This document shows, in pieces, positions 1 to 64,000 of a stretch of DNA of 64,000 bases; the first letter of the stretch is position 1; each line of letters opens with the position of its first letter. Source of the stretch: Peptostreptococcus equinus (GTDB taxonomy: Bacteria; Bacillota; Clostridia; Peptostreptococcales; Peptostreptococcaceae); assembly GCF_027125355.1 (NCBI RefSeq), contig NZ_CP114052.1:1674001-1738000 (forward strand), read 5' to 3'. The translations under genes and the position numbers were made by a program. Below the pieces are notes generated by a model that made no database searches, was not told the origin of the DNA, and worked only from the letters and a program-made list of their open reading frames with translations.

Positions 1-309
1 CACTGTACAGGCAGCTTCAATCTTGCACTCAACTTCATCAAGTGAAAAATCAATCTCCACCTTGCTCAAGTTCAATATGTGACATAGTGGTATTAGTTCT
101 GATGTTTTCTTGGCTCCCATAATACCTGCAACTCTTGCAACCCCCAGAACATCACCCTTTTTCATGCCACCTTCTTTAACTTTTAAAAAGCATTCTTTTG
201 ACATTTTAATGCTACCTATTGCAATAGCTTCCCTAACTGTTTCGTTTTTTTCGCTTACATCGACCATAATGGCATTGCCATTTTTATCAAAATGTGTAAA
301 ATTACTCAT
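1..309 (-). CDS. moaC: Cyclic pyranopterin monophosphate synthase MoaC (3' end outside window)
   Basis: The first 103 codons are present; the C-terminus lies beyond the left edge. The reading frame opens with a MoaC signature (FTHFDKNGNAIMVDVSEK), followed by the conserved ELIPLCH stretch with its active-site histidine. MoaC makes cyclic pyranopterin monophosphate, the first committed pterin of molybdenum cofactor synthesis, in the cytoplasm. The start at 309 follows a GGGGAGAA ribosome site and lies 19 bp after the molybdopterin-binding gene, so it is probably the fifth gene of the operon that begins at 3921. Confidence 0.93.
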   Translation of the reverse strand, partial: MSNFTHFDKNGNAIMVDVSEKNETVREAIAIGSIKMSKECFLKVKEGGMKKGDVLGVARVAGIMGAKKTSELIPLCHILNLSKVEIDFSLDEVECKIEAACTV

Positions 310-328
310 ATATTCTCCCCTATAAAAC

Positions 329-1372
329 CTATCTACCAAAAGTACACTTAGGGAAAGTACATACGTCACATTCAAGACATAGGCCACCTTCACCAAGTTC
401 TGCTATATCATCTGCTGTAACTTCGTCATCTGCCATAACTCTAGGTAGAATTAGGTCAAATATTGTTCTCTTAGCATACATTACACATCCTGGTAGACCG
501 AGGATTGGTACTGTTCTTTGACCCTTATCATCGTAATAAGCCAATAGGAACATAGCCCCTGGAAGAACTGGCGCTCCGTATGAAATTATATTTGCTCCTG
601 TATTTCTGATAGCCAAAGGAGTCTTGTCATCAGGGTCTACACTCATACCACCTGTGCAAAGGACCATGTCCGCTCCCTTTTCTATTAATTCTACAATGGC
701 CTTAGTAACTTTCTTATCATCATCTTCTAAGATAATATGCTCAAATAATTCTCCACCGAATTCAGCTATTTTATCGATTAATACAGGAGTGAAAGTATCC
801 TTAATTCTTCCGTAGAAAACTTCATTACCTGTAGTTACTACACCGACTTTTTTGCCCTTGAATTCTTTTATTTCAAATATAGGCTGTCCGGAAGTTATAG
901 CGTCTACCTGGCCCTTAACCCTATCCATTTTTTCTTTTTCTATTACCAAAGGAATAATTCTCGTACCTGCTATTTTTTCGCCCTTTTGAACGGCGAAATC
1001 ACCGTGTATACTTGCGATCATCATCTGTCCAAAACCATTAACAGTCTTTAAAGCCTGTCTATTTATCTTTAGTAAACCGTGACAATCAGCTATCAGGCTT
1101 ATTTTACCTTCCTTTGGCTGAGTACGTTGCATGTTTTCTCCTAGACACATAGAACATAGGATTTCCGCTGCGTCATTTTCATGAAGCATGTTGTCATCAT
1201 TTTCCCAAATATATAGGTTGTCTTTTCCCACGCTCAATAATACTGGTATATCTTCTTTTCTTACTACATGTCCCTTTTTAAAAACGACATCTTTTGTTAC
1301 TCCCTTTATTATCTGTGTTATATCATGGCAAAGAACTGCGCCCTCTGCATCAACTGTTTTAATTATTTTCAT
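329..1372 (-). CDS. Molybdopterin-binding (MoeA/MoaB-like) protein with C-terminal cysteine cluster
   Basis: 347 residues. The second half has the MoCF-biosynthesis fold: KVGVVTTGNEVFYGRI near residue 180, then DMVLCTGGMSVDPDDKTP near 235-255, the nucleotide/pterin-binding loops shared by MoaB, MogA and MoeA. The N-terminal half is a shortened MoeA-like region without the full MoeA domain set. The last 20 residues hold four cysteines spaced CxxCxxCxxxxC, which MoeA lacks and which suggests a metal or Fe-S site (inference). The start overlaps the xdhC stop by 14 bp, indicating translational coupling. Proteins of this type sit beside XdhC in clostridial molybdenum-hydroxylase loci. It probably acts in insertion or handling of molybdopterin; the exact reaction is unknown. 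Confidence 0.85.
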   Translation of the reverse strand: MKIIKTVDAEGAVLCHDITQIIKGVTKDVVFKKGHVVRKEDIPVLLSVGKDNLYIWENDDNMLHENDAAEILCSMCLGENMQRTQPKEGKISLIADCHGLLKINRQALKTVNGFGQMMIASIHGDFAVQKGEKIAGTRIIPLVIEKEKMDRVKGQVDAITSGQPIFEIKEFKGKKVGVVTTGNEVFYGRIKDTFTPVLIDKIAEFGGELFEHIILEDDDKKVTKAIVELIEKGADMVLCTGGMSVDPDDKTPLAIRNTGANIISYGAPVLPGAMFLLAYYDDKGQRTVPILGLPGCVMYAKRTIFDLILPRVMADDEVTADDIAELGEGGLCLECDVCTFPKCTFGR

Positions 1373-2387
1373 ATCTATCTTTAGCCCTTTCGTTTATTAA
1401 TTGACCTGCAATGCTGATAGCAATCTCTGCAGGAGTTTCCGCATCCAATGGTATACCTATTGGAGCCGTTATTCTCGCTAAATCTTCATCCTTATATCCG
1501 TCATTTCTAAGCTTTTTCATTACACCCGCAGTTTTTCTTCTAGAGCCTATTACTCCAATGTATCTTGCCGGTGTTTTCAATACTTGACGCTGAATTATAT
1601 AGTCGTCCTTGTGTCCTCTTGTCATAATGCAAATATAATCGTTCTTTGTTACTTCTTTGCAAAATTCGTACAGGTTTTCCATATCTACGATTTTTGTGGA
1701 AACAACACCAGAGAACAACTCAGCCTTTGCGAATTCTTCCCTATCTTCAAGTACTATACAATTAAATCCAATCCTACTAAGAGTAGGTACTAGCTGCTGA
1801 GCAACATGACCACCACCAAATACATATACCTTTGAATTGTGGTTAATTTTCTCAACAAAATATGTTCTCTCCTCAATCTTGCACTTTCTAGTGCCTGCAT
1901 CTAAATTATTAATAATCTGGTCTGGGCAATCCATTCCTACTACTGTTCCATTACCATAGATAACGCCCATAGAAAATCTCGCATCCTCAGTAATATCATT
2001 TACCAACCAAATATCTTCATCTTTTTCAAATCCTTCTACAACAGCTTTCACTATTTCCTTTATATTCTCGTCTTCACTAGATATATACTGGAAAAAACAA
2101 GCTACATCGCCACCACAAATCATGCCCAAATCCTGGACTTCATTTTGTCTAAGCATGTAGACTTCGTTGAATGATTTTTTTGTTTTAAGGACTTCCTGCC
2201 CCTTATTTTGGCATAAAAACTCTACAGCACCGCCACCTATAGTTCCATAAAGTCTACCTTTTTCTCCAACAATCATTCTAGCGCCAGCTCCCCTAGGTGT
2301 TGAACCAGAACTAGACGTTACGCTGACCATGGTAATATCTCTACCAGCCAACAATTCATCGTTCAATATTTTAAAAAACGTTTTCAT
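1359..2387 (-). CDS. XdhC/CoxI family molybdenum cofactor maturation protein
   Basis: 342 residues. The N-terminal XdhC_CoxI domain carries the typical VSVTSSSGSTPRGAGARMIV motif near residue 22 and GTIGGGAVE near 49. The C-terminal Rossmann-like XdhC_C domain begins near residue 185 (KVYVFGGGHVAQQL) and includes YIGVIGSRRK near 275. Family members bind molybdenum cofactor, promote its sulfuration and deliver it to xanthine-dehydrogenase-type hydroxylases. No such hydroxylase lies in this window, so the client enzyme is unknown. The gene starts 8 bp after the phosphatase gene and overlaps the next gene. Confidence 0.92.
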   Translation of the reverse strand: MKTFFKILNDELLAGRDITMVSVTSSSGSTPRGAGARMIVGEKGRLYGTIGGGAVEFLCQNKGQEVLKTKKSFNEVYMLRQNEVQDLGMICGGDVACFFQYISSEDENIKEIVKAVVEGFEKDEDIWLVNDITEDARFSMGVIYGNGTVVGMDCPDQIINNLDAGTRKCKIEERTYFVEKINHNSKVYVFGGGHVAQQLVPTLSRIGFNCIVLEDREEFAKAELFSGVVSTKIVDMENLYEFCKEVTKNDYICIMTRGHKDDYIIQRQVLKTPARYIGVIGSRRKTAGVMKKLRNDGYKDEDLARITAPIGIPLDAETPAEIAISIAGQLINERAKDRYENN

Positions 2388-2394
2388 TTATTTA

Positions 2395-2970
2395 TCACAA
2401 ACTCCCCTGGGGAACAACCCCGATTTCTAAACACTTAAATTCCCTTTTATCTTCATCAAATTCAAAGCAATTGTAGGATGCATAGGGTTGCTTAATCGCT
2501 CTCGAAGTCCTAATATCAGAACCCGTAACCTTTGCTATAAATGCGCAATTAATCCCAGCATGAGCTAAGCAAATAACATCCCCAACCGACTTATCCATGA
2601 TATATAAAAGGGTCTCTTCCATTCTTTTTAAAGCGTCCATACGCCTTTCGCCCTCTTTAGGTTCGTCACCTAATTCCTTGAATATATCCTTTAGAGGAAG
2701 TCCTTCCCATTCTCCCATGTCTATTTCTATGAGACCTGGCTCTATCTTTATCTCTATTTTTCCATCTGAAATAATTTCTGAAGTGCTTATACACCTAGTC
2801 AAAGGACTAGAATATATGCAAGATATGTCTTTTTCAGAAAAAAATTCCTTCAATTTTTCACTTTCATCTATTCCATGCTCACCTATATCTATGTCTGTCC
2901 TACCAATACAAAGCTTGATACCATCCACAAAATCTGGCCTAGCATGTCTAATAAGATATAATTTTCTCAT
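2395..2970 (-). CDS. Histidine phosphatase (phosphoglycerate mutase-like) family protein
   Basis: 191 residues. LIRHARPD near residue 7 is the catalytic RHG-type motif with alanine in place of glycine. A second arginine (SSPLTRCISTSE), an acidic MGEWEGLP region and a late histidine (ICLAHAGINCAF) complete the four-residue phosphate pocket. The family includes CobC-like and broad-specificity phosphatases; its substrate in a molybdenum-cofactor operon is not known. It lies 6 bp downstream of the mocA-like gene and 7 bp before xdhC, so it is co-transcribed with cofactor genes. Confidence 0.85.
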   Translation of the reverse strand: MRKLYLIRHARPDFVDGIKLCIGRTDIDIGEHGIDESEKLKEFFSEKDISCIYSSPLTRCISTSEIISDGKIEIKIEPGLIEIDMGEWEGLPLKDIFKELGDEPKEGERRMDALKRMEETLLYIMDKSVGDVICLAHAGINCAFIAKVTGSDIRTSRAIKQPYASYNCFEFDEDKREFKCLEIGVVPQGSL

Positions 2971-2976
2971 AAGCTA

Positions 2977-3921
2977 TTACACTCTCAGCCCCATGGCAAA
3001 ATATTTCTTATACTTTTTTTCCATTTCTTGGCGCATTTCTTCAACTAACTTGGAATAATTATCTACTAACCTGATTCCTTCTTTTGTGAGTAAAGATCCG
3101 CCTCCACCAGCTCCTCCAGTCCTCTTTTCAACAACTGGAAAACCTAGTTCTCTCTCTATTTCTTTAATAATCTTACTTCCCTTTGAATATGAAATTCCAA
3201 CACTGGAGCACGCCTGTTGAATAGACTTTTGAGAGTCAATATTTATCAAAAGGTTATAGGCAGTTTCATCAAAAAAAACTTCCCGCGCCCTAAGTTTTAC
3301 TTCAACCTGAGGACCTACAGGATAACCCTTTCCCCTCTGGTAATTCCATTCAATCAGTTCATGGTATTCTTCTGGCGTATCTATGTCTAAAAAGACAGCT
3401 GCATCCTCTACTTCAACATTTGTAATAGGAGATTCATACGCCTCCATGGCTCCCCTCAGGCCATCCACACCATTATAATCCACTAGTGATTTGGCAAAGT
3501 CATTAGTCACAATGATAGGATGACCAGGCTGGCCCTTATATGTTGTTCTAACCAATTTTGAATCAATACTCAAAACCTTTATCAATGTTTCTTCTAAAAT
3601 GGCTGGCAGGTCCATTGGCATTATCATGATTCTATCGCACAAATTCATAATATCATTAACACCTAATACTACAGAATCAAACATTTGAGTTTCAGAGTAG
3701 TTTTCATTTTTTACATATCTGATATCATCAAAGAAAATACTATTCTTCAATTCCTCAGATTTGTGGCCGACAACAACTGTTATGGGATCAATATTCAATT
3801 TTTTCAATTTCGTTATTGTGTGATTGGCTACAGTAGAATCTCCAAAAGGCAAGGAAGGTTTAAATGCCTTCATTCTAGAAGATAAACCAGCTGCAACGAT
3901 CACTGCTCCTGTTTTTTTCAT
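2977..3921 (-). CDS. MocA-type molybdopterin nucleotidyltransferase fused to ModE-like HTH domain
   Basis: 314 residues in two parts. Residues 1-190 form a MobA/MocA-like NTP transferase: GAVIVAAGLSSRM (nucleotide loop), PLPFGD-type substrate loop, MPMDLPAI with the metal-binding aspartate and GQPGHPIIV. Residues about 205-310 match the N-terminal LysR-like HTH of ModE: KLRAREVFFDE, then ACSSVGISYSKGSKIIKEIE (recognition helix) and the glycine-rich TGGAGGGGSLLTKEG wing. The enzyme half would add CMP or GMP to molybdopterin; the HTH half suggests that the same protein senses cofactor or molybdate status and binds DNA (inference). It is the first gene of the operon. The start at 3921 follows a weak AAGGAATG site. 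Confidence 0.88.
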   Translation of the reverse strand: MKKTGAVIVAAGLSSRMKAFKPSLPFGDSTVANHTITKLKKLNIDPITVVVGHKSEELKNSIFFDDIRYVKNENYSETQMFDSVVLGVNDIMNLCDRIMIMPMDLPAILEETLIKVLSIDSKLVRTTYKGQPGHPIIVTNDFAKSLVDYNGVDGLRGAMEAYESPITNVEVEDAAVFLDIDTPEEYHELIEWNYQRGKGYPVGPQVEVKLRAREVFFDETAYNLLINIDSQKSIQQACSSVGISYSKGSKIIKEIERELGFPVVEKRTGGAGGGGSLLTKEGIRLVDNYSKLVEEMRQEMEKKYKKYFAMGLRV

Positions 3922-3979
3922 AAATCATTCCTTAAACAAATACAATAGCGTTCGTTTTTTAAATATCTAACCCTTTTTC

Positions 3980-4008
3980 ATTATATCACGCGTGAAAAAT
4001 ATTGTAAA
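3980..4008 (-). promoter_or_regulatory. Promoter of the molybdenum-cofactor operon with palindromic spacer
   Basis: Reading the minus strand, TTTACA (4008-4003) and TATAAT (3985-3980) are separated by exactly 17 bp. The spacer contains the perfect 10-bp palindrome TCACGCGTGA (3986-3995), a GC-rich word in very AT-rich DNA and a candidate operator. The predicted transcript starts about 50 bp before the mocA-like start codon. Confidence 0.75.
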
Positions 4009-4066
4009 TATTCTAACATAAAATCTTTAGTTCAAAATTCTCAATTCACTAATTGCTTGAATTCTT

Positions 4067-4759
4067 TTATTTTGTATATTTATTTTTTATTTTTCCACGT
4101 TTATTAAAATCTTCTTTTATCTCCTCACTCCAACAGCTATCTGTTAGGCATTTATCCACGTCATCTAAGGAATTCGCAGTCATGACAGAACTCACTGCCT
4201 TATATATTCCATCGTATACATTTGCCGTACCCAGTTCATCGTGGACATAATTTATAGCTCTTTCTTTCTTAATGCCGAATCTCCTAGCTTCATCATATGC
4301 ATCTATATTAGCCCCTACAAAAATAAATTCCCATCCAAACTTTTTTTGTTGATGTTTAATCATTCTTTGAACTTTTTTATAAGAATAATTTGTACTTGCA
4401 TTCTCCATACCATCAGTTGTAATAATAAAAATAGTCTTGTTTGGTCTATCATCATCTCTAGCATACTTATGGACACTAGCAATGTTGTGAATTGCTCCAC
4501 CTACAGCATCCAATAAAGCCGTACAACCTCTAACATAATATTGTTTATGTGTCATTTTTTTAATCTTATCAATTGCTACTCTATCATGTAAAACCTCGCA
4601 TTCATCATCAAATAATACGGTTGATACATAGGCCTTCTCCCCAATTTTTTTCTGCTTTTTTATCATTGAATTAAAACCACCTATTGTGTCTTGTTCAAGT
4701 CCTTTCATTGATCCACTTCTATCCAAAATATATACTATTTCAGTCAATCCTTTACCCAT
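4067..4759 (-). CDS. VWA domain protein
   Basis: 230 residues. It begins TEIVYILDRSGSMKGLEQD, in which DxSxS is the metal-ion-dependent adhesion site of von Willebrand factor A domains; later TALLDAVGG and FIITTDGMENAS supply the other MIDAS residues (threonine and aspartate). There is no signal peptide or membrane segment, so it is probably cytoplasmic. The ATG at 4759 was chosen over an upstream in-frame TTG because GGAGGA sits directly before it. It lies downstream of a macro-domain gene, separated by that gene's terminator. Family members often act as scaffolds with AAA ATPases or nucleotide-modifying partners; no specific role can be given. Confidence 0.8.
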   Translation of the reverse strand: MGKGLTEIVYILDRSGSMKGLEQDTIGGFNSMIKKQKKIGEKAYVSTVLFDDECEVLHDRVAIDKIKKMTHKQYYVRGCTALLDAVGGAIHNIASVHKYARDDDRPNKTIFIITTDGMENASTNYSYKKVQRMIKHQQKKFGWEFIFVGANIDAYDEARRFGIKKERAINYVHDELGTANVYDGIYKAVSSVMTANSLDDVDKCLTDSCWSEEIKEDFNKRGKIKNKYTK

Positions 4760-4839
4760 CTTGTCCTCCAATTTAATTAATTGCCTTTCTGCAGTATGGC
4801 TTTTTATTTCTGTAAATTAATAATACATTCTTGGCACAC

Positions 4840-4866
4840 AAAAAAGGTCAACCCTAGGGCGACCTC
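4840..4866 (-). terminator. Intrinsic terminator after the macro-domain gene
   Basis: On the minus strand AGGTC and a CCC/GGG stem pair across a short loop and are followed by a run of six T. It lies 8 bp after the macro-domain stop codon. Confidence 0.8.
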
Positions 4867-4873
4867 TAAATAA

Positions 4874-5821
4874 TTAATTTGAGAGTGGATCAAGTCCATA
4901 ATCAAACAAGACAATATCGATTTTTAAAACATTGTAATCTCTATGTTCGATAAAATATTCAACTATAGCATCAGTCTGAGAAATTGGAGATAGGGAATAA
5001 CCAGCTAGATTCAAAAAATCTACAGTTTCGTCAAGGTTAAGCTTTAAACCAACGGCCAAGGCAAGCATTTTCTCTTTTGAAGGTTTAATTTTACCCTTTA
5101 AGAGCTTAGAAAAATACTGCTTGGAAATATTGGCCGCAGCGTAAACCTCCGAATTTTTAAGCCCTTTTCTATTAATCAATCTCCGTAAGTACTTATCAAA
5201 AGATTCCTTGTAAATACCCATTAAAATATCATCCAAATTATCTTTTTCTATAGATGCTTGGTTAATTGTACAATCAAAATCTAAATCATCTTCTGAAGGA
5301 AGCGCACCAAAGCTTCCAACTTCTTGACTAAATTCTAAACTTTCAAGTTCCAGTTCTTCAAAACCTTCATTTTCATACTCTACTTCTAATGCTTTTCCTA
5401 CATAGGCATCATCTATAAATTGAGACACCTCATCGACGAGTTTTCCAGAAATTTTAACTGTATCACTTATAGATACTACTAAAATAATCTCCATATCATG
5501 ATTTCTTAAAAACTCTGTAAAAGCATCGATGGCAATTTGAATGGCTAATTCCTTAGGAAAGGCATACGTTCCCGTTGCCAATAGAGGAAAAACTATAGAC
5601 TTACAACCCTTTCTTACAGCCAGACTCAAAGATTCATCATAGTACTGTCTAAGCAAGGCGTCTTCATTATTTTTACCACCTTGCCAGCATGGACTACTAG
5701 CTTGAATAATATATTTTGCAGATTCTACACCATCACCTATCTCTACAAATTGATTTGCTGTATTTACAATGGCATCTGCACTTATTTTTGTAATGTCGCT
5801 CCTGATAATTTTAAATGGCAT
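4874..5821 (-). CDS. Macro domain protein with C-terminal XRE-like HTH domain
   Basis: 315 residues. Residues 1-140 are a macro (ADP-ribose-binding) domain: MPFKIIRSDITKISADAIVNTAN, then CKSIVFPLLATGTYAFP, the phosphate-binding loop. The usual glycine-rich GGGVD loop is replaced by EIGDGVESAKY, so binding or hydrolysis may be altered. Residues about 195-300 look like an HTH module (LKNSEVYAAANISKQYFSKLLKG, with LGLKLNLDE-like helices after it). A combined ADP-ribose sensor and DNA-binding regulator is a reasonable inference. The ATG at 5821 has a GGAGG 8 bp upstream and is preferred to the in-frame ATG at 5836. The coiled-coil gene lies just upstream and is probably co-transcribed. Confidence 0.82.
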   Translation of the reverse strand: MPFKIIRSDITKISADAIVNTANQFVEIGDGVESAKYIIQASSPCWQGGKNNEDALLRQYYDESLSLAVRKGCKSIVFPLLATGTYAFPKELAIQIAIDAFTEFLRNHDMEIILVVSISDTVKISGKLVDEVSQFIDDAYVGKALEVEYENEGFEELELESLEFSQEVGSFGALPSEDDLDFDCTINQASIEKDNLDDILMGIYKESFDKYLRRLINRKGLKNSEVYAAANISKQYFSKLLKGKIKPSKEKMLALAVGLKLNLDETVDFLNLAGYSLSPISQTDAIVEYFIEHRDYNVLKIDIVLFDYGLDPLSN

Positions 5822-5843
5822 CACTACCACCTCCATGTATTAT

Positions 5844-6065
5844 TTATAGTGTATATCTAATAATAGCATGCTCTGAAACGGTTAGACCTTCATTATTCTT
5901 TGAAAGATTTTCAATTTTCTGGTTCAAATTATTTAAATTCATGTTCTTCGTTGAGATTTCCCGTTTTATATTTTTTTCAGTTAATTGCAATGTTTCAATT
6001 TCTGCTTCGACTCCTGCTTTTATCGACTGAAGTTTCTTTATCTCTTCCCTTATTTTCTTGCTCAT
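5844..6065 (-). CDS. Small coiled-coil protein, possibly truncated
   Basis: 73 residues, almost wholly heptad-like helix (EEIKKLQSIKAGVEAEIETL and onwards), lysine/glutamate-rich. It ends with VSEHAIIRYTL. That ending resembles a sEHAxxRYLeRV stretch I recall from phage-type proteins where it lies well before the C-terminus, so the gene may have lost its distal part. A GAGGTG ribosome site precedes the ATG at 6065. It is the first gene of the macro-domain unit. No function is recognised. Confidence 0.6.
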   Translation of the reverse strand: MSKKIREEIKKLQSIKAGVEAEIETLQLTEKNIKREISTKNMNLNNLNQKIENLSKNNEGLTVSEHAIIRYTL

Positions 6066-6560
6066 AAATACACCTCATTAAATTTTTTAATACTAAGCTC
6101 GACAAACGCACCCGCAATAAAATTATTTATGTACAGGTTCAATTAATTAACATTTTATAAGTAGCTTTATTATTTATCATTCCTTGTCACCATTATACCT
6201 TTTACTGTAAAAGATTCATAGACTTTAAAAATATTTTAGTATAAATATGATGCTATTTAAACAAGTTTATTTATCAAGATATTCTTTTTATAGGATAAAA
6301 ATACCTCTTGAACACATTGCCTTAAAGTGATTTATTCTCCATATTTCTAATCTAATATTTTATCGTACAACGCTGCACATATTTGCCTTTTCGGTCTTAT
6401 TCAAACCGACATTCAAACCAACGTTAGTGAGAGACATTGAAATATTAGTTAGAGATTTATGTGTGGAAAATGATGAAATATACTGACATTTATTTCCAAA
6501 TAAACATAGTAAAGTTGTAAATAGAATAAATAACGCCATTTTTACGCCAATAACAGTTAA
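6066..6560. other. Gene-poor stretch with possible gene remnant
   Basis: No convincing gene. The minus strand at about 6360-6440 can be read as TNVGLNVGLNKTEK, like the repeated NVGLN/NVGIN segment near the C-terminus of AlbA_2 (Schlafen-type) ATP-binding proteins. It is followed by a stop and has no intact domain, so it is at most a decayed fragment. The rest is AT-rich and holds the upstream region of the coiled-coil gene. Confidence 0.35.
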
Positions 6561-6603
6561 AAAAACGGTGCAACCTTTGAAATACAAAGGTTGCACCGTT
6601 TTT
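6561..6603. terminator. Strong bidirectional terminator at the island's left border
   Basis: A perfect 19-bp inverted repeat (arms 6561-6579 and 6585-6603, loop AAATA) starts with A-tract and ends with T-tract, so it can stop transcription from both sides. It follows the last small reading frame of the restriction-modification operon. Because a degenerate copy of the guaA 3' end adjoins it, it may originally have been the guaA terminator (inference). Confidence 0.88.
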
Positions 6604-6608
6604 ATATA

Positions 6609-6731
6609 CTATTCCCACTCGATATGTCCATCGATATCATTTTGTATAAATAGCATAAAATCAAGGTTATTCTTATCTGTTTTAGCCCTATTATCCATTT
6701 CATTTCTGTTTATCTGATTTTTTGCAAGCAT
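6609..6731 (-). CDS. 40-residue reading frame ending in a guaA-like C-terminus
   Basis: This small frame starts 10 bp after the 102-residue gene and ends just before the border terminator, so it is in the same transcript. Its last residues are GHIEWE, while GMP synthase in this window ends GTIEWE. At the DNA level, positions 6601-6629 match 12848-12876 (the guaA 3' end) at 22 of 29 bases in direct orientation. It may therefore be an integration-site relic rather than a working gene. The ribosome site is weak. Confidence 0.4.
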   Translation of the reverse strand: MLAKNQINRNEMDNRAKTDKNNLDFMLFIQNDIDGHIEWE

Positions 6732-6740
6732 AAAACTTTT

Positions 6741-7049
6741 CTAAGCATTATCTAATTCTATTATTTTTTTAAAATCAGATTCTGCATTTTTGATTTCACT
6801 ATTTATTTGTATCACTATATCATTTGCCACTTCATTAAATAAATCGTTGTTTGAATCATCCAACTCAAATTCTATAAGTTTTTTTCTCTTAATTACTTCC
6901 TGAAAGATTAAATTAAATAAATTTTCAATATCTTGCGTATTGCTGTCAGTTATATTAACTGAACCATTTTCTAAATCTGGTATTAAAAATTTAACGGTTT
7001 CATTATTTTCACTTCTATCTACTTTGAATTTCATTCTTATTGATTCCAT
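6741..7049 (-). CDS. Hypothetical protein of the restriction-modification operon
   Basis: 102 residues, acidic, no recognised domain. It opens MESIRMKFKVDRSENNETVKF and contains a long helical C-terminal half. Its start overlaps the end of the ATPase gene by 13 bp, which implies translational coupling and a joint function with the ATPase. Confidence 0.65.
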   Translation of the reverse strand: MESIRMKFKVDRSENNETVKFLIPDLENGSVNITDSNTQDIENLFNLIFQEVIKRKKLIEFELDDSNNDLFNEVANDIVIQINSEIKNAESDFKKIIELDNA

Positions 7050-8569
7050 ATGTTTCTCCTTATATTGAACATGTATTCACTTCCTTCTAAATGTTTAATA
7101 GCTTCATCTTCCCACGATATTATATCGTTAGTATTTTTAATTGATACCAGTTCATTTGCATACATATTGCCAGCAAAATATATTTCCGCTTCTGAATCTC
7201 CTACATAGTTGCAATATATTGTTTGGGTTGGCAATGTATTAATTGCAATATTGGCATTATGTGTAGATAAAACCACCGTTTTCCCTATATCTCTTAAATA
7301 CTTTAATTTAGGAATTATATATTCTGATATATATTTATTTCCAAGTCCTCGTTCTATTTCATCAAACAAGTAACAATCAAAAGCCAGATTTTCAATCAAT
7401 CCACTAATTGATAGAATTGATTTTTCACCTTCCGAAGGTTCATATATAGTATCGTCTTCTCTAATAACCATGCAAGACTTCTTTACACAATCACTAAAAT
7501 ATTCTGCACCGCACTTTTGTAACTCATCAATCGAAAACAATTTATTCATTCCCAACAAATCTTTAACAGAAAAATTTGCTATTTTTTCTATTACACCTCG
7601 ATTAACAGAAATCTTATTTCTGTCAAATGGAGAACCTTTAACATATTTTTCATTTTTATCCATTACTTTCACTTCCACTTTGGAATAAATCTGCCCCTTA
7701 TCTGGTAATTCTCCAATTTTAATTTTTTTAGATGATTTAACATTCTCTAAACTATTATTAATATTTTTGATTTTTTCAAAAATAGCTCGTCTCTCGGAAA
7801 CCATTTTTGAAAATCCAATATTATTTGGTTTAGATTTTTTTCCTGTTTTTTTATCTATTATTTCTTTAATATTTTCAATAATTATACCTGTTTTAGAAAC
7901 AGAAAATATTTCTTTAGCTTTCTCTATTGTATCTTCATAAATTTCTTGTTTAAGCTTATATAATTCATCAGATAAATTTTCTTTATGCTCGTTTTCATCA
8001 TTTCTATACTCTGTATTTATATTATTAACTTTATTGATATAATTAATATTTTCCCTATATTTTATAGAAACATCTTGGATAGTTTGAGATATATTTTTAT
8101 TATACAAACATTCTGTTTTTCTTATTTTCTTTGCATTTTTTGATACATTTTGATTTTCATAGTACTTCAAATATTTACCAATAAAATTAGTGTAAGTACT
8201 CTCTTTATAATTTAATACAGAGTCTAAATCATTAATTATATAATCTTTTAAAACGCTATCTATTTCAACTTCATCCTCATTATTTTTCAATATTTCATCA
8301 TAGACTTTTTGATAATCTTTTCCTTCGTGAATAAAAATCTTTTTCCCATTTTCACTTAATTTAGGAAAAATATGATTCTTCATTAACACAGTCTTTCCTG
8401 AACCCTTGCCACCAAAAATCACATTAATATCCTGATATATATCCAACTTGTTGTTATAATCCAAATCTATTTCCATTTTTTCGCAATGATTCAATACGGA
8501 TTTTATAAACACATTAGATGATGTTGCTAACTCATAAAATTTACCGAAACTATCAATTGCAAATTTCAT
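7037..8569 (-). CDS. ABC-type/AAA ATPase associated with the restriction-modification system
   Basis: 510 residues. Walker A GGKGSGKT lies at residues 53-60, an ABC-like signature PSEGEKSIL near 370, Walker B CYLFDEIERG near 396 and the switch histidine VVLSTHNANIA near 430. Between the halves of the ATPase is about 300 residues of lysine/glutamate-rich, probably coiled-coil sequence, as in SMC/RecN-like and OLD-like defence ATPases. No nuclease (TOPRIM or HNH) domain is visible. It follows the endonuclease gene by 44 bp on the same strand. The frame stays open upstream of the ATG without another standard start. A role in defence is inferred from position only. Confidence 0.8.
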   Translation of the reverse strand: MKFAIDSFGKFYELATSSNVFIKSVLNHCEKMEIDLDYNNKLDIYQDINVIFGGKGSGKTVLMKNHIFPKLSENGKKIFIHEGKDYQKVYDEILKNNEDEVEIDSVLKDYIINDLDSVLNYKESTYTNFIGKYLKYYENQNVSKNAKKIRKTECLYNKNISQTIQDVSIKYRENINYINKVNNINTEYRNDENEHKENLSDELYKLKQEIYEDTIEKAKEIFSVSKTGIIIENIKEIIDKKTGKKSKPNNIGFSKMVSERRAIFEKIKNINNSLENVKSSKKIKIGELPDKGQIYSKVEVKVMDKNEKYVKGSPFDRNKISVNRGVIEKIANFSVKDLLGMNKLFSIDELQKCGAEYFSDCVKKSCMVIREDDTIYEPSEGEKSILSISGLIENLAFDCYLFDEIERGLGNKYISEYIIPKLKYLRDIGKTVVLSTHNANIAINTLPTQTIYCNYVGDSEAEIYFAGNMYANELVSIKNTNDIISWEDEAIKHLEGSEYMFNIRRNIWNQ

Positions 8570-8613
8570 TTCTGGTAATCTTTTTGCTTCTTCCGAATAT
8601 TTTCCCCAATCTT

Positions 8614-10335
8614 TTACATGCCTGTAATGGTTTCTTCATCTCTGGTATATGGAATTATCTTTCTATATCTAAAATCTGATATTACATTTTTATCCAAATA
8701 AGTGCTAACAAACAAGCTATAATCAAATGGATTATTAAATCTAATCCTATAATCTCCTAAATGTCTTGAAACAGGCTCCATTTCCATTCTTCTTTGATTG
8801 TTTCCGTCTGCAAGAGTTGCTTCAAGTAATAGCGAATGTTTAGGATAAGAAGTGCATGCTTCATATTCATATATAATGTCTGCATAACCTCCTGCTGCAT
8901 GTGTCTTAGGCAATAAATTAGCTTCTAATGATAACTTCATGAAGTCCAAAATATTCCCTTGTCTTTCACTTACTTTATACCATATAATTCCCAAAATATA
9001 TTCAAAGATAGTTGGTACTGCAGCCTCATCTGTAACAAGTTCTTCAATCCTTTTATCATCACGTTTCTCAAAACAATTTAGTAACTCTATAAGCACAGAA
9101 TCGTTAAATTTCTTATCAATCAAAGTGTTAAATCTTCTGTATCGTTCATCATTTACATAAGTTGCAGCTTGTTCCGGACTCTTAATTGTAATGCCTAAAT
9201 CTTTACTTAAAGCTACATATACTTTGCTAATATCTAACTTGAATGCTTCTGATATAGTTTCAAGTGAGGCATCAGCTCTGAGATTATTATCTCTACTAAA
9301 AGTTTCTGTATACAGAACATCAATGATTTCTTTAAAATAATATTTTGGAATTGTATCCAACTTAATCATACGATCTTCAAAAATTAGAGTATCTGTAATA
9401 TTAAAATATCTTCTATTTAAATCAAAATAATCAGATAAAGTCGCCATTGCTTTAAAAACATGTAAATATCTGAAAAATACTTCTTTTAGTTCCATCTCAT
9501 TTTTACAGTTTATAAATGGGCATTGTTTGTGAATTGAAGACTTCCCATTTTTTCTTACAACACCAATATTGGTTGTTTTAAATAGTAAACTTCTCCACAA
9601 CGTTCCAGGTTTTTGATTTATATTCTTTGCGGAATTTAATAGTGATTCATAATCGCTTTTCCCATCAAGAAATACCTTCTTTAAATTCTCATATAATTTA
9701 TAGTAAGGCTTGTCATAGCTTCTGCTTTTACGATTCATTCCAACTAAACATATTAGATTTTCATCAACATCAGAGGCTATAAATTCTTCCCTAGCAAGTT
9801 TGTAGTTATCCATTTGCATAAGCCTCTTATAAATTATTTCTTCCGGCAAAATTTTGCCTTCTCTATATAACTTGATATCCGATATGATTTGCTTTGCAGT
9901 TTCATCATCTCTAATTAACGGAACGAAATAAGTAAACTCATCATAACTTAAAAACTCAAGTTCCGTCAGGCACTTTACAACCGCAATAAACGGTCTAACA
10001 ATACTACCACTTACATCTATACTTGTTTTAAGAAGCTGTTTTAGATAGATAAAGCTGTCTCTATTAATATTAAACACATTATTGGTTTCAAAATCCCCAC
10101 TACTTGTTATTTTAAGGAGTTCTCTTCCTGCATCCGTAATCAGTCTATCTTCTGTAATTAAACCAATATCAACCAACCCTGATGTTTTTTCTCTGGCATC
10201 TTTATCCTTCCTTTTCGCATTCCCTGTTAAGAAGGCTTTGTTTTTCATGAAATCATAATATTTTTCTTGTAATTCATTATTCCAGTTCCATTTAGATTTC
10301 TTTATGACTTCATTATAAAACTCATCAAGAAGCAA
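8614..10335 (-). CDS. AlwI/BstNBI-type type IIS restriction endonuclease, N-terminus removed by inversion
   Basis: 573 residues as it stands, from a TTG at 10335. The C-terminal catalytic region is characteristic of the AlwI family (PF09491): LDFMKLSLEANLLPKTHAAG, GGYADIIYEYE near 480, YPKHSLLLEATL near 503 and RRMEMEPVSRHLGDY near 520; the D-ExT pair resembles a PD-(D/E)xK site. The frame stays open upstream of 10335 and encodes CWVIGTTSFRTAKLN-like family N-terminal sequence up to about 10396, where the match stops. The missing start (ATGGCTAATAAAAG) is found inverted at 11508-11545. Joining the two gives 606 residues, close to the 604 of BstNBI. Known family members recognise GGATC or GAGTC; the site here cannot be read from the sequence. 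Confidence 0.9.
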   Translation of the reverse strand: MLLDEFYNEVIKKSKWNWNNELQEKYYDFMKNKAFLTGNAKRKDKDAREKTSGLVDIGLITEDRLITDAGRELLKITSSGDFETNNVFNINRDSFIYLKQLLKTSIDVSGSIVRPFIAVVKCLTELEFLSYDEFTYFVPLIRDDETAKQIISDIKLYREGKILPEEIIYKRLMQMDNYKLAREEFIASDVDENLICLVGMNRKSRSYDKPYYKLYENLKKVFLDGKSDYESLLNSAKNINQKPGTLWRSLLFKTTNIGVVRKNGKSSIHKQCPFINCKNEMELKEVFFRYLHVFKAMATLSDYFDLNRRYFNITDTLIFEDRMIKLDTIPKYYFKEIIDVLYTETFSRDNNLRADASLETISEAFKLDISKVYVALSKDLGITIKSPEQAATYVNDERYRRFNTLIDKKFNDSVLIELLNCFEKRDDKRIEELVTDEAAVPTIFEYILGIIWYKVSERQGNILDFMKLSLEANLLPKTHAAGGYADIIYEYEACTSYPKHSLLLEATLADGNNQRRMEMEPVSRHLGDYRIRFNNPFDYSLFVSTYLDKNVISDFRYRKIIPYTRDEETITGM

Positions 10336-10442
10336 TAATTGTGCCTCGATTTTTAAATTTAATTTTGCAGTTCTAAAACTTGTAGTTCCTATAACCCAAG
10401 GGAAATGATAGGTCGAATGCGAAAATATCAGATGAAGATATT

Positions 10443-11507
10443 ATGAGAATTCTTAGTAAGAAGGGGAAAGTTATGATATTCGAATCGGACTACAAGAGTT
10501 TTTCAACTGGGAAATCAGATATAAAAGATAATAAAGAAAGGCTATTTTTATGTGAAGTATTTAGTGAAGATAAGAAGAAAATTAATATACCTTGTCCGTT
10601 TAATTATACAGGTGGAAAATTTAAGCTGTTGGAGCAGTTACAACCTTTATTTGATGAAAAGAAAGTATTTTTAGATTTATTTTCAGGAGGATGTAATGTT
10701 GGAATAAACTCAACTTCTTCAAAAGTTATTTTTAATGATTTGAATGAAAAACTGATAGATTTAATTAGGTATATTAAAGATACCAACACTAAGATATTGT
10801 TAGAGCAGATAGATAATATTATTGACAAATATGGTTTATCCAAGACGTCGTTATATGGATATTCTTACTATGATTGTGATAGTAGTATGGGATTAGCTAA
10901 ATATAATAAAGAAAGATTTTTGAATTTAAGAGAAGATTTTAATTCTAAAACTATGGCAGGAGAAATAAATTATTCAATGTTGTATGTACTTATGGTTTAT
11001 TCTTTCAATAATCAAATCCGTTTTAATCGAAAAGGGTTGTTTAATCTTCCTGTAGGGAAGAGGGATTTTAATTCTAAAATGAGAAGTAAACTTGTGTTAT
11101 TTTCAGAAGAGCTGAAAAATAAAGATGTTCAGTTTATGAAAAAAGATTTTAGGAATATTGTGTTAGATGATCTTCCTAAAGAAACTTTTATTTATTGTGA
11201 TCCGCCGTATTTAATTACAAATGCAACATATAATGAAAATGGAATGTGGAATGAAATAGAAGAAAAAGCTCTACTTGAATTTTTGGATGAATCTAATGAA
11301 AGAGGTTTTAGCTTTGCTTTGTCCAATGTTTTGGAAAGTAAAAATAAAAGAAATGATATTTTATATAATTGGATTGAAAGTAAGGGGTATTACTGCAATC
11401 ATCTGAATAAAAGTTATTCAAATAGCAATTATCACAGAAAAAATAAGAATAGTATATCTGAAGAAGTTTTAATTACTAATTATCCGGTTGATTGGAGGAA
11501 TAAGTAA
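10443..11507 (+). CDS. D12-class (Dam-like) adenine-N6 DNA methyltransferase, distal half of a fused enzyme
   Basis: 354 residues. The first 45 or so (MRILSKKGKVMIFESDYKSF...ERLFLCE) do not belong to this catalytic domain: they are the missing C-terminal tail of the methyltransferase at 11512-12603. A complete D12 domain then begins: CPFNYTGGKFKLLEQL near 58 (SAM-binding motif I), VFLDLFSGGCNVG, and the catalytic DPPY in FIYCDPPYLITNATY near 260. The gene runs opposite to all its neighbours because it lies inside the inverted segment. In this orientation it has no visible promoter. An alternative start is the ATG at 10473, which has AAGGGGAAAG before it. Confidence 0.9.
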   Translation: MRILSKKGKVMIFESDYKSFSTGKSDIKDNKERLFLCEVFSEDKKKINIPCPFNYTGGKFKLLEQLQPLFDEKKVFLDLFSGGCNVGINSTSSKVIFNDLNEKLIDLIRYIKDTNTKILLEQIDNIIDKYGLSKTSLYGYSYYDCDSSMGLAKYNKERFLNLREDFNSKTMAGEINYSMLYVLMVYSFNNQIRFNRKGLFNLPVGKRDFNSKMRSKLVLFSEELKNKDVQFMKKDFRNIVLDDLPKETFIYCDPPYLITNATYNENGMWNEIEEKALLEFLDESNERGFSFALSNVLESKNKRNDILYNWIESKGYYCNHLNKSYSNSNYHRKNKNSISEEVLITNYPVDWRNK

Positions 11508-11545
11508 ATGGCTAATAAAAGTATTCCTTATCAAAGTTTTTGTTG
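11508..11545 (+). pseudogene. Detached N-terminal exon-like piece of the restriction endonuclease
   Basis: ATG at 11508 follows the methyltransferase stop codon directly (TAAATG) and has a GGAGGAATAAG ribosome site. It encodes MANKSIPYQSFC and then leaves the AlwI family sequence at the inversion junction near 11543. It is the true start of the endonuclease gene whose body lies at 8614-10396 on the other strand. Confidence 0.8.
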
Positions 11546-12603
11546 TCGGACATATTGTTATATGAGAGTAAGATATACTTTGTATCAGCCCTTTCAATAA
11601 GTTCCTCGAATGCTTTTGTAGCCGTAATCATGCAGTAATCACTTTTAAGTGAAGTCCTATCCATCTTTCTTGCAACCCCGTAAACTTCAGGTTTTTCCCA
11701 TCTTGCCACATTTTCAAGTAAATGATATGCATCGCAATACTGCCTTGAGTTATATGGAGGATCTAAGTACAACAAATCCCCCTTAATACTTTTAATAAGT
11801 TTATTTGCATCTATGTTATAACAAATATTATTAGAATTTATATTTTTTTCAGGTAACAAAACATTCAATACTAATTTTTTCTCAAAATCAACATTTTTTC
11901 TATATGCATCGTAATGTCCAACCGTATTTGCAATCTTATCCATTGCATATAGAAGTGATGTAATTAAAATCGCATATTCCTTAAAATTTATTTCTTTGTT
12001 TTTATACTTTGCTTCTATATCTTCTCTTATATATCCTATCTTGCTACAATCATCAGCAGAAAAGAATGTATTTGCAAAATTTTCTCGCATATAATTATTT
12101 TCTTTTGTTTTAATTTGATTATAGTCGTATATAAGCTCAATTATCTTTTTGCTTGAATATTTTTTATATCCAAACCATGCATAATTGGAAATATAATTAC
12201 TATACAGTAAATCATTTGTGATAAGCATTTTATCCTTAAAAGTATTCGCAACTGCACCGGTTCCACTAAATATATCAATAACAATATTTACACCTTTGCA
12301 ATTTTCATCAACAGTCTTTCTTATAAAATCGGAAAGAGAATATTTGTTTCCTAAATATCGTCTATTATTTATAAATGACTGCTTTAATCCTAATTTATAT
12401 ATTAAAGAATCTATATCATTCTTATCTTCTAAAGAATCTGTATACAAAATTTTCTTTATAGCTTCAACTGTATTTTCATCCCAAAAGTATCTTCCTGTAT
12501 CACTTCTCGGAATTAAAATATTTTCTTTATCTATTAATTTATATAAATATGACTTAGAAATGTCTAATTCTTTTATTATATCAGCAACATTAATACTTGC
12601 CAT
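11512..12603 (-). CDS. HTH-D12 adenine-N6 DNA methyltransferase, C-terminally truncated by inversion
   Basis: 363 residues from the ATG at 12603, chosen because GGAGGAATAAAG precedes it. Residues 1-55 are a MerR-like HTH (INVADIIKELDISKSYLYKLI). The D12 methyltransferase domain follows: NRRYLGNKYSLSDFI, motif I VIDIFSGTGAVANTF and catalytic DPPY in LLYLDPPYNSRQYCDAYHLL near 280. The natural sequence ends at YILLSYNNMSD; the last dozen residues are out-of-context sequence read through the junction. The missing 45-residue tail and the second methyltransferase domain lie inverted at 10397-11507. Type IIS sites are asymmetric and need two methylations, which explains a double-domain enzyme. Confidence 0.9.
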   Translation of the reverse strand: MASINVADIIKELDISKSYLYKLIDKENILIPRSDTGRYFWDENTVEAIKKILYTDSLEDKNDIDSLIYKLGLKQSFINNRRYLGNKYSLSDFIRKTVDENCKGVNIVIDIFSGTGAVANTFKDKMLITNDLLYSNYISNYAWFGYKKYSSKKIIELIYDYNQIKTKENNYMRENFANTFFSADDCSKIGYIREDIEAKYKNKEINFKEYAILITSLLYAMDKIANTVGHYDAYRKNVDFEKKLVLNVLLPEKNINSNNICYNIDANKLIKSIKGDLLYLDPPYNSRQYCDAYHLLENVARWEKPEVYGVARKMDRTSLKSDYCMITATKAFEELIERADTKYILLSYNNMSDNKNFDKEYFY

Positions 12604-12643
12604 CTTTATTCCTCCTTGCCACATTTTAATCTATTTAGTAGAC

Positions 12644-12652
12644 ATTATAGCA
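12644..12652 (-). promoter_or_regulatory. Extended -10 promoter of the restriction-modification operon
   Basis: The minus strand reads TGCTATAAT (12652-12644), an extended -10 element, about 40 bp before the methyltransferase start; no good -35 is seen. A short palindrome GATGCTATTAGCATC lies nearby (about 12691-12705). The methyltransferase HTH domain could act here (inference). Confidence 0.55.
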
Positions 12653-12784
12653 TATAATTCCTTATTTTTATATATTTTAGAGAAAAAAACAGATGCTATT
12701 AGCATCATAAATTTATTAACATTTTGTATTAACATGTATTCACCCTCTTCCTCAATAAGTACTTTTAGATGATTGAGTACATTG

Positions 12785-12821
12785 AAAAAAGCCCTAGCTG
12801 TGTTAACAGCTAAGGCTTTTT
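12785..12821. terminator. Terminator downstream of guaA
   Basis: A-tract, then stem TAGCTGT/ACAGCTA with loop GTTA, an outer GCC/GGC pair and a T-tract on the plus side; symmetric enough to act both ways. It lies 34 bp after the guaA stop codon. Confidence 0.82.
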
Positions 12822-12855
12822 GAACAGTGCGAAAATCGCTAAAATTACTTATATC

Positions 12856-14391
12856 TTACTCCCATTCGATAGTTCCAGGAGGCTTACTTGTTATGTCATA
12901 CACAACTCTATTAACTCCCTGACACTCATTGATTATTCTATTACTTATTCTTTCCAATACTTCATAAGGTATCTTGTACCAGTCTGAAGTCATTCCATCA
13001 CTTGATGCTACTGCTCTTAGTCCTACTAGGTGGGCATAAGTTCTTTCGTCACCCATTACTCCAACTGTCATTACATCTGGAAGTGTTGCAAATGCCTGCC
13101 AAATTTCTTTGTATAGGCCAGCTTTTCTAAGTTCGTCCATGTATACAGCATCAGCTTCTCTTAGGATGTCGCATTTTTCCTTTGTTACTTCACCTATTAC
13201 TCTGATTCCAAGACCTGGGCCTGGGAATGGATGTCTAAAGATCAAGTTTTCTTCTATTCCTAATTCAAGACCTATTTTTCTAACTTCGTCCTTGAATAAT
13301 TCTCTTAATGGTTCTATTATTTCCTGGAAATCTACATCTTCAGGTAATCCACCAACATTGTGATGAGATTTGATTGTTGCAGAGTCTCCGTTACCACTTT
13401 CAACTACATCTGGGTAAATTGTTCCCTGTACCAAGAATTCCATCTTACCAAGCTTCTGAGATTCAGCTTCAAACACCCTGATGAATTCTTCACCGATTAT
13501 TTTTCTCTTAGCTTCTGGTTCTGTAACTCCCTTTAATTTTCCTAGGAATCTGTCTTCTGCATTGACTCTAATTAGGTTCATGCCGAATTTTCCTCTGAAT
13601 ATTCTTTCTACGTCGTCCCCTTCGTTCTTTCTAAGTAGACCATGGTCCACGAATACGCAAGTAAGGTTGTCACCTATTGCTCTGTGCATTAGGGCTGCTG
13701 CAACTGAAGAATCTACTCCACCACTTAGGGCACATAGGGCTTTCTTGTCTCCAACCTTTGCCTTTATTTCTGCTACCTTGTCTTCTATAAATGAACTAGT
13801 TGTCCAATCTCCACTTACCTGACAAATCTTGTACAAGAAGTTTGTAAGTATTTTGTCCCCTTCTAGTGAATGTTCTACTTCTGGGTGGAACTGAACTCCG
13901 TATAATTTCTTTTCTACATTGTGCATTGCTGCTACTGGACAGTTTCCTGTTGTTGCAGTTACTTCAAATCCATCTGGTGCCTTAGATATATAATCTGTAT
14001 GGCTCATCCATACTTGATTTGTGCTTAGGCCTTCAAATATTGGAGAATTTCCATATTCTATCTTTGTTTTTCCGTATTCTCTTGTCATATTATCACCCTT
14101 TTGAACTGTTGCTCCAAGTAGGTGAGCCATCAACTGGTCTCCATAGCAAATTCCAAGAATAGGTACTCTCATTTCGAATATTTCCTTAGATATCTTTGGA
14201 GAGTCCTCTAAATAGGCGCTGTTTGGTCCTCCAGTAAATATTATTCCCTTAGGATTTTTTTCCTTTATCTTTTCTATTGGTGTAGTATATGGTAATATTT
14301 CACAATATACATTATTTTCTCTGACTCTTCTAGCTATTAGCTGGTTATACTGACCGCCAAAATCTATTACAAGAACTATCTCATGCTTCAT
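12856..14391 (-). CDS. guaA: GMP synthase (glutamine-hydrolysing)
   Basis: 511 residues, normal length. The class I glutamine amidotransferase domain (residues 1-190) has [15 protein letters not shown] with the catalytic cysteine and [11 protein letters not shown] with the histidine and glutamate. The ATP-pyrophosphatase domain follows with [14 protein letters not shown] near 222, and the C-terminal dimerisation domain ends [10 protein letters not shown]. It converts XMP to GMP using glutamine and ATP. A GGGAGAA ribosome site precedes the ATG. It appears monocistronic. The 3' end is a known integration hotspot and here abuts the restriction-modification island. Confidence 0.98.
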
Positions 14392-14479
14392 ATTATTCTC
14401 CCTTCACATATTTAAAATTTCTACTTTATACATACGAATTATTATATCATATTTTCTTTGCAATTATCTACACAAAATG

Positions 14480-14528
14480 TAAAAGACCGCTTAATTTATG
14501 TCTTCTCTCATAATTAAGTGGTCTTTTA
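14480..14528. terminator. Terminator after the SDR gene
   Basis: TAAAAGACC at the left and GGTCTTTTA at the right, with inner CTTAAT/TTAAG pairing, form a long stem flanked by A/T runs between the dehydrogenase stop codon and guaA. Confidence 0.78.
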
Positions 14529-14632
14529 CATTTACTATTTTATTTTTAACTAATTTAATTTAATTTGGCTACTATTATTATTTCCCCAAATACCTTTTTT
14601 AAACAAGTAAAAGTAAATTTTTAAACTTTTTA

Positions 14633-15412
14633 TTATATTATTGTTATACCACCATCTACGTATATTATCTGTCCAGTTACATAGCTTGATGCGTCTGATG
14701 CCAAGAATAATAAAGGTCCATTTAATTCACCTTTTTTACCTGGTCTACCTGCTGGATTAATTGCATTATAGTGATTTAAAAATTCTTCTGACTTGAATAA
14801 AGTTCCAGAAGTCATTTCTGATTCAAATAATCCTGGCCCTACTGCATTACAAGTAATTCCATACTGGCTGTGGCTGGCTGCTATTCCCTTTGTAAGACCT
14901 ACAACAGCTGATTTTGAAGCATTATATGCATGTCTTATAAATATAGAACTCTTGTCTGCTATTTTTGCATTTACTGATGCCGTATTTATTATTTTGCCAT
15001 AATTTTGTTCTTTCATTATTGGTAGTGCATATTTACAAGCAAGATAGATTCCTTTTACATTAGTGGCCATCATCTTTTCCCAGTCACTTTCTGACATATC
15101 ATCGACTCCACCTCTAAGGGCAATACCTGCATTATTAAATAATATGTCCACTCTATCAAACTCTTTTATAATTTCTTCAAAAGCACTTTTCACATCTTCT
15201 TCTACACTTACATCACATCTAATTGTGATTACTTTTCTTCCATATTTTTCTTCTATTTCCGTTGCTACATCAGCTAGTTTTTCCTCTCTTCTAGCAAGTA
15301 GAGCTAAATCCGCTCCATTTTCTGCAAATGCTCTCGCTGCATCTGCACCCAAGCCACTTGATGCTCCTGCTATTACTGCTATCTTCCCCTCTAAATTAAA
15401 CAAATTTTTCAT
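14633..15412 (-). CDS. SDR family oxidoreductase
   Basis: 259 residues, a classical short-chain dehydrogenase. The NAD(P)-binding motif GASSGLG lies near residue 16, NNAGIA near 92, the catalytic serine in NTASVNAKIAD near 143 and the YNASK catalytic pair near 164; it ends with YVDGGITII. The arginines after the second strand (LLARREEK) suggest NADP(H) preference. It resembles gluconate 5-dehydrogenase and FabG-like enzymes, but the substrate cannot be fixed. An AAAGGAGAAC ribosome site precedes the start. It seems monocistronic, with its own terminator. Confidence 0.9.
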   Translation of the reverse strand: MKNLFNLEGKIAVIAGASSGLGADAARAFAENGADLALLARREEKLADVATEIEEKYGRKVITIRCDVSVEEDVKSAFEEIIKEFDRVDILFNNAGIALRGGVDDMSESDWEKMMATNVKGIYLACKYALPIMKEQNYGKIINTASVNAKIADKSSIFIRHAYNASKSAVVGLTKGIAASHSQYGITCNAVGPGLFESEMTSGTLFKSEEFLNHYNAINPAGRPGKKGELNGPLLFLASDASSYVTGQIIYVDGGITII

Positions 15413-15513
15413 CGCCGTTCTCCTTTATCAATATAAATTCTCATATTTTATTAATACCACAAATTATAATATTTCTAACAAATTTTATTTTTAATTAATT
15501 ATTAGCAAAAATA

Positions 15514-15549
15514 AGACTAGTCAAGGCAATCATTAACCTTAACTAGTCT
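15514..15549 (-). terminator. groESL operon terminator
   Basis: AGACTAGT/ACTAGTCT and AAGG/CCTT arms form a 12-bp stem with one mismatch, followed on the minus strand by TATTTTTG. It lies 45 bp after the groEL stop codon. Confidence 0.83.
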
Positions 15550-15594
15550 ATACTTTGTTTAACTAAGTTTATTTATTCGCAATATATTATGATA

Positions 15595-17509
<1,915 letters not shown>

Positions 17510-17543
17510 TTTAATTCCTCCTTTATATCTGTTCATTTTCTAA

Positions 17544-17570
17544 TTAGCACTCTAGCTTATTGTTTGCTAA
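17544..17570 (-). promoter_or_regulatory. CIRCE element (HrcA operator)
   Basis: The plus strand reads TTAGCACTC, 9 bp, then GTTTGCTAA. The left arm is a perfect CIRCE half; the right arm differs from GAGTGCTAA at two positions. It lies 35 bp upstream of groES, where HrcA repressor would bind. A TATACT -10-like box is just upstream. Confidence 0.9.
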
Positions 17571-17678
17571 CAGTATATTATTATTAGCTTAACAAAAGCT
17601 TAACTACATTTTAAATTTTTTCACTACTTACTTTATAATTTCTCACATCTTCACACAATTATACCTTTTCTTTATATT

Positions 17679-19163
17679 TTATAAAAGCGGTGAAAAAAGC
17701 CTTGAAATAGATTCTGTTAAACGAACTAATACATGCCTAGTTCTAAAATTTTCCATAATCAACTCTTCTGAATCATCTTGGTCCTCATAGAATTGATCAG
17801 TCAAATCATCAATTACTTCTTTGTCAAATATAAATGTATTTACCTCGAAATTAAGCATAAAACTTCTAAGATCCATATTTGACGAGCCTACAGATGCCAG
17901 TTCATCATCTACTATAACAACCTTTGAATGTATGAATCCTTTTTTATAAAGGTATACTCTACCACCTGCTCTCAATATATCTTCAAAGTATGAATAAGAA
18001 GCTATATTTACTATATAGTGGTCTATGACTTTTGGAAAAATTATTCTTACATCGACACCACTTAACGAGGCTGTCTCAATTGCCTTTAAAAGACTTTCAT
18101 CTGGTATAAAATACGGAGTCTGTATATAAACTCTCTTCTTTGCCATTGAAATAGCTGAAAAAAATGCATAGTGTATTTCTTCCCACTTGCTATCTGGTCC
18201 TGAACCCACCACTTGCAGAGCAACATTTCCCTTGGTTTCAGAAATTCTAGGTGTATATTTCATATCTGATTTTATCTCACCAGTTGTCAAATACCAGTCT
18301 ATTAAAAATATCATCTGTAGCATATGTGTTGCTACACCTTCAATTCTCATATGTGTATCTCGCCAGTATCCAAACTTTTTATTTTCTCCTAGATATTCAT
18401 CACCTATATTTATTCCACCTGTATAACCCACTACGCCATCGATTACCACAATTTTTCTATGATTTCTATAATTCATCTGTCCACCTAAAGTTGGAAGCTT
18501 GGTTGGTAAAAAGGCAGCTACATGAACACCAGCTTCTTTTAATTCACTTAGGTATTTTCTATAAATTTTAAATCTCCAACAAGCAAAATCATCGTATAAT
18601 ACTCTTACTTCTACACCTTCTTTTGCTTTTTTGATTAGCATATTTTTAATCTTTTGACCTATATTAGAATCCTTGATTATAAAATATTCAAGATGTATAT
18701 GCTCTCTAGCTTTTTCCATATCTCTTAGTAAATAGTAGAATTTTTCCCTTCCGTTTTTATACATTTGTACACTATTATTAGTAGTATAAGGAAACTTACC
18801 CATATTTAACAATAGTTTTATTACCCTTTGTCTTTCTGGTGTAAATCTATCTCCTAAGAGTTTTCCATCTATAAGCCTAGCTCTTTGTCTCATAACTATA
18901 TTCTTTGAAACTTCCAAGTTTAGGAATAGATGTCTATCATTTAATTTTTTATTCTTTCTAGAAGCCTTGAATAGTTTATGCTTTCTAATATTCCTGCCAG
19001 ATAATAGGTATAAAAATATACCTAAACCAGGTAACAAGAAAAACATCATAACCCATAGCAAGGTCTTGGATGGATCCCTATTTTCCAATAATATATTTAA
19101 TGATATTATCGCTCCAATAAAATAGGATAAAGCAGTTATAAATACAATTATTTGCAAAACCAA
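17679..19163 (-). CDS. cls: Cardiolipin synthase
   Basis: 494 residues. Two N-terminal membrane segments (residues 1-25 and 35-57) precede two phospholipase D domains with HKD motifs: NHRKIVVIDG near 225 and IHSKVVIVDD near 405, followed by GSSNMDLRSF. It condenses phosphatidylglycerol molecules to cardiolipin at the membrane. The start is a TTG at 19163 behind GGGTGA; no ATG fits. It lies 10 bp after the glycosylase gene and is probably co-transcribed with it. Confidence 0.93.
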   Translation of the reverse strand: MVLQIIVFITALSYFIGAIISLNILLENRDPSKTLLWVMMFFLLPGLGIFLYLLSGRNIRKHKLFKASRKNKKLNDRHLFLNLEVSKNIVMRQRARLIDGKLLGDRFTPERQRVIKLLLNMGKFPYTTNNSVQMYKNGREKFYYLLRDMEKAREHIHLEYFIIKDSNIGQKIKNMLIKKAKEGVEVRVLYDDFACWRFKIYRKYLSELKEAGVHVAAFLPTKLPTLGGQMNYRNHRKIVVIDGVVGYTGGINIGDEYLGENKKFGYWRDTHMRIEGVATHMLQMIFLIDWYLTTGEIKSDMKYTPRISETKGNVALQVVGSGPDSKWEEIHYAFFSAISMAKKRVYIQTPYFIPDESLLKAIETASLSGVDVRIIFPKVIDHYIVNIASYSYFEDILRAGGRVYLYKKGFIHSKVVIVDDELASVGSSNMDLRSFMLNFEVNTFIFDKEVIDDLTDQFYEDQDDSEELIMENFRTRHVLVRLTESISRLFSPLL

Positions 19164-19173
19164 TCAAATCACC

Positions 19174-20064
19174 CTATTTCCCAATCTCCAACTCTCTTAC
19201 ATAATAAAATAAATATTGCTGGGCAAATCCTGCATCTTTTCCAAATAAATCCATACCATATTTTCTCATCTTTGGTAAGGACATGTCCTCAGCCTGATAA
19301 AATTCTTGTAGGACTCTTTTTACCCATACATCAACTGGAAAAGAACCATACTTTCTCATACCAAATAGACCTATACAATCAGCAACCTTTGCACCAACAC
19401 CCTTGAATTTTAATAATTCTTTGTGGCATATATCCGCTTCCATAGCTACAAAGCTGGCTAGATCTATTTCATCTTCTATTACAGCCTTTGTAGTATAGTA
19501 TATATATTTATCTCTAAATCCTGTCTTACAGTCTCTCAAATCTTCTATACTAGCCTCAGATAGTTCTTGTGGCGTAGGAAATGAAAAATAATGATTGCCA
19601 TTATATTCACCCAAATCCTTACCATATCTCTCAGATATATTATTGATAGCTCTTTGAATCATAGGTATCCTATTATTTGATGATATTATAAATGATATTA
19701 ACATTTCCCAACCATCTTGCTGAAGTATTCTAATACCCCAACCAAATTCAACTGCCTTAGCTAAATTTTCATCATGAAGTGCCAACTGATTTTTGATTGA
19801 GCTATAGTCTCTTCCTAAATCAAAATAGTCGTACCAAATATTTTCAAAGTCATACATATTAGTATTATCAAATATTATATCCTCGCCATCTCTTCTGACA
19901 TTTAATATTTTTCCCATTGCAACACCAGTGTAAGACTCATCTCCATCTTTTATCCATCTAAAACACTGACCACAATCAAATATATGGCTAGGTTGAAAAT
20001 CCTTTAGATTCTTTAACCTGAGTCCATTTTCAATTTCTTCAATTTCAAAATTATATTCTCTCAT
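19174..20064 (-). CDS. ogg: 8-oxoguanine DNA glycosylase (OGG1/clostridial Ogg type)
   Basis: 296 residues. An N-terminal OGG domain (DCGQCFRWIKDGD) precedes the HhH-GPD domain: ISSNNRIPMIQRAINN, YRDK-like LRDCKTGFRDKYIYYTTKA and the hairpin FKGVGAKVADCIGLFG with the catalytic lysine near 228, then the catalytic aspartate in FPVDVWVKRVL. It removes oxidised guanine and nicks DNA as a lyase. An AAGGGG site precedes the ATG. The prophage attachment site lies 52 bp upstream of this start, so its promoter region was changed by the integration. Confidence 0.88.
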   Translation of the reverse strand: MREYNFEIEEIENGLRLKNLKDFQPSHIFDCGQCFRWIKDGDESYTGVAMGKILNVRRDGEDIIFDNTNMYDFENIWYDYFDLGRDYSSIKNQLALHDENLAKAVEFGWGIRILQQDGWEMLISFIISSNNRIPMIQRAINNISERYGKDLGEYNGNHYFSFPTPQELSEASIEDLRDCKTGFRDKYIYYTTKAVIEDEIDLASFVAMEADICHKELLKFKGVGAKVADCIGLFGMRKYGSFPVDVWVKRVLQEFYQAEDMSLPKMRKYGMDLFGKDAGFAQQYLFYYVRELEIGK

Positions 20065-20115
20065 AATAAACCCCTTAATTCATTTTCTTTTTACAATCTT
20101 TTATTACCCACTATT

Positions 20116-20130
20116 CTCATTTTTATATGA
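20116..20130. repeat. Putative attachment site (left)
   Basis: CTCATTTTTATATGA, identical to 43806-43820. It lies just upstream of ogg. The ends TCAT/ATGA are inverted, as is usual for a tyrosine recombinase core. Confidence 0.7.
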
Positions 20131-20241
20131 GCAATATATTCAAATAGCTACAAATGTATACACATAACTATAAAATTGTGATATATTAATGTTTTTTAAG
20201 TCTTAATATGAAATTTATATATTTAAATAATAACAGATTTT

Positions 20242-20276
20242 GACACACTCGAACACACTTTTTCACACACTTTTTT
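20242..20276. repeat. ACACACT-type repeats, possible integrase arm sites (left)
   Basis: GACACACTC, GAACACACTTTT and CACACACTTTTTT follow one another. The same word (AACACACTTTT, AACACACTTAC) occurs twice near the other end at 43724-43746. Copies near both ends are what arm-type binding sites of an integrase would look like. Confidence 0.5.
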
Positions 20277-20360
20277 GAGGTAAATTAACAAATAAACCTT
20301 GACTATTTTTTTAAAGTGATATTAAATAAAGATGTAATAGTTTTACCTATTGAATTTTTC

Positions 20361-20420
20361 ATATTACCCAAAAAAATAGAATGTCCGAATTACTAGACAT
20401 TCTATTTTTTTGGGTAATAT
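20361..20420. terminator. Bidirectional terminator at the end of the late phage operon
   Basis: Two 25-bp perfect arms (20361-20385 and 20396-20420) with a 10-nt loop; A- and T-tracts lie inside the arms. It is 57 bp after the last phage gene. Confidence 0.88.
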
Positions 20421-20477
20421 TATTCTATGGAGTGTATATGTACGATCAATATATAAATAAAAAACGTTTATCAATAT

Positions 20478-21391
20478 TTAAATGAGTTTTCTTTTTAAAT
20501 TACCTCTGAAATTAATTAACTTTTGATACGTGCAAGTACCTACTGATGTATTTATACTTATATCATCCGTAACATCATTTAAGAAACCACAGTCGACATA
20601 TATTTTACTTGCTACTATGTTAAGCATGTTGGCATAAGGTGTATTATATCCCCTATTATTTGATACATTCTGTATATCCTTAGCTAATTCTATTAACTTT
20701 AACTTATCGTAGTCACTAAGACCAGTTACATTAAAATATGTCTCTATCTTCTCTAATGATTCTTTAGAGTGTCTAATATGTTTCAATAACCCTATTGTCA
20801 TCTCTTTGTTGAATGCAAACATATAATTTATTGTACCAAGTACACTTGAGTTATCCCTCTTAAACTTCTTTAATGAATCATTTTCTAACCTGTAACACCA
20901 AATATCATTTTTCTTTACTATACTACATATATTTTCCACAGATGTTTCTAACATTTCTGCTAAGTCTTTAGTAACCAACACTAAATCAGCACCATATCTT
21001 TTTACAGTAGGTTTATATTCTGTTGATTTACTAGTTGGTACTATCTGTTTTTCAGATTTAAAGTAATTATTAACCAATGCTCTTTGTACTGTCCAAGCTA
21101 AATCATCAGTAAATGATTTTACCAACATTAAATATCCTGTTTCTGTCAATAAAATTAATCCTCTTGGTGGAATTTTAAAGGAACGAATTCCGTACTTTTT
21201 AGTATTTTCAACTGTTGCAAGTATATAATCTTCACCTTCGATAAAATGTTTCTTATTTTCGCTAAAATTTCTTTTAGCTGTCCCTTTTGGCTCCCGTGTA
21301 CATAGTCAATATCTGCAAATGTAACTACTCTTTGACCTTTCCACTCTTTTAATGTTATTTCTTGATTATTAATTTTTACTAAATTACTCAT
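20478..21391 (-). pseudogene. ORF6N-domain antirepressor, frameshifted
   Basis: The N-terminal part (MSNLVKINNQEITLKEWKGQ, then RVVTFADIDYVHG) is the ORF6N DNA-binding domain of phage antirepressors. Near 21288-21297 the frame moves by one base: the continuing frame encodes EPKGTAKRNFSENKKHF, IEGEDYILATVENTKKYGIR and LTETGYLMLVKSFTDDLAW, the rest of the domain. The downstream frame alone (20478-21149, 223 residues) could start at a later codon and has a C-terminal part of unknown function (GADLVLVTKDLAEMLETS). One inserted base would restore about 304 residues. It is a mutation, a sequencing indel or, less likely, programmed frameshifting. Confidence 0.8.
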
Positions 21392-21426
21392 ATTACATAG
21401 CTTTAACTATGAGACTTTAAACTTCA

Positions 21427-21612
21427 CTATTCTACTTTATCTTGAATTACAAATAGTACATCTGTATATTTAGTTCTTATGGATTCATCAGTAGCTGGCT
21501 TCCATCTAAGCATACCAGCCTTTGAAAAATACATTTTATACTTTTCTCTTGCTCCTGTTTCTCCTTCATCTACAAATGCCATTGTAATTCTTGCTGCTAA
21601 AAATTCTCCCAT
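21427..21612 (-). CDS. Small phage protein downstream of tail genes
   Basis: 61 residues from the ATG at 21612 (MGEFLAARITMAFVDEG), chosen because GGGAGA precedes it; an in-frame start at 21684 would overlap the preceding gene. No domain is recognised. Its position after the fibre genes is typical of small accessory or lysis-module proteins. Confidence 0.55.
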   Translation of the reverse strand: MGEFLAARITMAFVDEGETGAREKYKMYFSKAGMLRWKPATDESIRTKYTDVLFVIQDKVE

Positions 21613-21676
21613 TTCATTTTCTCCCTTCAATATAAATTTAATTTTATTAAAAATATCGCGACATATTTTAATCATT

Positions 21677-22033
21677 TTAGCCACCTGCTACTGTTATAGT
21701 TAATTCTTCCAATGCAGATGATAATGTATCAATTCTTGTAGCTTGTGCTACTATCTTTTTTTCTAACTCTTCTTTTTCTAATTGTTTTCTAGCTTGTTCT
21801 TTCTTTTCGTATTCAGCAATTATTTCTGCTTGTTTTTTTAGGTAAGTTTCAACAACAGCTGTATCTGTTTCTCCTGAAAAACCATCAGCTTTTAAATCTT
21901 CAAGCCAAACAATTAAAGAATCATTAATTAAAACTAGTGTTTTTTCTTTAGCTTCAGGATAATTTTCAAGCCATATTTCTTTTGAGATTTCTTTTAAATC
22001 TCTTTCTTTATCCCATATTTCAATCTTATTCAT
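21677..22033 (-). CDS. Phage tail-end accessory protein (coiled coil)
   Basis: 118 residues from the ATG at 22033 behind GGGGG. The N-terminal part (IEIWDKERDLKEISKEIWLE) is followed by a long charged coiled coil with a lysine/glutamate-rich core. Proteins of this size directly after the fibre gene occur in many clostridial phages; the role is unknown. Confidence 0.6.
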   Translation of the reverse strand: MNKIEIWDKERDLKEISKEIWLENYPEAKEKTLVLINDSLIVWLEDLKADGFSGETDTAVVETYLKKQAEIIAEYEKKEQARKQLEKEELEKKIVAQATRIDTLSSALEELTITVAGG

Positions 22034-22043
22034 ATTCAACCCC

Positions 22044-23078
22044 CTACTTCAATCTTGGATAAACAATGCCTAGCCAAGGATTATCATACACATATATTCT
22101 ATTTCTGTTCATACATACTTTTGGAGTAAGTCCACCGCCTAAGTTATAGTCTATACCTTGTTCTTCTATAGTATATGTATCAAGATTAAGGATGGTCATT
22201 GTACCCATTATATGACTAAATATATAAATATATTTTCCAACTCCAATACCTTCCATAGTTGAAGATGAAGTCGCTTTTGGTATAGTCTTTGCATTTGTAG
22301 AAGTTCCTGTGACTGGATTATACTTATAAAGTACATAGTTTGACTGGTCTACTGAACTTTCTAGTAAGTATATATTTCCATTATAGAAGTGACCTATTGT
22401 CACGTTAGAGGTATTAGTAAATCCAAAATCTTTTATTAAAGTTAATGTCTTAGTCACCATATTTAGCTTATACATACGTCTTATACCTGGTCCTGGTGTA
22501 TAACATATATATGCATCTGAACCATTATTGAAAACTCTAGTATTTTTTATGGAAACATTTAAAGTTGTAAAAACTTCTGATGTTTCATATCCAGTATCAA
22601 ACTTGTATATTACAGTATTTCCAGTTGTTGAATCTGCACCTTTATAGTAGATATTCTCTTCATATGTGAACACAAAATCATCTATTGCACCCATAGTTGG
22701 AAGCCTACTATAAGGTGGAGATATATTTTTATTTTTTAACCCACCTACAGTATTAGTAAATGGGTCGTATATAAATACTTCTGTAACATTGTCTGATGTT
22801 GATGTTGGATTATAGAATATATACACCTTACCTCTACATGCAGATACTATAAACATATTTTCAGTAATTCCATTTATTGGAAATAAAGGCTTGTATGTAT
22901 CAGCTTTCACCATGTCTAAGTGTTCTGCTAGTGCCACCCTATCGGCTAAGGTCTTTAAATTGGTTATAGCCGACGTTGGAGATACTACACTTTGTAGATT
23001 ACTAATCAAGCTCTTAGAAATCGGTTCAAATTCAGCAAGTATCTTATCATATACTTTTCGATTAAATCGTATCGCCAT
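22044..23078 (-). CDS. Putative tail fibre / receptor-binding protein with Kelch-like propeller
   Basis: 344 residues. The first 55 are helical; the rest is a series of about five or six repeats of 45-50 residues pairing an aromatic-rich strand with a YxYxPxT turn (VFIYDPFTNTVGG, IYKFDTGYETSEV, MYKLNMVTKTLTL, LYKYNPVTGTSTN, ILNLDTYTIEE), the pattern of a Kelch-type beta-propeller. It is probably the exposed host-binding part of the tail. The ATG overlaps the stop codon of the preceding fibre gene (TAATG). Confidence 0.68.
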   Translation of the reverse strand: MAIRFNRKVYDKILAEFEPISKSLISNLQSVVSPTSAITNLKTLADRVALAEHLDMVKADTYKPLFPINGITENMFIVSACRGKVYIFYNPTSTSDNVTEVFIYDPFTNTVGGLKNKNISPPYSRLPTMGAIDDFVFTYEENIYYKGADSTTGNTVIYKFDTGYETSEVFTTLNVSIKNTRVFNNGSDAYICYTPGPGIRRMYKLNMVTKTLTLIKDFGFTNTSNVTIGHFYNGNIYLLESSVDQSNYVLYKYNPVTGTSTNAKTIPKATSSSTMEGIGVGKYIYIFSHIMGTMTILNLDTYTIEEQGIDYNLGGGLTPKVCMNRNRIYVYDNPWLGIVYPRLK

Positions 23079-24484
23079 TACACTATACCCCCTTTGATTG
23101 TTGCAATATCAACACCTAAAAGCTGTGCAAACTTGATATTGTTAGCGTCAATCAAGGCATCTTCACCTGTAATTTCTTGATTAAGCTTTACTATATCTTG
23201 TCTATCTAATATTTCTGCCTCTTTTAAGTTCTTAACGTCTGTGTTAAGTTGCATATTGATAACATCAGACTTTGACGGAATCCACTCGCTTATACCATCA
23301 ACATGCCCTCGTACAAGAACTATCCAATCTATATTTGTATTATTTGCTGTTGTTTTATTTAGATAAGGATAGACAAGCAACTTATTGTTAGTGTCTTTAA
23401 CTTTCCATGTACTTTTTGCAATATATAATTTTTTTTCAGATATTCCCCCTGACGGAATACTTGCTACTAGTGTATCTCCGACGGTGTTGCACATATAGAA
23501 CCGTTGGTCTGCCAATATGCTGCCATAAATAAAAACAGTTATTTTTTCATTGTCTTTTAAGGTGTTATCATCTAAAGTGTAGATTACAGCTGGATAATTT
23601 TGTGAATTAACTACTGGTATATTACCATCATTAATAAGATTATATCTACTAGCTTGTAACCCGCTAATGTCATTTCTTAATCCAGTATCAATTAATTTCA
23701 TTCCATCTATATCTGCTTTACTTGTTGCTATATCTTTCCTTAATGATTCTATATCATTAGATGACTGAATATATGGAGTTAGAATTTGTCCTTTCTCCAC
23801 TTTAACTCTTCTATAGTAAATATTACCTGTACTATACCCTAAATAATACGCTACAAGTTTGATAGTTCCTGCATTTATCATATCTTGTGTTACTTTAATA
23901 CTAATACTAACAACACCGCTGTTATTTACAAACATTTGTGATTGTGTATTTAATGCCATGACTTTATTTCCAGTTGGATTTAACCCAATTATACTAGCAT
24001 AAGGAGTAACAGCACTATCTTGTACAAGTCCAGAACTTTTGAATTCATAAGAAATATTTAAGTAATCATTAGTTGTAAGACCTTCCATATTTATCGTTGT
24101 ATTAAGAGAATAAGGTGTAGAAGTTGATTTAACAATATTAAACCATAACCAATCATATAAGGAATTACTTGCTAAATTAGGTTTTACTGTGTCAGTAACC
24201 CTACCTTTTAGCCAATCCAATACATCTTTCAGAGATTGATTGCTCCAATTAGATAGTTTGATTGTAGTTTCCTTAGCACTCTTAAAAACATATTTAATTA
24301 AATTAGATATATTGATTTCTCCGTCTGTACTTTCTGAATAACCTTCTAAGTTAGTCGTACTAACATTTCCAAGCTTTGTATCTATTATCTCAAAGTTTTC
24401 AGCTATTGGTCTAATATCAACTAAGTTATTATCTGTTACTTTATTAAAGCCATTGTTAGTTGTTTTTTCGAAACCGTCTATAAT
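23078..24484 (-). CDS. Tail fibre/baseplate protein with apparent ATT start
   Basis: The certain part runs from a TTG at 24220 (380 residues), but the same frame is open upstream to 24485. That extra stretch is clearly coding: IDGFEKTTNNGFNKVTDNN, then IRPIAENFEIIDTKLGN. It contains no ATG, GTG or TTG before 24220. The only well-placed initiation codon is ATT at 24484, 6 bp after GGAG, overlapping the XkdU stop region. With it the protein has 468 residues. The middle is beta-rich, and a coiled-coil segment (DIESLRKDIATSKADIDG) precedes the C-terminus. A lost ATG by mutation is the alternative. Confidence 0.7.
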   Translation of the reverse strand: MIDGFEKTTNNGFNKVTDNNLVDIRPIAENFEIIDTKLGNVSTTNLEGYSESTDGEINISNLIKYVFKSAKETTIKLSNWSNQSLKDVLDWLKGRVTDTVKPNLASNSLYDWLWFNIVKSTSTPYSLNTTINMEGLTTNDYLNISYEFKSSGLVQDSAVTPYASIIGLNPTGNKVMALNTQSQMFVNNSGVVSISIKVTQDMINAGTIKLVAYYLGYSTGNIYYRRVKVEKGQILTPYIQSSNDIESLRKDIATSKADIDGMKLIDTGLRNDISGLQASRYNLINDGNIPVVNSQNYPAVIYTLDDNTLKDNEKITVFIYGSILADQRFYMCNTVGDTLVASIPSGGISEKKLYIAKSTWKVKDTNNKLLVYPYLNKTTANNTNIDWIVLVRGHVDGISEWIPSKSDVINMQLNTDVKNLKEAEILDRQDIVKLNQEITGEDALIDANNIKFAQLLGVDIATIKGGIV

Positions 24485-25029
24485 AAATCACTCCTTTCTC
24501 TTAATTCTTTAAATGTTCTATTAAGAGCAAACCATTGCCCCCAAGTAAGTCCTAACTTCTTAATATCTCCCCATGTTCTATAAATGAACTCAAATTTATA
24601 GTTAAGATGTGCAGGCTTTACTCTATCAATTGATTTTTTAATTTCATCAAGCTTGAGTGGTATGCCAACAGTTGATGTAAACCTTACGATAAATGAGTAA
24701 TCCGCATAGTTTTCTATAACCTCACAAGTACCATTTGAGTACTTTTCAGCTATTTCTTTAATAACCTTTACTGTTGTAACTTGGTTACTCATTAACCCTG
24801 CTAAGATGTTAGAACGCATTATCTCTATGTCTATTTCATCATTATATTCAATTCCAACAAACTTTGCCCATAGTGGGAGTGAATTTGTTGCTGTAGATAT
24901 ATTAAACTCTTTTATTAAGTTTTCTATGCCTTCTTCCTCTTCTGCTAACTGAACGTTTAAAACCCTTAGTATTTCAATTATTGTAGGATTTTTTAGGTGT
25001 TCAGGGTAAAGCTCTATTAAATCTATCAT
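24478..25029 (-). CDS. Baseplate protein, XkdU/YmfQ-like (DUF2313)
   Basis: 183 residues. It begins MIDLIELYPEHLKNPTIIEI, with LAEEEEGIENLIKEFNISTA and EYSNGTCEVIENYADYSFIV-like sequence (here KYSNGTCEVIENYADYSF), typical of the YmfQ family that follows baseplate J in myovirus-type tails. It overlaps xkdT by 4 bp. Confidence 0.85.
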   Translation of the reverse strand: MIDLIELYPEHLKNPTIIEILRVLNVQLAEEEEGIENLIKEFNISTATNSLPLWAKFVGIEYNDEIDIEIMRSNILAGLMSNQVTTVKVIKEIAEKYSNGTCEVIENYADYSFIVRFTSTVGIPLKLDEIKKSIDRVKPAHLNYKFEFIYRTWGDIKKLGLTWGQWFALNRTFKELRERSDLL

Positions 25030-26078
25030 TCAATCACCCCTACATTAAAAAGTACTGTTCCTACAGCTCCTATTTGGTCGTCTGCAATTTTTACATTTTT
25101 ATTTGTTGTGTTGACTAGTAGATTGCTATAGTCTACTACTCCCTCTATACTTGATAATATCGCACCTACTTTAGTGTAAGTAATTTCTTTAACATCACTA
25201 TTCAGATAATCGCCTAAAACAATCTTAAAAGCTTCTTTTATTCCATCAATTGTAAATCCTGTTTGAACTTCTACAGTAGCACTTACATTAATTGATAGAA
25301 CGCTTGGTGTTGCAACTGTTACGCTTGCCCCTATTGGTCTAAGCATTTCTATATGCTCTTTAACAGCTGTCACTATATCTTCTGATACATTCCTTCCATT
25401 TTCCCCCATAACAACAACTTTCACAGTTCCATTGCCATTCCAAAGTGGAATACATTTTGCTGTCTTAACTCCTTGCACTTCTAATGCCCAGTTAACATAG
25501 TCATCTATATTACCTGATGTACCTTTATGAGCTTGCATGAAGTAGAATCTATCCCTAAATTCATCATCAGTTTCGGGGTCTGTACCAATGGTCTTTATAA
25601 CCATGTTTGTTACTTTATCAACATTGTTCAAGTCACAACTAAGCTCTATGCTACTTGTTAAATTGTAGTCTTTTCCTTCTTTTTCAGCCATTACAAGTAT
25701 ATTCACAGCACCACTTGTAATTACATAAGGTTCTGCCGATTCAAGAATTACATAATTTTTATCTTGGTATGAAAAAACTGTTTCATGAGGAACTGTAGTT
25801 CCTTCTATACCATATACAGTTATATATGCTACTGTTTTAGTTCCAGCTTTTCTTTTGTATCCAAATTCTTGAAGCCTAGCGTCTAATATATCATCATAAG
25901 CATTTTGTAGAAAAGCTCTGTTGTATATCTCGTCTAAGACTACATATATATTTGCGTTACCAAGAGCAAATCCACTAGCTAATTCGTTTAAAAAACTCCC
26001 TTCATTCTTAGCAAGAGGGAGGTCTATTTTATTCAATATTTCTTGTTTTAAACTTTCTAATGTTTTATCTTCATACAC
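25026..26078 (-). CDS. Baseplate J-like protein (XkdT)
   Basis: 350 residues. The baseplate J family is indicated by the N-terminal LPLAKNEGSFLNELASGFAL, ILDARLQEFGYKRKAGTKT and the central DPETDDEFRDRFYFMQAHKG with NIDDYVNWALEVQGVKTAKC. It forms the wedge of a contractile-tail baseplate. The start is GTG at 26078 behind GGGGAGG, overlapping the upstream gene. Confidence 0.92.
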   Translation of the reverse strand: MYEDKTLESLKQEILNKIDLPLAKNEGSFLNELASGFALGNANIYVVLDEIYNRAFLQNAYDDILDARLQEFGYKRKAGTKTVAYITVYGIEGTTVPHETVFSYQDKNYVILESAEPYVITSGAVNILVMAEKEGKDYNLTSSIELSCDLNNVDKVTNMVIKTIGTDPETDDEFRDRFYFMQAHKGTSGNIDDYVNWALEVQGVKTAKCIPLWNGNGTVKVVVMGENGRNVSEDIVTAVKEHIEMLRPIGASVTVATPSVLSINVSATVEVQTGFTIDGIKEAFKIVLGDYLNSDVKEITYTKVGAILSSIEGVVDYSNLLVNTTNKNVKIADDQIGAVGTVLFNVGVIE

Positions 26079-26508
26079 TTATATTCACCTCCCCATATAT
26101 GGTTTCAACAATTATATTAATTGTGAGATTATCACCATCAAACTTTACACCGTTGTTTGTTACATTTTCAATATATGGATTGATTAATAATGCTTCTGTT
26201 ATGTATCTAAAAGCTTCTGATTCAGTAAGCCCTTGGCTAAATTTTTGCCCAACTAAGGTTATTAATTCAGTCCCATAATCCCATGAATATATTTCATGAA
26301 CAAATCTATCTGTTAGTAGTGCTTTTTTAATCCATATTTTTAAAGCTTCAACACCTTGTAGAATTTTTATCTCGCCTTTTTCATCAAATATAAAATCATT
26401 TATTTCAAAATCATAAGCAAACTCTTCAAATAGTGGTAAATCCTTATTAGATTGATAAATATAATCATCTTCAACCCCAATAAACGGGAAAAATTGTTCT
26501 TCTTCCAT
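26071..26508 (-). CDS. Baseplate protein XkdS-like (DUF2634)
   Basis: 145 residues; FDEKGEIKILQGVEALKIWI, then IYSWDYGTELITLVGQ is the family core. It resembles the gp25/lysozyme-like wedge subunit of contractile tails. It is coupled to its neighbours by short overlaps. Confidence 0.85.
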   Translation of the reverse strand: MEEEQFFPFIGVEDDYIYQSNKDLPLFEEFAYDFEINDFIFDEKGEIKILQGVEALKIWIKKALLTDRFVHEIYSWDYGTELITLVGQKFSQGLTESEAFRYITEALLINPYIENVTNNGVKFDGDNLTINIIVETIYGEVNISV

Positions 26509-26786
26509 TACTTCACCACCTTATCTACTAATAAAACGCTATATATACTATTATCATCTTCATAATTTGCCTTAATTAATACTGTATCACCTTTAAGCAT
26601 GTTATTTGACGTTATAAGCGTTTTTGCTGTATTAGTCAACATAATCTGTTCTGATATTAACTCTAAGCCGTTAAAAGCTAATCTAAGAGGTGAAATATTT
26701 GTAATCTCTGCATAAAAAAAAGAAGGTCTAAATTCTTCTTTTGAAATTCTTCTTATTAACCTAATTAAATCATTTATACTGCTCAA
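26508..26786 (-). CDS. Baseplate-associated protein XkdR-like (DUF2577)
   Basis: 92 residues with the family pattern ISPLRLAFNGLELISEQIML in the middle and VLLVDKVV at the end. It starts at a TTG 3 bp after the stop codon of the lysin fusion. Position and length fit XkdR. Confidence 0.8.
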   Translation of the reverse strand: MSSINDLIRLIRRISKEEFRPSFFYAEITNISPLRLAFNGLELISEQIMLTNTAKTLITSNNMLKGDTVLIKANYEDDNSIYSVLLVDKVVK

Positions 26787-26789
26787 TTA

Positions 26790-28805
26790 TTACCAACACC
26801 TCCTAACTGTGTACCAACCTGTTGTATATAAGCTTCGTTTTGTAATCGGAGCACCACTCGGTCCACCATTGTGTATTATTTGTCCATTACCAACATACAA
26901 TACAACGTGTCTACCACTTCCAGACGCCGCACTGCTCATTACCACAAAATCACCTGGTTTTATTTGGTTAAGTGGGATTTGACGACCATTATACCTTTGG
27001 TCTGCTGTAGTCCAGCCGATATTAATACCTGCACTTGCATAGCAAAAATGTACAAACCCTGAACAGTCTGACCTATAAGGTGAGCCGTGCCCTCCCCATG
27101 TATAGCGACCTTTTCCTATCATGGAATAGGCGAATTGAACTATTCTCATCTGTCTAGGATTTTCAAATTGTATTCCATTCCAACTCAAGCTACCATTTCC
27201 ACTATTTGTTGAACTATATACAGTGATGTTGTTGTGTGCCTCTTGTTCATTAGCTACCCCTGTGCCAAGTAGTGAGTTGTTCCATACTCTGCCTGAAAAC
27301 TGCTGATACCATGATTTCATTTCTGCTATATAACCACTAGTATTATTCCCATCACTAACTGGAGCATAGACAGCCATTATTGCGTCAATTGACCTTTTCC
27401 CCCAGTCATGAAGATACTTAACTGATACAAGCCTAAAGTGTCTTTCTACCCCAACTTCAATACTTGGATAAATAACAAATCTACCGCTTTTCTTCTTGTA
27501 TAATGGGTCTGCTGTTATTCCACCAAAGTTGTTGCATTCTCTAGCTAATCTTGAATTGAAGTTTGTACCTGTTTCTTTTCTCTGTATTAGAGCTATTAGA
27601 AGTGGGTTTACTTTATAAGCGTTACCCCACTTTATATATTCTGCCCCTCTTCCTGCAAGCTTACCCTTCAACACTTTGTTTATCATATCAGCTGTAACAC
27701 CATGCCCCCAATCAGTACCCATTGTTGATACTGAATTAGATGTTGAAGTTTCTTTTTGTTCGTCTTTTCCTGCGTCTTTTTCGTCCATGATATTATCAAA
27801 ATTCAAGTCTAAGTCTATATTATAGACACCACCACTCCAAGTATGCTTATCTTTGTCAATATAGAACTCTCCTACTAACCCTGTGTGATTATCTTTGACT
27901 TGAACTTTATAGCCAGCCTTACAGCTAGTATTACCATAGCCAGACAAGTTGCAGGTTCTTTCGACGCTTTTAAACTCTTTGTTTATCTCATCATCTGTAA
28001 CAGTTTTATCTTTTCTTTGCTCTATAACTTTAGTTACAGTCTTAAATACTTTCCCAAAGTCTTTAGATGTTTTCTGCTTAATAATATTGCCTTTTTCGTC
28101 TACAACCAATACGCTATTAACCATATTTTCTATAGATTCTTTATAGTTCGCACTTTCAATGTTAACCATTTCTTCGAACATTATTTTAAGCTTTACGATA
28201 CCTTTTTCAATCACATTGATTTTATCTAAATCGACTTCTATCATGTATTTTTTGTGTGATTTATCCGCTTTAGAATGTGCTGTATAAGCACTCATAATAG
28301 CGTCATACCTTGACACACCTACAAACATCTTAGTGATTTTAGTGCCAGCTACTGCAAGCTTTCCATATGTAAGTTGCATTTGACCTTTCGAGCCTTTTAG
28401 CACGGCTTTTGCTATATCACAAGCTGTAGTATTCACAAAGTTGAAGCTAACATCATCTTTACCAAGTATATAACCTATATCGTGTGCTGTAACTTTCAAT
28501 TCATTGTTATTCGTATCTCTTGATATATCAGTTACTGTACCTCTGAACAACTCTTTGTCATCCTCATACATACAAACAGTTGAGCCAACAACTAACCCTA
28601 TTTCTCTTACTCTTTCATCTGCAACACCTTTTAGGAATTCAAACTCAAGAGTTCTTGAAGGGGACTTAATATCCCCACTCCAAGTTATGTGAGATAATGC
28701 AGGTGATAACTTATAAAATTCATTTTTCCCACGTATATGTGCTATTATTTCTATATCTCCTGAATGATACATATCAGGATTCACTAGATTAATAGGTTCT
28801 TTCAT
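26790..28805 (-). CDS. XkdQ-like baseplate hub fused to glucosaminidase-like and NlpC/P60 domains
   Basis: 671 residues from the ATG at 28805, which overlaps the preceding stop codon. Residues 1-340 are an XkdQ/gpD-like hub (HIRGKNEFYKLSPAL, GTVTDISRDTNNNELKVTAH). About 370-500 resembles a lysozyme-fold glucosaminidase (AEYIKWGNAYKVNPLLIALI, ECNNFGGI, VGVERHFRLV). About 555-671 is an NlpC/P60 peptidase with cysteine in YRSDCSGFVHFCY and histidine in SGRHVVLYVGNG, IIHNGG. It would open the peptidoglycan locally during DNA injection. XkdQ and the lytic domains are separate genes in PBSX. Confidence 0.88.
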   Translation of the reverse strand: MKEPINLVNPDMYHSGDIEIIAHIRGKNEFYKLSPALSHITWSGDIKSPSRTLEFEFLKGVADERVREIGLVVGSTVCMYEDDKELFRGTVTDISRDTNNNELKVTAHDIGYILGKDDVSFNFVNTTACDIAKAVLKGSKGQMQLTYGKLAVAGTKITKMFVGVSRYDAIMSAYTAHSKADKSHKKYMIEVDLDKINVIEKGIVKLKIMFEEMVNIESANYKESIENMVNSVLVVDEKGNIIKQKTSKDFGKVFKTVTKVIEQRKDKTVTDDEINKEFKSVERTCNLSGYGNTSCKAGYKVQVKDNHTGLVGEFYIDKDKHTWSGGVYNIDLDLNFDNIMDEKDAGKDEQKETSTSNSVSTMGTDWGHGVTADMINKVLKGKLAGRGAEYIKWGNAYKVNPLLIALIQRKETGTNFNSRLARECNNFGGITADPLYKKKSGRFVIYPSIEVGVERHFRLVSVKYLHDWGKRSIDAIMAVYAPVSDGNNTSGYIAEMKSWYQQFSGRVWNNSLLGTGVANEQEAHNNITVYSSTNSGNGSLSWNGIQFENPRQMRIVQFAYSMIGKGRYTWGGHGSPYRSDCSGFVHFCYASAGINIGWTTADQRYNGRQIPLNQIKPGDFVVMSSAASGSGRHVVLYVGNGQIIHNGGPSGAPITKRSLYTTGWYTVRRCW

Positions 28806-29506
28806 TAAGGTATCACCAACTTCCAATTCACATAAATAACATTGCTATATTTTAATTTAGGATAATTTTTTAAATTCGTTGGGTCATTTTTGATTCTTTT
28901 ATAAAGTTTCCCATTTCCATAATATTTTTGACCGAGCAAATATAAATACTCACCTCTCTTAACAGTATGTATTCTTTGTTTTTTAGCTGGTGCAGGTGCT
29001 GGTCTAGGCTTATTTGGTGGAGTTGTAGGTTTATTCACTACAGCTGGTGCAGGTGGTTGCCAAGTAGGAATTAGTAAAGGTTCATGTTCTTTCAACTCTA
29101 TTAAAAAGTATACGTCTCCGCTTCCGTCATTTTCCTTATATTCAAAGTGTGATATAACAACTGGAACATTAATTGGTGTAGTAGTAACTATATATCTCAA
29201 GCTATAGCCACCTAAAGCCCACTCTTCAATCATCCTTATATAGTCGTAAGGGTCTTTGCCTTTCACCTTGATATATTCGTTCGTTGCGTCAGCACTTGGG
29301 AAAAAGCCTGTTATAGTTGTACTTCTAGGCTCTTTCCCGTTATAAAATGTTACTTTGCCTTTTTTTACTATTTTTTCAGAAGATATATCTGCATTCACAT
29401 TCAAACCGAATTCTGATGGAAGAACAGGAAAACGTATCATATTCAGTCTATTATGCTTATGCACTAAATAGACTTCTATATCAGTAGGATTAACTATAAG
29501 TCCCAT
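28805..29506 (-). CDS. LysM-containing tail protein (XkdP-like)
   Basis: 233 residues. The N-terminal XkdP part contains NRLNMIRFPVLPSEFGLNVN and ITGFFPSADATNEYIKVKG. A proline-rich linker (KPTTPPNKPRPAPAPAKK) leads to a C-terminal LysM domain (HTVKRGEYLYLLGQKYYGNG), which binds peptidoglycan. It lies between the tape measure and the hub, as in PBSX. Confidence 0.9.
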   Translation of the reverse strand: MGLIVNPTDIEVYLVHKHNRLNMIRFPVLPSEFGLNVNADISSEKIVKKGKVTFYNGKEPRSTTITGFFPSADATNEYIKVKGKDPYDYIRMIEEWALGGYSLRYIVTTTPINVPVVISHFEYKENDGSGDVYFLIELKEHEPLLIPTWQPPAPAVVNKPTTPPNKPRPAPAPAKKQRIHTVKRGEYLYLLGQKYYGNGKLYKRIKNDPTNLKNYPKLKYSNVIYVNWKLVIP

Positions 29507-31147
29507 TTAGACACCTCCTTCTAGTGATAGATTCATTTTCTTGACGAATCTATCTGCTATCAAGTCAATATCTGCTTGTTCTCTTACAGTTAGTCCGAAT
29601 ATATTAAACACTACTCCTGCATTATTGCTTGATTTTTTATCATACTCATTAGCTTCACGCTTACTAAGTACTCTTTCACCTTGATGTAAGTTCGCTGGGA
29701 AGTTGTCGTATGGGACTCTAGCTTGACCCATTGCTCTATTAACACCTTTCCCATCAGGTGGTCTTACATATCCACTATTTCCACTTCTACTAATTCCCAT
29801 GATATCAGCGCCTATATCCATGCCTATATCAATCGCTGGTGGTTTGTGGTCACTAAGAAATTTGCAAAAATCACCCCAAGCCTTCTTAATGTTGTTTATC
29901 CATTCACCTACTGTTTTTAAAGCTCCTGATATAGCTTCAATTATTGGAATGATAATATCAGTAGCTATCTTTAGCTTAATTTTCATCCATTCCCATTCCA
30001 TGCCCCATACAGTTGCTAACATTGTTAAGACGTTCTTTATAACCTCTGGATGTTCTGTCAAATAGTTAAACACATCTTTAATAACATCTACAAACAGCTT
30101 TATAACTGGCTTCATGCCTTCAAATGTTCTATTAACAAACGCTCCAAAGTCATTTATCGAACTTACAGCACCAGGTGATTTATTAGTAATTGAGTCGAAT
30201 ATATCATTAAATAAATCTCTTATAGGTCCTAGTGAATCCCAAAGTATACTAAAATCAATACCACCAAAATTAGTTTGATCCATCAACTCCCAAAAACTCT
30301 TCATAAAACTTTCTGCGTCAGAATAAAGATTTTTAAAGAAGTTCTGTAGTGCAGGGTTTTCAAACACCCCTTGCATTCTTTCGTATAATGGTGTGAATAC
30401 GTTAGCTTCCATAAATGAACCTGCCATAACCCACATATCTTTGAAATTCAATGGAATATTTTTATATTGCTCGTTTATTTCTTTAGCATTATTTTCTAAT
30501 GCTCTTTTAACAACTTCTGCTGTAACCAAGCCTTGTTCACCAGCTTTTTTAATGCCCATGCCGAGTTCTTTTTCTATCATTTTAGCCATAAGTGGTGCAT
30601 TCTCACGAACTGAACGCAATTCATCACCCTGTAATGCCCCAGACGCTAAACCTTGATTCATCTGATACATTGCTGAACTTGCTTCTTCTGAACTTGTTCC
30701 ACCTATTCTGAATGATTGCATAGCTGTTTTGTAGAACTTTGCGGCACTCTTAGCGTCACCACCAAAAGTGTCAGGAGCCATTTGCATTAGCTTAGTTACT
30801 CCTGCTCTAGTATCCTTCAAGCTACCTCTTGTGTCGCTTGCTGTTGATTGCATAAGATTATCGTATTCTTTGTAGCTCATGCCTTTTTTTATGCTTTTTG
30901 CTCTAGACTTGTAGTCTGAATACTCGTTGTAGCCTTCTATAGTAACTTTTATTACCTTATCTTTAAGCATAGCTAAGCCATTTTGAATCTTTTGTAACGT
31001 CCATTGGGTAGCGTCATTTATCCACACTTTTACACCGTTATATGCTGATTTCACCAGCTTGCTTAAACCAAAACCAATGCCTGCTATAACAGCAAGTGCA
31101 GGAGCTTTCCCAAGAATCTTAATACCTATCTCGCCAAGCTTACCCAT
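29507..31147 (-). CDS. Tail tape measure protein, short
   Basis: 546 residues. The TMP_3 conserved region covers about 85-290 (MYQMNQGLASGALQGDEL, RSVRENAPLMAKMIEKELG, GLVTAEVVKRAL). The protein opens with a small hydrophobic segment (APALAVIAGIGFGLSKLV) rather than the usual long leader. PBSX XkdO is more than twice as long, so the protein may be truncated at its N-terminus or measure a short tail. The start ATGGGTAA overlaps the stop of the upstream gene and has only a weak ribosome site. Upstream, where chaperone, tube and sheath genes are expected, there are unrelated small genes. Confidence 0.85.
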   Translation of the reverse strand: MGKLGEIGIKILGKAPALAVIAGIGFGLSKLVKSAYNGVKVWINDATQWTLQKIQNGLAMLKDKVIKVTIEGYNEYSDYKSRAKSIKKGMSYKEYDNLMQSTASDTRGSLKDTRAGVTKLMQMAPDTFGGDAKSAAKFYKTAMQSFRIGGTSSEEASSAMYQMNQGLASGALQGDELRSVRENAPLMAKMIEKELGMGIKKAGEQGLVTAEVVKRALENNAKEINEQYKNIPLNFKDMWVMAGSFMEANVFTPLYERMQGVFENPALQNFFKNLYSDAESFMKSFWELMDQTNFGGIDFSILWDSLGPIRDLFNDIFDSITNKSPGAVSSINDFGAFVNRTFEGMKPVIKLFVDVIKDVFNYLTEHPEVIKNVLTMLATVWGMEWEWMKIKLKIATDIIIPIIEAISGALKTVGEWINNIKKAWGDFCKFLSDHKPPAIDIGMDIGADIMGISRSGNSGYVRPPDGKGVNRAMGQARVPYDNFPANLHQGERVLSKREANEYDKKSSNNAGVVFNIFGLTVREQADIDLIADRFVKKMNLSLEGGV

Positions 31148-31520
31148 CTTCTTTAATTTGTTTAAACGATTTAACCGAATAATCTATAATTTCTTTAACT
31201 TCATTTTTAGTCCAGTTATAGTTTTTTGTACTTATTTGTGTGCTTGCTACTAACAAATACATATCATTTTTACTTGGTATAAACACTAATCCTAGAATAG
31301 AAACAACAAATACTGCTAATATTTTTTTTATTTCTTTTTTATATTTTATATGAATTTCTCTTATTCTATCTCTTTCTTCTTCCAAATATGTGCCTGAATT
31401 TACTGCATACCATATAATGTCTCCAACTATAACTACACAAATCATGAATACCAGTATTCTACATAAAACTCTAAACCCACTTAACACATTTATTAAATAT
31501 AACAATCCTGCTATTTTCAT
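31140..31520 (-). CDS. Small membrane protein in the phage element
   Basis: 126 residues from the ATG at 31520 behind GAGAGG. Three hydrophobic stretches are visible (IAGLLYLINVLSGF, ILVFMICVVIVGDIIWY, ILAVFVVSILGLVFI). A small charged C-terminus overlaps the tape measure start. No family is recognised; a holin-like role is possible but unsupported. Confidence 0.6.
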   Translation of the reverse strand: MKIAGLLYLINVLSGFRVLCRILVFMICVVIVGDIIWYAVNSGTYLEEERDRIREIHIKYKKEIKKILAVFVVSILGLVFIPSKNDMYLLVASTQISTKNYNWTKNEVKEIIDYSVKSFKQIKEDG

Positions 31521-31549
31521 ACTATACCTCTCTTTCTGAATTATAGTTT

Positions 31550-32053
31550 TTAGTTGACACACCTAAAGTAATATTTTTTCAGCCTATCTTCGCCTATTTC
31601 ATCAATAACCTTTTGTGCGGTTTCTTCTGAATCGAAATGATAGCCTCCGTACTCATTTATACGCTCATACACGGTTTCAATTTCTCCGCTATCATATCCA
31701 TATACAATCTGCCAGTTTTTTTCTTCAAATTCAAAAGGTCTTGAATAATCCTTCATAATTTTTAATATCTTCAAGCGTTCAACTTCAAATTCTGCTTCTT
31801 CTTCTGTTTTAAATACGTTACCTATTGCCAGCCTACTACCATCAAAGTAATCATGTCGCTCTTCCAACTGTTTCCATGTATGTTTCAATACAACACCTTC
31901 GGAATCTATAAAATAATAGTTTTCTCCATTATTCGGCATCCATGACTTATTTTCTTCCTTCTTTTTCCATTCTTCAACAGCTTCTATCAACTGTTCTTTG
32001 CCATTCTCACTACATAACTTTTCTAATACATCTATTATTTCTTTATTTTCCAT
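31550..32053 (-). CDS. Conserved phage protein of unknown function
   Basis: 167 acidic residues. The segment GNVFKTEEEAEFEVERLKIL is a motif I know from proteins in many Firmicute phages, always of unknown role. An AAGGAGG site precedes the ATG. Confidence 0.7.
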   Translation of the reverse strand: MENKEIIDVLEKLCSENGKEQLIEAVEEWKKKEENKSWMPNNGENYYFIDSEGVVLKHTWKQLEERHDYFDGSRLAIGNVFKTEEEAEFEVERLKILKIMKDYSRPFEFEEKNWQIVYGYDSGEIETVYERINEYGGYHFDSEETAQKVIDEIGEDRLKKYYFRCVN

Positions 32054-32057
32054 GTTT

Positions 32058-32234
32058 TTATTTCCTCCTTGTTGTTGATATGTATGTTACAAAAATCATA
32101 GTTGTTATAATAATGTTTATATCTGCATTATATCCTGTAAAATGTGAAACCTCTATAGAAACCTCGCTAAATGACCATAATGCAAACATTAATACAAGCT
32201 CTACTTTTTCTAATGTTCCTGTTATTTTACTCAT
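32058..32234 (-). CDS. 58-residue membrane protein
   Basis: Starts at ATG 32234 behind TTAGGAGGTAATT, a strong ribosome site. Two hydrophobic helices (VELVLMFALWSFSEV, INIIITTMIFVTYI) and a basic end TTRRK. It fills the gap between ssb and the 167-residue gene. Function unknown. Confidence 0.65.
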   Translation of the reverse strand: MSKITGTLEKVELVLMFALWSFSEVSIEVSHFTGYNADINIIITTMIFVTYISTTRRK

Positions 32235-32243
32235 AATTACCTC

Positions 32244-32657
32244 CTAAAATGGCACGTCATCATCATCAATGCTATTAAATTCTGATGAACCAACTGAACC
32301 ACTTGGCTCAAACTTAGGATTGCCTCCCTTATCATCATTAGCATAATCAAGAGCCTGTATATTACGACCTGCTACCTTAGTGAAGTTTCTTTTCTCTCCA
32401 TTAGGTGTTTCGTATCTATCTACTCTGATAGAACCTTGTATGCCTACTAACCTTCCTTTTGTAATATAGTTTGCACAAAATTCCGCTGGCTTACCCATTA
32501 CCTCAACTGGTATAAAATCAGTTGTTGTGCTTCCATCTTTATTTTTATAATCTCTATCAATAGCTAGTGTAAATGTAGCCACTGGCGTGCCAGAACCTGG
32601 AATATATCTTAATTCAGGGTCTTTGCATAACCTTCCAACCAATACTGTATTATTCAT
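32244..32657 (-). CDS. ssb: Phage single-stranded DNA-binding protein
   Basis: 137 residues. MNNTVLVGRLCKDPELRYIP, FTLAIDRDYKNKDGSTTTDF and YITKGRLVGIQGSIRVDRYE form the OB fold, and the acidic tail ends DDDVPF, the standard tip for docking partner proteins. It would protect single strands during replication and ERF-mediated annealing. A GGGAGG site lies before the ATG, which overlaps the upstream gene. Confidence 0.96.
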   Translation of the reverse strand: MNNTVLVGRLCKDPELRYIPGSGTPVATFTLAIDRDYKNKDGSTTTDFIPVEVMGKPAEFCANYITKGRLVGIQGSIRVDRYETPNGEKRNFTKVAGRNIQALDYANDDKGGNPKFEPSGSVGSSEFNSIDDDDVPF

Positions 32658-32946
32658 TATTATCCTCCCTTAATATTTCTGGTAATTTTCTATTGCAATC
32701 TCTTTTATATGCCTTTTCAATTTCCTTAATTACATCACTTTTAGATGTTTCAATTGTGCTTTGAATTATATGCCTATCTCTATTATTTAAAGTTTTCTCA
32801 CTTAATAACATTCGCATATCCTTTTTAATTTCATGATTGAGCTTATCTCTTTCATGAATTTTGTTAGAAAGTGATACTACTTGCCATCTAAAGAAAATAC
32901 CATTATTAAATTTTTCATTATTATTAATTTTGAAGTCTGAACTCAC
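32650..32946 (-). CDS. Hypothetical early phage protein
   Basis: 98 residues, basic and helical (LNHEIKKDMRMLLSEKTLN). Start is GTG at 32946 behind GGGAGG, overlapping the previous stop codon. No family recognised. Confidence 0.6.
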   Translation of the reverse strand: MSSDFKINNNEKFNNGIFFRWQVVSLSNKIHERDKLNHEIKKDMRMLLSEKTLNNRDRHIIQSTIETSKSDVIKEIEKAYKRDCNRKLPEILREDNNE

Positions 32947-33149
32947 TATTCTACCTCCCTTTTAATCCACTCTTTAAGTTGCTTGTGTTCCTGCCTTAAA
33001 CTATTTAATCTACCTTGTAATGCTTTTTTATAATCCTCACTAGAATTAGCAGTTGCAAATTCATATCTATTTATTGTATATATTTCACTCTCTATGTACT
33101 CTATCGCATATTTAACAGCTATAACCTGTAGCCCATAAGGTAATTCCAT
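32946..33149 (-). CDS. Hypothetical early phage protein
   Basis: 67 residues, mostly helical (YGLQVIAVKYAIEYIESEIY, LRQEHKQLKEWIKREVE). An AAAGGAG site precedes the ATG. Function unknown. Confidence 0.6.
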   Translation of the reverse strand: MELPYGLQVIAVKYAIEYIESEIYTINRYEFATANSSEDYKKALQGRLNSLRQEHKQLKEWIKREVE

Positions 33150-33151
33150 TG

Positions 33152-33418
33152 CTATTTATCTCCTTTATATTTATTAACTTCTGTAACTTGTCTTATAATG
33201 CTTATATTAGTACAAGTATCATCACCTATAAATTTACCTTCTGAATTATAATATTCATCATATGTACTAGCTTTGTTATCGTCATCTACTCTTATACACT
33301 CATCACCTACTAGAATGCAAAATAGCCTGTTTAAGCATCTATTGTTCCTGCAATAATAGTCACCTTCATATTCAAAATGTAAATTGTGATTACTACCGCA
33401 CACAGCACACTTATCCAT
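33152..33418 (-). CDS. Small zinc-finger-like phage protein
   Basis: 88 residues from the ATG at 33418 (MDKCAVCGSNHNLHFEYEGD), with GGGAGG before it; the start overlaps the previous stop as TAATG. CxxC and CRNNRC pairs about 20 residues apart suggest a zinc site. Function unknown. Confidence 0.6.
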   Translation of the reverse strand: MDKCAVCGSNHNLHFEYEGDYYCRNNRCLNRLFCILVGDECIRVDDDNKASTYDEYYNSEGKFIGDDTCTNISIIRQVTEVNKYKGDK

Positions 33419-33657
33419 TATTCTACCTCCCATATTTTCCAATCTATTATCCTACAATTCATCTGTTCAACGCTCTTGTGCGTATAATTCAACTCATCAT
33501 CAAAATCACGCTCTATCACCTTTTTATAAGCGTCTAACTGGCTTACCGAATAAGGTACTATAGCTTTCCTACCATTTGTTTCTATTGTTATATCTAAGCC
33601 TATATTGTCATCAATAGACCACTCTATATCCTCTAATAATTTTTCTTTTTTAGTCAT
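33418..33657 (-). CDS. Hypothetical early phage protein
   Basis: 79 residues from the ATG at 33657 behind AAGGAG. Acidic, with LDITIETNGRKAIVPYSVSQ in the middle. No family recognised. Confidence 0.58.
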   Translation of the reverse strand: MTKKEKLLEDIEWSIDDNIGLDITIETNGRKAIVPYSVSQLDAYKKVIERDFDDELNYTHKSVEQMNCRIIDWKIWEVE

Positions 33658-33668
33658 TTTTATTCTCC

Positions 33669-33728
33669 TTAATCTATAATTATCAAGCATAATACTATAA
33701 TTATTAGCGTTATTGAAATTGCTAACAT
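33669..33728 (-). CDS. Possible 19-residue hydrophobic peptide
   Basis: MLAISITLIIIVLCLIIID, a single membrane helix, directly follows the stop codon of the DUF3310 gene and has GAAGG upstream. Several such tiny membrane peptides occur in this element. It is too short to be certain. Confidence 0.35.
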   Translation of the reverse strand: MLAISITLIIIVLCLIIID

Positions 33729-34187
33729 CTATTTACCTTCACTTTCTAACTCTTCTATCCACTCATTGAATTTTCTAGCTTTTCTTAAATCCTCTATCCC
33801 ATTTTTCTTGTTCCATCTAAAGGAATATTTCAACATATTGCCCCACAACCAACCAAGATACATTTCATTACCTAACAAGGCTCTTATTACGTCTTTAGAC
33901 TCTATATCTAAGCCGTCTAGCTTATAATGATTCGGACTATTCACATTGTCGTGGATTTCATCTTTTATCACTGTTTTAAGAATTACGTTATCTTGGTTTA
34001 GTTTACAATTTGTTGAAAACGGATCTTCTATTTCATCACAATCACAAGCAAATATACATATATCACTAATATAAGTGTAGTTCCCATCATCTAACGACTG
34101 AAATTTATAACCTCTAAGATTCCATTCCCTTTCATTATCCCATTTTACAACTTCATACCATTTACTTTTTTCAAAATTATTAACCAT
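33729..34187 (-). CDS. DUF3310 (SaV-like) phage protein
   Basis: 152 residues from the ATG at 34187 behind GAGAGG. The C-terminal 70 residues match DUF3310: VNSPNHYKLDGLDIESKDVI, LGWLWGNMLKYSFRWNKKNG and DLRKARKFNEWIEEL. The family has been linked to nucleotide metabolism but has no settled function. Confidence 0.8.
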   Translation of the reverse strand: MVNNFEKSKWYEVVKWDNEREWNLRGYKFQSLDDGNYTYISDICIFACDCDEIEDPFSTNCKLNQDNVILKTVIKDEIHDNVNSPNHYKLDGLDIESKDVIRALLGNEMYLGWLWGNMLKYSFRWNKKNGIEDLRKARKFNEWIEELESEGK

Positions 34188-34191
34188 ATAC

Positions 34192-34431
34192 CTACCTCTC
34201 TGCTCTTTGCTTTTTAAATAATCCTTCTGAATGAACTCTCTTTTTAGCATTACTTTTTATATATGCGTTTACGTCTGCGTATTCGCCTTTTTTAGCGTTT
34301 ATATTGTCTAACTTAGACTTATATACTAAATATTCTTTACAGTCGCTGTGACACCCCATAAAACGTCTCTCACATGTATAGCAAGGATTAAGTTTAGTAA
34401 GTCTGCTATTATGATAGCTATTAAAACTCAT
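34192..34431 (-). CDS. Small cysteine-containing phage protein
   Basis: 79 residues. CYTCERRFMGCHSDCKEY forms a four-cysteine cluster near residues 17-31, and the C-terminus is very basic (SNAKKRVHSEGLFKKQRAER). A zinc-binding nucleic-acid protein is plausible. AAGGAGG precedes the ATG. Confidence 0.62.
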   Translation of the reverse strand: MSFNSYHNSRLTKLNPCYTCERRFMGCHSDCKEYLVYKSKLDNINAKKGEYADVNAYIKSNAKKRVHSEGLFKKQRAER

Positions 34432-34432
34432 A

Positions 34433-34795
34433 CTACCTCCTTACATTTTCAAAAAAAACATAATCTGGATACTTCTTTTTGAACATTTTCCTTTTTATGA
34501 TATATTCAGCCTTTTTTCTAGTAAAATCGCTCTTTACATCTTCGACTATATATTCACCAGTTCTATTATCTATATATGCAAAGTCTGCAATATAACTTAT
34601 GCTTCTTTCTTTTTTCCCTTGATTATCTGTAAACCCTTCTAGCAAGTTAAACTTTTTCTGTCTTTCAAGGTTTTTAATTTCTTTTGCTCTTTCCAAGAGG
34701 TCTAATTCTATATATCTATCTCTTTCTTTTTTAGAGTCAAACTCTATCCCCTTATATTCGACTTTAATATTGTTGTATTTGCTTTTTTTAGCCAT
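34433..34795 (-). CDS. DUF1064 family protein (predicted endonuclease-like fold)
   Basis: 120 residues. KSKYNNIKVEYKGIEFDSKK, then ERDRYIELDLLERAKEIKNL and YIADFAYIDNRTGEYIVEDV with KS following carry the D-ExK arrangement of PD-(D/E)xK nucleases. Phage DUF1064 proteins have been proposed to be Holliday-junction or restriction-type nucleases. It lies in the recombination/replication region. Confidence 0.82.
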   Translation of the reverse strand: MAKKSKYNNIKVEYKGIEFDSKKERDRYIELDLLERAKEIKNLERQKKFNLLEGFTDNQGKKERSISYIADFAYIDNRTGEYIVEDVKSDFTRKKAEYIIKRKMFKKKYPDYVFFENVRR

Positions 34796-34809
34796 TTACT
34801 CCCCCATAT

Positions 34810-35076
34810 CTATGTCAACGCTCTAACTATTTTAATTTTATTAGTACAGCATTTAGTGTCGTCCCCTTTTTCATCTATGCTTCCTAAAGCTTCTATTTCT
34901 GCTACTTTATTATCGCCATCAAAGTTATAGTAATTAAAACAGTCGTTTAATTCTTTACAAAAATGAAACCCTCTCTTACATATAATCGGTTCTTCATCTA
35001 TTGCATATTCTTCTCCTACTGAGTATTGAAAATCTCTACACTTCCAATCTGGGTTAAAAACTTTATATCCTTTCAT
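34810..35076 (-). CDS. DUF7666-like phage protein
   Basis: 88 residues opening MKGYKVFNPDWKCRDFQYSV, with CKRGFHFCKELNDCFNYY, a familiar conserved phage small protein of unknown role. AGGAGG precedes the ATG. Confidence 0.68.
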   Translation of the reverse strand: MKGYKVFNPDWKCRDFQYSVGEEYAIDEEPIICKRGFHFCKELNDCFNYYNFDGDNKVAEIEALGSIDEKGDDTKCCTNKIKIVRALT

Positions 35077-35085
35077 ATTGTCCTC

Positions 35086-35625
35086 CTACTTATTTAGTTC
35101 TTTTATTTTCTGATTCAATTCTTCACTACTATATTTTCCTGTAAGTGAAGGTTTGAAATTATGAAATTTAGTTTGATTCGTATATATATTCTTACATTCT
35201 TTCTTTCTTACATTCTTGTTAGTTGTCGGTTGCTTGTCGGTTGCTTGTCGGTTGCTTGTCGGTTTGCTTGTCGGTTTATCATCTTTAGATTGATATGTTT
35301 CCCAATTTGCAATGGTTATAAGTCTATTTTTGTTTGTCGGTTTGCTTGTTAAAAATCCGTACTTTTCGAATTTCTCCAAACACCTTCGAATTTGCATGGT
35401 CGATATATCTTCCCCTACATTTTTTTTGATCGACTTTAAACTCGTAACAAATTGACCAGGTTTGCAAGTGTATTCTTCACCTCCGAATATCCATTTTTTT
35501 TCTTTATGGTTAGCCATTAAAAGTAGGGTTATCATTATTACTTTTTGTTCGGAGGTACAATCTTGCCATAAAGCATTTTCAAGCAATTTCCTATGCAGTT
35601 TTATCCAGCCATTATCAATGCTCAT
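35086..35625 (-). CDS. Phage replication initiator-like protein (winged-helix N-terminus)
   Basis: 179 residues. The N-terminal 110 (GWIKLHRKLLENALWQDCTS, GQFVTSLKSIKKNVGEDIST, IRRCLEKFEKYGFL) form the winged-helix domain of phage replisome organiser/DnaD-like proteins. A low-complexity linker (TSKPTSNRQATDKQPTTNK) leads to a short tail. The DnaD C-terminal domain is missing, so the protein is short for its family. The linker is encoded by 11-bp iterons that could be the replication origin, as in lambda gene O. Confidence 0.78.
   Translation of the reverse strand: MSIDNGWIKLHRKLLENALWQDCTSEQKVIMITLLLMANHKEKKWIFGGEEYTCKPGQFVTSLKSIKKNVGEDISTMQIRRCLEKFEKYGFLTSKPTNKNRLITIANWETYQSKDDKPTSKPTSNRQATDKQPTTNKNVRKKECKNIYTNQTKFHNFKPSLTGKYSSEELNQKIKELNK
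35223..35340. repeat. 11-bp iterons inside the initiator gene (possible replication origin)
   Basis: TTGTCGG recurs at 35223, 35234, 35245, 35256, 35268 and 35334; the first four are exactly 11 bp apart in the unit TTGCTTGTCGG and the last is 66 bp from the fifth. Spacing of one helical turn is typical of initiator-binding iterons. Confidence 0.6.
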
Positions 35626-35669
35626 TCATTAATTGTCCTCCATTTTTAACTATTTCTTTTTTATTTTTT

Positions 35670-36290
35670 CTATTTAGCTCTATCATAGAATGACTTACAC
35701 TCTTTAGCTGTAAGTTGTTCAAGGGTTTTTGCTTTGTAATGATTTTTCAATATTCCTTGAACATCTGCCTCTGTAAATCCTCGTGAATCTAACAATTTTT
35801 TTAATTTATCTATATTCTCTTTAGTTGCCATTTTTTCATCTTGTTTAGGTTGACTATTTGTTGAATTTTTATTTTCTTTATAATTAGAATTAAATTCTTT
35901 TTGATACTCTTCTTCGTCTGCGTCAATTGAATCATTATCTATTAAAAACATTCCTCCCATTGCATATTTTCTTGCATATGATGATGTAGCTCCTGTTATC
36001 TGTTGTTCAGATTGCCCTGTTTTACTAATTTTAGGTTCTCTAGCATAAGCATTAGCTGTAATAGTTCCTTCTCCATCTGTTATAGTACAAATGGCTTTTA
36101 TATATATTTCTTCATTTGCCATAAAGATTTCGTCACTTACAAAAACTGATACATTATACTTATCAGCAAGTGGTTTTAAGTGCTTATATATGTCATCAGC
36201 TGACCTATACTTATACCTGCCTTTTACATCTCTTTCCTTAGGTACTTTCAATTCGTTCTGTATCTTTTGTAACTTCTCATATATATTCAT
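35670..36290 (-). CDS. ERF family single-strand annealing protein
   Basis: 206 residues. The ERF core is clear: YRSADDIYKHLKPLADKYNV near 27 and QQITGATSSYARKYAMGGMF near 95. A serine/asparagine/lysine-rich linker separates it from a small C-terminal helical domain (LKKLLDSRGFTEADVQGILK). It anneals complementary single strands in phage recombination, together with SSB and Gp157-region proteins. Confidence 0.93.
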   Translation of the reverse strand: MNIYEKLQKIQNELKVPKERDVKGRYKYRSADDIYKHLKPLADKYNVSVFVSDEIFMANEEIYIKAICTITDGEGTITANAYAREPKISKTGQSEQQITGATSSYARKYAMGGMFLIDNDSIDADEEEYQKEFNSNYKENKNSTNSQPKQDEKMATKENIDKLKKLLDSRGFTEADVQGILKNHYKAKTLEQLTAKECKSFYDRAK

Positions 36291-36298
36291 ATAACCAC

Positions 36299-36838
36299 CT
36301 ACTTAACTATCAATGTATCTTCAAATACCAACTTAGCTCCTGGCACATTTTTGCCACTTTCAATAGCTTCTCTTATAGCTGTTTTATTTTCAACAAGTGT
36401 AGTAGATACACGCTCTTTTTTATATGAATCTGGGATAAGTTTTTTATCTAAAATATCTATTCTTCCTTTTGATTTACGTATAGTCATTTTACCTAATTCA
36501 GTCTCAATTGACTTTTTACCATTTATTTCTAAAGCATTGATAGTGCTTCTATCTAATTGCTTTATCTTATTCGCGAATGTGTCTGCATAGTCATCTAATC
36601 TTTTTGCCTCTTTTTTATGCATTTCTGACAATGCTCTTATTTGCTCTTCTTTGCCTAATAAATAAAATCTATATTTAAATATGTTTACATTTTTATTTTC
36701 TATTTCAAGAGATTTATTTATTACCTCTTGAAGTTTTGCATTTGCTAATTTTTGTGTCTCTTCATCATCTGATTGCATTAATTCGTCTAATTCAGATTCT
36801 AATAATGCATATTCTTTTTCTAAATTGTATAAACTCAT
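36299..36838 (-). CDS. Siphovirus Gp157 family protein
   Basis: 179 residues with the family layout: an N-terminal coiled coil (LEKEYALLESELDELMQSDD), KRLDDYADTFANKIKQLDRS and the C-terminal ETELGKMTIRKSKGRIDIL, IPDSYKKE. Gp157 proteins are found beside phage recombinases; in Streptococcus thermophilus Gp157 has been linked to phage resistance. Spacing to ERF is 8 bp. Confidence 0.9.
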   Translation of the reverse strand: MSLYNLEKEYALLESELDELMQSDDEETQKLANAKLQEVINKSLEIENKNVNIFKYRFYLLGKEEQIRALSEMHKKEAKRLDDYADTFANKIKQLDRSTINALEINGKKSIETELGKMTIRKSKGRIDILDKKLIPDSYKKERVSTTLVENKTAIREAIESGKNVPGAKLVFEDTLIVK

Positions 36839-36847
36839 GTTTACCTC

Positions 36848-37018
36848 CTAAAATGGACTTAATGTGTCACTTGCTATTTCTTCTAATTGATTTTCTAAGT
36901 CAATTACTTTATTTTCTAAATTATGATTATGTTTGTCTTGCAACTCTATAATCTTATTTTTATCTTTTATTATTTCATTTAGCCTAGTTATTTCTTCTCT
37001 TAAATCACTATTCGCCAT
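36848..37018 (-). CDS. 56-residue coiled-coil protein
   Basis: Starts at ATG 37018 behind AGGAGG. The sequence is a continuous heptad helix (LREEITRLNEIIKDKNKIIE, LENKVIDLENQLEEIAS). It fills the space between Gp157 and the next gene. Function unknown. Confidence 0.65.
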   Translation of the reverse strand: MANSDLREEITRLNEIIKDKNKIIELQDKHNHNLENKVIDLENQLEEIASDTLSPF

Positions 37019-37060
37019 TTTCAACCTCCTAAAAATGTGTTATAATGTACATATAGTTTT

Positions 37061-37396
37061 TTATTCAACATTTTGTTGACTAGTCGTTGTTGTCGCAACG
37101 GCTTTTTCTTTTAAAATTTTTTCGATATCCTCTAAAGTTGAATCTCTTGAATAAAACAACTCACATTCATTTATAACCTTTGATACCTCTACTGTCAGGC
37201 CACCTTCTCGCACTCTTTCAGTTCCATTCAAGCCAATAAATTTATAGTTTTGCCCAAAATGTAATCGTGGGCTTCTGTGTATAAATCTATCAACATTTAT
37301 AGAATAAGCTCCTGCTTTATAAAGAAACCAATTGCATATAGTTGCTAATTCTTTGCATTTTTGTTCTATATCTTCTAGTGTTATTTCTTTATTCAT
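37061..37396 (-). CDS. Hypothetical early phage protein
   Basis: 111 residues from the ATG at 37396 behind GGAGG (a GTG lies two codons upstream). Contains YSINVDRFIHRSPRLHFGQN. No family recognised. Confidence 0.6.
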   Translation of the reverse strand: MNKEITLEDIEQKCKELATICNWFLYKAGAYSINVDRFIHRSPRLHFGQNYKFIGLNGTERVREGGLTVEVSKVINECELFYSRDSTLEDIEKILKEKAVATTTTSQQNVE

Positions 37397-37405
37397 AGCC
37401 ACCTC

Positions 37406-37636
37406 CTATATTTCATCTGCATAGTCACATTCTATGCTATGACAATCTATTATTTCCCTGTGATTTACCGTATTAATTCCATTCTCGCTTAACATCTGCT
37501 TGTATTCGTCCATATCATCTGCTGTATCTTGTGCGTAATCTAGCGCCACATCTAATTCATCTGCTGTATAGTCTCCTTTTACTTCAATCTCGTGTGTTTT
37601 TCTAATGTGTTCAGTTACTGTTAGTTTGTGCTTCAT
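37406..37636 (-). CDS. Hypothetical early phage protein
   Basis: 76 acidic residues, opening MKHKLTVTEHIRKTHEIEVK. No family recognised. Separated from the next gene by 9 bp. Confidence 0.58.
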   Translation of the reverse strand: MKHKLTVTEHIRKTHEIEVKGDYTADELDVALDYAQDTADDMDEYKQMLSENGINTVNHREIIDCHSIECDYADEI

Positions 37637-37638
37637 AA

Positions 37639-37878
37639 TTACCTGCTTTCTGTTATTAATACATCTTTATTTTTAGTGACTAATTTCAAATTAAATTCTT
37701 TTATACAATCTGAAAGCTCACAAGGTTCTAAAGAAGTTTCAATGAAATATGAATTTTTCAAGTCAAGTAAGCATACTTGTTCATCAAAATTGCTAACACA
37801 TATAATGTACATATTGTCTCCGTCTGTAACTACATCACCTATTTCTATGTTTTCTGTTTTTCTTAAATTAATTTTCAT
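37639..37878 (-). CDS. Hypothetical early phage protein
   Basis: 79 residues; VVTDGDNMYIICVSNFDEQV and VCLLDLKNSYFIE suggest a small beta-barrel. GGAGGAAAAC precedes the ATG, which overlaps the upstream gene by one base. Confidence 0.58.
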   Translation of the reverse strand: MKINLRKTENIEIGDVVTDGDNMYIICVSNFDEQVCLLDLKNSYFIETSLEPCELSDCIKEFNLKLVTKNKDVLITESR

Positions 37879-38156
37879 TAGTTTTCCTCCGCTATTTTTA
37901 ATGATTCTTCATATGATAATGTTCTTGGTTCTCCTATATGGTTCTTTATCCACTCTCTACATACTGATGAATCAAACACATCTGTATCAAATTCACCAAC
38001 AGATTTTAAATCGTCATTTTCTGTATACACTGAACAGGTATTAATCTCTTTGTCGTATATAAACATAAATGTATCAACTCTTATCGCCCTCAAATGATCT
38101 ACATTTACTAATTCTTTCTTTTCGCTATTCAAATAGCTAATTCTCATTTTTGCCAT
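37878..38156 (-). CDS. Hypothetical early phage protein
   Basis: 92 residues beginning MAKMRISYLNSEKKELVNVD. Beta-rich first half and helical second half. AAGGAGG precedes the ATG. Function unknown. Confidence 0.58.
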   Translation of the reverse strand: MAKMRISYLNSEKKELVNVDHLRAIRVDTFMFIYDKEINTCSVYTENDDLKSVGEFDTDVFDSSVCREWIKNHIGEPRTLSYEESLKIAEEN

Positions 38157-38166
38157 AAATACCTCC

Positions 38167-38751
38167 TTAATTATTTAAAAAAGCTTTTAATTCTGTGTAT
38201 TTATAATGATTTTCAAATTCTTCTTTGTAAGACTTATCCATCATATTAAGACACTTTTCATAGTCGTAAATAATATATTTAGCACGTTGAACGCTATCAG
38301 TTCCTATTATCTTGTCAAACTCTTTTATAAATTTTCTACAAGCTGATATAGAAGCGTTATTAATGTTGAACTTGAAATTTTCTATGAATGATTCGCACTC
38401 TTGTTCATCTTTTTTCTTTATTTTTGGTAAGCTTGATAAATTGAATTTTTCTTTTATAGCTCTAGTTATCTGTCTGTATAACTCTTGTTTAATCACTTCG
38501 TTAGTATTAGCTACAGTTTCCTCAACTTTTGAAGCTTTTAATTTATTTAATCTGTTATACTTATCATTTTCTAATTCTTCGTTTTCTTTTATATCTTTGA
38601 TGTCTTTTTGCACTTCTGACAAGTTATTTTCTACAATTTGAAATTTACTGTTATTATTTGTCATCATTTGACTTACTGAATTAATGAATAATTGTTGTTG
38701 TTCTGTTTGTTGCCTAATCATTTTTTCTATTGCTTGTATTTCATTTGCCAT
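38167..38751 (-). CDS. Phage protein with ORF6C-like C-terminal region
   Basis: 194 residues. A coiled-coil N-terminal half (IQAIEKMIRQQTEQQQLFIN) is followed by a helical region (ELYRQITRAIKEKFNLSSLP, KYNRLNKLKASKVEE) like the ORF6C domain found behind antirepressor domains, here without an N-terminal DNA-binding domain. Possible partner of the ORF6N remnant at the other end (inference). Confidence 0.6.
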   Translation of the reverse strand: MANEIQAIEKMIRQQTEQQQLFINSVSQMMTNNNSKFQIVENNLSEVQKDIKDIKENEELENDKYNRLNKLKASKVEETVANTNEVIKQELYRQITRAIKEKFNLSSLPKIKKKDEQECESFIENFKFNINNASISACRKFIKEFDKIIGTDSVQRAKYIIYDYEKCLNMMDKSYKEEFENHYKYTELKAFLNN

Positions 38752-38753
38752 TT

Positions 38754-39617
38754 TTATTTTCCTTTCTCAATTAAATTATTTCTTACTGCTACTGTCCAAG
38801 CTTCAATGCTATCTAATCCTTTGTGAATATTTCTAACTTCTACATCTTCTAAATCTTCTATATAATCTGTAACCCAAGCTAAGCCACCTATACGACTTAA
38901 AAAGTTATTCATTTCTGATAAAAATACTATTGTATTTTCAGATAAATTCTTAGAAAATCTATTCTTTGCTTCTTCTGATGTGTACTCATTTTTAAGTTTT
39001 TGCATTTCTTCTTTAGTAGCTTTTAATTCTGCTTCAATTTGCTTTCTTGCTTTTACTTCTTGTTCTTGTCTGTAACTTGCTTTTTTTAAAGCTTCGTCTT
39101 TGCTGGCTAAGTCCCTTTTAATTGGCTCATAGTCAATAGGTGTTACTTCGACCTTTTCAGTTCTTACAATCTCTTTTATAACTTCTCTAGGTTGTTTTTC
39201 TAACTCGGATTTAAGCTTAGCTATTTCATTTTTCGCTTGTTCTTCACGTTTGATTGCTTCTTTTTCTCTCTTAACAGCTTCTCTTAGTTGTTTTACTGTC
39301 ATATCCTGAACATCATTATTTTCAATGAAATCTTGCGTTTTTTCTTCGGGTAATGATAGCAATTCAATCATTTTTGATGAACTTATGACTGTCGACGTCG
39401 ACAGTTCTCCAAATCTGTTGTAACAATCTATAAGCCTATAAGCTGTTCTTTCTGTGAAGTCTACCTTTTCTTTAAGCCAATATTTCCATTCTCCATTAGG
39501 AATAACTTCTTTAGACTTAACCAACCTTTTACCTATTTCTAAGAAGTTTTGTACTGTTTGATTTTTATAGTAGTTAATCTCTACTTCTAATTGCGTTACT
39601 TGTTGCAAATCATTCAA
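38754..39617 (-). CDS. DUF3102 domain phage protein
   Basis: 287 residues. DUF3102 occupies the first 100: NFLEIGKRLVKSKEVIPNGE, WLKEKVDFTERTAYRLIDCY. A long charged coiled coil follows (about 105-230). The start is a TTG at 39617 behind GAGGCG. Family function is unknown; the N-terminal helix-turn-helix-like part resembles a DNA-associated module. Confidence 0.8.
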   Translation of the reverse strand: MNDLQQVTQLEVEINYYKNQTVQNFLEIGKRLVKSKEVIPNGEWKYWLKEKVDFTERTAYRLIDCYNRFGELSTSTVISSSKMIELLSLPEEKTQDFIENNDVQDMTVKQLREAVKREKEAIKREEQAKNEIAKLKSELEKQPREVIKEIVRTEKVEVTPIDYEPIKRDLASKDEALKKASYRQEQEVKARKQIEAELKATKEEMQKLKNEYTSEEAKNRFSKNLSENTIVFLSEMNNFLSRIGGLAWVTDYIEDLEDVEVRNIHKGLDSIEAWTVAVRNNLIEKGK

Positions 39618-39632
39618 TTTATCGCCTCTTTT

Positions 39633-39764
39633 CTAACTCCATGCATTTTCTGCTAACTTATGCCTGATAGTTTCTAGTACAATTAGTACTGCGTAAAATA
39701 CTGCACCTACTATATCTATCTCATTCTCCTTTAGAAATTGCTTTGTGACGTTTGTATCTCTCAT
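39633..39764 (-). CDS. 43-residue phage peptide
   Basis: Starts at ATG 39764 with GGAGG 9 bp upstream and ends ENAWS. Hydrophobic centre IVGAVFYAVLIVLETI is probably one membrane helix. It overlaps the next small frame. Function unknown. Confidence 0.5.
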   Translation of the reverse strand: MRDTNVTKQFLKENEIDIVGAVFYAVLIVLETIRHKLAENAWS

Positions 39765-39813
39765 ATGTTGAATCCTCCTTATTTTTCATTTCTTCTATTA
39801 ATTCCTCTAGCAT
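39721..39813 (-). CDS. 30-residue phage peptide
   Basis: MLEELIEEMKNKEDSTYERY and ten more residues, charged. GGAG precedes the ATG. It overlaps the membrane peptide in another frame and may serve as a leader for it. Low certainty. Confidence 0.4.
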   Translation of the reverse strand: MLEELIEEMKNKEDSTYERYKRHKAISKGE

Positions 39814-39815
39814 AA

Positions 39816-40031
39816 TTACTCCTCTATAACTAAGTCTGTTAAATCTTCTTCATCAACAATTACACAGTTATCCATTGCAAATCTAAGTAATTTATCTGCT
39901 ATTACTACTCTTGTTTTGCCTGTACTAGCTGATAATTCATCTATTGCATTTTTAACATCTGTGCTAACTCTTATCATTTCATTGAATTTCTTACCTTTTA
40001 CTTCATTTTTTATTATTTGTAGTTTTTTCAT
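39816..40031 (-). CDS. Ribbon-helix-helix-like phage protein
   Basis: 71 residues. MIRVSTDVKNAIDELSASTG fits an Arc/CopG beta strand and first helix, followed by KTRVVIADKLLRFAMDN. It is probably a small DNA-binding regulator. Strong GGAGG upstream. Confidence 0.62.
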   Translation of the reverse strand: MKKLQIIKNEVKGKKFNEMIRVSTDVKNAIDELSASTGKTRVVIADKLLRFAMDNCVIVDEEDLTDLVIEE

Positions 40032-40053
40032 TGAAACCTCCTTTAGTTTCGGC

Positions 40054-40266
40054 TTAATATTCTTTAGGTATATTTATAGTGCCAGGGTCTCTAGGGTCCC
40101 TATTTAAAAAAGCATATAAAACTTTTTTGTCATCAAGTTCCAGCTTGGTGATTTTTTTATTGAAATACATATCTACCGAATTACTAATTAAACTCCATTG
40201 GTCGTAGTCTAATCCATACAATGCATCTGTTATTTTTTTTATCTGTTCTTCTTCTATTTTTTCCAT
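40054..40266 (-). CDS. Hypothetical early phage protein
   Basis: 70 residues (MEKIEEEQIKKITDALYGLD). Its ATG overlaps the stop codon of the membrane peptide upstream, so translation is coupled. No family recognised. Confidence 0.6.
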   Translation of the reverse strand: MEKIEEEQIKKITDALYGLDYDQWSLISNSVDMYFNKKITKLELDDKKVLYAFLNRDPRDPGTINIPKEY

Positions 40267-40410
40267 TTAAATCACTCCTACTATTACTAATATCAATAGC
40301 ACTTCGAATATGAATGCTATTGCAAAGAAGACACTAGATTTAATTAATAAATCGTTGTGCTTATCTTCTAGTTGTTTATTTTCTTTTGCGTATTCTGTTA
40401 AATCTACCAT
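40267..40410 (-). CDS. 47-residue membrane protein
   Basis: Starts at ATG 40410 with TAGGAGGTG just upstream. A charged N-terminal half (MVDLTEYAKENKQLEDKHND) is followed by one membrane helix (VFFAIAFIFEVLLILVIVGV). Function unknown; it could be a superinfection-type membrane peptide. Confidence 0.62.
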   Translation of the reverse strand: MVDLTEYAKENKQLEDKHNDLLIKSSVFFAIAFIFEVLLILVIVGVI

Positions 40411-40419
40411 TTACACCTC

Positions 40420-40671
40420 CTAGAATTTGTATTCTGTAAGTTTTTTACATTGAAATGGGTCTTGGAAGTTAGTACGATTTGTCATATAGTATTCAAACGC
40501 GTACTTATTAACCTTTTTGATTTTTCTATTAGGGTGTAAAAAATACTTCCTATTAATCAACCCATCATCTACTGCCTGCTCAAATTCTTTTACGTATTTG
40601 ATAGCTGTTGTTGGCGACTTCCATCCATATTCTTCTGCTACCTCTGTAACGCTTAGTTTTGTCTTTTGCAT
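40420..40671 (-). CDS. Phage HTH DNA-binding protein
   Basis: 83 residues. KLSVTEVAEEYGWKSPTTAI, KYVKEFEQAVDDGLI is an excisionase/MerR-like helix-turn-helix followed by a basic strand (HPNRKIKKVNKYAFEYYM). It lies second in the early operon after the Cro-like gene and could be an excisionase or early regulator. Confidence 0.65.
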   Translation of the reverse strand: MQKTKLSVTEVAEEYGWKSPTTAIKYVKEFEQAVDDGLINRKYFLHPNRKIKKVNKYAFEYYMTNRTNFQDPFQCKKLTEYKF

Positions 40672-40703
40672 ATTGTTGCCTCCGAATTTTGTTGTTAGTA
40701 TTA

Positions 40704-40719
40704 GTTAAACTTGTTTAAC
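40704..40719. promoter_or_regulatory. Operator copy overlapping the cro-like stop codon
   Basis: GTTAAACTTGTTTAAC, identical to the copy at 40960-40975. On the minus strand it encodes the last residues of the Cro-like protein and its TAA. Confidence 0.7.
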
Positions 40720-40929
40720 TAATTGTTCAAAAAAATAATCGTTAGTTTTACTTCTATCAATGTTTAGCAAATCACAGGCTAAAAACATTTGTTTTTGAGT
40801 AAACTCTAATTTATTATTTAGCTTTAAATTTAATGTAGTGGCACTCATGCCTAACTCTTTAGCAAACTTATCTTGCGTTCCATATTTTTCTTTTATCTTA
40901 CCTAATAGTTTTGAATAATCCCAAGCCAT
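40705..40929 (-). CDS. Cro-like XRE repressor
   Basis: 74 residues from the ATG at 40929 behind AAGAGGTG. A compact XRE fold: LLGKIKEKYGTQDKFAKELG, MSATTLNLKLNNKLEF. It diverges from the CI-like gene across a region with three operators and two promoters, so it is the early lytic switch. Confidence 0.85.
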   Translation of the reverse strand: MAWDYSKLLGKIKEKYGTQDKFAKELGMSATTLNLKLNNKLEFTQKQMFLACDLLNIDRSKTNDYFFEQLVKQV

Positions 40930-40959
40930 TTTTAACACCTCTTTTCTTTTTTGTTTTTT

Positions 40960-40975
40960 GTTAAACTTGTTTAAC
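40960..40975. promoter_or_regulatory. Operator O1 of the lysis-lysogeny switch
   Basis: GTTAAACTTGTTTAAC, a 16-bp palindrome just downstream of the -10 of the early promoter, where bound repressor would block initiation. Confidence 0.78.
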
Positions 40976-40983
40976 TTGTTTTT

Positions 40984-41012
40984 AGTATATATCAATTTTT
41001 TTTCACTGTCAA
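40984..41012 (-). promoter_or_regulatory. Early (PR-type) promoter
   Basis: Minus strand TTGACA (41012-41007), 17 bp, TATACT (40989-40984). It drives the Cro-like gene and the early operon and is bracketed by operators at 40960 and 41020. Confidence 0.85.
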
Positions 41013-41019
41013 TAGTTTT

Positions 41020-41035
41020 TTTAAACTTGTTTAAC
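41020..41035. promoter_or_regulatory. Operator O2 of the lysis-lysogeny switch
   Basis: TTTAAACTTGTTTAAC, one base different from O1, 7 bp upstream of the -35 of the early promoter. Confidence 0.75.
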
Positions 41036-41061
41036 TTTTTTTATAATATATTGTAAATTTT

Positions 41062-41077
41062 GTTGAATTTATTTAAC
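41062..41077. promoter_or_regulatory. Operator O3, overlapping the repressor promoter
   Basis: GTTGAATTTATTTAAC, a degenerate copy. It covers the -35 and part of the spacer of the CI promoter, so it would give autoregulation. Confidence 0.6.
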
Positions 41078-41091
41078 TTATAATGTATAAT
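41063..41091 (+). promoter_or_regulatory. Repressor (PRM-type) promoter
   Basis: TTGAAT (41063-41068), 17 bp, TATAAT (41086-41091), followed by the ribosome site AGGAAGG and the repressor start at 41117. Confidence 0.75.
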
Positions 41092-41116
41092 AAAAATGTA
41101 GGAAGGATGGTAAAAA

Positions 41117-41785
41117 ATGGAAGAAATATATAAAAGAATACAAAAAGCAATGGATATGAATAATATTAGCCAGGCGGATTTAGTTGAACTAACAGGTATA
41201 AATAAAGCTTCTATTAGTCATTATGTGACAGGCAGATTTAAACCTAAACAAAATAATATTTATAGAATAAGTAAAGCTTTAAATGTAGATGTAACTTGGT
41301 TAATGGGGGCAGACGTTGATGTAGCTGGAAATAAAATTATAAGAAATAACTTATCTAATTCGTTATACAAATATTTTCCAGTTTCTATATCAGCTGGTTC
41401 ATTAGAAAATATAGAAGGCATAAGCGATTATGAAGAAGTTCCGTTAAGTGATAAGATACTTGGTAAATATGCAGGCAGTAAATCTATTATACTATTAAAA
41501 GTAAGTGGGGAATCAATGAACAAGTATATCCCTAATAAGTCTTATATTGTGGTAGATACCTCTAAGAAAAGAGTATCTGATATAAAGAGCAAAGATATAG
41601 TAGTGTTTTCTCAAAATGGCGAATATAGTGTTAAAAGATTTATAAATGATGAATCTAATAGGAGATTTATATTTAAGCCTGAAAGCTATGATGATACTTA
41701 TACAGATATTATTGTAAATTATGATGATAGCGAAGATTTAAAACTTATAGGAAAAGTTGTAAAATATATAGTTGATGTTGATTAA
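41117..41785 (+). CDS. CI-like repressor: XRE HTH plus S24 (LexA-type) peptidase
   Basis: 222 residues. HTH at about 16-37 (ISQADLVELTGINKASISHY). The S24 domain begins near 120: KVSGESMNKYIPNKSYIVV holds the catalytic serine in GESMN, and the lysine lies in NGEYSVKRFI. The LexA-like cleavage site would lie in the ADVDVAGN to SAGSLEN linker. RecA-stimulated self-cleavage would give SOS-inducible switching (family knowledge). Divergent from the Cro-like gene. Confidence 0.93.
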   Translation: MEEIYKRIQKAMDMNNISQADLVELTGINKASISHYVTGRFKPKQNNIYRISKALNVDVTWLMGADVDVAGNKIIRNNLSNSLYKYFPVSISAGSLENIEGISDYEEVPLSDKILGKYAGSKSIILLKVSGESMNKYIPNKSYIVVDTSKKRVSDIKSKDIVVFSQNGEYSVKRFINDESNRRFIFKPESYDDTYTDIIVNYDDSEDLKLIGKVVKYIVDVD

Positions 41786-41876
41786 TAATAGTTACGATAA
41801 TGTAACTATTATTGCAACTGTTTTCCTGTGATGTTATTATAAAATTAAATAAATTATATTTTTTAGGGGGTTTATA

Positions 41877-42488
41877 ATGAACGATGTAGAAAAAAAGAAA
41901 AAAGGCGGTTGCTTTAAAGTAGGTTGTTTAATTGTAATAATAATTTTTGTTGTAGGCACTATTATAGGTTCTTTATTGTCGGATAAAGAAAAGACAGCCA
42001 CTAATAAAACAAAAGTCGAAGAAAAACAATTAACTGATAATACAACTAATGATTTACCAGTTGTATTTGATACAAAAAAATACATAAATAAAACTAAAGA
42101 TGATATTATCAATGAATTAGGTCAGCCGCAAAGCACTGATAAATTCGATTGGGATTCACAAGGAAGTGGTGATAAATATAATATATCAACTTTATCTTAT
42201 AAAAAAGATAACATTGACTATGAATATTGGTTTTATAAAGATAAATTAGTAAGAATTAATATTGACAACGAAAATGGCATTGAATTTGGAACAAAAAATC
42301 AGTTGTCTATATTGAATCTCGATACTTACAAATATAAAGTTAAAAATATAAATGTTGCAATAGATTTTGTTTCAAAAGAGGCAGGTATTGATGAAAGTAT
42401 CCCTGAACAGATAAGATTTATGCAAGTAGAAAACAGCAAAGCTAAAAATATTAAAATAATATATAATATGCTTGTTGCTGGTCAATAG
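41877..42488 (+). CDS. Single-pass membrane protein expressed from the lysogeny side
   Basis: 203 residues. Basic start, then one membrane helix (VGCLIVIIIFVVGTIIGSLL) and an extracytoplasmic domain. YINKTKDDIINELGQPQSTD resembles the helical entry of SmpA/BamE-like folds. AGGGGG precedes the ATG. Sharing the repressor's strand, it is probably expressed in the lysogen; a superinfection-exclusion or moron role is likely but unproven. Confidence 0.6.
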   Translation: MNDVEKKKKGGCFKVGCLIVIIIFVVGTIIGSLLSDKEKTATNKTKVEEKQLTDNTTNDLPVVFDTKKYINKTKDDIINELGQPQSTDKFDWDSQGSGDKYNISTLSYKKDNIDYEYWFYKDKLVRINIDNENGIEFGTKNQLSILNLDTYKYKVKNINVAIDFVSKEAGIDESIPEQIRFMQVENSKAKNIKIIYNMLVAGQ

Positions 42489-42516
42489 AACTATTGGGAA
42501 TTTCCCATAAGTTGAA

Positions 42517-42596
42517 ATAAAAAAAGAAGTAGTATCAAGTTTGGCGACCGAACTACTTCTTGGCTAGACACGTACAGTATTAGTACGTCCTTTTGT
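42517..42596 (-). ncRNA. Predicted small RNA antisense to the integrase leader region
   Basis: A consensus minus-strand promoter (42603-42631) would start RNA near 42596. The transcript would have a first hairpin around GTAC/GTAC and a second with arms at 42524-42533 and 42552-42561 (AAGAAGTAGT/ACTACTTCTT), followed on the minus strand by a run of T. The expected length is about 80 nt. It carries no reading frame of note. Confidence 0.55.
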
Positions 42597-42602
42597 AATA
42601 CA

Positions 42603-42631
42603 ATTATATCAGAGAAAGGGGATAAAATCAA
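42603..42631 (-). promoter_or_regulatory. Promoter of the predicted small RNA
   Basis: Minus strand TTGATT (42631-42626), 17 bp, TATAAT (42608-42603) with TG one base upstream (extended -10). It overlaps the ribosome site and start codon of the integrase on the other strand. Confidence 0.65.
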
Positions 42632-43725
42632 TGAATAAAGACTACCACGAACAAGAAATTTGGACGCATATTCAAAAAGATGGATCAGTTAAGTATGAGT
42701 TACAGTATACCGCTCCAAACGGAAAAAAAAGACGAAAGACAAGGAAGTACGCTAAAGACACTGCTAAGAACAGAAATCAAGCTAAAAAGGACATTATGCA
42801 AGCTATAGATGAAGAATTTGAGCAGGCTAAGTTAGATGATTGTATCACACTTGGGAAATTAATAGATATGTGGTTCAAAACTAAGCAATATACTAGGCAA
42901 ACAACTTACAAAACAGTTAATTCTCAATTTAATTCGCTTAAAAATCTACTTGGAGAAAATTTGATAATAGATACTTTAAGTTTAAAACAAATGAATCTGC
43001 TTTTTTTAAATGCCACTAAAAGTAATAGGAAATTCATTAAAATGTTACTTAATTTTGGTTTTAGTGAAGGAATCTTAACCAACTATGAATTAAATAATTT
43101 TAAAAATATTAAAAATAGTGCTGTACATGATAATGTTGTTGAAAAAGAATACTATGAAAAAGAAGAACTAAAAGTTATTTTTAAAAATTTGAAAGAAAAA
43201 GACACTTATACAAGTGTAATGACATCTTATATTCTAGAATTTCAAACACTTACTGGTAATAGGATTGGGGAGATATTAGCTCTAAAGGATTCAGAAGTGA
43301 AAAATAATACTATTAATATTAACGCTACTTATTCAAATGGCTTTTTAGTTAATGCAACAAAAACAGCTACATCAAATAGAATACTTGGTTTAAATAAACG
43401 TTGCAAAGAAATAATATTAGAAGCTAAAAAATTGAAGTTTGAAAACGGTATTAGAAGCGACATAGTATTTTGCAGTAGAAAAGGTTTATACTTAGATATA
43501 ACTTCAATAAGGCAATGTTTAAAGTCAATTGGAGCTAATCAAAAAACTCATAAATTCAGAAAAACACACGCAAGCTTGTTAGCTGAGGCAGGTGTCCCCT
43601 TACAAGTCATAACTAGACGACTAGGGCATAAAGATTCCAAAATAACTGAAAGAATATACATACAAGTTACTAGAAAAATGAAAGAAAATGATATAGAACT
43701 ATTTTCTAATCTAGAAATACTTTAA
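42631..43725 (+). CDS. int: Tyrosine recombinase (phage integrase)
   Basis: 364 residues. An N-terminal arm-binding domain (WTHIQKDGSVKYELQYTAPN, KKRRKTRKYAKDTAK), a core-binding SAM-like domain (LGKLIDMWFKTKQYTRQTTY) and the catalytic domain: arginine in TGNRIGEILALKD, HKFRKTHASLLAEAGV (HxxR), LGHKDSKITERIYIQVT with the second histidine and nucleophile tyrosine. AGAAAGGGG precedes the ATG. It lies 80 bp from the right att core and integrates and excises the element. Confidence 0.96.
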   Translation: MNKDYHEQEIWTHIQKDGSVKYELQYTAPNGKKRRKTRKYAKDTAKNRNQAKKDIMQAIDEEFEQAKLDDCITLGKLIDMWFKTKQYTRQTTYKTVNSQFNSLKNLLGENLIIDTLSLKQMNLLFLNATKSNRKFIKMLLNFGFSEGILTNYELNNFKNIKNSAVHDNVVEKEYYEKEELKVIFKNLKEKDTYTSVMTSYILEFQTLTGNRIGEILALKDSEVKNNTININATYSNGFLVNATKTATSNRILGLNKRCKEIILEAKKLKFENGIRSDIVFCSRKGLYLDITSIRQCLKSIGANQKTHKFRKTHASLLAEAGVPLQVITRRLGHKDSKITERIYIQVTRKMKENDIELFSNLEIL

Positions 43726-43746
43726 CACACTTTTCAACACACTTAC
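43724..43746. repeat. ACACACT-type repeats, possible integrase arm sites (right)
   Basis: AACACACTTTT and AACACACTTAC directly follow the integrase stop codon and match the words at 20242-20276. Confidence 0.5.
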
Positions 43747-43805
43747 AAAGAGTATGTTTCTTGAAAGTGTTAGTACAACTTATATTCACGATTTTATCAA
43801 TATTA

Positions 43806-43820
43806 CTCATTTTTATATGA
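43806..43820. repeat. Putative attachment site (right)
   Basis: CTCATTTTTATATGA, identical to 20116-20130, between the integrase and the terminator of the asp23 operon. Confidence 0.7.
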
Positions 43821-43840
43821 AATTAGTGGCATTTATTAAA

Positions 43841-43867
43841 GGCAGCTATACACTTTGTACAGCTGCC
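43841..43867 (-). terminator. Terminator of the amaP-asp23 operon
   Basis: GGCAGCT and AGCTGCC arms with a 13-nt loop, then CCTTTAAT on the minus strand, 15 bp after the asp23 stop codon. The T-tract is short. Confidence 0.6.
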
Positions 43868-43881
43868 TAATTTCTCTTTAT

Positions 43882-44268
43882 TTAAAGCTGTGTTCTTGCT
43901 TGAAATTCTTCTTTCTCAAAAACATCTTCAATCCTAGCATTGACTTCTACTACCCTTAGGCCAGTCATACTCATTACTTCATTTTCTATCTTAGCTTTTA
44001 TTTGTTCATATACAGCCCTAGCATTTTTTCCATATTCAATAATTAATCTTAGATCTACGGCTACTTCGCTAGTGCCAACTTCTACATTGATTCCCTCAGA
44101 AGAACCTCTTCCTACAATACCTGAAAAAGCATTTGAATTTCCTCTAGCAATTGCTGCACCCTCAATATCTCTTAGTGCCATAGATACAATTTTTACTATA
44201 ACTTGTTCATCAAATACCAAAGTGCTATTGTTTTCGTAGTCTCTTACAGTCATATCATTGTTGTTCAT
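43882..44268 (-). CDS. Asp23/Gls24 family envelope stress protein
   Basis: 128 residues from the ATG at 44268, 10 bp after GGAGG. Typical content: FDEQVIVKIVSMALRDIEGA, VEVGTSEVAVDLRLIIEYGK and RVVEVNARIEDVFE. Asp23 proteins coat the inner membrane surface through AmaP. It is the last gene of a three-gene operon with amaP and a DUF2273 protein, the usual arrangement. Confidence 0.93.
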   Translation of the reverse strand: MNNNDMTVRDYENNSTLVFDEQVIVKIVSMALRDIEGAAIARGNSNAFSGIVGRGSSEGINVEVGTSEVAVDLRLIIEYGKNARAVYEQIKAKIENEVMSMTGLRVVEVNARIEDVFEKEEFQARTQL

Positions 44269-44273
44269 ACCAT

Positions 44274-44735
44274 CTACCTCCAATTACTAAATCTATTTCT
44301 TTTAAATTTTCTTATAAGCCAATCAAAAAACATTATTATCCTAGAATTTTTATCCAACAACTGTCCTATTATATTGGCGATTAATATTATAATAAATAAA
44401 AATAATGTCTTCCAAAATCCAATTAATAATGTACAAATCGCAAATATTAGTCCTACTAGAGTTCCAATAAAAGTATTTGGTTTCTTATGATAATATCTTG
44501 TGAGTTCATTAGATACATCTATCTTATATTTAGATTTATTATTATCATATCCCCTATACGAATCGCTTATATCATCGCTACTATCAAGATTAATATTATT
44601 TCTAGCATATTTATTACTGCTCATATTATCATCCATATTGTCGCTTGATTCATATATTATTTGAGTTTTTACATTATTATCAAAATCGCCATTGTATTCA
44701 TCTATGTCTACTATATGGTAATTTTCATCCAACAA
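44274..44735 (-). CDS. DUF2273 small membrane protein with acidic N-terminal extension
   Basis: 153 residues from a TTG behind GGGGGAC. The last 75 residues are DUF2273: two helices (FIGTLVGLIFAICTLLIGFW, TLFLFIIILIANIIGQLL) and a basic end. The first 75 are acidic, asparagine/serine-rich and probably disordered, which is unusual because family members are mostly about 60-80 residues. Usually found between AmaP and Asp23, as here. Confidence 0.8.
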   Translation of the reverse strand: MLDENYHIVDIDEYNGDFDNNVKTQIIYESSDNMDDNMSSNKYARNNINLDSSDDISDSYRGYDNNKSKYKIDVSNELTRYYHKKPNTFIGTLVGLIFAICTLLIGFWKTLFLFIIILIANIIGQLLDKNSRIIMFFDWLIRKFKRNRFSNWR

Positions 44736-44747
44736 TTTATTGTCCCC

Positions 44748-45395
44748 CTACCTTACTCTACTGCCTTTTTTTCTAGAGCTTGCTCCAGATTGATTAGACT
44801 TAATATCTCTTTCATCTCTTATTCTTTTATCTTTATGATTTATTTCCTTATACTTTACATTGTGATATTTTATATTCACTTGATTAACTTTTCTGCCTAG
44901 AAAAGCTTCTAAAGCCTTATAAATTTTATCTTGTATATCTAAACATAAGCTATCTACAGCTACTTGATTTTCTCCATCTTTATTCCCACATAGATATTCA
45001 TCAAGACCACATTTTATATTTACGATGACATCTGCCTGAGAATTTTTATTATTTTTTATACTAGTCTTTATCTTTTGTTCCACAACTTCTGGATATGTTG
45101 CTAATACCTTTTCACAAGTCTGTGCTATTGAAGAATCAGAAATAGATATTTGCCCCTTATCATCAGCCAAAATCAAATAAGAGTCAGGAGATTTTTTTCC
45201 CAAAGTAAATAATATTTTTGCAAGAGATGATAATATAAAAATTCCTAAAATAATCATCATAGAATATACAAATATGTTCTCATTCATATATGACAAAATA
45301 GGTTCCAAATAACTCTTGTTATAGAAAAATATTAATAAAGATATAGCAAGCAAAATCGCCAGCAAATAGTAAATAAAATTCAATAATTTCTTCAT
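44748..45395 (-). CDS. amaP: Alkaline shock response membrane anchor AmaP
   Basis: 215 residues. Two membrane helices (FIYYLLAILLAISLLIFFY, SMMIILGIFILSSLAKILF), then an Asp23-like domain (ISISDSSIAQTCEKVLATYP, INIKC-type strands) and a basic, serine-rich tail. It anchors Asp23 to the membrane. First gene of the operon, preceded by a palindrome that overlaps the likely promoter. Confidence 0.9.
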   Translation of the reverse strand: MKKLLNFIYYLLAILLAISLLIFFYNKSYLEPILSYMNENIFVYSMMIILGIFILSSLAKILFTLGKKSPDSYLILADDKGQISISDSSIAQTCEKVLATYPEVVEQKIKTSIKNNKNSQADVIVNIKCGLDEYLCGNKDGENQVAVDSLCLDIQDKIYKALEAFLGRKVNQVNIKYHNVKYKEINHKDKRIRDERDIKSNQSGASSRKKGSRVR

Positions 45396-45434
45396 AGACT
45401 ATTCAGCCTCCATTTTCATTTATAAGTTTGTATC

Positions 45435-45468
45435 ATCACTTATAGTATAACATAATACTATAAGTGAT
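45435..45468. promoter_or_regulatory. 14-bp inverted repeat at the amaP promoter
   Basis: ATCACTTATAGTAT and ATACTATAAGTGAT, perfect arms around AACATA. It overlaps TGTTATACT, an extended -10 on the minus strand about 60 bp before amaP. The arms could be an operator for an envelope-stress regulator. Confidence 0.6.
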
Positions 45469-45540
45469 TACATATTAAAATTTTTGAAATTTCTGTGAAA
45501 TAATGTTTATAGGTAATATTAATTTATTTATTGATATAAA

Positions 45541-45583
45541 AAAAGCCCATTGAACTTTGCATATGCATATTCTTTAGGCTTTT
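45541..45583 (-). terminator. Probable terminator of the pyr operon
   Basis: AAAAGCC and GGCTTTT arms lie around a long AT-rich loop, with a T7 run on the minus strand, about 20 bp after the pyrE stop codon. Confidence 0.6.
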
Positions 45584-45601
45584 CATATACGAAAAATTAA
45601 A

Positions 45602-46174
45602 TTACTTAAACTCTCTACTGCCAGGCTTTACAAGTTCTATTTTTCCTTCTTTACACAGTGGACAATTTTCTGCATCATATACTTTTATATCTATGTCTAT
45701 TGCACTGTATATTGGCATTCCTATATCTTCTGATGTCCTATTAGCTATACAAGCTACTCCTATTACTTCTCCTCCCAATTTTTCTAAAACTTTTTTTGTT
45801 TCTTTCGTTGATTTGCCTGTAGTTACCACGTCTTCTGCTATTATTATTTTAGAACCTGGTTTTATTTCAAATCCTCTTCTAAGCTCCATTACATTATTTT
45901 TTCTTTCTGTGAAAATAGCTTCTTTGCCAAGTTGTCTACCCAACTCATAAGATACTACCACTCCGCCCATAGCAGGTCCCACTACTAAATCTATATCTAA
46001 ATCTTTTATTTTTTCTACTACTATACTCAGTACTTGTGCTGCTTTGTCAGGATATCTAAGCACTTTTGCACACTGTACATATCTATTTGAATGCTTTCCT
46101 GAAGACAATAAAAAATGTCCCTCTAAAAGTGCATCACAATCTCTTAAAATATTTATTACATCAACATTAGTCAT
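45602..46174 (-). CDS. pyrE: Orotate phosphoribosyltransferase
   Basis: 190 residues from the ATG at 46174 behind [25 protein letters not shown] at the N-terminus and the PRPP loop [20 protein letters not shown] near 115. The C-terminal CPLCKEG pair is common in this subgroup. It makes OMP from orotate and PRPP. Last of the pyrB-K-D-E genes, about 100 bp after pyrD. Confidence 0.96.
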
Positions 46175-46277
46175 ATTATACCTCCACAAAATCATATTAT
46201 ACTTTTTATCTTTATTAATAAATTTATTTTTAATGAATATATTTTTTATACTTTATTAAATATAAACTTATACATTC

Positions 46278-47180
46278 CTATATTATCCCTCTGATTTCAT
46301 CTAGACTATTAATACCATTTTGATTCATATAGTATTTTAAATCCTCTATTATCTTTTCACCTATTTTTGGGTCTACAAAGTTCGCAGTTCCTATTTGTAC
46401 ACAAGTTGCTCCTGCCATAATAAATTCTATAACATCTTCAGCACACATAATACCACCCATTCCTACGACTGGAATATTAACAGACTTAGATACTTCATAT
46501 ACCATTCTAAGAGCTATAGGTTTGATAGCTGGACCTGATAGACCCGCTGTAATATTATCAAATACCGGCTTTTTATTTTTTATGTCTATGGCCATTGCTT
46601 TAAATGTATTTACCAGTGAGACTCCATCAGCACCTTCTTCTTCACATACCTTTGCCATCTCTACTATATCCTCTGCGTTTGGTGAAAGTTTTACTATTAA
46701 AGTTTTTTTGCAAACTTCCCTTACTGACCTCACTATATCTCTTGCTACTTCTGATTTGATTCCAAAAGCCATACCTCCGTACTTTACATTAGGGCATGAA
46801 ATATTAAGCTCAATTATATCAAAATCTTCATCGCTTAGTAATTTTGCGCCTTCTATATAATCATCTTCACAATTACCACCCAAATTTACTATCCTACAAG
46901 TATCTATCTTGGAAAAGTCTTTTAATTCATTTTCAATAAATCCTTTTACTCCTGGATTTTCAAGTCCCACACTATTCATCATTCCTGATGGTGTCTCATA
47001 TACTCTAAGTCCATCATTTCCCTGTCTTTTATCAAAAGTAAGGCCTTTTGAACTAATTCCACCTAAGAGTGATACATCATAAATTTCTCCATATTCTTTT
47101 CCGAATCCAAATGTTCCTGATGCCATTATTATTGGATTTTTTAAATCAAAGCCACACAAATTCACTTTTAAATCTGCCAT
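46278..47180 (-). CDS. pyrD: Dihydroorotate dehydrogenase B, catalytic subunit
   Basis: 300 residues from the ATG at 47180, overlapping the pyrK stop. [20 protein letters not shown], the catalytic cysteine in [19 protein letters not shown] near 130 and [20 protein letters not shown] near 245 identify the class 1B enzyme. It oxidises dihydroorotate through FMN and passes electrons to PyrK and NAD. Confidence 0.97.
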
Positions 47181-47869
47181 TATAAAATCACATCCTCTCC
47201 CCAGAATACTGGTCCGTCTTTGCACGTTTTTTTATTACCTGAATGTGTTTTACAAGTGCATACTAAACATGCTCCCACTCCACAAGCCATATGATTTTCT
47301 AGGGAAACCTGAACTCTAGTACGTGTTTCATTAGCCATATCTAATATTTTTTTCATCATAGGTGTAGGTCCACATACCATAATGTAATCATATTTTTCTA
47401 CATCTAATATATCTGTAATAAATGTTGATCCTTTTGTCGTAAAAACATTCTCACATTCTTTTGAAAATATATCCAACATTATTTCTTCTTCATTAAAACC
47501 TAAATATGCATCACAATTTTCCAGTTCTTTTGCGACCATATATAAAGGAGCTATTCCAACTCCACCACCTACTAGAGCAATTTTACCCTTAACCTTTTCA
47601 AAACCATTTCCATAAGGTCCTTCTAATTTTATATAATCATATTCTCTTAATTTTGATATTATTTCAGTTCCCTTGCCTACTACCTTGTACAAGAAACTTA
47701 TATAATTTTCTTCTACTTCAAAAATGCTGATTGGTCTAGACAATAATGGAAAATTATCCCATGCTCTTAGCATATAAAATTGTCCCATTTTAGCATTAAA
47801 TTTTCCTTCTATTTTTATGTAGTATATATTGTCGCCCACATAATAATTTTCTACTACCTTGTAATCCAT
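47180..47869 (-). CDS. pyrK: Dihydroorotate dehydrogenase B, electron transfer subunit
   Basis: 229 residues from the ATG at 47869. An FAD-binding barrel ([20 protein letters not shown]), NAD domain ([20 protein letters not shown]) and C-terminal [2Fe-2S] site with cysteines in [19 protein letters not shown] and KKTCKDGP. It links PyrD to NAD. 4 bp after pyrB. Confidence 0.96.
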
Positions 47870-47873
47870 TTTT

Positions 47874-48794
47874 CTACTCCCCAATCCCCAACAATTTCAT
47901 TATTAATGCCATCCTAACATACATACCATATTGAGCTTGTTCAAAATATTTTGCCCTTGGATCTTGATCTACTTCTACTGCAATTTCATTTACTCTTGGA
48001 AGTGGATGTAAAACCAACATATTTTCTTTTGCTTTAGACATTTTTTCAACATCTAATATGTATGTATCCTTTAATCTCTCATATTGAGCCTTATCTTCAA
48101 ATCTTTCTCTTTGAACTCTAGTCATGTATAATATATCGCATTTTCCTATTGCTTCTTCTAAAGATGCTGTCTGCTCATAATTAATTCCTTCTATATCATT
48201 TAAAACTTCTTCTGGCATTTTTAATTCATCTGGAGCTATAAAAATAAACTTTGTGTCGGTATATCTTGACATAGCTTTTGCAAGTGAATGCACAGTTCTA
48301 CCATACTTTAAATCCCCACACATTGCTATAGTTAAATTATTTAATTGTCCCCTACATGCTTTTATTGTAAGTAGGTCTGTAAGTGTCTGAGTTGGATGTT
48401 GATTTTTTCCGTCTCCTGCATTTATAAAAGGAATTTTGCATGCTTTTGATGCTTGAATTGCTGCTCCTGATATTGGATGTCTCATAGCTATTACATCCAC
48501 ATAATTAGAAACTGTTGTGATCGTATCTTCTAGACTCTCTCCCTTTGATACAGATGAAGCTCCTGGATCAGAAAAACCTATTATTCTTCCTCCCAATCTA
48601 TTCATCGCTGCTTCAAAACTAAGTCTAGTTCGAGTTGATGGTTCATAGAATAATGTAGCTAATAGTTTGCCTTCAGCTACTCTTATATATTTTGATGGGT
48701 CTTCTTTGATTCTTAAACCCAAATCTAGTACTGATTCGATTTCTTCTACTGAGAAATCTGCTGGTTGGACAAGGTGTCTACCTACTAATGTCAT
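47874..48794 (-). CDS. pyrB: Aspartate carbamoyltransferase, catalytic subunit
   Basis: 306 residues from the ATG at 48794 behind AAAGGAGG. Carbamoyl phosphate motif [20 protein letters not shown] near 50, RHPISGAA near 103, [17 protein letters not shown] near 130 and HPLPRVNEI near 265. It starts pyrimidine synthesis. No regulatory PyrI gene follows. The leader carries a PyrR-type binding loop. Confidence 0.98.
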
Positions 48795-48810
48795 TATATT
48801 TTCCTCCTTT

Positions 48811-48829
48811 TCGGCCTCACAGGACCCAA
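48811..48829 (-). promoter_or_regulatory. pyrR_site: PyrR-binding loop at the pyrB ribosome site
   Basis: The leader RNA reads GGGUCCUGUGAGGCC: the UCCNGNGAGG loop consensus bound by PyrR, closed by GGxC/GGCC pairs. It ends about 6 nt before the Shine-Dalgarno AAAGGAGG. No attenuator terminator fits between it and pyrB, so translational repression is the likely mode (inference from known PyrR systems). Confidence 0.72.
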
Positions 48830-48856
48830 TTAAAGCATAAAAATTTTCTACCTTAA

Positions 48857-48885
48857 AGATTAACATCTTTGCTAGCTAATGTCAA
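48857..48885 (-). promoter_or_regulatory. Promoter of the pyrBKDE operon
   Basis: Minus strand TTGACA (48885-48880), 17 bp, TAATCT (48862-48857) with an upstream TG (extended -10). The 5' leader would be about 55 nt. Confidence 0.82.
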
Positions 48886-48953
48886 GAAAAATAAAGTAAG
48901 TCTATATTCAATATTATACTTTACATTTAATATAAACTACTTTCAAATAACAA

Positions 48954-48978
48954 TAGACTAGCCATTTAGGCTAGTCTA
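48954..48978 (-). terminator. Terminator after the feo operon
   Basis: TAGACTAGCC and GGCTAGTCTA arms with loop ATTTA, followed on the minus strand by TTGTTATTTG. About 30 bp after the small cysteine-rich gene. Confidence 0.75.
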
Positions 48979-49006
48979 CAAACTAATATATTATAAGCTG
49001 CATCTC

Positions 49007-49162
49007 TTATTTCTGATGCATTTTTGAAGGGCAACCCGTACAACCACCTGAGTGTGAGCAACCACTGCAAGCCCCATTTTTTCTTACATATTTAAATGCT
49101 ACAAATACTGCCACAGCTATTATAGCCACTACTACAACTGTTGAAATCATCGATGTATTCAT
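49007..49162 (-). CDS. FeoB-associated Cys-rich membrane protein
   Basis: 51 residues. One membrane helix (ISTVVVVAIIAVAVFVAFKY), then CSGCSHSGGCTGC, the cysteine cluster of the small proteins encoded after feoB in Firmicutes. It probably assists FeoB-dependent iron uptake. Separated from feoB by a hairpin, so it may be expressed at a lower level or by read-through. Confidence 0.85.
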   Translation of the reverse strand: MNTSMISTVVVVAIIAVAVFVAFKYVRKNGACSGCSHSGGCTGCPSKMHQK

Positions 49163-49195
49163 AATTTTTTCCCCTTTCTCTTATTTACATTAGTT

Positions 49196-49238
49196 AAATT
49201 ACCCATAAATGATATTAAATATCATTTATGGGTAATTT
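49196..49238. terminator. Strong hairpin between feoB and the Cys-rich gene
   Basis: Perfect 21-bp arms (49196-49216, 49218-49238) with A/T-rich ends. It would end most feoB transcripts. Confidence 0.8.
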
Positions 49239-49308
49239 TATTTCACTTACTTTACAATCTTATTTTCATTTTTCCACATATTAACAATAAAATATATATA
49301 AACTATAA

Positions 49309-51462
49309 TTAATTTTCTGATACAGCTCTTTTAACTTCTACATCAGATAAATTTTTTGGTTTTCTAACTAGTAGATAAATAAATATTATCAATACTAATC
49401 CTGCTACAGCAGTCCAAATATTTGGAGACTTTCCTAATACTAATACACTACCGAACTGGAATACCATTAAAGCCATACCATATGCAAATAAGCACTGATA
49501 AATTACTGTGAACCAAGTCCATCTAGCATCATTCATTTCTTCTCTAATAGCACCTACTGCGGCAAAACAAGGTACGCATAGCTGATTGAATACCATAAAA
49601 CTTAATGCAGATACCGTAGTAAATGCTGCTGTAGTATATTCAATCATCGATGGAGTATCTGCACCAACATCTCCACCCAAACCTGCTACAACACCAAATG
49701 TAGAAACTACTACCTCTTTGGCAGCCAATCCACCTATTGTAGCCACTGTAGATGTCCAATCACCAAATCCTATTGGTGAGAATATTGGAGCAATTGCTCT
49801 ACCCATAGCTTCTAATAATGAATGACTTTCATTACTAAATTCGACAAATTCAAAGCTTGTAGATACATTCTGTAAGAACCAAATTATTATTGTAGCAAGT
49901 AAAATTACTGTACCTGCCTTTATTATAAATGCTTTAATTCTATCCCAAGTAGTTCTCAGTACATTTGTTACTGTTGGTATATGGTATTCTGGAAGTTCCA
50001 TAACAAATGGAGCTGGATCCCCTGCAAATTTTCTAGTCTTCTTTAGAATCACTCCTGAAATTACAACAGCAATAATACCTATAAAGTAGCATAGAGGTGC
50101 AAACCACCAACCTTTTCTGCCTGCAAACACTGATGCTGCAAATAACGCTATTATTTCAGTCTTAGCGCCACAAGGCATAAATGAGGCTACCATTATAGTC
50201 ATTCTTCTATCATTTTCATTTTCTATTGTTCTTGTAGCCATAACACCTGGTACTGAACAACCTGTACCTATTAAAATAGGTATAAATGACTTTCCAGATA
50301 AACCAAATCTACGAAATATTCTATCCAGTATAAAAGCTATTCTAGACATGTAACCAATATCTTCTAATATAGCCATTAGTAAATAAAGAGTTGCAATTAT
50401 TGGTAGGAATCCAAGTACACCACCTACACCACCAATTATTCCATCTACCACTAAGCTATTTACCCATGGTGCAACCTTTGCAGATTCAAGCAATGAACCT
50501 ACACCACCACCTATTATCTCTCCAAAAAATACATCGTTGACCCAGTCAGTTACTGGACCTCCGACTATTGTAACAGCAATATAGTAAACAAAGAACATAA
50601 TAGCCACAAATATTGGTATAGCTAAAAATCTATTTGTAAGAATTCTATCGGCCTTATCACTCGCTGTAAGCCCTGTCCTTCCCTTTTTTACTGTATTTGC
50701 TACTATCGATGATATATATGTATATCTTGCATCTGTTATAATTCCTTCGCCATCATCGTCAAGTTCGGCTTCAGCCTTAGCAATCACTGATTCTACATCT
50801 GTCTTTTCGTTTGCACTCAAATTTAAGCTTTCTGTTGCTTTTTCGTCATTTTCAAATAGTTTAATTGCATACCATCTACTGTGATTTGAAAATTGTATTT
50901 TTCCTACAGATTTTTCTATTTCATTTAAATATTCTTCAACCTGCTCATCAAAAACATCTATTGGTTGATAATTTCTGCCTACTGCTTTTCTAGCTTCTTC
51001 TATTACTTTATCTATATTTTTATTTCTAAGTGCTGATATTTCAATTACAGGACATCCCAAATCAGCGCTTAGTTGTCTGACATTAATCTTATCGCCATTT
51101 TTTTCTACTATATCCATCATATTTAAAGCTATTATCATAGGTATACCTAATTCTGATAGCTGAGTAGATAGATATAAATTTCTTTCTATATTAGATGCAT
51201 CTACAACATCCACTATCACATCTGGTTTTTCATTAATTAAGTATTCTCTACTTACTACCTCTTCCAGAGTATATGGTGATAATGAATAAATACCTGGTAA
51301 GTCTGTTATTTTTACCTCTTTATCTTTTTTGTAAGACCCTATTTTTTTCTCAACTGTTACTCCAGGCCAGTTACCAACATATTGGTTAGATCCTGTTAGA
51401 GCATTGAAAAGCGTTGATTTTCCACAGTTAGGATTACCTGCTAGTGCAATTGTAATACTCAT
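49309..51462 (-). CDS. feoB: Ferrous iron transporter FeoB
   Basis: 717 residues. The N-terminal G domain has GNPNCGKSTLFNALTG (G1), DLPGIYSL (G3) and ALNMMDI (G4). A GDI-like helical spacer leads to the membrane part with Gate motifs (FLPIIATLYLLMAILEDIGY, GTGCSVPGVMATRTIENEND, LCVPCFAAVGAIREE). It imports Fe(II) across the cytoplasmic membrane. 3 bp after a feoA gene. Confidence 0.97.
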   Translation of the reverse strand: MSITIALAGNPNCGKSTLFNALTGSNQYVGNWPGVTVEKKIGSYKKDKEVKITDLPGIYSLSPYTLEEVVSREYLINEKPDVIVDVVDASNIERNLYLSTQLSELGIPMIIALNMMDIVEKNGDKINVRQLSADLGCPVIEISALRNKNIDKVIEEARKAVGRNYQPIDVFDEQVEEYLNEIEKSVGKIQFSNHSRWYAIKLFENDEKATESLNLSANEKTDVESVIAKAEAELDDDGEGIITDARYTYISSIVANTVKKGRTGLTASDKADRILTNRFLAIPIFVAIMFFVYYIAVTIVGGPVTDWVNDVFFGEIIGGGVGSLLESAKVAPWVNSLVVDGIIGGVGGVLGFLPIIATLYLLMAILEDIGYMSRIAFILDRIFRRFGLSGKSFIPILIGTGCSVPGVMATRTIENENDRRMTIMVASFMPCGAKTEIIALFAASVFAGRKGWWFAPLCYFIGIIAVVISGVILKKTRKFAGDPAPFVMELPEYHIPTVTNVLRTTWDRIKAFIIKAGTVILLATIIIWFLQNVSTSFEFVEFSNESHSLLEAMGRAIAPIFSPIGFGDWTSTVATIGGLAAKEVVVSTFGVVAGLGGDVGADTPSMIEYTTAAFTTVSALSFMVFNQLCVPCFAAVGAIREEMNDARWTWFTVIYQCLFAYGMALMVFQFGSVLVLGKSPNIWTAVAGLVLIIFIYLLVRKPKNLSDVEVKRAVSEN

Positions 51463-51465
51463 CTT

Positions 51466-51702
51466 TTATCCCCTCTCTATTAATTCAATTTCAACACAAG
51501 ATGAATCGTCTTTTCTTAGCGAAAGTTCATAACCTCTTAGTGATATCTGTACTGGATCGCCCAAAGGAGCCACCTTTCTAACATACAATTCGGCATTTTT
51601 CGTTATACCCATATCCATAATTCTTCTTTTTAACGGGCCACTACCATGGATTTTTTTTACCGAATAATAATTACCCACTTCGGCATCTTTTAATGTTTTC
51701 AT
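51466..51702 (-). CDS. feoA: FeoA family protein (second copy)
   Basis: 78 residues from the ATG at 51702 behind AGAGGAA. SH3-like FeoA fold: GNYYSVKKIHGSGPLKRRIM, DMGITKNAELYVRKVAPLGD, ISLRGYELSLRKDD. It binds or regulates FeoB. 3 bp before feoB. Confidence 0.92.
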   Translation of the reverse strand: MKTLKDAEVGNYYSVKKIHGSGPLKRRIMDMGITKNAELYVRKVAPLGDPVQISLRGYELSLRKDDSSCVEIELIERG

Positions 51703-51868
51703 AATAATTCCTCTTTTCGTATTGATATTGAAATCTATTCTCATTATAATTTTAAAAATAGACTTCATTATGATATTAAATATTTATTAAAATATAAATT
51801 ATTGCTAACTAAACTATTATTTTTGATTAAATATTATATTTTATCAATTATATATTATATAATTAACT

Positions 51869-52090
51869 TTAATTCAGTGGAGACACGTTAATCTTTTTCG
51901 CTAAATCTTTTCCTATACCAACTCTACTGTCTCTCACATTAACAATTATATTCCCCATATTTTCTGATATTACTGTTACTGGAGTACCATCTACAAAACC
52001 CATATTTGCTAATTGTTTTTTCTGGTCATCTTTTATTCTTATTTTCACTATCTGCATAGCTACTCCTATAGGTGCAATTGATAGGTTCAT
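51869..52090 (-). CDS. feoA: FeoA family protein (first copy)
   Basis: 73 residues: IAPIGVAMQIVKIRIKDDQK, QLANMGFVDGTPVTVISENM, NIIVNVRDSRVGIGKDLAKK. A divergent FeoA domain. First gene of the operon, behind AGGAGGGG; 166 bp separate it from the second feoA. Confidence 0.9.
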   Translation of the reverse strand: MNLSIAPIGVAMQIVKIRIKDDQKKQLANMGFVDGTPVTVISENMGNIIVNVRDSRVGIGKDLAKKINVSPLN

Positions 52091-52171
52091 ATAAACCCCT
52101 CCTTAAATATAATAGAAACTCATTATCATCTATTGCATAAATTTTAATAATTAAACTAATTTGATATAAAT

Positions 52172-52200
52172 AGTATAGTTCAATCAATATTAATTGTCAA
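52172..52200 (-). promoter_or_regulatory. Promoter of the feo operon
   Basis: Minus strand TTGACA (52200-52195), 17 bp, TATACT (52177-52172). About 40-60 bp downstream (52109-52130) the sequence GATAATGAGTTTCTATTAT matches a Fur-type box at about half of its positions; iron control is likely but this site is weak. Confidence 0.78.
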
Positions 52201-52280
52201 TAAGTTGTTAAGATTTAATTAAAAACATTTTTCATTTCTGATAATAATCGTTTGTATTATTTTTCATTTCTTTGCAAAAA

Positions 52281-52303
52281 AAAGACTGCTAAAAGCAGTC
52301 TTT
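52281..52303 (-). terminator. Terminator of glutamate dehydrogenase gene
   Basis: AAAGACTGCT and AGCAGTCTTT arms with loop AAA, A-tract and T-tract on both sides, 15 bp after the stop codon. Confidence 0.88.
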
Positions 52304-52318
52304 TGATTTATTTATATT

Positions 52319-53572
52319 TTAGTACCATCCTCTAAGTTTCATTGCAGTAGCAACTCTCTTAACTGAATGCATGTAAGCAGATTCTCTCATAGTTACACCA
52401 TATTCTTCTTTGATTGCCCAAAGAGCTTCAAATGCTTTAACCATAGCTTCATCTTCTTTTTGTTCAACTTCAGCTTCAGACCAATAGTATCCATATAAGT
52501 TCTGTACCCATTCGAAGTAAGAAACAGTAACACCACCAGCATTAGTTAATATATCTGGAGTAAGAACTATTCCCTTTCTATTAAGAACTTCGTCACCTTC
52601 TGGAGTTGTAGGTCCATTAGCAGCTTCACAAACTAGCTTAGCTTTAATCATTTCAGCAACCTTAGCATCAATTGAATTTTCAAGAGCAGCAGGAACAACA
52701 ACATCAACATCTGCAGACCAGAATTCATCCATGTTTATCATTTTAGCACCTGGGAAGTCAACTAAGTTACCCTTTTCAGCTCTGTAGTCCATCATTGCCT
52801 GGAAATCTAAACCATCTTCTTTGTATAAAGCATACGGTCCAACTTCCTTATCCCATTCTGCAAGTGCAACAACTTTTCCGCCTAATTTCTGGATATTTTT
52901 AACTGTGTAAGCACCAACATTACCAAATCCCTGTACAGCAACAGTTGCTCTCTTCATGTCTATTCCTAATTTCTTAGCAGATTCTCTAACTGTAACAGCA
53001 ACACCATAACCAGTAGCTTCATTTCTTCCTAATGATCCACCGAATTCAACTGGCTTTCCAGTTAATACACCGATTGAAGAAACACCAACAAGTTTATTGT
53101 ATTCATCAACCATCCAAGACATTATTTTACCATTTGTATTTACGTCTGGAGCAGGAACGTCAACTTTTTCTCCGATTAACTTGTAGATACCATCTATGTA
53201 TCCTCTAGATAATCTTTCTAATTCACCTTCAGATAATTCAGATGGATCAACTATGATTCCACCCTTACCACCACCGTAAGGTATACCAGTTGTTGAGCAC
53301 TTGAAAGTCATCCATATAGAAAGTGCCTTTACTTCTTCAAGAGAAACGTTTGGATGGAATCTAATACCACCTTTAGTTGGTCCTACAGCGTCATTATGCT
53401 GAGATCTGTATCCCTTAAAAACCTTTATAGAACCGTCATCCATTTTAACTGGGATGTTAACTTCGATAACTCTTCTTGGTTCTTTAAGTAGTTCATAAAC
53501 CTGTGGTTCCATTCCTAATTTATCACAAGCGTTCTTTACTTGAGCCTGTGCCATTTCAAATACATTTGCCAT
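52319..53572 (-). CDS. gdhA: NAD-type glutamate dehydrogenase
   Basis: 417 residues. KGGIRFHPNVSLEEVKALSI with catalytic lysines in MTFKCSTTGIPYGGGKGGI, VPAPDVNTNGKIMSWM and the Rossmann motif ATVAVQGFGNVGAYT near 205. Amino-acid fermenting clostridia use it to oxidise glutamate to 2-oxoglutarate; the NAD preference is inferred from close clostridial relatives. AAGGAGG precedes the ATG. Monocistronic. Confidence 0.95.
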   Translation of the reverse strand: MANVFEMAQAQVKNACDKLGMEPQVYELLKEPRRVIEVNIPVKMDDGSIKVFKGYRSQHNDAVGPTKGGIRFHPNVSLEEVKALSIWMTFKCSTTGIPYGGGKGGIIVDPSELSEGELERLSRGYIDGIYKLIGEKVDVPAPDVNTNGKIMSWMVDEYNKLVGVSSIGVLTGKPVEFGGSLGRNEATGYGVAVTVRESAKKLGIDMKRATVAVQGFGNVGAYTVKNIQKLGGKVVALAEWDKEVGPYALYKEDGLDFQAMMDYRAEKGNLVDFPGAKMINMDEFWSADVDVVVPAALENSIDAKVAEMIKAKLVCEAANGPTTPEGDEVLNRKGIVLTPDILTNAGGVTVSYFEWVQNLYGYYWSEAEVEQKEDEAMVKAFEALWAIKEEYGVTMRESAYMHSVKRVATAMKLRGWY

Positions 53573-53916
53573 TTGTAAGCCTCCTTAAATTAAGATACTC
53601 TATTTATATTTTTGTAGGAAATTTTCCCCTTTTTCAACAACAATTCTAGTTCGGAGAACATTTTCCTAACTCTAATGTGATTATAACACATATAAATAAA
53701 ATAGTGTATAAAATTTTAATATTTTATGACTTTTTTTTATTTTCTTTTTAATTCACTATCGAAAGTTCGAATAATCTAATTTTTCAGAATATTTTTAAGT
53801 CTATAAATCCATATATAAAAATCAAATATTTTCACTATACTCTATCTGTAAACTACATAAGAAAAAACCCTATACATTTAATGTATAGGGTAAAATTCTC
53901 GAATATTATCTTATTA
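53573..53916. other. Long leader and promoter region of glutamate dehydrogenase
   Basis: No gene. On the minus strand TGTTATAAT (53688-53680) is an extended -10 about 110 bp before the start codon, implying a leader of about 100 nt. ATTCGAACTTTCGAT (about 53759-53773) is an operator-like palindrome upstream of it. The ferredoxin terminator occupies the other end. Confidence 0.55.
53868..53890 (-). terminator. Ferredoxin gene terminator
   Basis: CCCTATACAT and ATGTATAGGG arms with loop TTA, followed on the minus strand by GTTTTTTC. 26 bp after the stop codon. Confidence 0.87.
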
Positions 53917-54087
53917 TTATTCTGGCTGAGGTGCATCCACTGGACAAACACCTGCACATGATCCACAGTCTATACAAGCAGATCCATCGATAACGTAGAT
54001 TCCGTCACCTTCAGATATACATGATACTGGACATTCAGCAGCACAAGCGCCACAACTAATACAAGAATCTTTAATTACATAAGCCAT
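53917..54087 (-). CDS. 2[4Fe-4S] ferredoxin
   Basis: 56 residues from the ATG at 54087 behind TTGGAGG. Two CxxCxxCxxxCP motifs (CISCGACAAECPVSC, CIDCGSCAGVCPVDAP) give two cubane clusters. It is the main low-potential electron carrier of clostridial fermentation. Confidence 0.97.
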   Translation of the reverse strand: MAYVIKDSCISCGACAAECPVSCISEGDGIYVIDGSACIDCGSCAGVCPVDAPQPE

Positions 54088-54300
54088 TGTTATTACCTCC
54101 AAATTTAAATATATTTATCATCAAATTCATTATAACAGATGACCTATTCTTTTGCAATTGATTTTAAGAAAAAAAAGCATATTTTTTTCTTTGTTTTTCA
54201 AAGCTTTAATACTATCAATCTTTTATTTTTACAGTAAAACAAATATAAGATAACTCCAATCATAATTGATAATACTTTTCACATACAATATATGTATTTA

Positions 54301-54936
54301 TTATGCCTCTTCTCCGTCTTTCATTAGATATGAAAGGGTAAATAAACTTTCAGTTAAATTTACACTCTCAACGATTACACTTGATGGCACATCTAAATCA
54401 ACTGGAGCAAAATTCCATATACCTTTTATACCGCTCTTAACTAGTCTATCTGCTACCTGTTGAGCTCCTTCTTTCGGTATACAAAGTATAGCAATTTCTA
54501 CATTATTTTCGCTTACAAACGATTCAATTAAATCAGAATCCATTATTTCATAATCTCTAATCTTTAAACCTATCATCCTTGGATTTGCATCAAAAACTGC
54601 CATTATATCAAAACCAGCATTTTTAAAACCAGAGTAATTAGTAAGTGCTTGACCCAAATTACCTGAGCCTACTAAAATTGCTTTGTATTTTTTATCAAGT
54701 CCTAATATCTTAGCTATTTCTCTATGTAGAGCTTCAACATTGTATCCATATCCTTGTTGGCCAAAACCACCGAAGTTATTCAAATCCTGTCTAATTTGTG
54801 AAGCTGTGAATCCTATTATTTCACTTAGTTCTTTTGATGAAATTCTCTGTATGTCTTTTGCAAGCAAGTCTGCTAAGTATCTATAATATTTTGGTAATCT
54901 TCTGATTACAGCCATCGAAATATTCTTATTTCCCAT
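54301..54936 (-). CDS. rex: Redox-sensing transcriptional repressor Rex
   Basis: 211 residues. N-terminal winged helix (VIRRLPKYYRYLADLLAKDI, SSKELSEIIGFTASQIRQDL, NFGGFGQQGYGYNVEAL) and an NADH-binding Rossmann domain (KAILVGSGNLGQALTNY near 88). It represses fermentation genes at low NADH/NAD. No clear Rex operator was found upstream of its own gene. Confidence 0.97.
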   Translation of the reverse strand: MGNKNISMAVIRRLPKYYRYLADLLAKDIQRISSKELSEIIGFTASQIRQDLNNFGGFGQQGYGYNVEALHREIAKILGLDKKYKAILVGSGNLGQALTNYSGFKNAGFDIMAVFDANPRMIGLKIRDYEIMDSDLIESFVSENNVEIAILCIPKEGAQQVADRLVKSGIKGIWNFAPVDLDVPSSVIVESVNLTESLFTLSYLMKDGEEA

Positions 54937-55088
54937 TAGAATCCCTCCATGTATATTTTATTACATAGTAAAAAATATATACTTATCAAAAGTTGCATTA
55001 TATAAAAATAAATTTCAGTATAATTAATATTAAAAACTATGTTACTTATTTCATTATACCTCATTTTCGATAAATTTAAAACATTTTT

Positions 55089-57020
55089 TTATTCAGCTAT
55101 TTTTTCCCATTTTTCGTAAAGTTTTTCTAGTTTTTTTTCGAGGTCAGATTTCTCTAGATTGACCTCTTTTAGCTTATTTAAGTCATTATATATCTCTTCT
55201 TGACAAAGCATAATTTCAAGTCCATTTATCTGTTTTTCCACAAGCGAAATGTCATTTTCTAAGTCTTTAATCTTCTTTTTCTCTTTATTTTGTTGCAATT
55301 TCAACTCTTTTTCACGTTTTTTTTCTTCTTTTATCTGAGTTTTAGTCTTTGCTTCTTGCCCTTGTTCTGTAGCCATCTGATCCATCTCAAAAGCTTGCAA
55401 TTTCTTACTTTGATAGTAATCATAATTTCCTAAATATTCTATTATTCCATCCTTTGTCAGCAATAAGATTTTATCGACAACTGTGTTAAGAAAATATCTA
55501 TCATGAGATATGGTAAAAATTGTTCCATCATACTCTAATAGAGCCTCTTCTAGAACTTCTTTTGAGTCTATATCCAAGTGGTTAGTAGGCTCATCCAAAA
55601 GTAGAAAATTTGAATCTGATAAGATTAATTTTAAGATAGCTATTCTAGCTCTTTCGCCACCACTTAGCGATTTTATCTCCTTAAATACATCTTCATCTTG
55701 GAACAAAAATGCTCCTAATAGGTTTCTTACTTCTGTTTGTGTCATAGTAGTATGGTCATTCCATATTTCATCTATAATAGTATTATTTAAATTTAAACTA
55801 GTTTGTTCCTGATGAAAATACGCAATCTCTACATTGGCTCCCAGTTTTACATCTCCTGAAGATTTCTTATTTTCTCCCATTATTATCTTAAATAGAGTTG
55901 ACTTTCCTATGCCATTAGGACCTATTAGTGCTACTTTTTCTCCCCTATAAATATTAAAATTAACACCTTTAAATAAGGTTCTATCTTCTATTTCTTTGCT
56001 CACATCTTCTACTTGTAGTACATCTTTACCACTTTGAGATACTGATTTAAAAGAAAATTTTGCCTTAGATTTTATTTCAACGGGCTTTTCAAGTCTTTCA
56101 ACCTTATTCAGCATTTTTTCTTTACTTCTTGCTCTTTTTACATGTTTTTCTCTGCCATATGATTTTAATCTTTCAATAGATTCTTCTTGCTTTTTAATTT
56201 CTCTTTGTTGATTTTCAAAATTTTTCATAGCGATTTCTTTTTCTATTTTTGCTTTTCTTTGGTAATCACTATAATTCCCATCATATGCTTTTAGCCTTTT
56301 ATTAGATATTTCAAATATTCTATTAACAGATTGATCTAAAAAATATCTATCATGTGAAATAATCATTATAGTTCCATTATATGCTCTTAAAAATCCCTCT
56401 AGCCATTCTACAGCATCTGCATCTAAATGGTTAGTCGGTTCATCTAGCATTAATAAAGATGGCTTACTAAGAAGCAACTTTCCTAACAAAACCCTAGTTT
56501 TCTCTCCCCCAGATAAGACATTTATTTGCTTTTCAAAATCTTCATCTGAGAATCCTAGCCCTCTTAAAGTACCTACTACTTCACTTTTATATCCATATCC
56601 GTTATTTTCTTCAAAATCTTCATATTTTTTACCATACAAATCCATCAATTTTTCCAGATCACTTGATGATACACTAGAATCAGACGATTTATCTGCAATT
56701 TCTTTTTCAATATTTCTAAGTTCTTCCTCGGCACTAATTAAATCTGAAAAAACCGATAATATTTCTTCATAAACAGTTTTATCAGATACAAAGTTAGTAT
56801 TTTGCTCCAAATAACCTATTTTACAGTCCTTTGAAGTAAAAATATCTCCCTTATCATACCCGTATATTCCTGTTATAATTTTAAATAAGGTCGTTTTTCC
56901 AGTACCATTAATACCGACAATACCGACCTTATCCGACTCTCTTATTGAAAAAGATATATCTTCAAGTATGGTTTCAACTCCAAAGCTTTTTGTGAGCTTG
57001 TTACATGATAACATTATCAT
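55089..57020 (-). CDS. ABC-F family ATPase
   Basis: 643 residues from the ATG at 57020, 7 bp after GGAGG. Two ABC domains: GINGTGKTTLFKII, LSGGEKTRVLLGKLL, SLLMLDEPTNHLD and then GPNGIGKSTLFKIIMG, LSGGERARIAILKLI, FLLLDEPTNHLD. The linker (about 245-310) is charged, and a C-terminal coiled coil (KEEKKREKELKLQQNKEKKK) resembles Uup/YdiF. No membrane segments. ABC-F proteins act on ribosomes; whether this one is housekeeping or gives antibiotic protection cannot be decided. Confidence 0.9.
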   Translation of the reverse strand: MIMLSCNKLTKSFGVETILEDISFSIRESDKVGIVGINGTGKTTLFKIITGIYGYDKGDIFTSKDCKIGYLEQNTNFVSDKTVYEEILSVFSDLISAEEELRNIEKEIADKSSDSSVSSSDLEKLMDLYGKKYEDFEENNGYGYKSEVVGTLRGLGFSDEDFEKQINVLSGGEKTRVLLGKLLLSKPSLLMLDEPTNHLDADAVEWLEGFLRAYNGTIMIISHDRYFLDQSVNRIFEISNKRLKAYDGNYSDYQRKAKIEKEIAMKNFENQQREIKKQEESIERLKSYGREKHVKRARSKEKMLNKVERLEKPVEIKSKAKFSFKSVSQSGKDVLQVEDVSKEIEDRTLFKGVNFNIYRGEKVALIGPNGIGKSTLFKIIMGENKKSSGDVKLGANVEIAYFHQEQTSLNLNNTIIDEIWNDHTTMTQTEVRNLLGAFLFQDEDVFKEIKSLSGGERARIAILKLILSDSNFLLLDEPTNHLDIDSKEVLEEALLEYDGTIFTISHDRYFLNTVVDKILLLTKDGIIEYLGNYDYYQSKKLQAFEMDQMATEQGQEAKTKTQIKEEKKREKELKLQQNKEKKKIKDLENDISLVEKQINGLEIMLCQEEIYNDLNKLKEVNLEKSDLEKKLEKLYEKWEKIAE

Positions 57021-57068
57021 AAGTTGTCCTCCTATCAATTATCTTTATTTTTCTCTGTTTATATATAT

Positions 57069-58181
57069 CTAATATTGGTTTATCTTTAAATTAGGTATTG
57101 CATTTAATTCCATACCATCTCTTCTTCCATTTATATACCTATAATAACCAGCACAGCCTATCATAGCTGCATTATCTGTACATAAAACTAAAGGTGGATA
57201 TCTAAGCTCCAAATTGTTATCCTTACATATTTGTTCGAACTTATATCTAAGAGCTGAATTTGCTGCTACTCCACCAGATAAAGCCACAGTGCTATATTTC
57301 TTATCAAGAGCTGCCCTTATAGTTTTTTGACTAAGGACATCCACTACAGCATTTTGGAAAGATGCACATACATCCTCTTCTACTATATCTAAATTTTTCA
57401 TTTTCATTGAGTTTAAGTAATTCAATACTGAAGATTTTAACCCGCTAAATGAAAAATCATAGCCAGGATCATTTAAGCATGCTCTTGGAAAATCTATTGC
57501 ATTAGGATTTCCATTTTTCGCCATTCTATCTACAATAGGCCCACCTGGATAGCCAAGATTCATGGCTCTTGCTATTTTGTCAAAAGCTTCACCTGATGCA
57601 TCATCCTTGGTCTTTCCTATTATCTCATAATCTCCATAGTCCTTTACTTCAACTAAGTGCGTATGACCACCAGATACTATTAAAGTAATGAATGGTGGCT
57701 TTAAACTTTTATGTTCAATATAATTTGCTGATAAATGACCTTCTATGTGATTTACACCAACAAGAGGTATCTTTAAGGTAAAGGCAAGAGCTTTTGCATA
57801 TGATAAGCCTACTAGCAATGCTCCTACCAAACCTGGTCCATATGTAACTGCTATGTGACTAATATCTTCAAATCCTATACCTGCTCTATCTAAAGCTTCT
57901 TGCACTACTATATCAATATTTTCTACATGTTTTCTTGATGCTACTTCAGGAACCACACCACCAAATTTTTTATGTGTTTCTATTTGAGTAGAAATCACAT
58001 TAGAAAGAACCTCTCTTCCATTTTTTAAAATAGCGCAAGCTGTTTCATCACAACTACTTTCTATTGCCAAAGTAATAATGTCATCTTCATTAATTTTGAT
58101 TTTTTCATCATTAGATTTTTTTTCAATTTTTTCTAAGTCTTTATTATTAAAGACTTCAGTAATATTATCTATATTATTCAA
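57069..58181 (-). CDS. tsaD: tRNA N6-threonylcarbamoyladenosine transferase TsaD
   Basis: 370 residues from a TTG at 58181, 8 bp after GAGG. A 35-residue charged N-terminal extension precedes the normal start region ([15 protein letters not shown]). [16 protein letters not shown] holds the metal-binding histidines; [19 protein letters not shown] and [18 protein letters not shown] are nucleotide-binding. It modifies A37 of ANN-decoding tRNAs together with TsaB and TsaE encoded just upstream. Confidence 0.95.
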
Positions 58182-58631
58182 TTAAAACACCTCTCTAAGT
58201 TGTTTCCACATTATTAGGGCATCTTCTTTATTGTCACCATAATACTCTTTCCTTAAGCCACCATTTAAAAAACCATACTTTTTATATAAGTTTTGTGCAA
58301 CAATATTTGATTTTCTCACCTCTAATGTTATTGATGCAAGCCTATCTCTTTCGCACTTTTCTATAAACTTACACATCATTTCATCACCTATTTTCTGACC
58401 TCTAAAATCTTTATGAACAGCTACATTAGTTATGTGAGCTTCATCCAAAATATACCAAGCTCCTATATAGGCTACTATTTTACCATCCTCATTTTCAGCT
58501 ACAATATATCTAGCCAATTTATTTTTCAACTCATCTTTAAATGCAGATAAGGACCATGGATCAGAAAAGCAAGATACTTCAACTTCATGTACTCCATTTA
58601 TATCATCTGATTTCATATTTCTATACTTCAT
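58182..58631 (-). CDS. rimI: Ribosomal protein S18-alanine N-acetyltransferase
   Basis: 149 residues, GNAT fold: MKSDDINGVHEVEVSCFSDP, acetyl-CoA loop VHKDFRGQKIGDEMMCKF near 73 and LEVRKSNIVAQNLYKKYGF. Its place between tsaB and tsaD is the usual one for RimI. Overlaps tsaB by 11 bp. Confidence 0.92.
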   Translation of the reverse strand: MKYRNMKSDDINGVHEVEVSCFSDPWSLSAFKDELKNKLARYIVAENEDGKIVAYIGAWYILDEAHITNVAVHKDFRGQKIGDEMMCKFIEKCERDRLASITLEVRKSNIVAQNLYKKYGFLNGGLRKEYYGDNKEDALIMWKQLREVF

Positions 58632-59328
58632 TTCTTTTTATTTTTTCCTCATATTGTATTTCTGCCTGTGATTTTCTAATATATAAAGCTTCTAAATCAT
58701 AAGCATTTTTTATATCTATATTTTTTTCATATTTTTTCTTTGCCAATACACATATACTAGATGCCTTTGAAATATTTTTATCAGTATCCACAATTTCTAT
58801 ATTGTCTGTTTTTAATTTTTCTTTATGCTTTATTGTGCCCTCTCCTAATAAAATAAAATTACTATCATTTTGCCTTATAGAGTCCAATAAATCATCTATT
58901 GATATCACATCGATATCAACTACTTTCTCTAGTTCATTTTTTTCAGCCTTGTAGATAGCTGCATACACATTATCGGCCTGTGCATCTAATATAGGAACTA
59001 TTATCTTATCTGTATTTACAACATTCTGTGCAAGTGTTTCTAAGGAATTAACAGCAATGATAGGAATATCCTTTACATGGCTTATAGCCTTTACTGTAGC
59101 AAGGGCAATTCTAATACCTGTAAATGATCCTGGTCCTATACATACACCAATTAAATCAATTTCATCTATTTTTGTATCAGCCAAATCCAGCAAACTATCT
59201 AACATTGGCATTAATTTTTGTGAATGTGTTCTTTTATCGTTTATTATTATCTCACCAACTAGAACATCATCAATCTGAAGAGCTATACTAGCTGCTTTTG
59301 TAGAACTATCGAAGCTCAATATTTTCAT
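58621..59328 (-). CDS. tsaB: tRNA t6A synthesis protein TsaB
   Basis: 235 residues: ILSFDSSTKAASIALQIDDV, GVCIGPGSFTGIRIALATVK near 63. A TsaD paralogue that serves as its scaffold. Overlaps tsaE by 23 bp. Confidence 0.95.
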   Translation of the reverse strand: MKILSFDSSTKAASIALQIDDVLVGEIIINDKRTHSQKLMPMLDSLLDLADTKIDEIDLIGVCIGPGSFTGIRIALATVKAISHVKDIPIIAVNSLETLAQNVVNTDKIIVPILDAQADNVYAAIYKAEKNELEKVVDIDVISIDDLLDSIRQNDSNFILLGEGTIKHKEKLKTDNIEIVDTDKNISKASSICVLAKKKYEKNIDIKNAYDLEALYIRKSQAEIQYEEKIKRNEV

Positions 59329-59782
59329 TTTTTAACAACTCCTCTACAAGTTTTTCATATTTTAATCCATATGCCTTAAACTCTACTTCTCTTCCCTCTT
59401 CACAATAAGAAATATAAAGTTCTAACCTCTCTTTTGGCAATATATCTTCTATAATATTTGACCATTCGATTATACATACGCCATTAGAGTTTATATAATC
59501 TTCAAAGCCTATATCATACATTTCTACACTTTCACCTATTCTATATACATCAAAGTGATAAAGCTTTAATCTTCCTTCTTCATATTCATTTATTATTGTA
59601 AAAGTTGGACTTGTGATGTCCTCTTCTATACCTAAACTATGAGCAATACTTCTTGTCATGCAAGTTTTTCCGGCACCTAAGTCACCATTTAAGCATAAAA
59701 TAGCACCTTCAAATAAAAGCTTAGCTATTTTTTGTCCGAGTTTTATAGTAGAATCTTCATTTTTCAGAAATATTTTTTTCAT
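59306..59782 (-). CDS. tsaE: tRNA t6A synthesis ATPase TsaE
   Basis: 158 residues. P-loop LNGDLGAGKTCMTRSIAHSL near 35, DITSPTFTIINEYEEG and YHFDVYRIGESVEMYDIGFE. It drives the TsaBD turnover. First gene of the operon, behind GGGAGG. Confidence 0.96.
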   Translation of the reverse strand: MKKIFLKNEDSTIKLGQKIAKLLFEGAILCLNGDLGAGKTCMTRSIAHSLGIEEDITSPTFTIINEYEEGRLKLYHFDVYRIGESVEMYDIGFEDYINSNGVCIIEWSNIIEDILPKERLELYISYCEEGREVEFKAYGLKYEKLVEELLKNENIELR

Positions 59783-59956
59783 ATTACCTCCCGATTCTAT
59801 TTATCTATAATATAAGTACTATAATTAACCCACTATATTTATATTTTATACTTATATTATTTATATCAATTACAAATTAATGTAAAATGACCTAATTCAC
59901 TAGTATATATTATATCATTGATTTTTCAATATTCCTAGCTTTTAAAATCCAAAAAT

Positions 59957-59986
59957 AAAAAACATCTAAGTATTTAGATGTTTTTT
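59957..59986 (-). terminator. Terminator of the surface protein gene
   Basis: AAAAAACATCTAA and TTAGATGTTTTTT arms with a 4-nt loop, 10 bp after the stop codon; symmetric, so it can also act on the other strand. Confidence 0.9.
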
Positions 59987-59995
59987 ATTTTATAT

Positions 59996-62900
59996 TTATT
60001 TAATTAAATCTTTTGATATTGCACTTTCTCCCCCTACTATAAAAACTTTTTCTATATTATTAATTTTTTCTTCTATTACTTTAGGTATAGTCTCTTTTTC
60101 TGTTAAAATAATAGGCCCTTTTAATTTTAAAGATAAACCTGAAGCAACAAGTGCATCCACAAAATATGCTTCTTTTCCAGATACTAACACAATACTATCA
60201 CTTTGAGGATAAGCTTTGTCTCCTACTAGTTTCGCTGTTTCAAACCTATTACTTCCAGCAATTCTATTAGTTTTAACTTTGAATTTGAATTCATTTGATA
60301 TCCTTTTATACCCACCAATTATAGTAAGCTCTTTTTTAGAATTGATTATTTTTTCAGTTTTATCTGTAACATAATTCTTCTTTGCTAAAAGTATTGGAGT
60401 CTTATTCTTAGCTGACAAAGTTCCCGCCGCTAATGCATCCGCATATGCTTCTCCACTTGTCAAAATTATTTCATCAGACTTTAGTCCTAATTCTATTAAT
60501 TTTTCATATATTTTTTCTGCTGTTGTATACCTATCTGATCCTGCTAATCTATTTACTTTGTAAGATTCTTTCTTCAGTTTGTTTTCTATTCCAGCATTAA
60601 GCACATTATAACCACCACAAATGTATACATCTTCTGCCTTTAATCTTTTTATTTCATTTAACAAATCCTTATTTATATTGGAATCAGCTAATAAAATTGG
60701 TGCATCTAAATAACTTGCTAATGTGCTAGCAACTAAAGCATCTACTTCTGTTTTCCCACTAGCTATTACAACTTTTTTGCTTCCATTAGGATAATTATAT
60801 TTACTTACTTCTATAGATGTAAGATATCTATTATCTCCAGAAATTCTTTTTATTTTTTTACCATTATTTTTTATTATATTGGCATTTATATCAGTATCTT
60901 CATCATATTGTCTAATGGTAGTAGTATCTATTGACCACTTATCAAACTTATATCCCTTTGCAAGCTTTAACTGTGGGATTTCTAATTTCACTGGAGTACC
61001 TTTTTTTACATAATATGTAGTAGGATCATTTGTACTTGCATTTTCGGGAACTTTGAAGTTTACACTCACATAATCATCTGGTTTTTCTATGGTACCACCT
61101 ATGTATACATCTAACATTTGCAATTCTATAAAATGATACTTACTATTAGAAAATAATTCTTTATGCTTAGGATTATTAGTTATTAATTTTACAGGTTGAT
61201 CATCACCTACTGTTTTTCCATCTTGCTTTTTATAAAAAGAATCCGTATCTAATTTTTTCAATGATAGTGGTATTTTTGTTTCTTTTAAAAGAGAATTTGA
61301 AAATGCATTGGCTCTTATTTCTTCAACGCCTTCATTTAACTTCAATTCCTTTAATCTCTTCCATTTTGGATTTTGCTCAAATGTATTTTCAGAAATAACT
61401 TTTATATTCGCTGGTATTTCTAGACTTTCTAATCTATTAGCCTGAAAAGCTCTTGGTCCTATCTCTTTTATTGTTGAAGGTATCTCTAAAGTATTAATTC
61501 TTATACCTAAGAATGCAGATTTTCCTATCTTCTCTAAACCTTTTGGCAACTCTATTTTATTGAACGAGTCATTAGTATTCATTGAAAATAACCCGTCTGG
61601 AACTTCTTTTAATCTATTTGGTAGTTTTATTTTTATATTTTCTGTATTAAGTGCGAATACAGCAATACCTAGTTTATTGATACTTTCGGGCAATATAACT
61701 TCTTTTAATTTATTACCATGAAAAGCCCCGCTACCTATTTCCTCAATGCCTTCATGGAGGTCAATATTTTCTATAGAATTATCCTTAAAGGCATTTTCGC
61801 CTATTATTTTTATAGACTTATGCATCGCTATGCTTTTTAATCCATTTGGTGAAATTATATTGTCTAAAGGATATTTAATTCCCTCTGCAGTTTGAAAAGC
61901 ACTCTCTCCTATCTCCTCTATTATTTGTCCTTTGTCTGTTTTTTCTGGAATAACTAAATTTTTATTTACTAAATATTTTTCCCTACCTGTGTTTGAATAT
62001 CCCAATATTTTATTTCCATCATATACAAAATCACTTGGGTTCCATTTAGCTAATTCACTATACTCCAGATTAGAAAGTAAATCTTTTAATTGTGCCACTT
62101 TATTATCTACTTCTGTTTGACTTACTTTATCATTGTTTATAATTGATTGAGTACTAATAATTTCAGCTTTGATTTTACTAGTTGAATCCTCATTTAATAA
62201 ACTTGGGTTTATTGATGATATTTTATTGTACAATTCTTTTAACTCGTTTTTATCAGCACCTATACTTACAAGTTTTTTCATCGATTCACTTAGCATGTTA
62301 TCTGCCTCATCTATTTGATTTTGATTTGCATCAAAATTAGAGAATACAGCTTTCGCCTTACTTAAATTAGAATTAAATTCATCAAAAGAATTTTTTTCAT
62401 AGTTGCTAGCGATTTTAGTATTTGCTGTATTAATAGTTTGAAAAAGTTTGCTTCTATCTACTATGTTTGTTGGTAAAATAAATTTTTGATATTTACTCTC
62501 GGCTGTGTATACACTAGACTCTATATGATTAGGATTTCTAGTATACATAAATACAGTTCCGCTATTTTCATCTCCAGGCTGAAGCTGACCTGCTGGTATT
62601 TTTTCCATACCTGTATTACGTGCGAATACATAGCCTTGAATTTTAAATATGTTATAAGGTATATTCACGCTCTTGATATGATTGTCTTCAAAACTATAAT
62701 TATCCAACTGTAGTTGCACCACATCATCAGAAATCATTAATTCGTCTATACTGTTTTTGGAAAATGCTCTATTTCCAACTTTGACAATTGTAGAAGGTAA
62801 ATTAATCTTACTTATTTTATTATTTTGAAAAGCATACGAGTCGATTATTTTTACACCTTTATTTATGTTTAATTCACTGATATTATTGTTTTTAAATGCT

Positions 62901-64000
62901 GCAACACCTATATAAAAATCCTTAAAATCCTCTTTCATACTTGGCAATTTTATCGAATTTATCCCCTTATCACTAAAAGCACTGGGTCCTATTCCTGTTA
63001 TAGGCTTCTTTATTTTCACTCCATTTTCTTCAACTTCATTAAAATCTGGTATCACAACATCCTTATAGTTTTCAAATTTACTTAATCCTTGAGGAGAAAA
63101 TCCTGTAACCGCATAATATGTCATCCCTTTAATCATCTTTTCCTGTAAAGTTGAATATGTAAAATCATCTTGATTCCATGAAACAGATTTTTCATCAACT
63201 ACAGCCTTAATTTTTATATTTAAATTAGATATAAATCCATTAGCCGCATCTTGATCACTTAAAACATTATCTTTATATTCTGAAAATTTACCTGAAATTT
63301 CTACTGTTTTACCATTAAAATTATCTACATTCCATGTAATTCCTGTCTCATGTTCATTATATACACCCTTTAACATAACTTTTTTGTTCAATATTTTTAT
63401 AAGCTCTTGTTTGCTAGTAGAAGCAGGAACATTTATTTCTCCTAAATTTATATTTAAAGCATTTGAAACTGGAGCAAGTAAATACATTTTTGTTTCACGT
63501 TCATAAGGTATATTTATTTCATTTAATGTCGTAGGTATTGATTTTTCAATAAATTTTATTGGAACTCCTTGATTTGATATAGCAAAGTTGCTTACTTGCG
63601 TTTTATCGAATACATTAGCTGATAAGACACCAAAATTTTGCCCAAAATCTATTTGACTATTTAACAAAGGACAGTTTAAAAATGCTTTTCCTCCTATTTC
63701 TTTGATGCTACTGGCCATTTTTACACTTTCTAGGTTGGCACAATTACTAAAAGATAAGGTTGAAATTTTTTCTAAACCTTCATTTAAATTTAAAGCTTTG
63801 ATACCTGTTTTAATAAAAGCACCCTCTTGAATTTCTTTTAATGTAGATGGAAATTTAACATCAATTAAAGAGTTCTGCATTCCAAAAGCTTGTTTTTCAA
63901 TTACTTCTAGTCCTTCATTTAGTTGTAGTGACGATATTTTTGTTACACCATTAGTGGCTGTAGTATAAAATGCCTTTGATCCAATTCTTTTTACTGCATG
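59996..64000 (-). CDS. BspA-type leucine-rich repeat surface protein with three CWB2 repeats (5' end outside window)
   Basis: About 1335 codons are present; the frame is still open at 64000. Two blocks of LRR_5/BspA repeats (for example IKEIGGKAFLNC, INKLGIAVFALNTENIKIKL and LEKIGKSAFLGIRINTLEIP) flank a helical FIVAR-like stretch (about 480-600 of the visible part). An InlB/Listeria-Bacteroides type strand-rich segment with VSVNFKVPENAS and GYKFDKWSIDTTT precedes three CWB2 repeats, each opening R(I/L)(S/A)GxxR(Y/F) and containing DALVAS or DALAAG. CWB2 triplets bind anionic wall polymer in C. difficile. It is probably an adhesin. Confidence 0.92.
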   Translation of the reverse strand, partial: HAVKRIGSKAFYTTATNGVTKISSLQLNEGLEVIEKQAFGMQNSLIDVKFPSTLKEIQEGAFIKTGIKALNLNEGLEKISTLSFSNCANLESVKMASSIKEIGGKAFLNCPLLNSQIDFGQNFGVLSANVFDKTQVSNFAISNQGVPIKFIEKSIPTTLNEINIPYERETKMYLLAPVSNALNINLGEINVPASTSKQELIKILNKKVMLKGVYNEHETGITWNVDNFNGKTVEISGKFSEYKDNVLSDQDAANGFISNLNIKIKAVVDEKSVSWNQDDFTYSTLQEKMIKGMTYYAVTGFSPQGLSKFENYKDVVIPDFNEVEENGVKIKKPITGIGPSAFSDKGINSIKLPSMKEDFKDFYIGVAAFKNNNISELNINKGVKIIDSYAFQNNKISKINLPSTIVKVGNRAFSKNSIDELMISDDVVQLQLDNYSFEDNHIKSVNIPYNIFKIQGYVFARNTGMEKIPAGQLQPGDENSGTVFMYTRNPNHIESSVYTAESKYQKFILPTNIVDRSKLFQTINTANTKIASNYEKNSFDEFNSNLSKAKAVFSNFDANQNQIDEADNMLSESMKKLVSIGADKNELKELYNKISSINPSLLNEDSTSKIKAEIISTQSIINNDKVSQTEVDNKVAQLKDLLSNLEYSELAKWNPSDFVYDGNKILGYSNTGREKYLVNKNLVIPEKTDKGQIIEEIGESAFQTAEGIKYPLDNIISPNGLKSIAMHKSIKIIGENAFKDNSIENIDLHEGIEEIGSGAFHGNKLKEVILPESINKLGIAVFALNTENIKIKLPNRLKEVPDGLFSMNTNDSFNKIELPKGLEKIGKSAFLGIRINTLEIPSTIKEIGPRAFQANRLESLEIPANIKVISENTFEQNPKWKRLKELKLNEGVEEIRANAFSNSLLKETKIPLSLKKLDTDSFYKKQDGKTVGDDQPVKLITNNPKHKELFSNSKYHFIELQMLDVYIGGTIEKPDDYVSVNFKVPENASTNDPTTYYVKKGTPVKLEIPQLKLAKGYKFDKWSIDTTTIRQYDEDTDINANIIKNNGKKIKRISGDNRYLTSIEVSKYNYPNGSKKVVIASGKTEVDALVASTLASYLDAPILLADSNINKDLLNEIKRLKAEDVYICGGYNVLNAGIENKLKKESYKVNRLAGSDRYTTAEKIYEKLIELGLKSDEIILTSGEAYADALAAGTLSAKNKTPILLAKKNYVTDKTEKIINSKKELTIIGGYKRISNEFKFKVKTNRIAGSNRFETAKLVGDKAYPQSDSIVLVSGKEAYFVDALVASGLSLKLKGPIILTEKETIPKVIEEKINNIEKVFIVGGESAISKDLIK

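Follow-up and report, generated by a model that had tools for sequence, protein, structure and literature searches.

Two scenarios may explain why a restriction-modification (R-M) pair of Peptostreptococcus equinus is interrupted by an inverted segment of little more than a kilobase. The segment could be the movable part of a genetic switch, caught in one of two orientations. Alternatively, the inversion may have happened once and wrecked the pair. We weighed these scenarios against the reading frames of the locus, its relatives in other genomes, and the DNA around it. All coordinates refer to the window, that is, the whole stretch of 64,000 nucleotides that was analysed.

The inverted segment spans 1149 bp (10397..11545, no strand assigned) and ends in a 3-bp inverted microhomology, CAA at 10397-10399 and TTG at 11543-11545, read directly from the sequence and exactly where the initial annotation had placed it. 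When the segment was reversed in silico, a frame of 722 codons and a stop (2169 nt) was restored on the minus strand; it starts at the ATG of MASINVADI, encodes a fused D12-D12 methyltransferase, and ends in TAA. Directly after this TAA comes an ATG that opens the frame of an AlwI-family endonuclease, with 606 codons and, counting the stop, 1821 nt. Both frames and their TAA-ATG junction had been described before and were thus reproduced, and the flip, the Pfam matches, and the relatives all agree with the earlier claim that the inversion splits a D12-D12 methyltransferase and an AlwI-type endonuclease. On the plus strand at 11508..11545 lies the cut-off beginning of the endonuclease gene (MANKSIPYQSFC...), which runs from the ATG to the right break point and matches relatives.

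As the locus stands, both D12 domains are present but lie on separate ORFs of opposite strands, and they form a single protein only after the flip. The N-terminal piece (11512..12624, minus strand, 370 aa), recognized as an ORF and by Pfam and PADLOC, begins at the native start and includes the HTH region as well as the first D12 domain with its LDPPY motif; only its last 10 residues (NKNFDKEYFY) derive from the inverted segment. Pfam D12 matches its residues 90-345 (E=2e-30) over profile positions 1-241 of 253, a coverage equal to that of the best stretch in the intact relative L010, and the PADLOC model MTase_II is matched over positions 1-356 of 722. The C-terminal piece (10443..11507, plus strand, 354 aa) is an ORF separated from the start of the gene, with the second D12 domain and its CDPPY motif (E=1e-34, residues 55-313). 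Of the endonuclease, whose namesake AlwI recognizes GGATC, an ORF of 573 aa is left (8614..10335, minus strand), identified by PF09491 and by its relatives; the inversion has taken its first 33 residues, and another lesion, described below, its last 54. The locus is, by its reading frames, evidently a broken copy of an AlwI-type R-M pair and not a working member.

Which of the two orientations is ancestral can be read from the relatives, which also show that the restored frames are no accident. Among the best 120 of 4095 endonuclease relatives, 119 carry GTTSFR near the N terminus, a motif that only the flip restores here, in line with the earlier claim that the inversion costs the endonuclease 33 residues including this motif. 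Likewise, the exact start M-x-NKSIPYQSFCWVIGTTSFRTAKLN, present in 102 of the 120 listed, arises in the window only upon flipping. For the methyltransferase, the search used the present 370-aa ORF, with length limits that excluded intact 722-aa proteins, and many matches are fragments. Past SYNNM, 100 of the best 120 of 6240 relatives read on into sequence that now lies beyond the inversion; 11 further listed relatives have SYNN, nine of them continuing as near-variants of the ancestral sequence and two (P0167 and P0209) not, and the remaining 9 of the 120 lack SYNN.

A scan of GTDB genomes yielded 18 loci. In 15 of them we could locate the endonuclease and the two halves of the methyltransferase, always on the same strand; of the other three, L016 and L023 lack a methyltransferase match, and L021 has the second half only, on a 3.3-kb contig. 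Gene order is R then M in L024. In L009-L015 and L018, methyltransferase and endonuclease are open and adjacent, and the endonuclease measures 660 aa; the methyltransferase of L014 ends one codon early. In L017, too, methyltransferase and endonuclease each align in one piece and lie side by side, but it is not among these eight, whose frames were checked for stops. The comparison of related loci that the initial annotation had called for thus found the genes on one strand in 15 of 15 testable loci and the split arrangement in none.

The restored joins point the same way. In Suipraeoptans intestinalis (L018), 60 of 61 bases are identical at each join, ungapped, which bears out the claim that the joins recreate family-typical sequence. 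Over the same 61-nt stretches, L010, L012, and L013 reach 58-60 identical bases and L009, L011, L014, and L015 reach 46-57; the most distant locus, L017, has 16 and 46, the register of the first join not being assured. Because the joins match relatives without gaps, the inversion is conservative, to the base. Given these joins, the restored GTTSFR, and the same-strand order in every testable locus, the present inversion is evidently derived and the flipped order ancestral.

The flip does not make the endonuclease whole. The 606-codon frame stood as the initial annotation had given it, but the wholeness it implied did not, since the C terminus is cut relative to all 120 listed relatives. PF09491 is matched (E=1.7e-86) over profile positions 1-423 of 441, and positions 424-441 are absent, whereas the full-length relative P0058 spans 1-441. 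Sequence beyond the window's stop is present in all 120 of the best 4095 relatives, 117 with ITGMK and three with close variants. The listed relatives measure 658-663 aa, apart from one of 627 aa with a short start and one of 782 aa with a SEFIR/TIR fusion; they are listed by score, so that C-terminally shortened relatives could rank lower. The 627-aa relative, P0021, shares its internal start residue with the window's ORF, and another contig could therefore carry a similar break. The C-terminal SEFIR/TIR fusion of the 782-aa relative, P0012, perhaps arose when the endonuclease gene lost its stop and read on into its neighbour. Plasmid records with endonuclease matches number 43, each below 60% identity; viral contigs held no relatives of the endonuclease, and the solved structures gave no sequence match for it or for the methyltransferase piece.

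This second lesion lies at 8608..8614 (no strand assigned), where codon 606 of the endonuclease is fused to the middle of a PHP-AAA gene and a stop follows by chance. DNA homology to nine loci stops at 8608 and that to L015 at 8613. Next comes an ORF for an AAA ATPase of 510 aa (7037..8569, minus strand), which its relatives identify as the remnant of a 711-aa PHP-AAA-like gene. Among the best 120 of 199 relatives, 107 have at least 680 aa, and the closest listed, P0241, has 711 aa and is 97% identical; the gene here is without about 185 N-terminal residues. Before the AAA start, the same frame reads VKDWGKYSEEAKRLPE, which corresponds to residues inside the 711-aa relatives. Among the listed relatives, a few have PF02811 in their precomputed domain annotation; in the N terminus of P0241, PHP scores 20.5 bits (cut-off 26.4) and TrlF 52.5 bits (cut-off 350), both below the curated cut-offs. 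Phage records held no relatives of the AAA gene. Counting 54 endonuclease codons, the stop, a short spacer, and 185 codons, we infer a deletion or replacement in which about 0.74 kb was lost. As the C terminus of the endonuclease is gone, re-inverting the segment would not restore a normal endonuclease.

How old is the damage? But for the two lesions, nothing interrupts the frames over their 722 and 606 codons, and pairwise dN/dS to eight relatives is low, 0.085-0.160 for the methyltransferase (M) and 0.051-0.087 for the endonuclease (R). It follows that the loss is recent or that the genes are still under selection, as expected of a switch; our reading is that both lesions are probably recent. 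Changes private to the window were counted against five relatives (L009, L010, L012, L013, and L018, leaving out L011, L014, and L015). In M, nonsynonymous and synonymous private changes number 31.5 and 37.5, versus 35.5 and 99.5 pooled in the five relatives (Fisher p=0.007, on rounded counts); in R they number 6 and 22, with no excess (p=0.37). The excess in M falls mainly in the C-terminal half, with 22 nonsynonymous changes versus 9.5. This half contains a mosaic tract at 10599-11229 (M nt ~1260-1890) that is 72-90% identical to L018, while the adjoining stretches reach 92-96%. The tract suggests recombination between alleles, and its edges differ from the ends of the inversion. We considered relaxed selection in M as proof of age or decay and rejected it: the excess sits in the half with the mosaic tract and raised dS, and R has none.

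Invertible phase-variable loci such as invertons and hsdS shufflons resemble the window in that inversion of a segment alters gene integrity. The window differs from them in lacking inverted repeats and a recombinase match close by, and in that the second orientation was not seen in the loci and matches compared. Beyond CAA/TTG, no inverted repeat was found at the ends of the segment: 13 of 51 positions match in register, against a random mean of 15.1 (sd 3.3, 5000 pairs), so that matching is at or below random, as the initial annotation had remarked in noting that long inverted repeats are missing. Of 5000 pairs of sites drawn at random, 8.6% share 3 or more bases at the junction. The region has 206 inverted repeats; among the 25 longest, none links one end of the segment to the other. 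The genome has ten PF00589 (tyrosine recombinase) and six PF00239 (resolvase) matches; the closest, to PF00589, lies at 43156-43674, about 31 kb off, and the window has no match to PF00239. The recombinase search covered PF00589 and PF00239 only, and a distant enzyme could act in trans. Finally, the inverted arrangement occurs at none of the 15 testable loci, and none of the best 120 of 6240 methyltransferase matches has the tail of the inverted state, even when up to 3 substitutions are allowed.

A segment that flips both ways and thereby switches the two genes jointly between ON and OFF would fit three of our observations: the flip restores both frames exactly and they are otherwise stop-free, dN/dS is low, and P0021 is shortened to the same internal start. 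Yet such a switch would have to work from an inverted repeat of no more than 3 bp, without a match to either recombinase family closer than about 31 kb. Its inverted order is missing from the testable loci and from the listed methyltransferase matches, and its flipped endonuclease would still be cut at the C terminus. We regard it as very improbable, and the clean, reversible OFF state of two genes that the initial annotation had proposed is, on the same grounds, unsupported. Nor is the present orientation necessarily a full OFF state for methylation. In MhoVII, an R-M system of Mycoplasma hominis, two fused methyltransferases methylate complementary motifs (PMC12898733). Since the first D12 domain here is nearly whole, it may by this analogy still methylate one strand. 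The same two points would favor a switch of methylation only, in which the C-terminal lesion has killed the endonuclease for good and flipping alternates methylation of two strands with that of one; recombination sites are absent, however, the opposite orientation is unseen in the loci and in the listed matches, and among the explanations discussed here we find this one the least credible. A repeat-free epigenetic switch, in which site-specific or hot-spot inversion toggles two-strand and one-strand methylation while the endonuclease is dead or altered, is also improbable, if slightly less so than the two-way switch of both genes. Short junction homology is typical of chimeras, and the junction homology here is short, as an artefact of sequencing or assembly, for example an amplification chimera, would have it. 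A chimera creates one junction, whereas here both are reciprocal and base-exact without loss, and the genome is a single contig of 1,995,029 bases. The chimera that had been offered as an alternative is therefore unlikely, and an artefact of any such kind is as improbable, in our judgment, as the switch of both genes.

The most convincing scenario, and a very probable one, is that of an AlwI-family R-M pair, carried in an island attached to guaA, that was disabled by a one-off inversion and a second lesion. Both genes were split by a conservative inversion, presumably a single event, whose ends CAA and TTG lie 1.1 kb from each other. The other lesion, a replacement or deletion of an estimated 0.74 kb, took the last 54 residues of the endonuclease together with the PHP-like N terminus of the next gene. 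The inversion would have been an illegitimate, microhomology-type event, and the two lesions appear to be separate events. Ku was not found, so classical bacterial end joining is not an obvious route to the inversion. Broken copies occur elsewhere. In Gemella cuniculi (L016) the endonuclease is 5'-truncated and frame-broken, with no methyltransferase match in 17 kb, and in L023 it is interrupted, on a 4.2-kb contig. Of eight other congener species, one (G004) has an endonuclease match, a scrap with two stops that is all it keeps; in 70 other genomes of the family, the only endonuclease matches are this scrap and a 27% match in G044. The C-terminal endonuclease scrap (L029, G004:C5:117876-118046; L004) lies beside an ORF that by eye resembles HamA of L018, about 17 kb from guaA.

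Intact pairs show what was lost. Those of S. intestinalis (L018) and Moraxella catarrhalis (L010) share about 97% and 95% identity in R and 90% in M with the window and have the same order once the window is flipped. In both, the pair is intact with an endonuclease of 660 aa, whereas in the window the segment is inverted and the endonuclease C terminus lost. MhoVII resembles the pair in being another R-M system with two fused methyltransferases; there M1 belongs to the YhdJ branch, M2 is of D12 type, and the motifs are GATG/CATC, and the abstract names no inversion (PMC12898733). Among the papers listed on phase-variable or broken R-M systems, guaA islands, or AlwI, none has a title that points to the inversion described here.

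The 3' ends of guaA genes are insertion sites of mobilizable elements, among them ATE-1, an IncP island, and Gisul2 (PMC5704250). In the window, guaA is an ORF on the minus strand (12856..14391) whose 3' end marks the near boundary of the island; homology to eight congeners sets in from 12845-12860. The guaA 3'-end motif occurs at 12856 and again at 6609, its sole two matches in the window, and the copy at the far end is the feature shared with ATE-1, the IncP island, and Gisul2 (PMC5704250). Unlike these elements, the 6.2-kb stretch has no integrase match, and no relaxase-like ORF was noticed in it; specifically, neither PF00589 nor PF00239 has a match from 6609 to 12870, where an integrase of its own would lie. 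The far end (6598..6732), which holds the second motif copy, was identified by its homology to the site downstream of the endonuclease in L010-L013, L016, and L018, that is, in six of the relatives L010-L014, L016, and L018. In L013 the motif lies at 5208 and 12373. The pair also follows guaA in L011 and L013, and in L018 a relaxase adjoins it upstream. The locus is most likely an eroding island at the guaA 3' end.

What follows the endonuclease varies among the relatives. The third gene is AriA/OLD-like in L010, PDC-S06 in L013, bSEFIR in L016, and HamA-HamB (Hachiman) in L018; L012 has a 774-aa ORF whose start and end are nearly those of the PDC-S06 protein of L013, L014 has an AAA protein with weak PDC-S06 similarity, and the window has the broken PHP-AAA gene. 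We propose that the guaA island (6609-12870, and L010-L014, L016, and L018) is a modular defence cassette made of a constant M-R pair and a host-specific third gene. After the AAA gene lies a 102-aa ORF (6741..7049, minus strand); on plasmids of Enterococcus faecium and Staphylococcus epidermidis, relatives of the AAA gene are likewise followed by an ORF of about 100 aa, a likeness in size only. The adjoining stretch 6360-6596 has a small ORF with SLTNVGLNVGLNKTEK, which looks like a gene scrap; 38 of its bases (6388-6425) are 92% identical to the congener locus L004, where the match falls inside a 447-aa ORF with NVGLN repeats.

Read from the DNA, then, the inversion is real and base-exact, in an otherwise ordinary R-M system. 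It is unlikely to be a switch, and the perfection of the in silico flip is no evidence of one: the locus looks like a recently wrecked restriction system rather than a genetic on/off switch. As such it illustrates clearly how mobile restriction systems can disappear. With an inversion that hits both genes at once, exact to the base, protection and cutting can fall together, and the second lesion makes the loss one-way. The surrounding island, with its constant M-R pair and a varying, often defence-like next gene, may outrank the inversion in interest.
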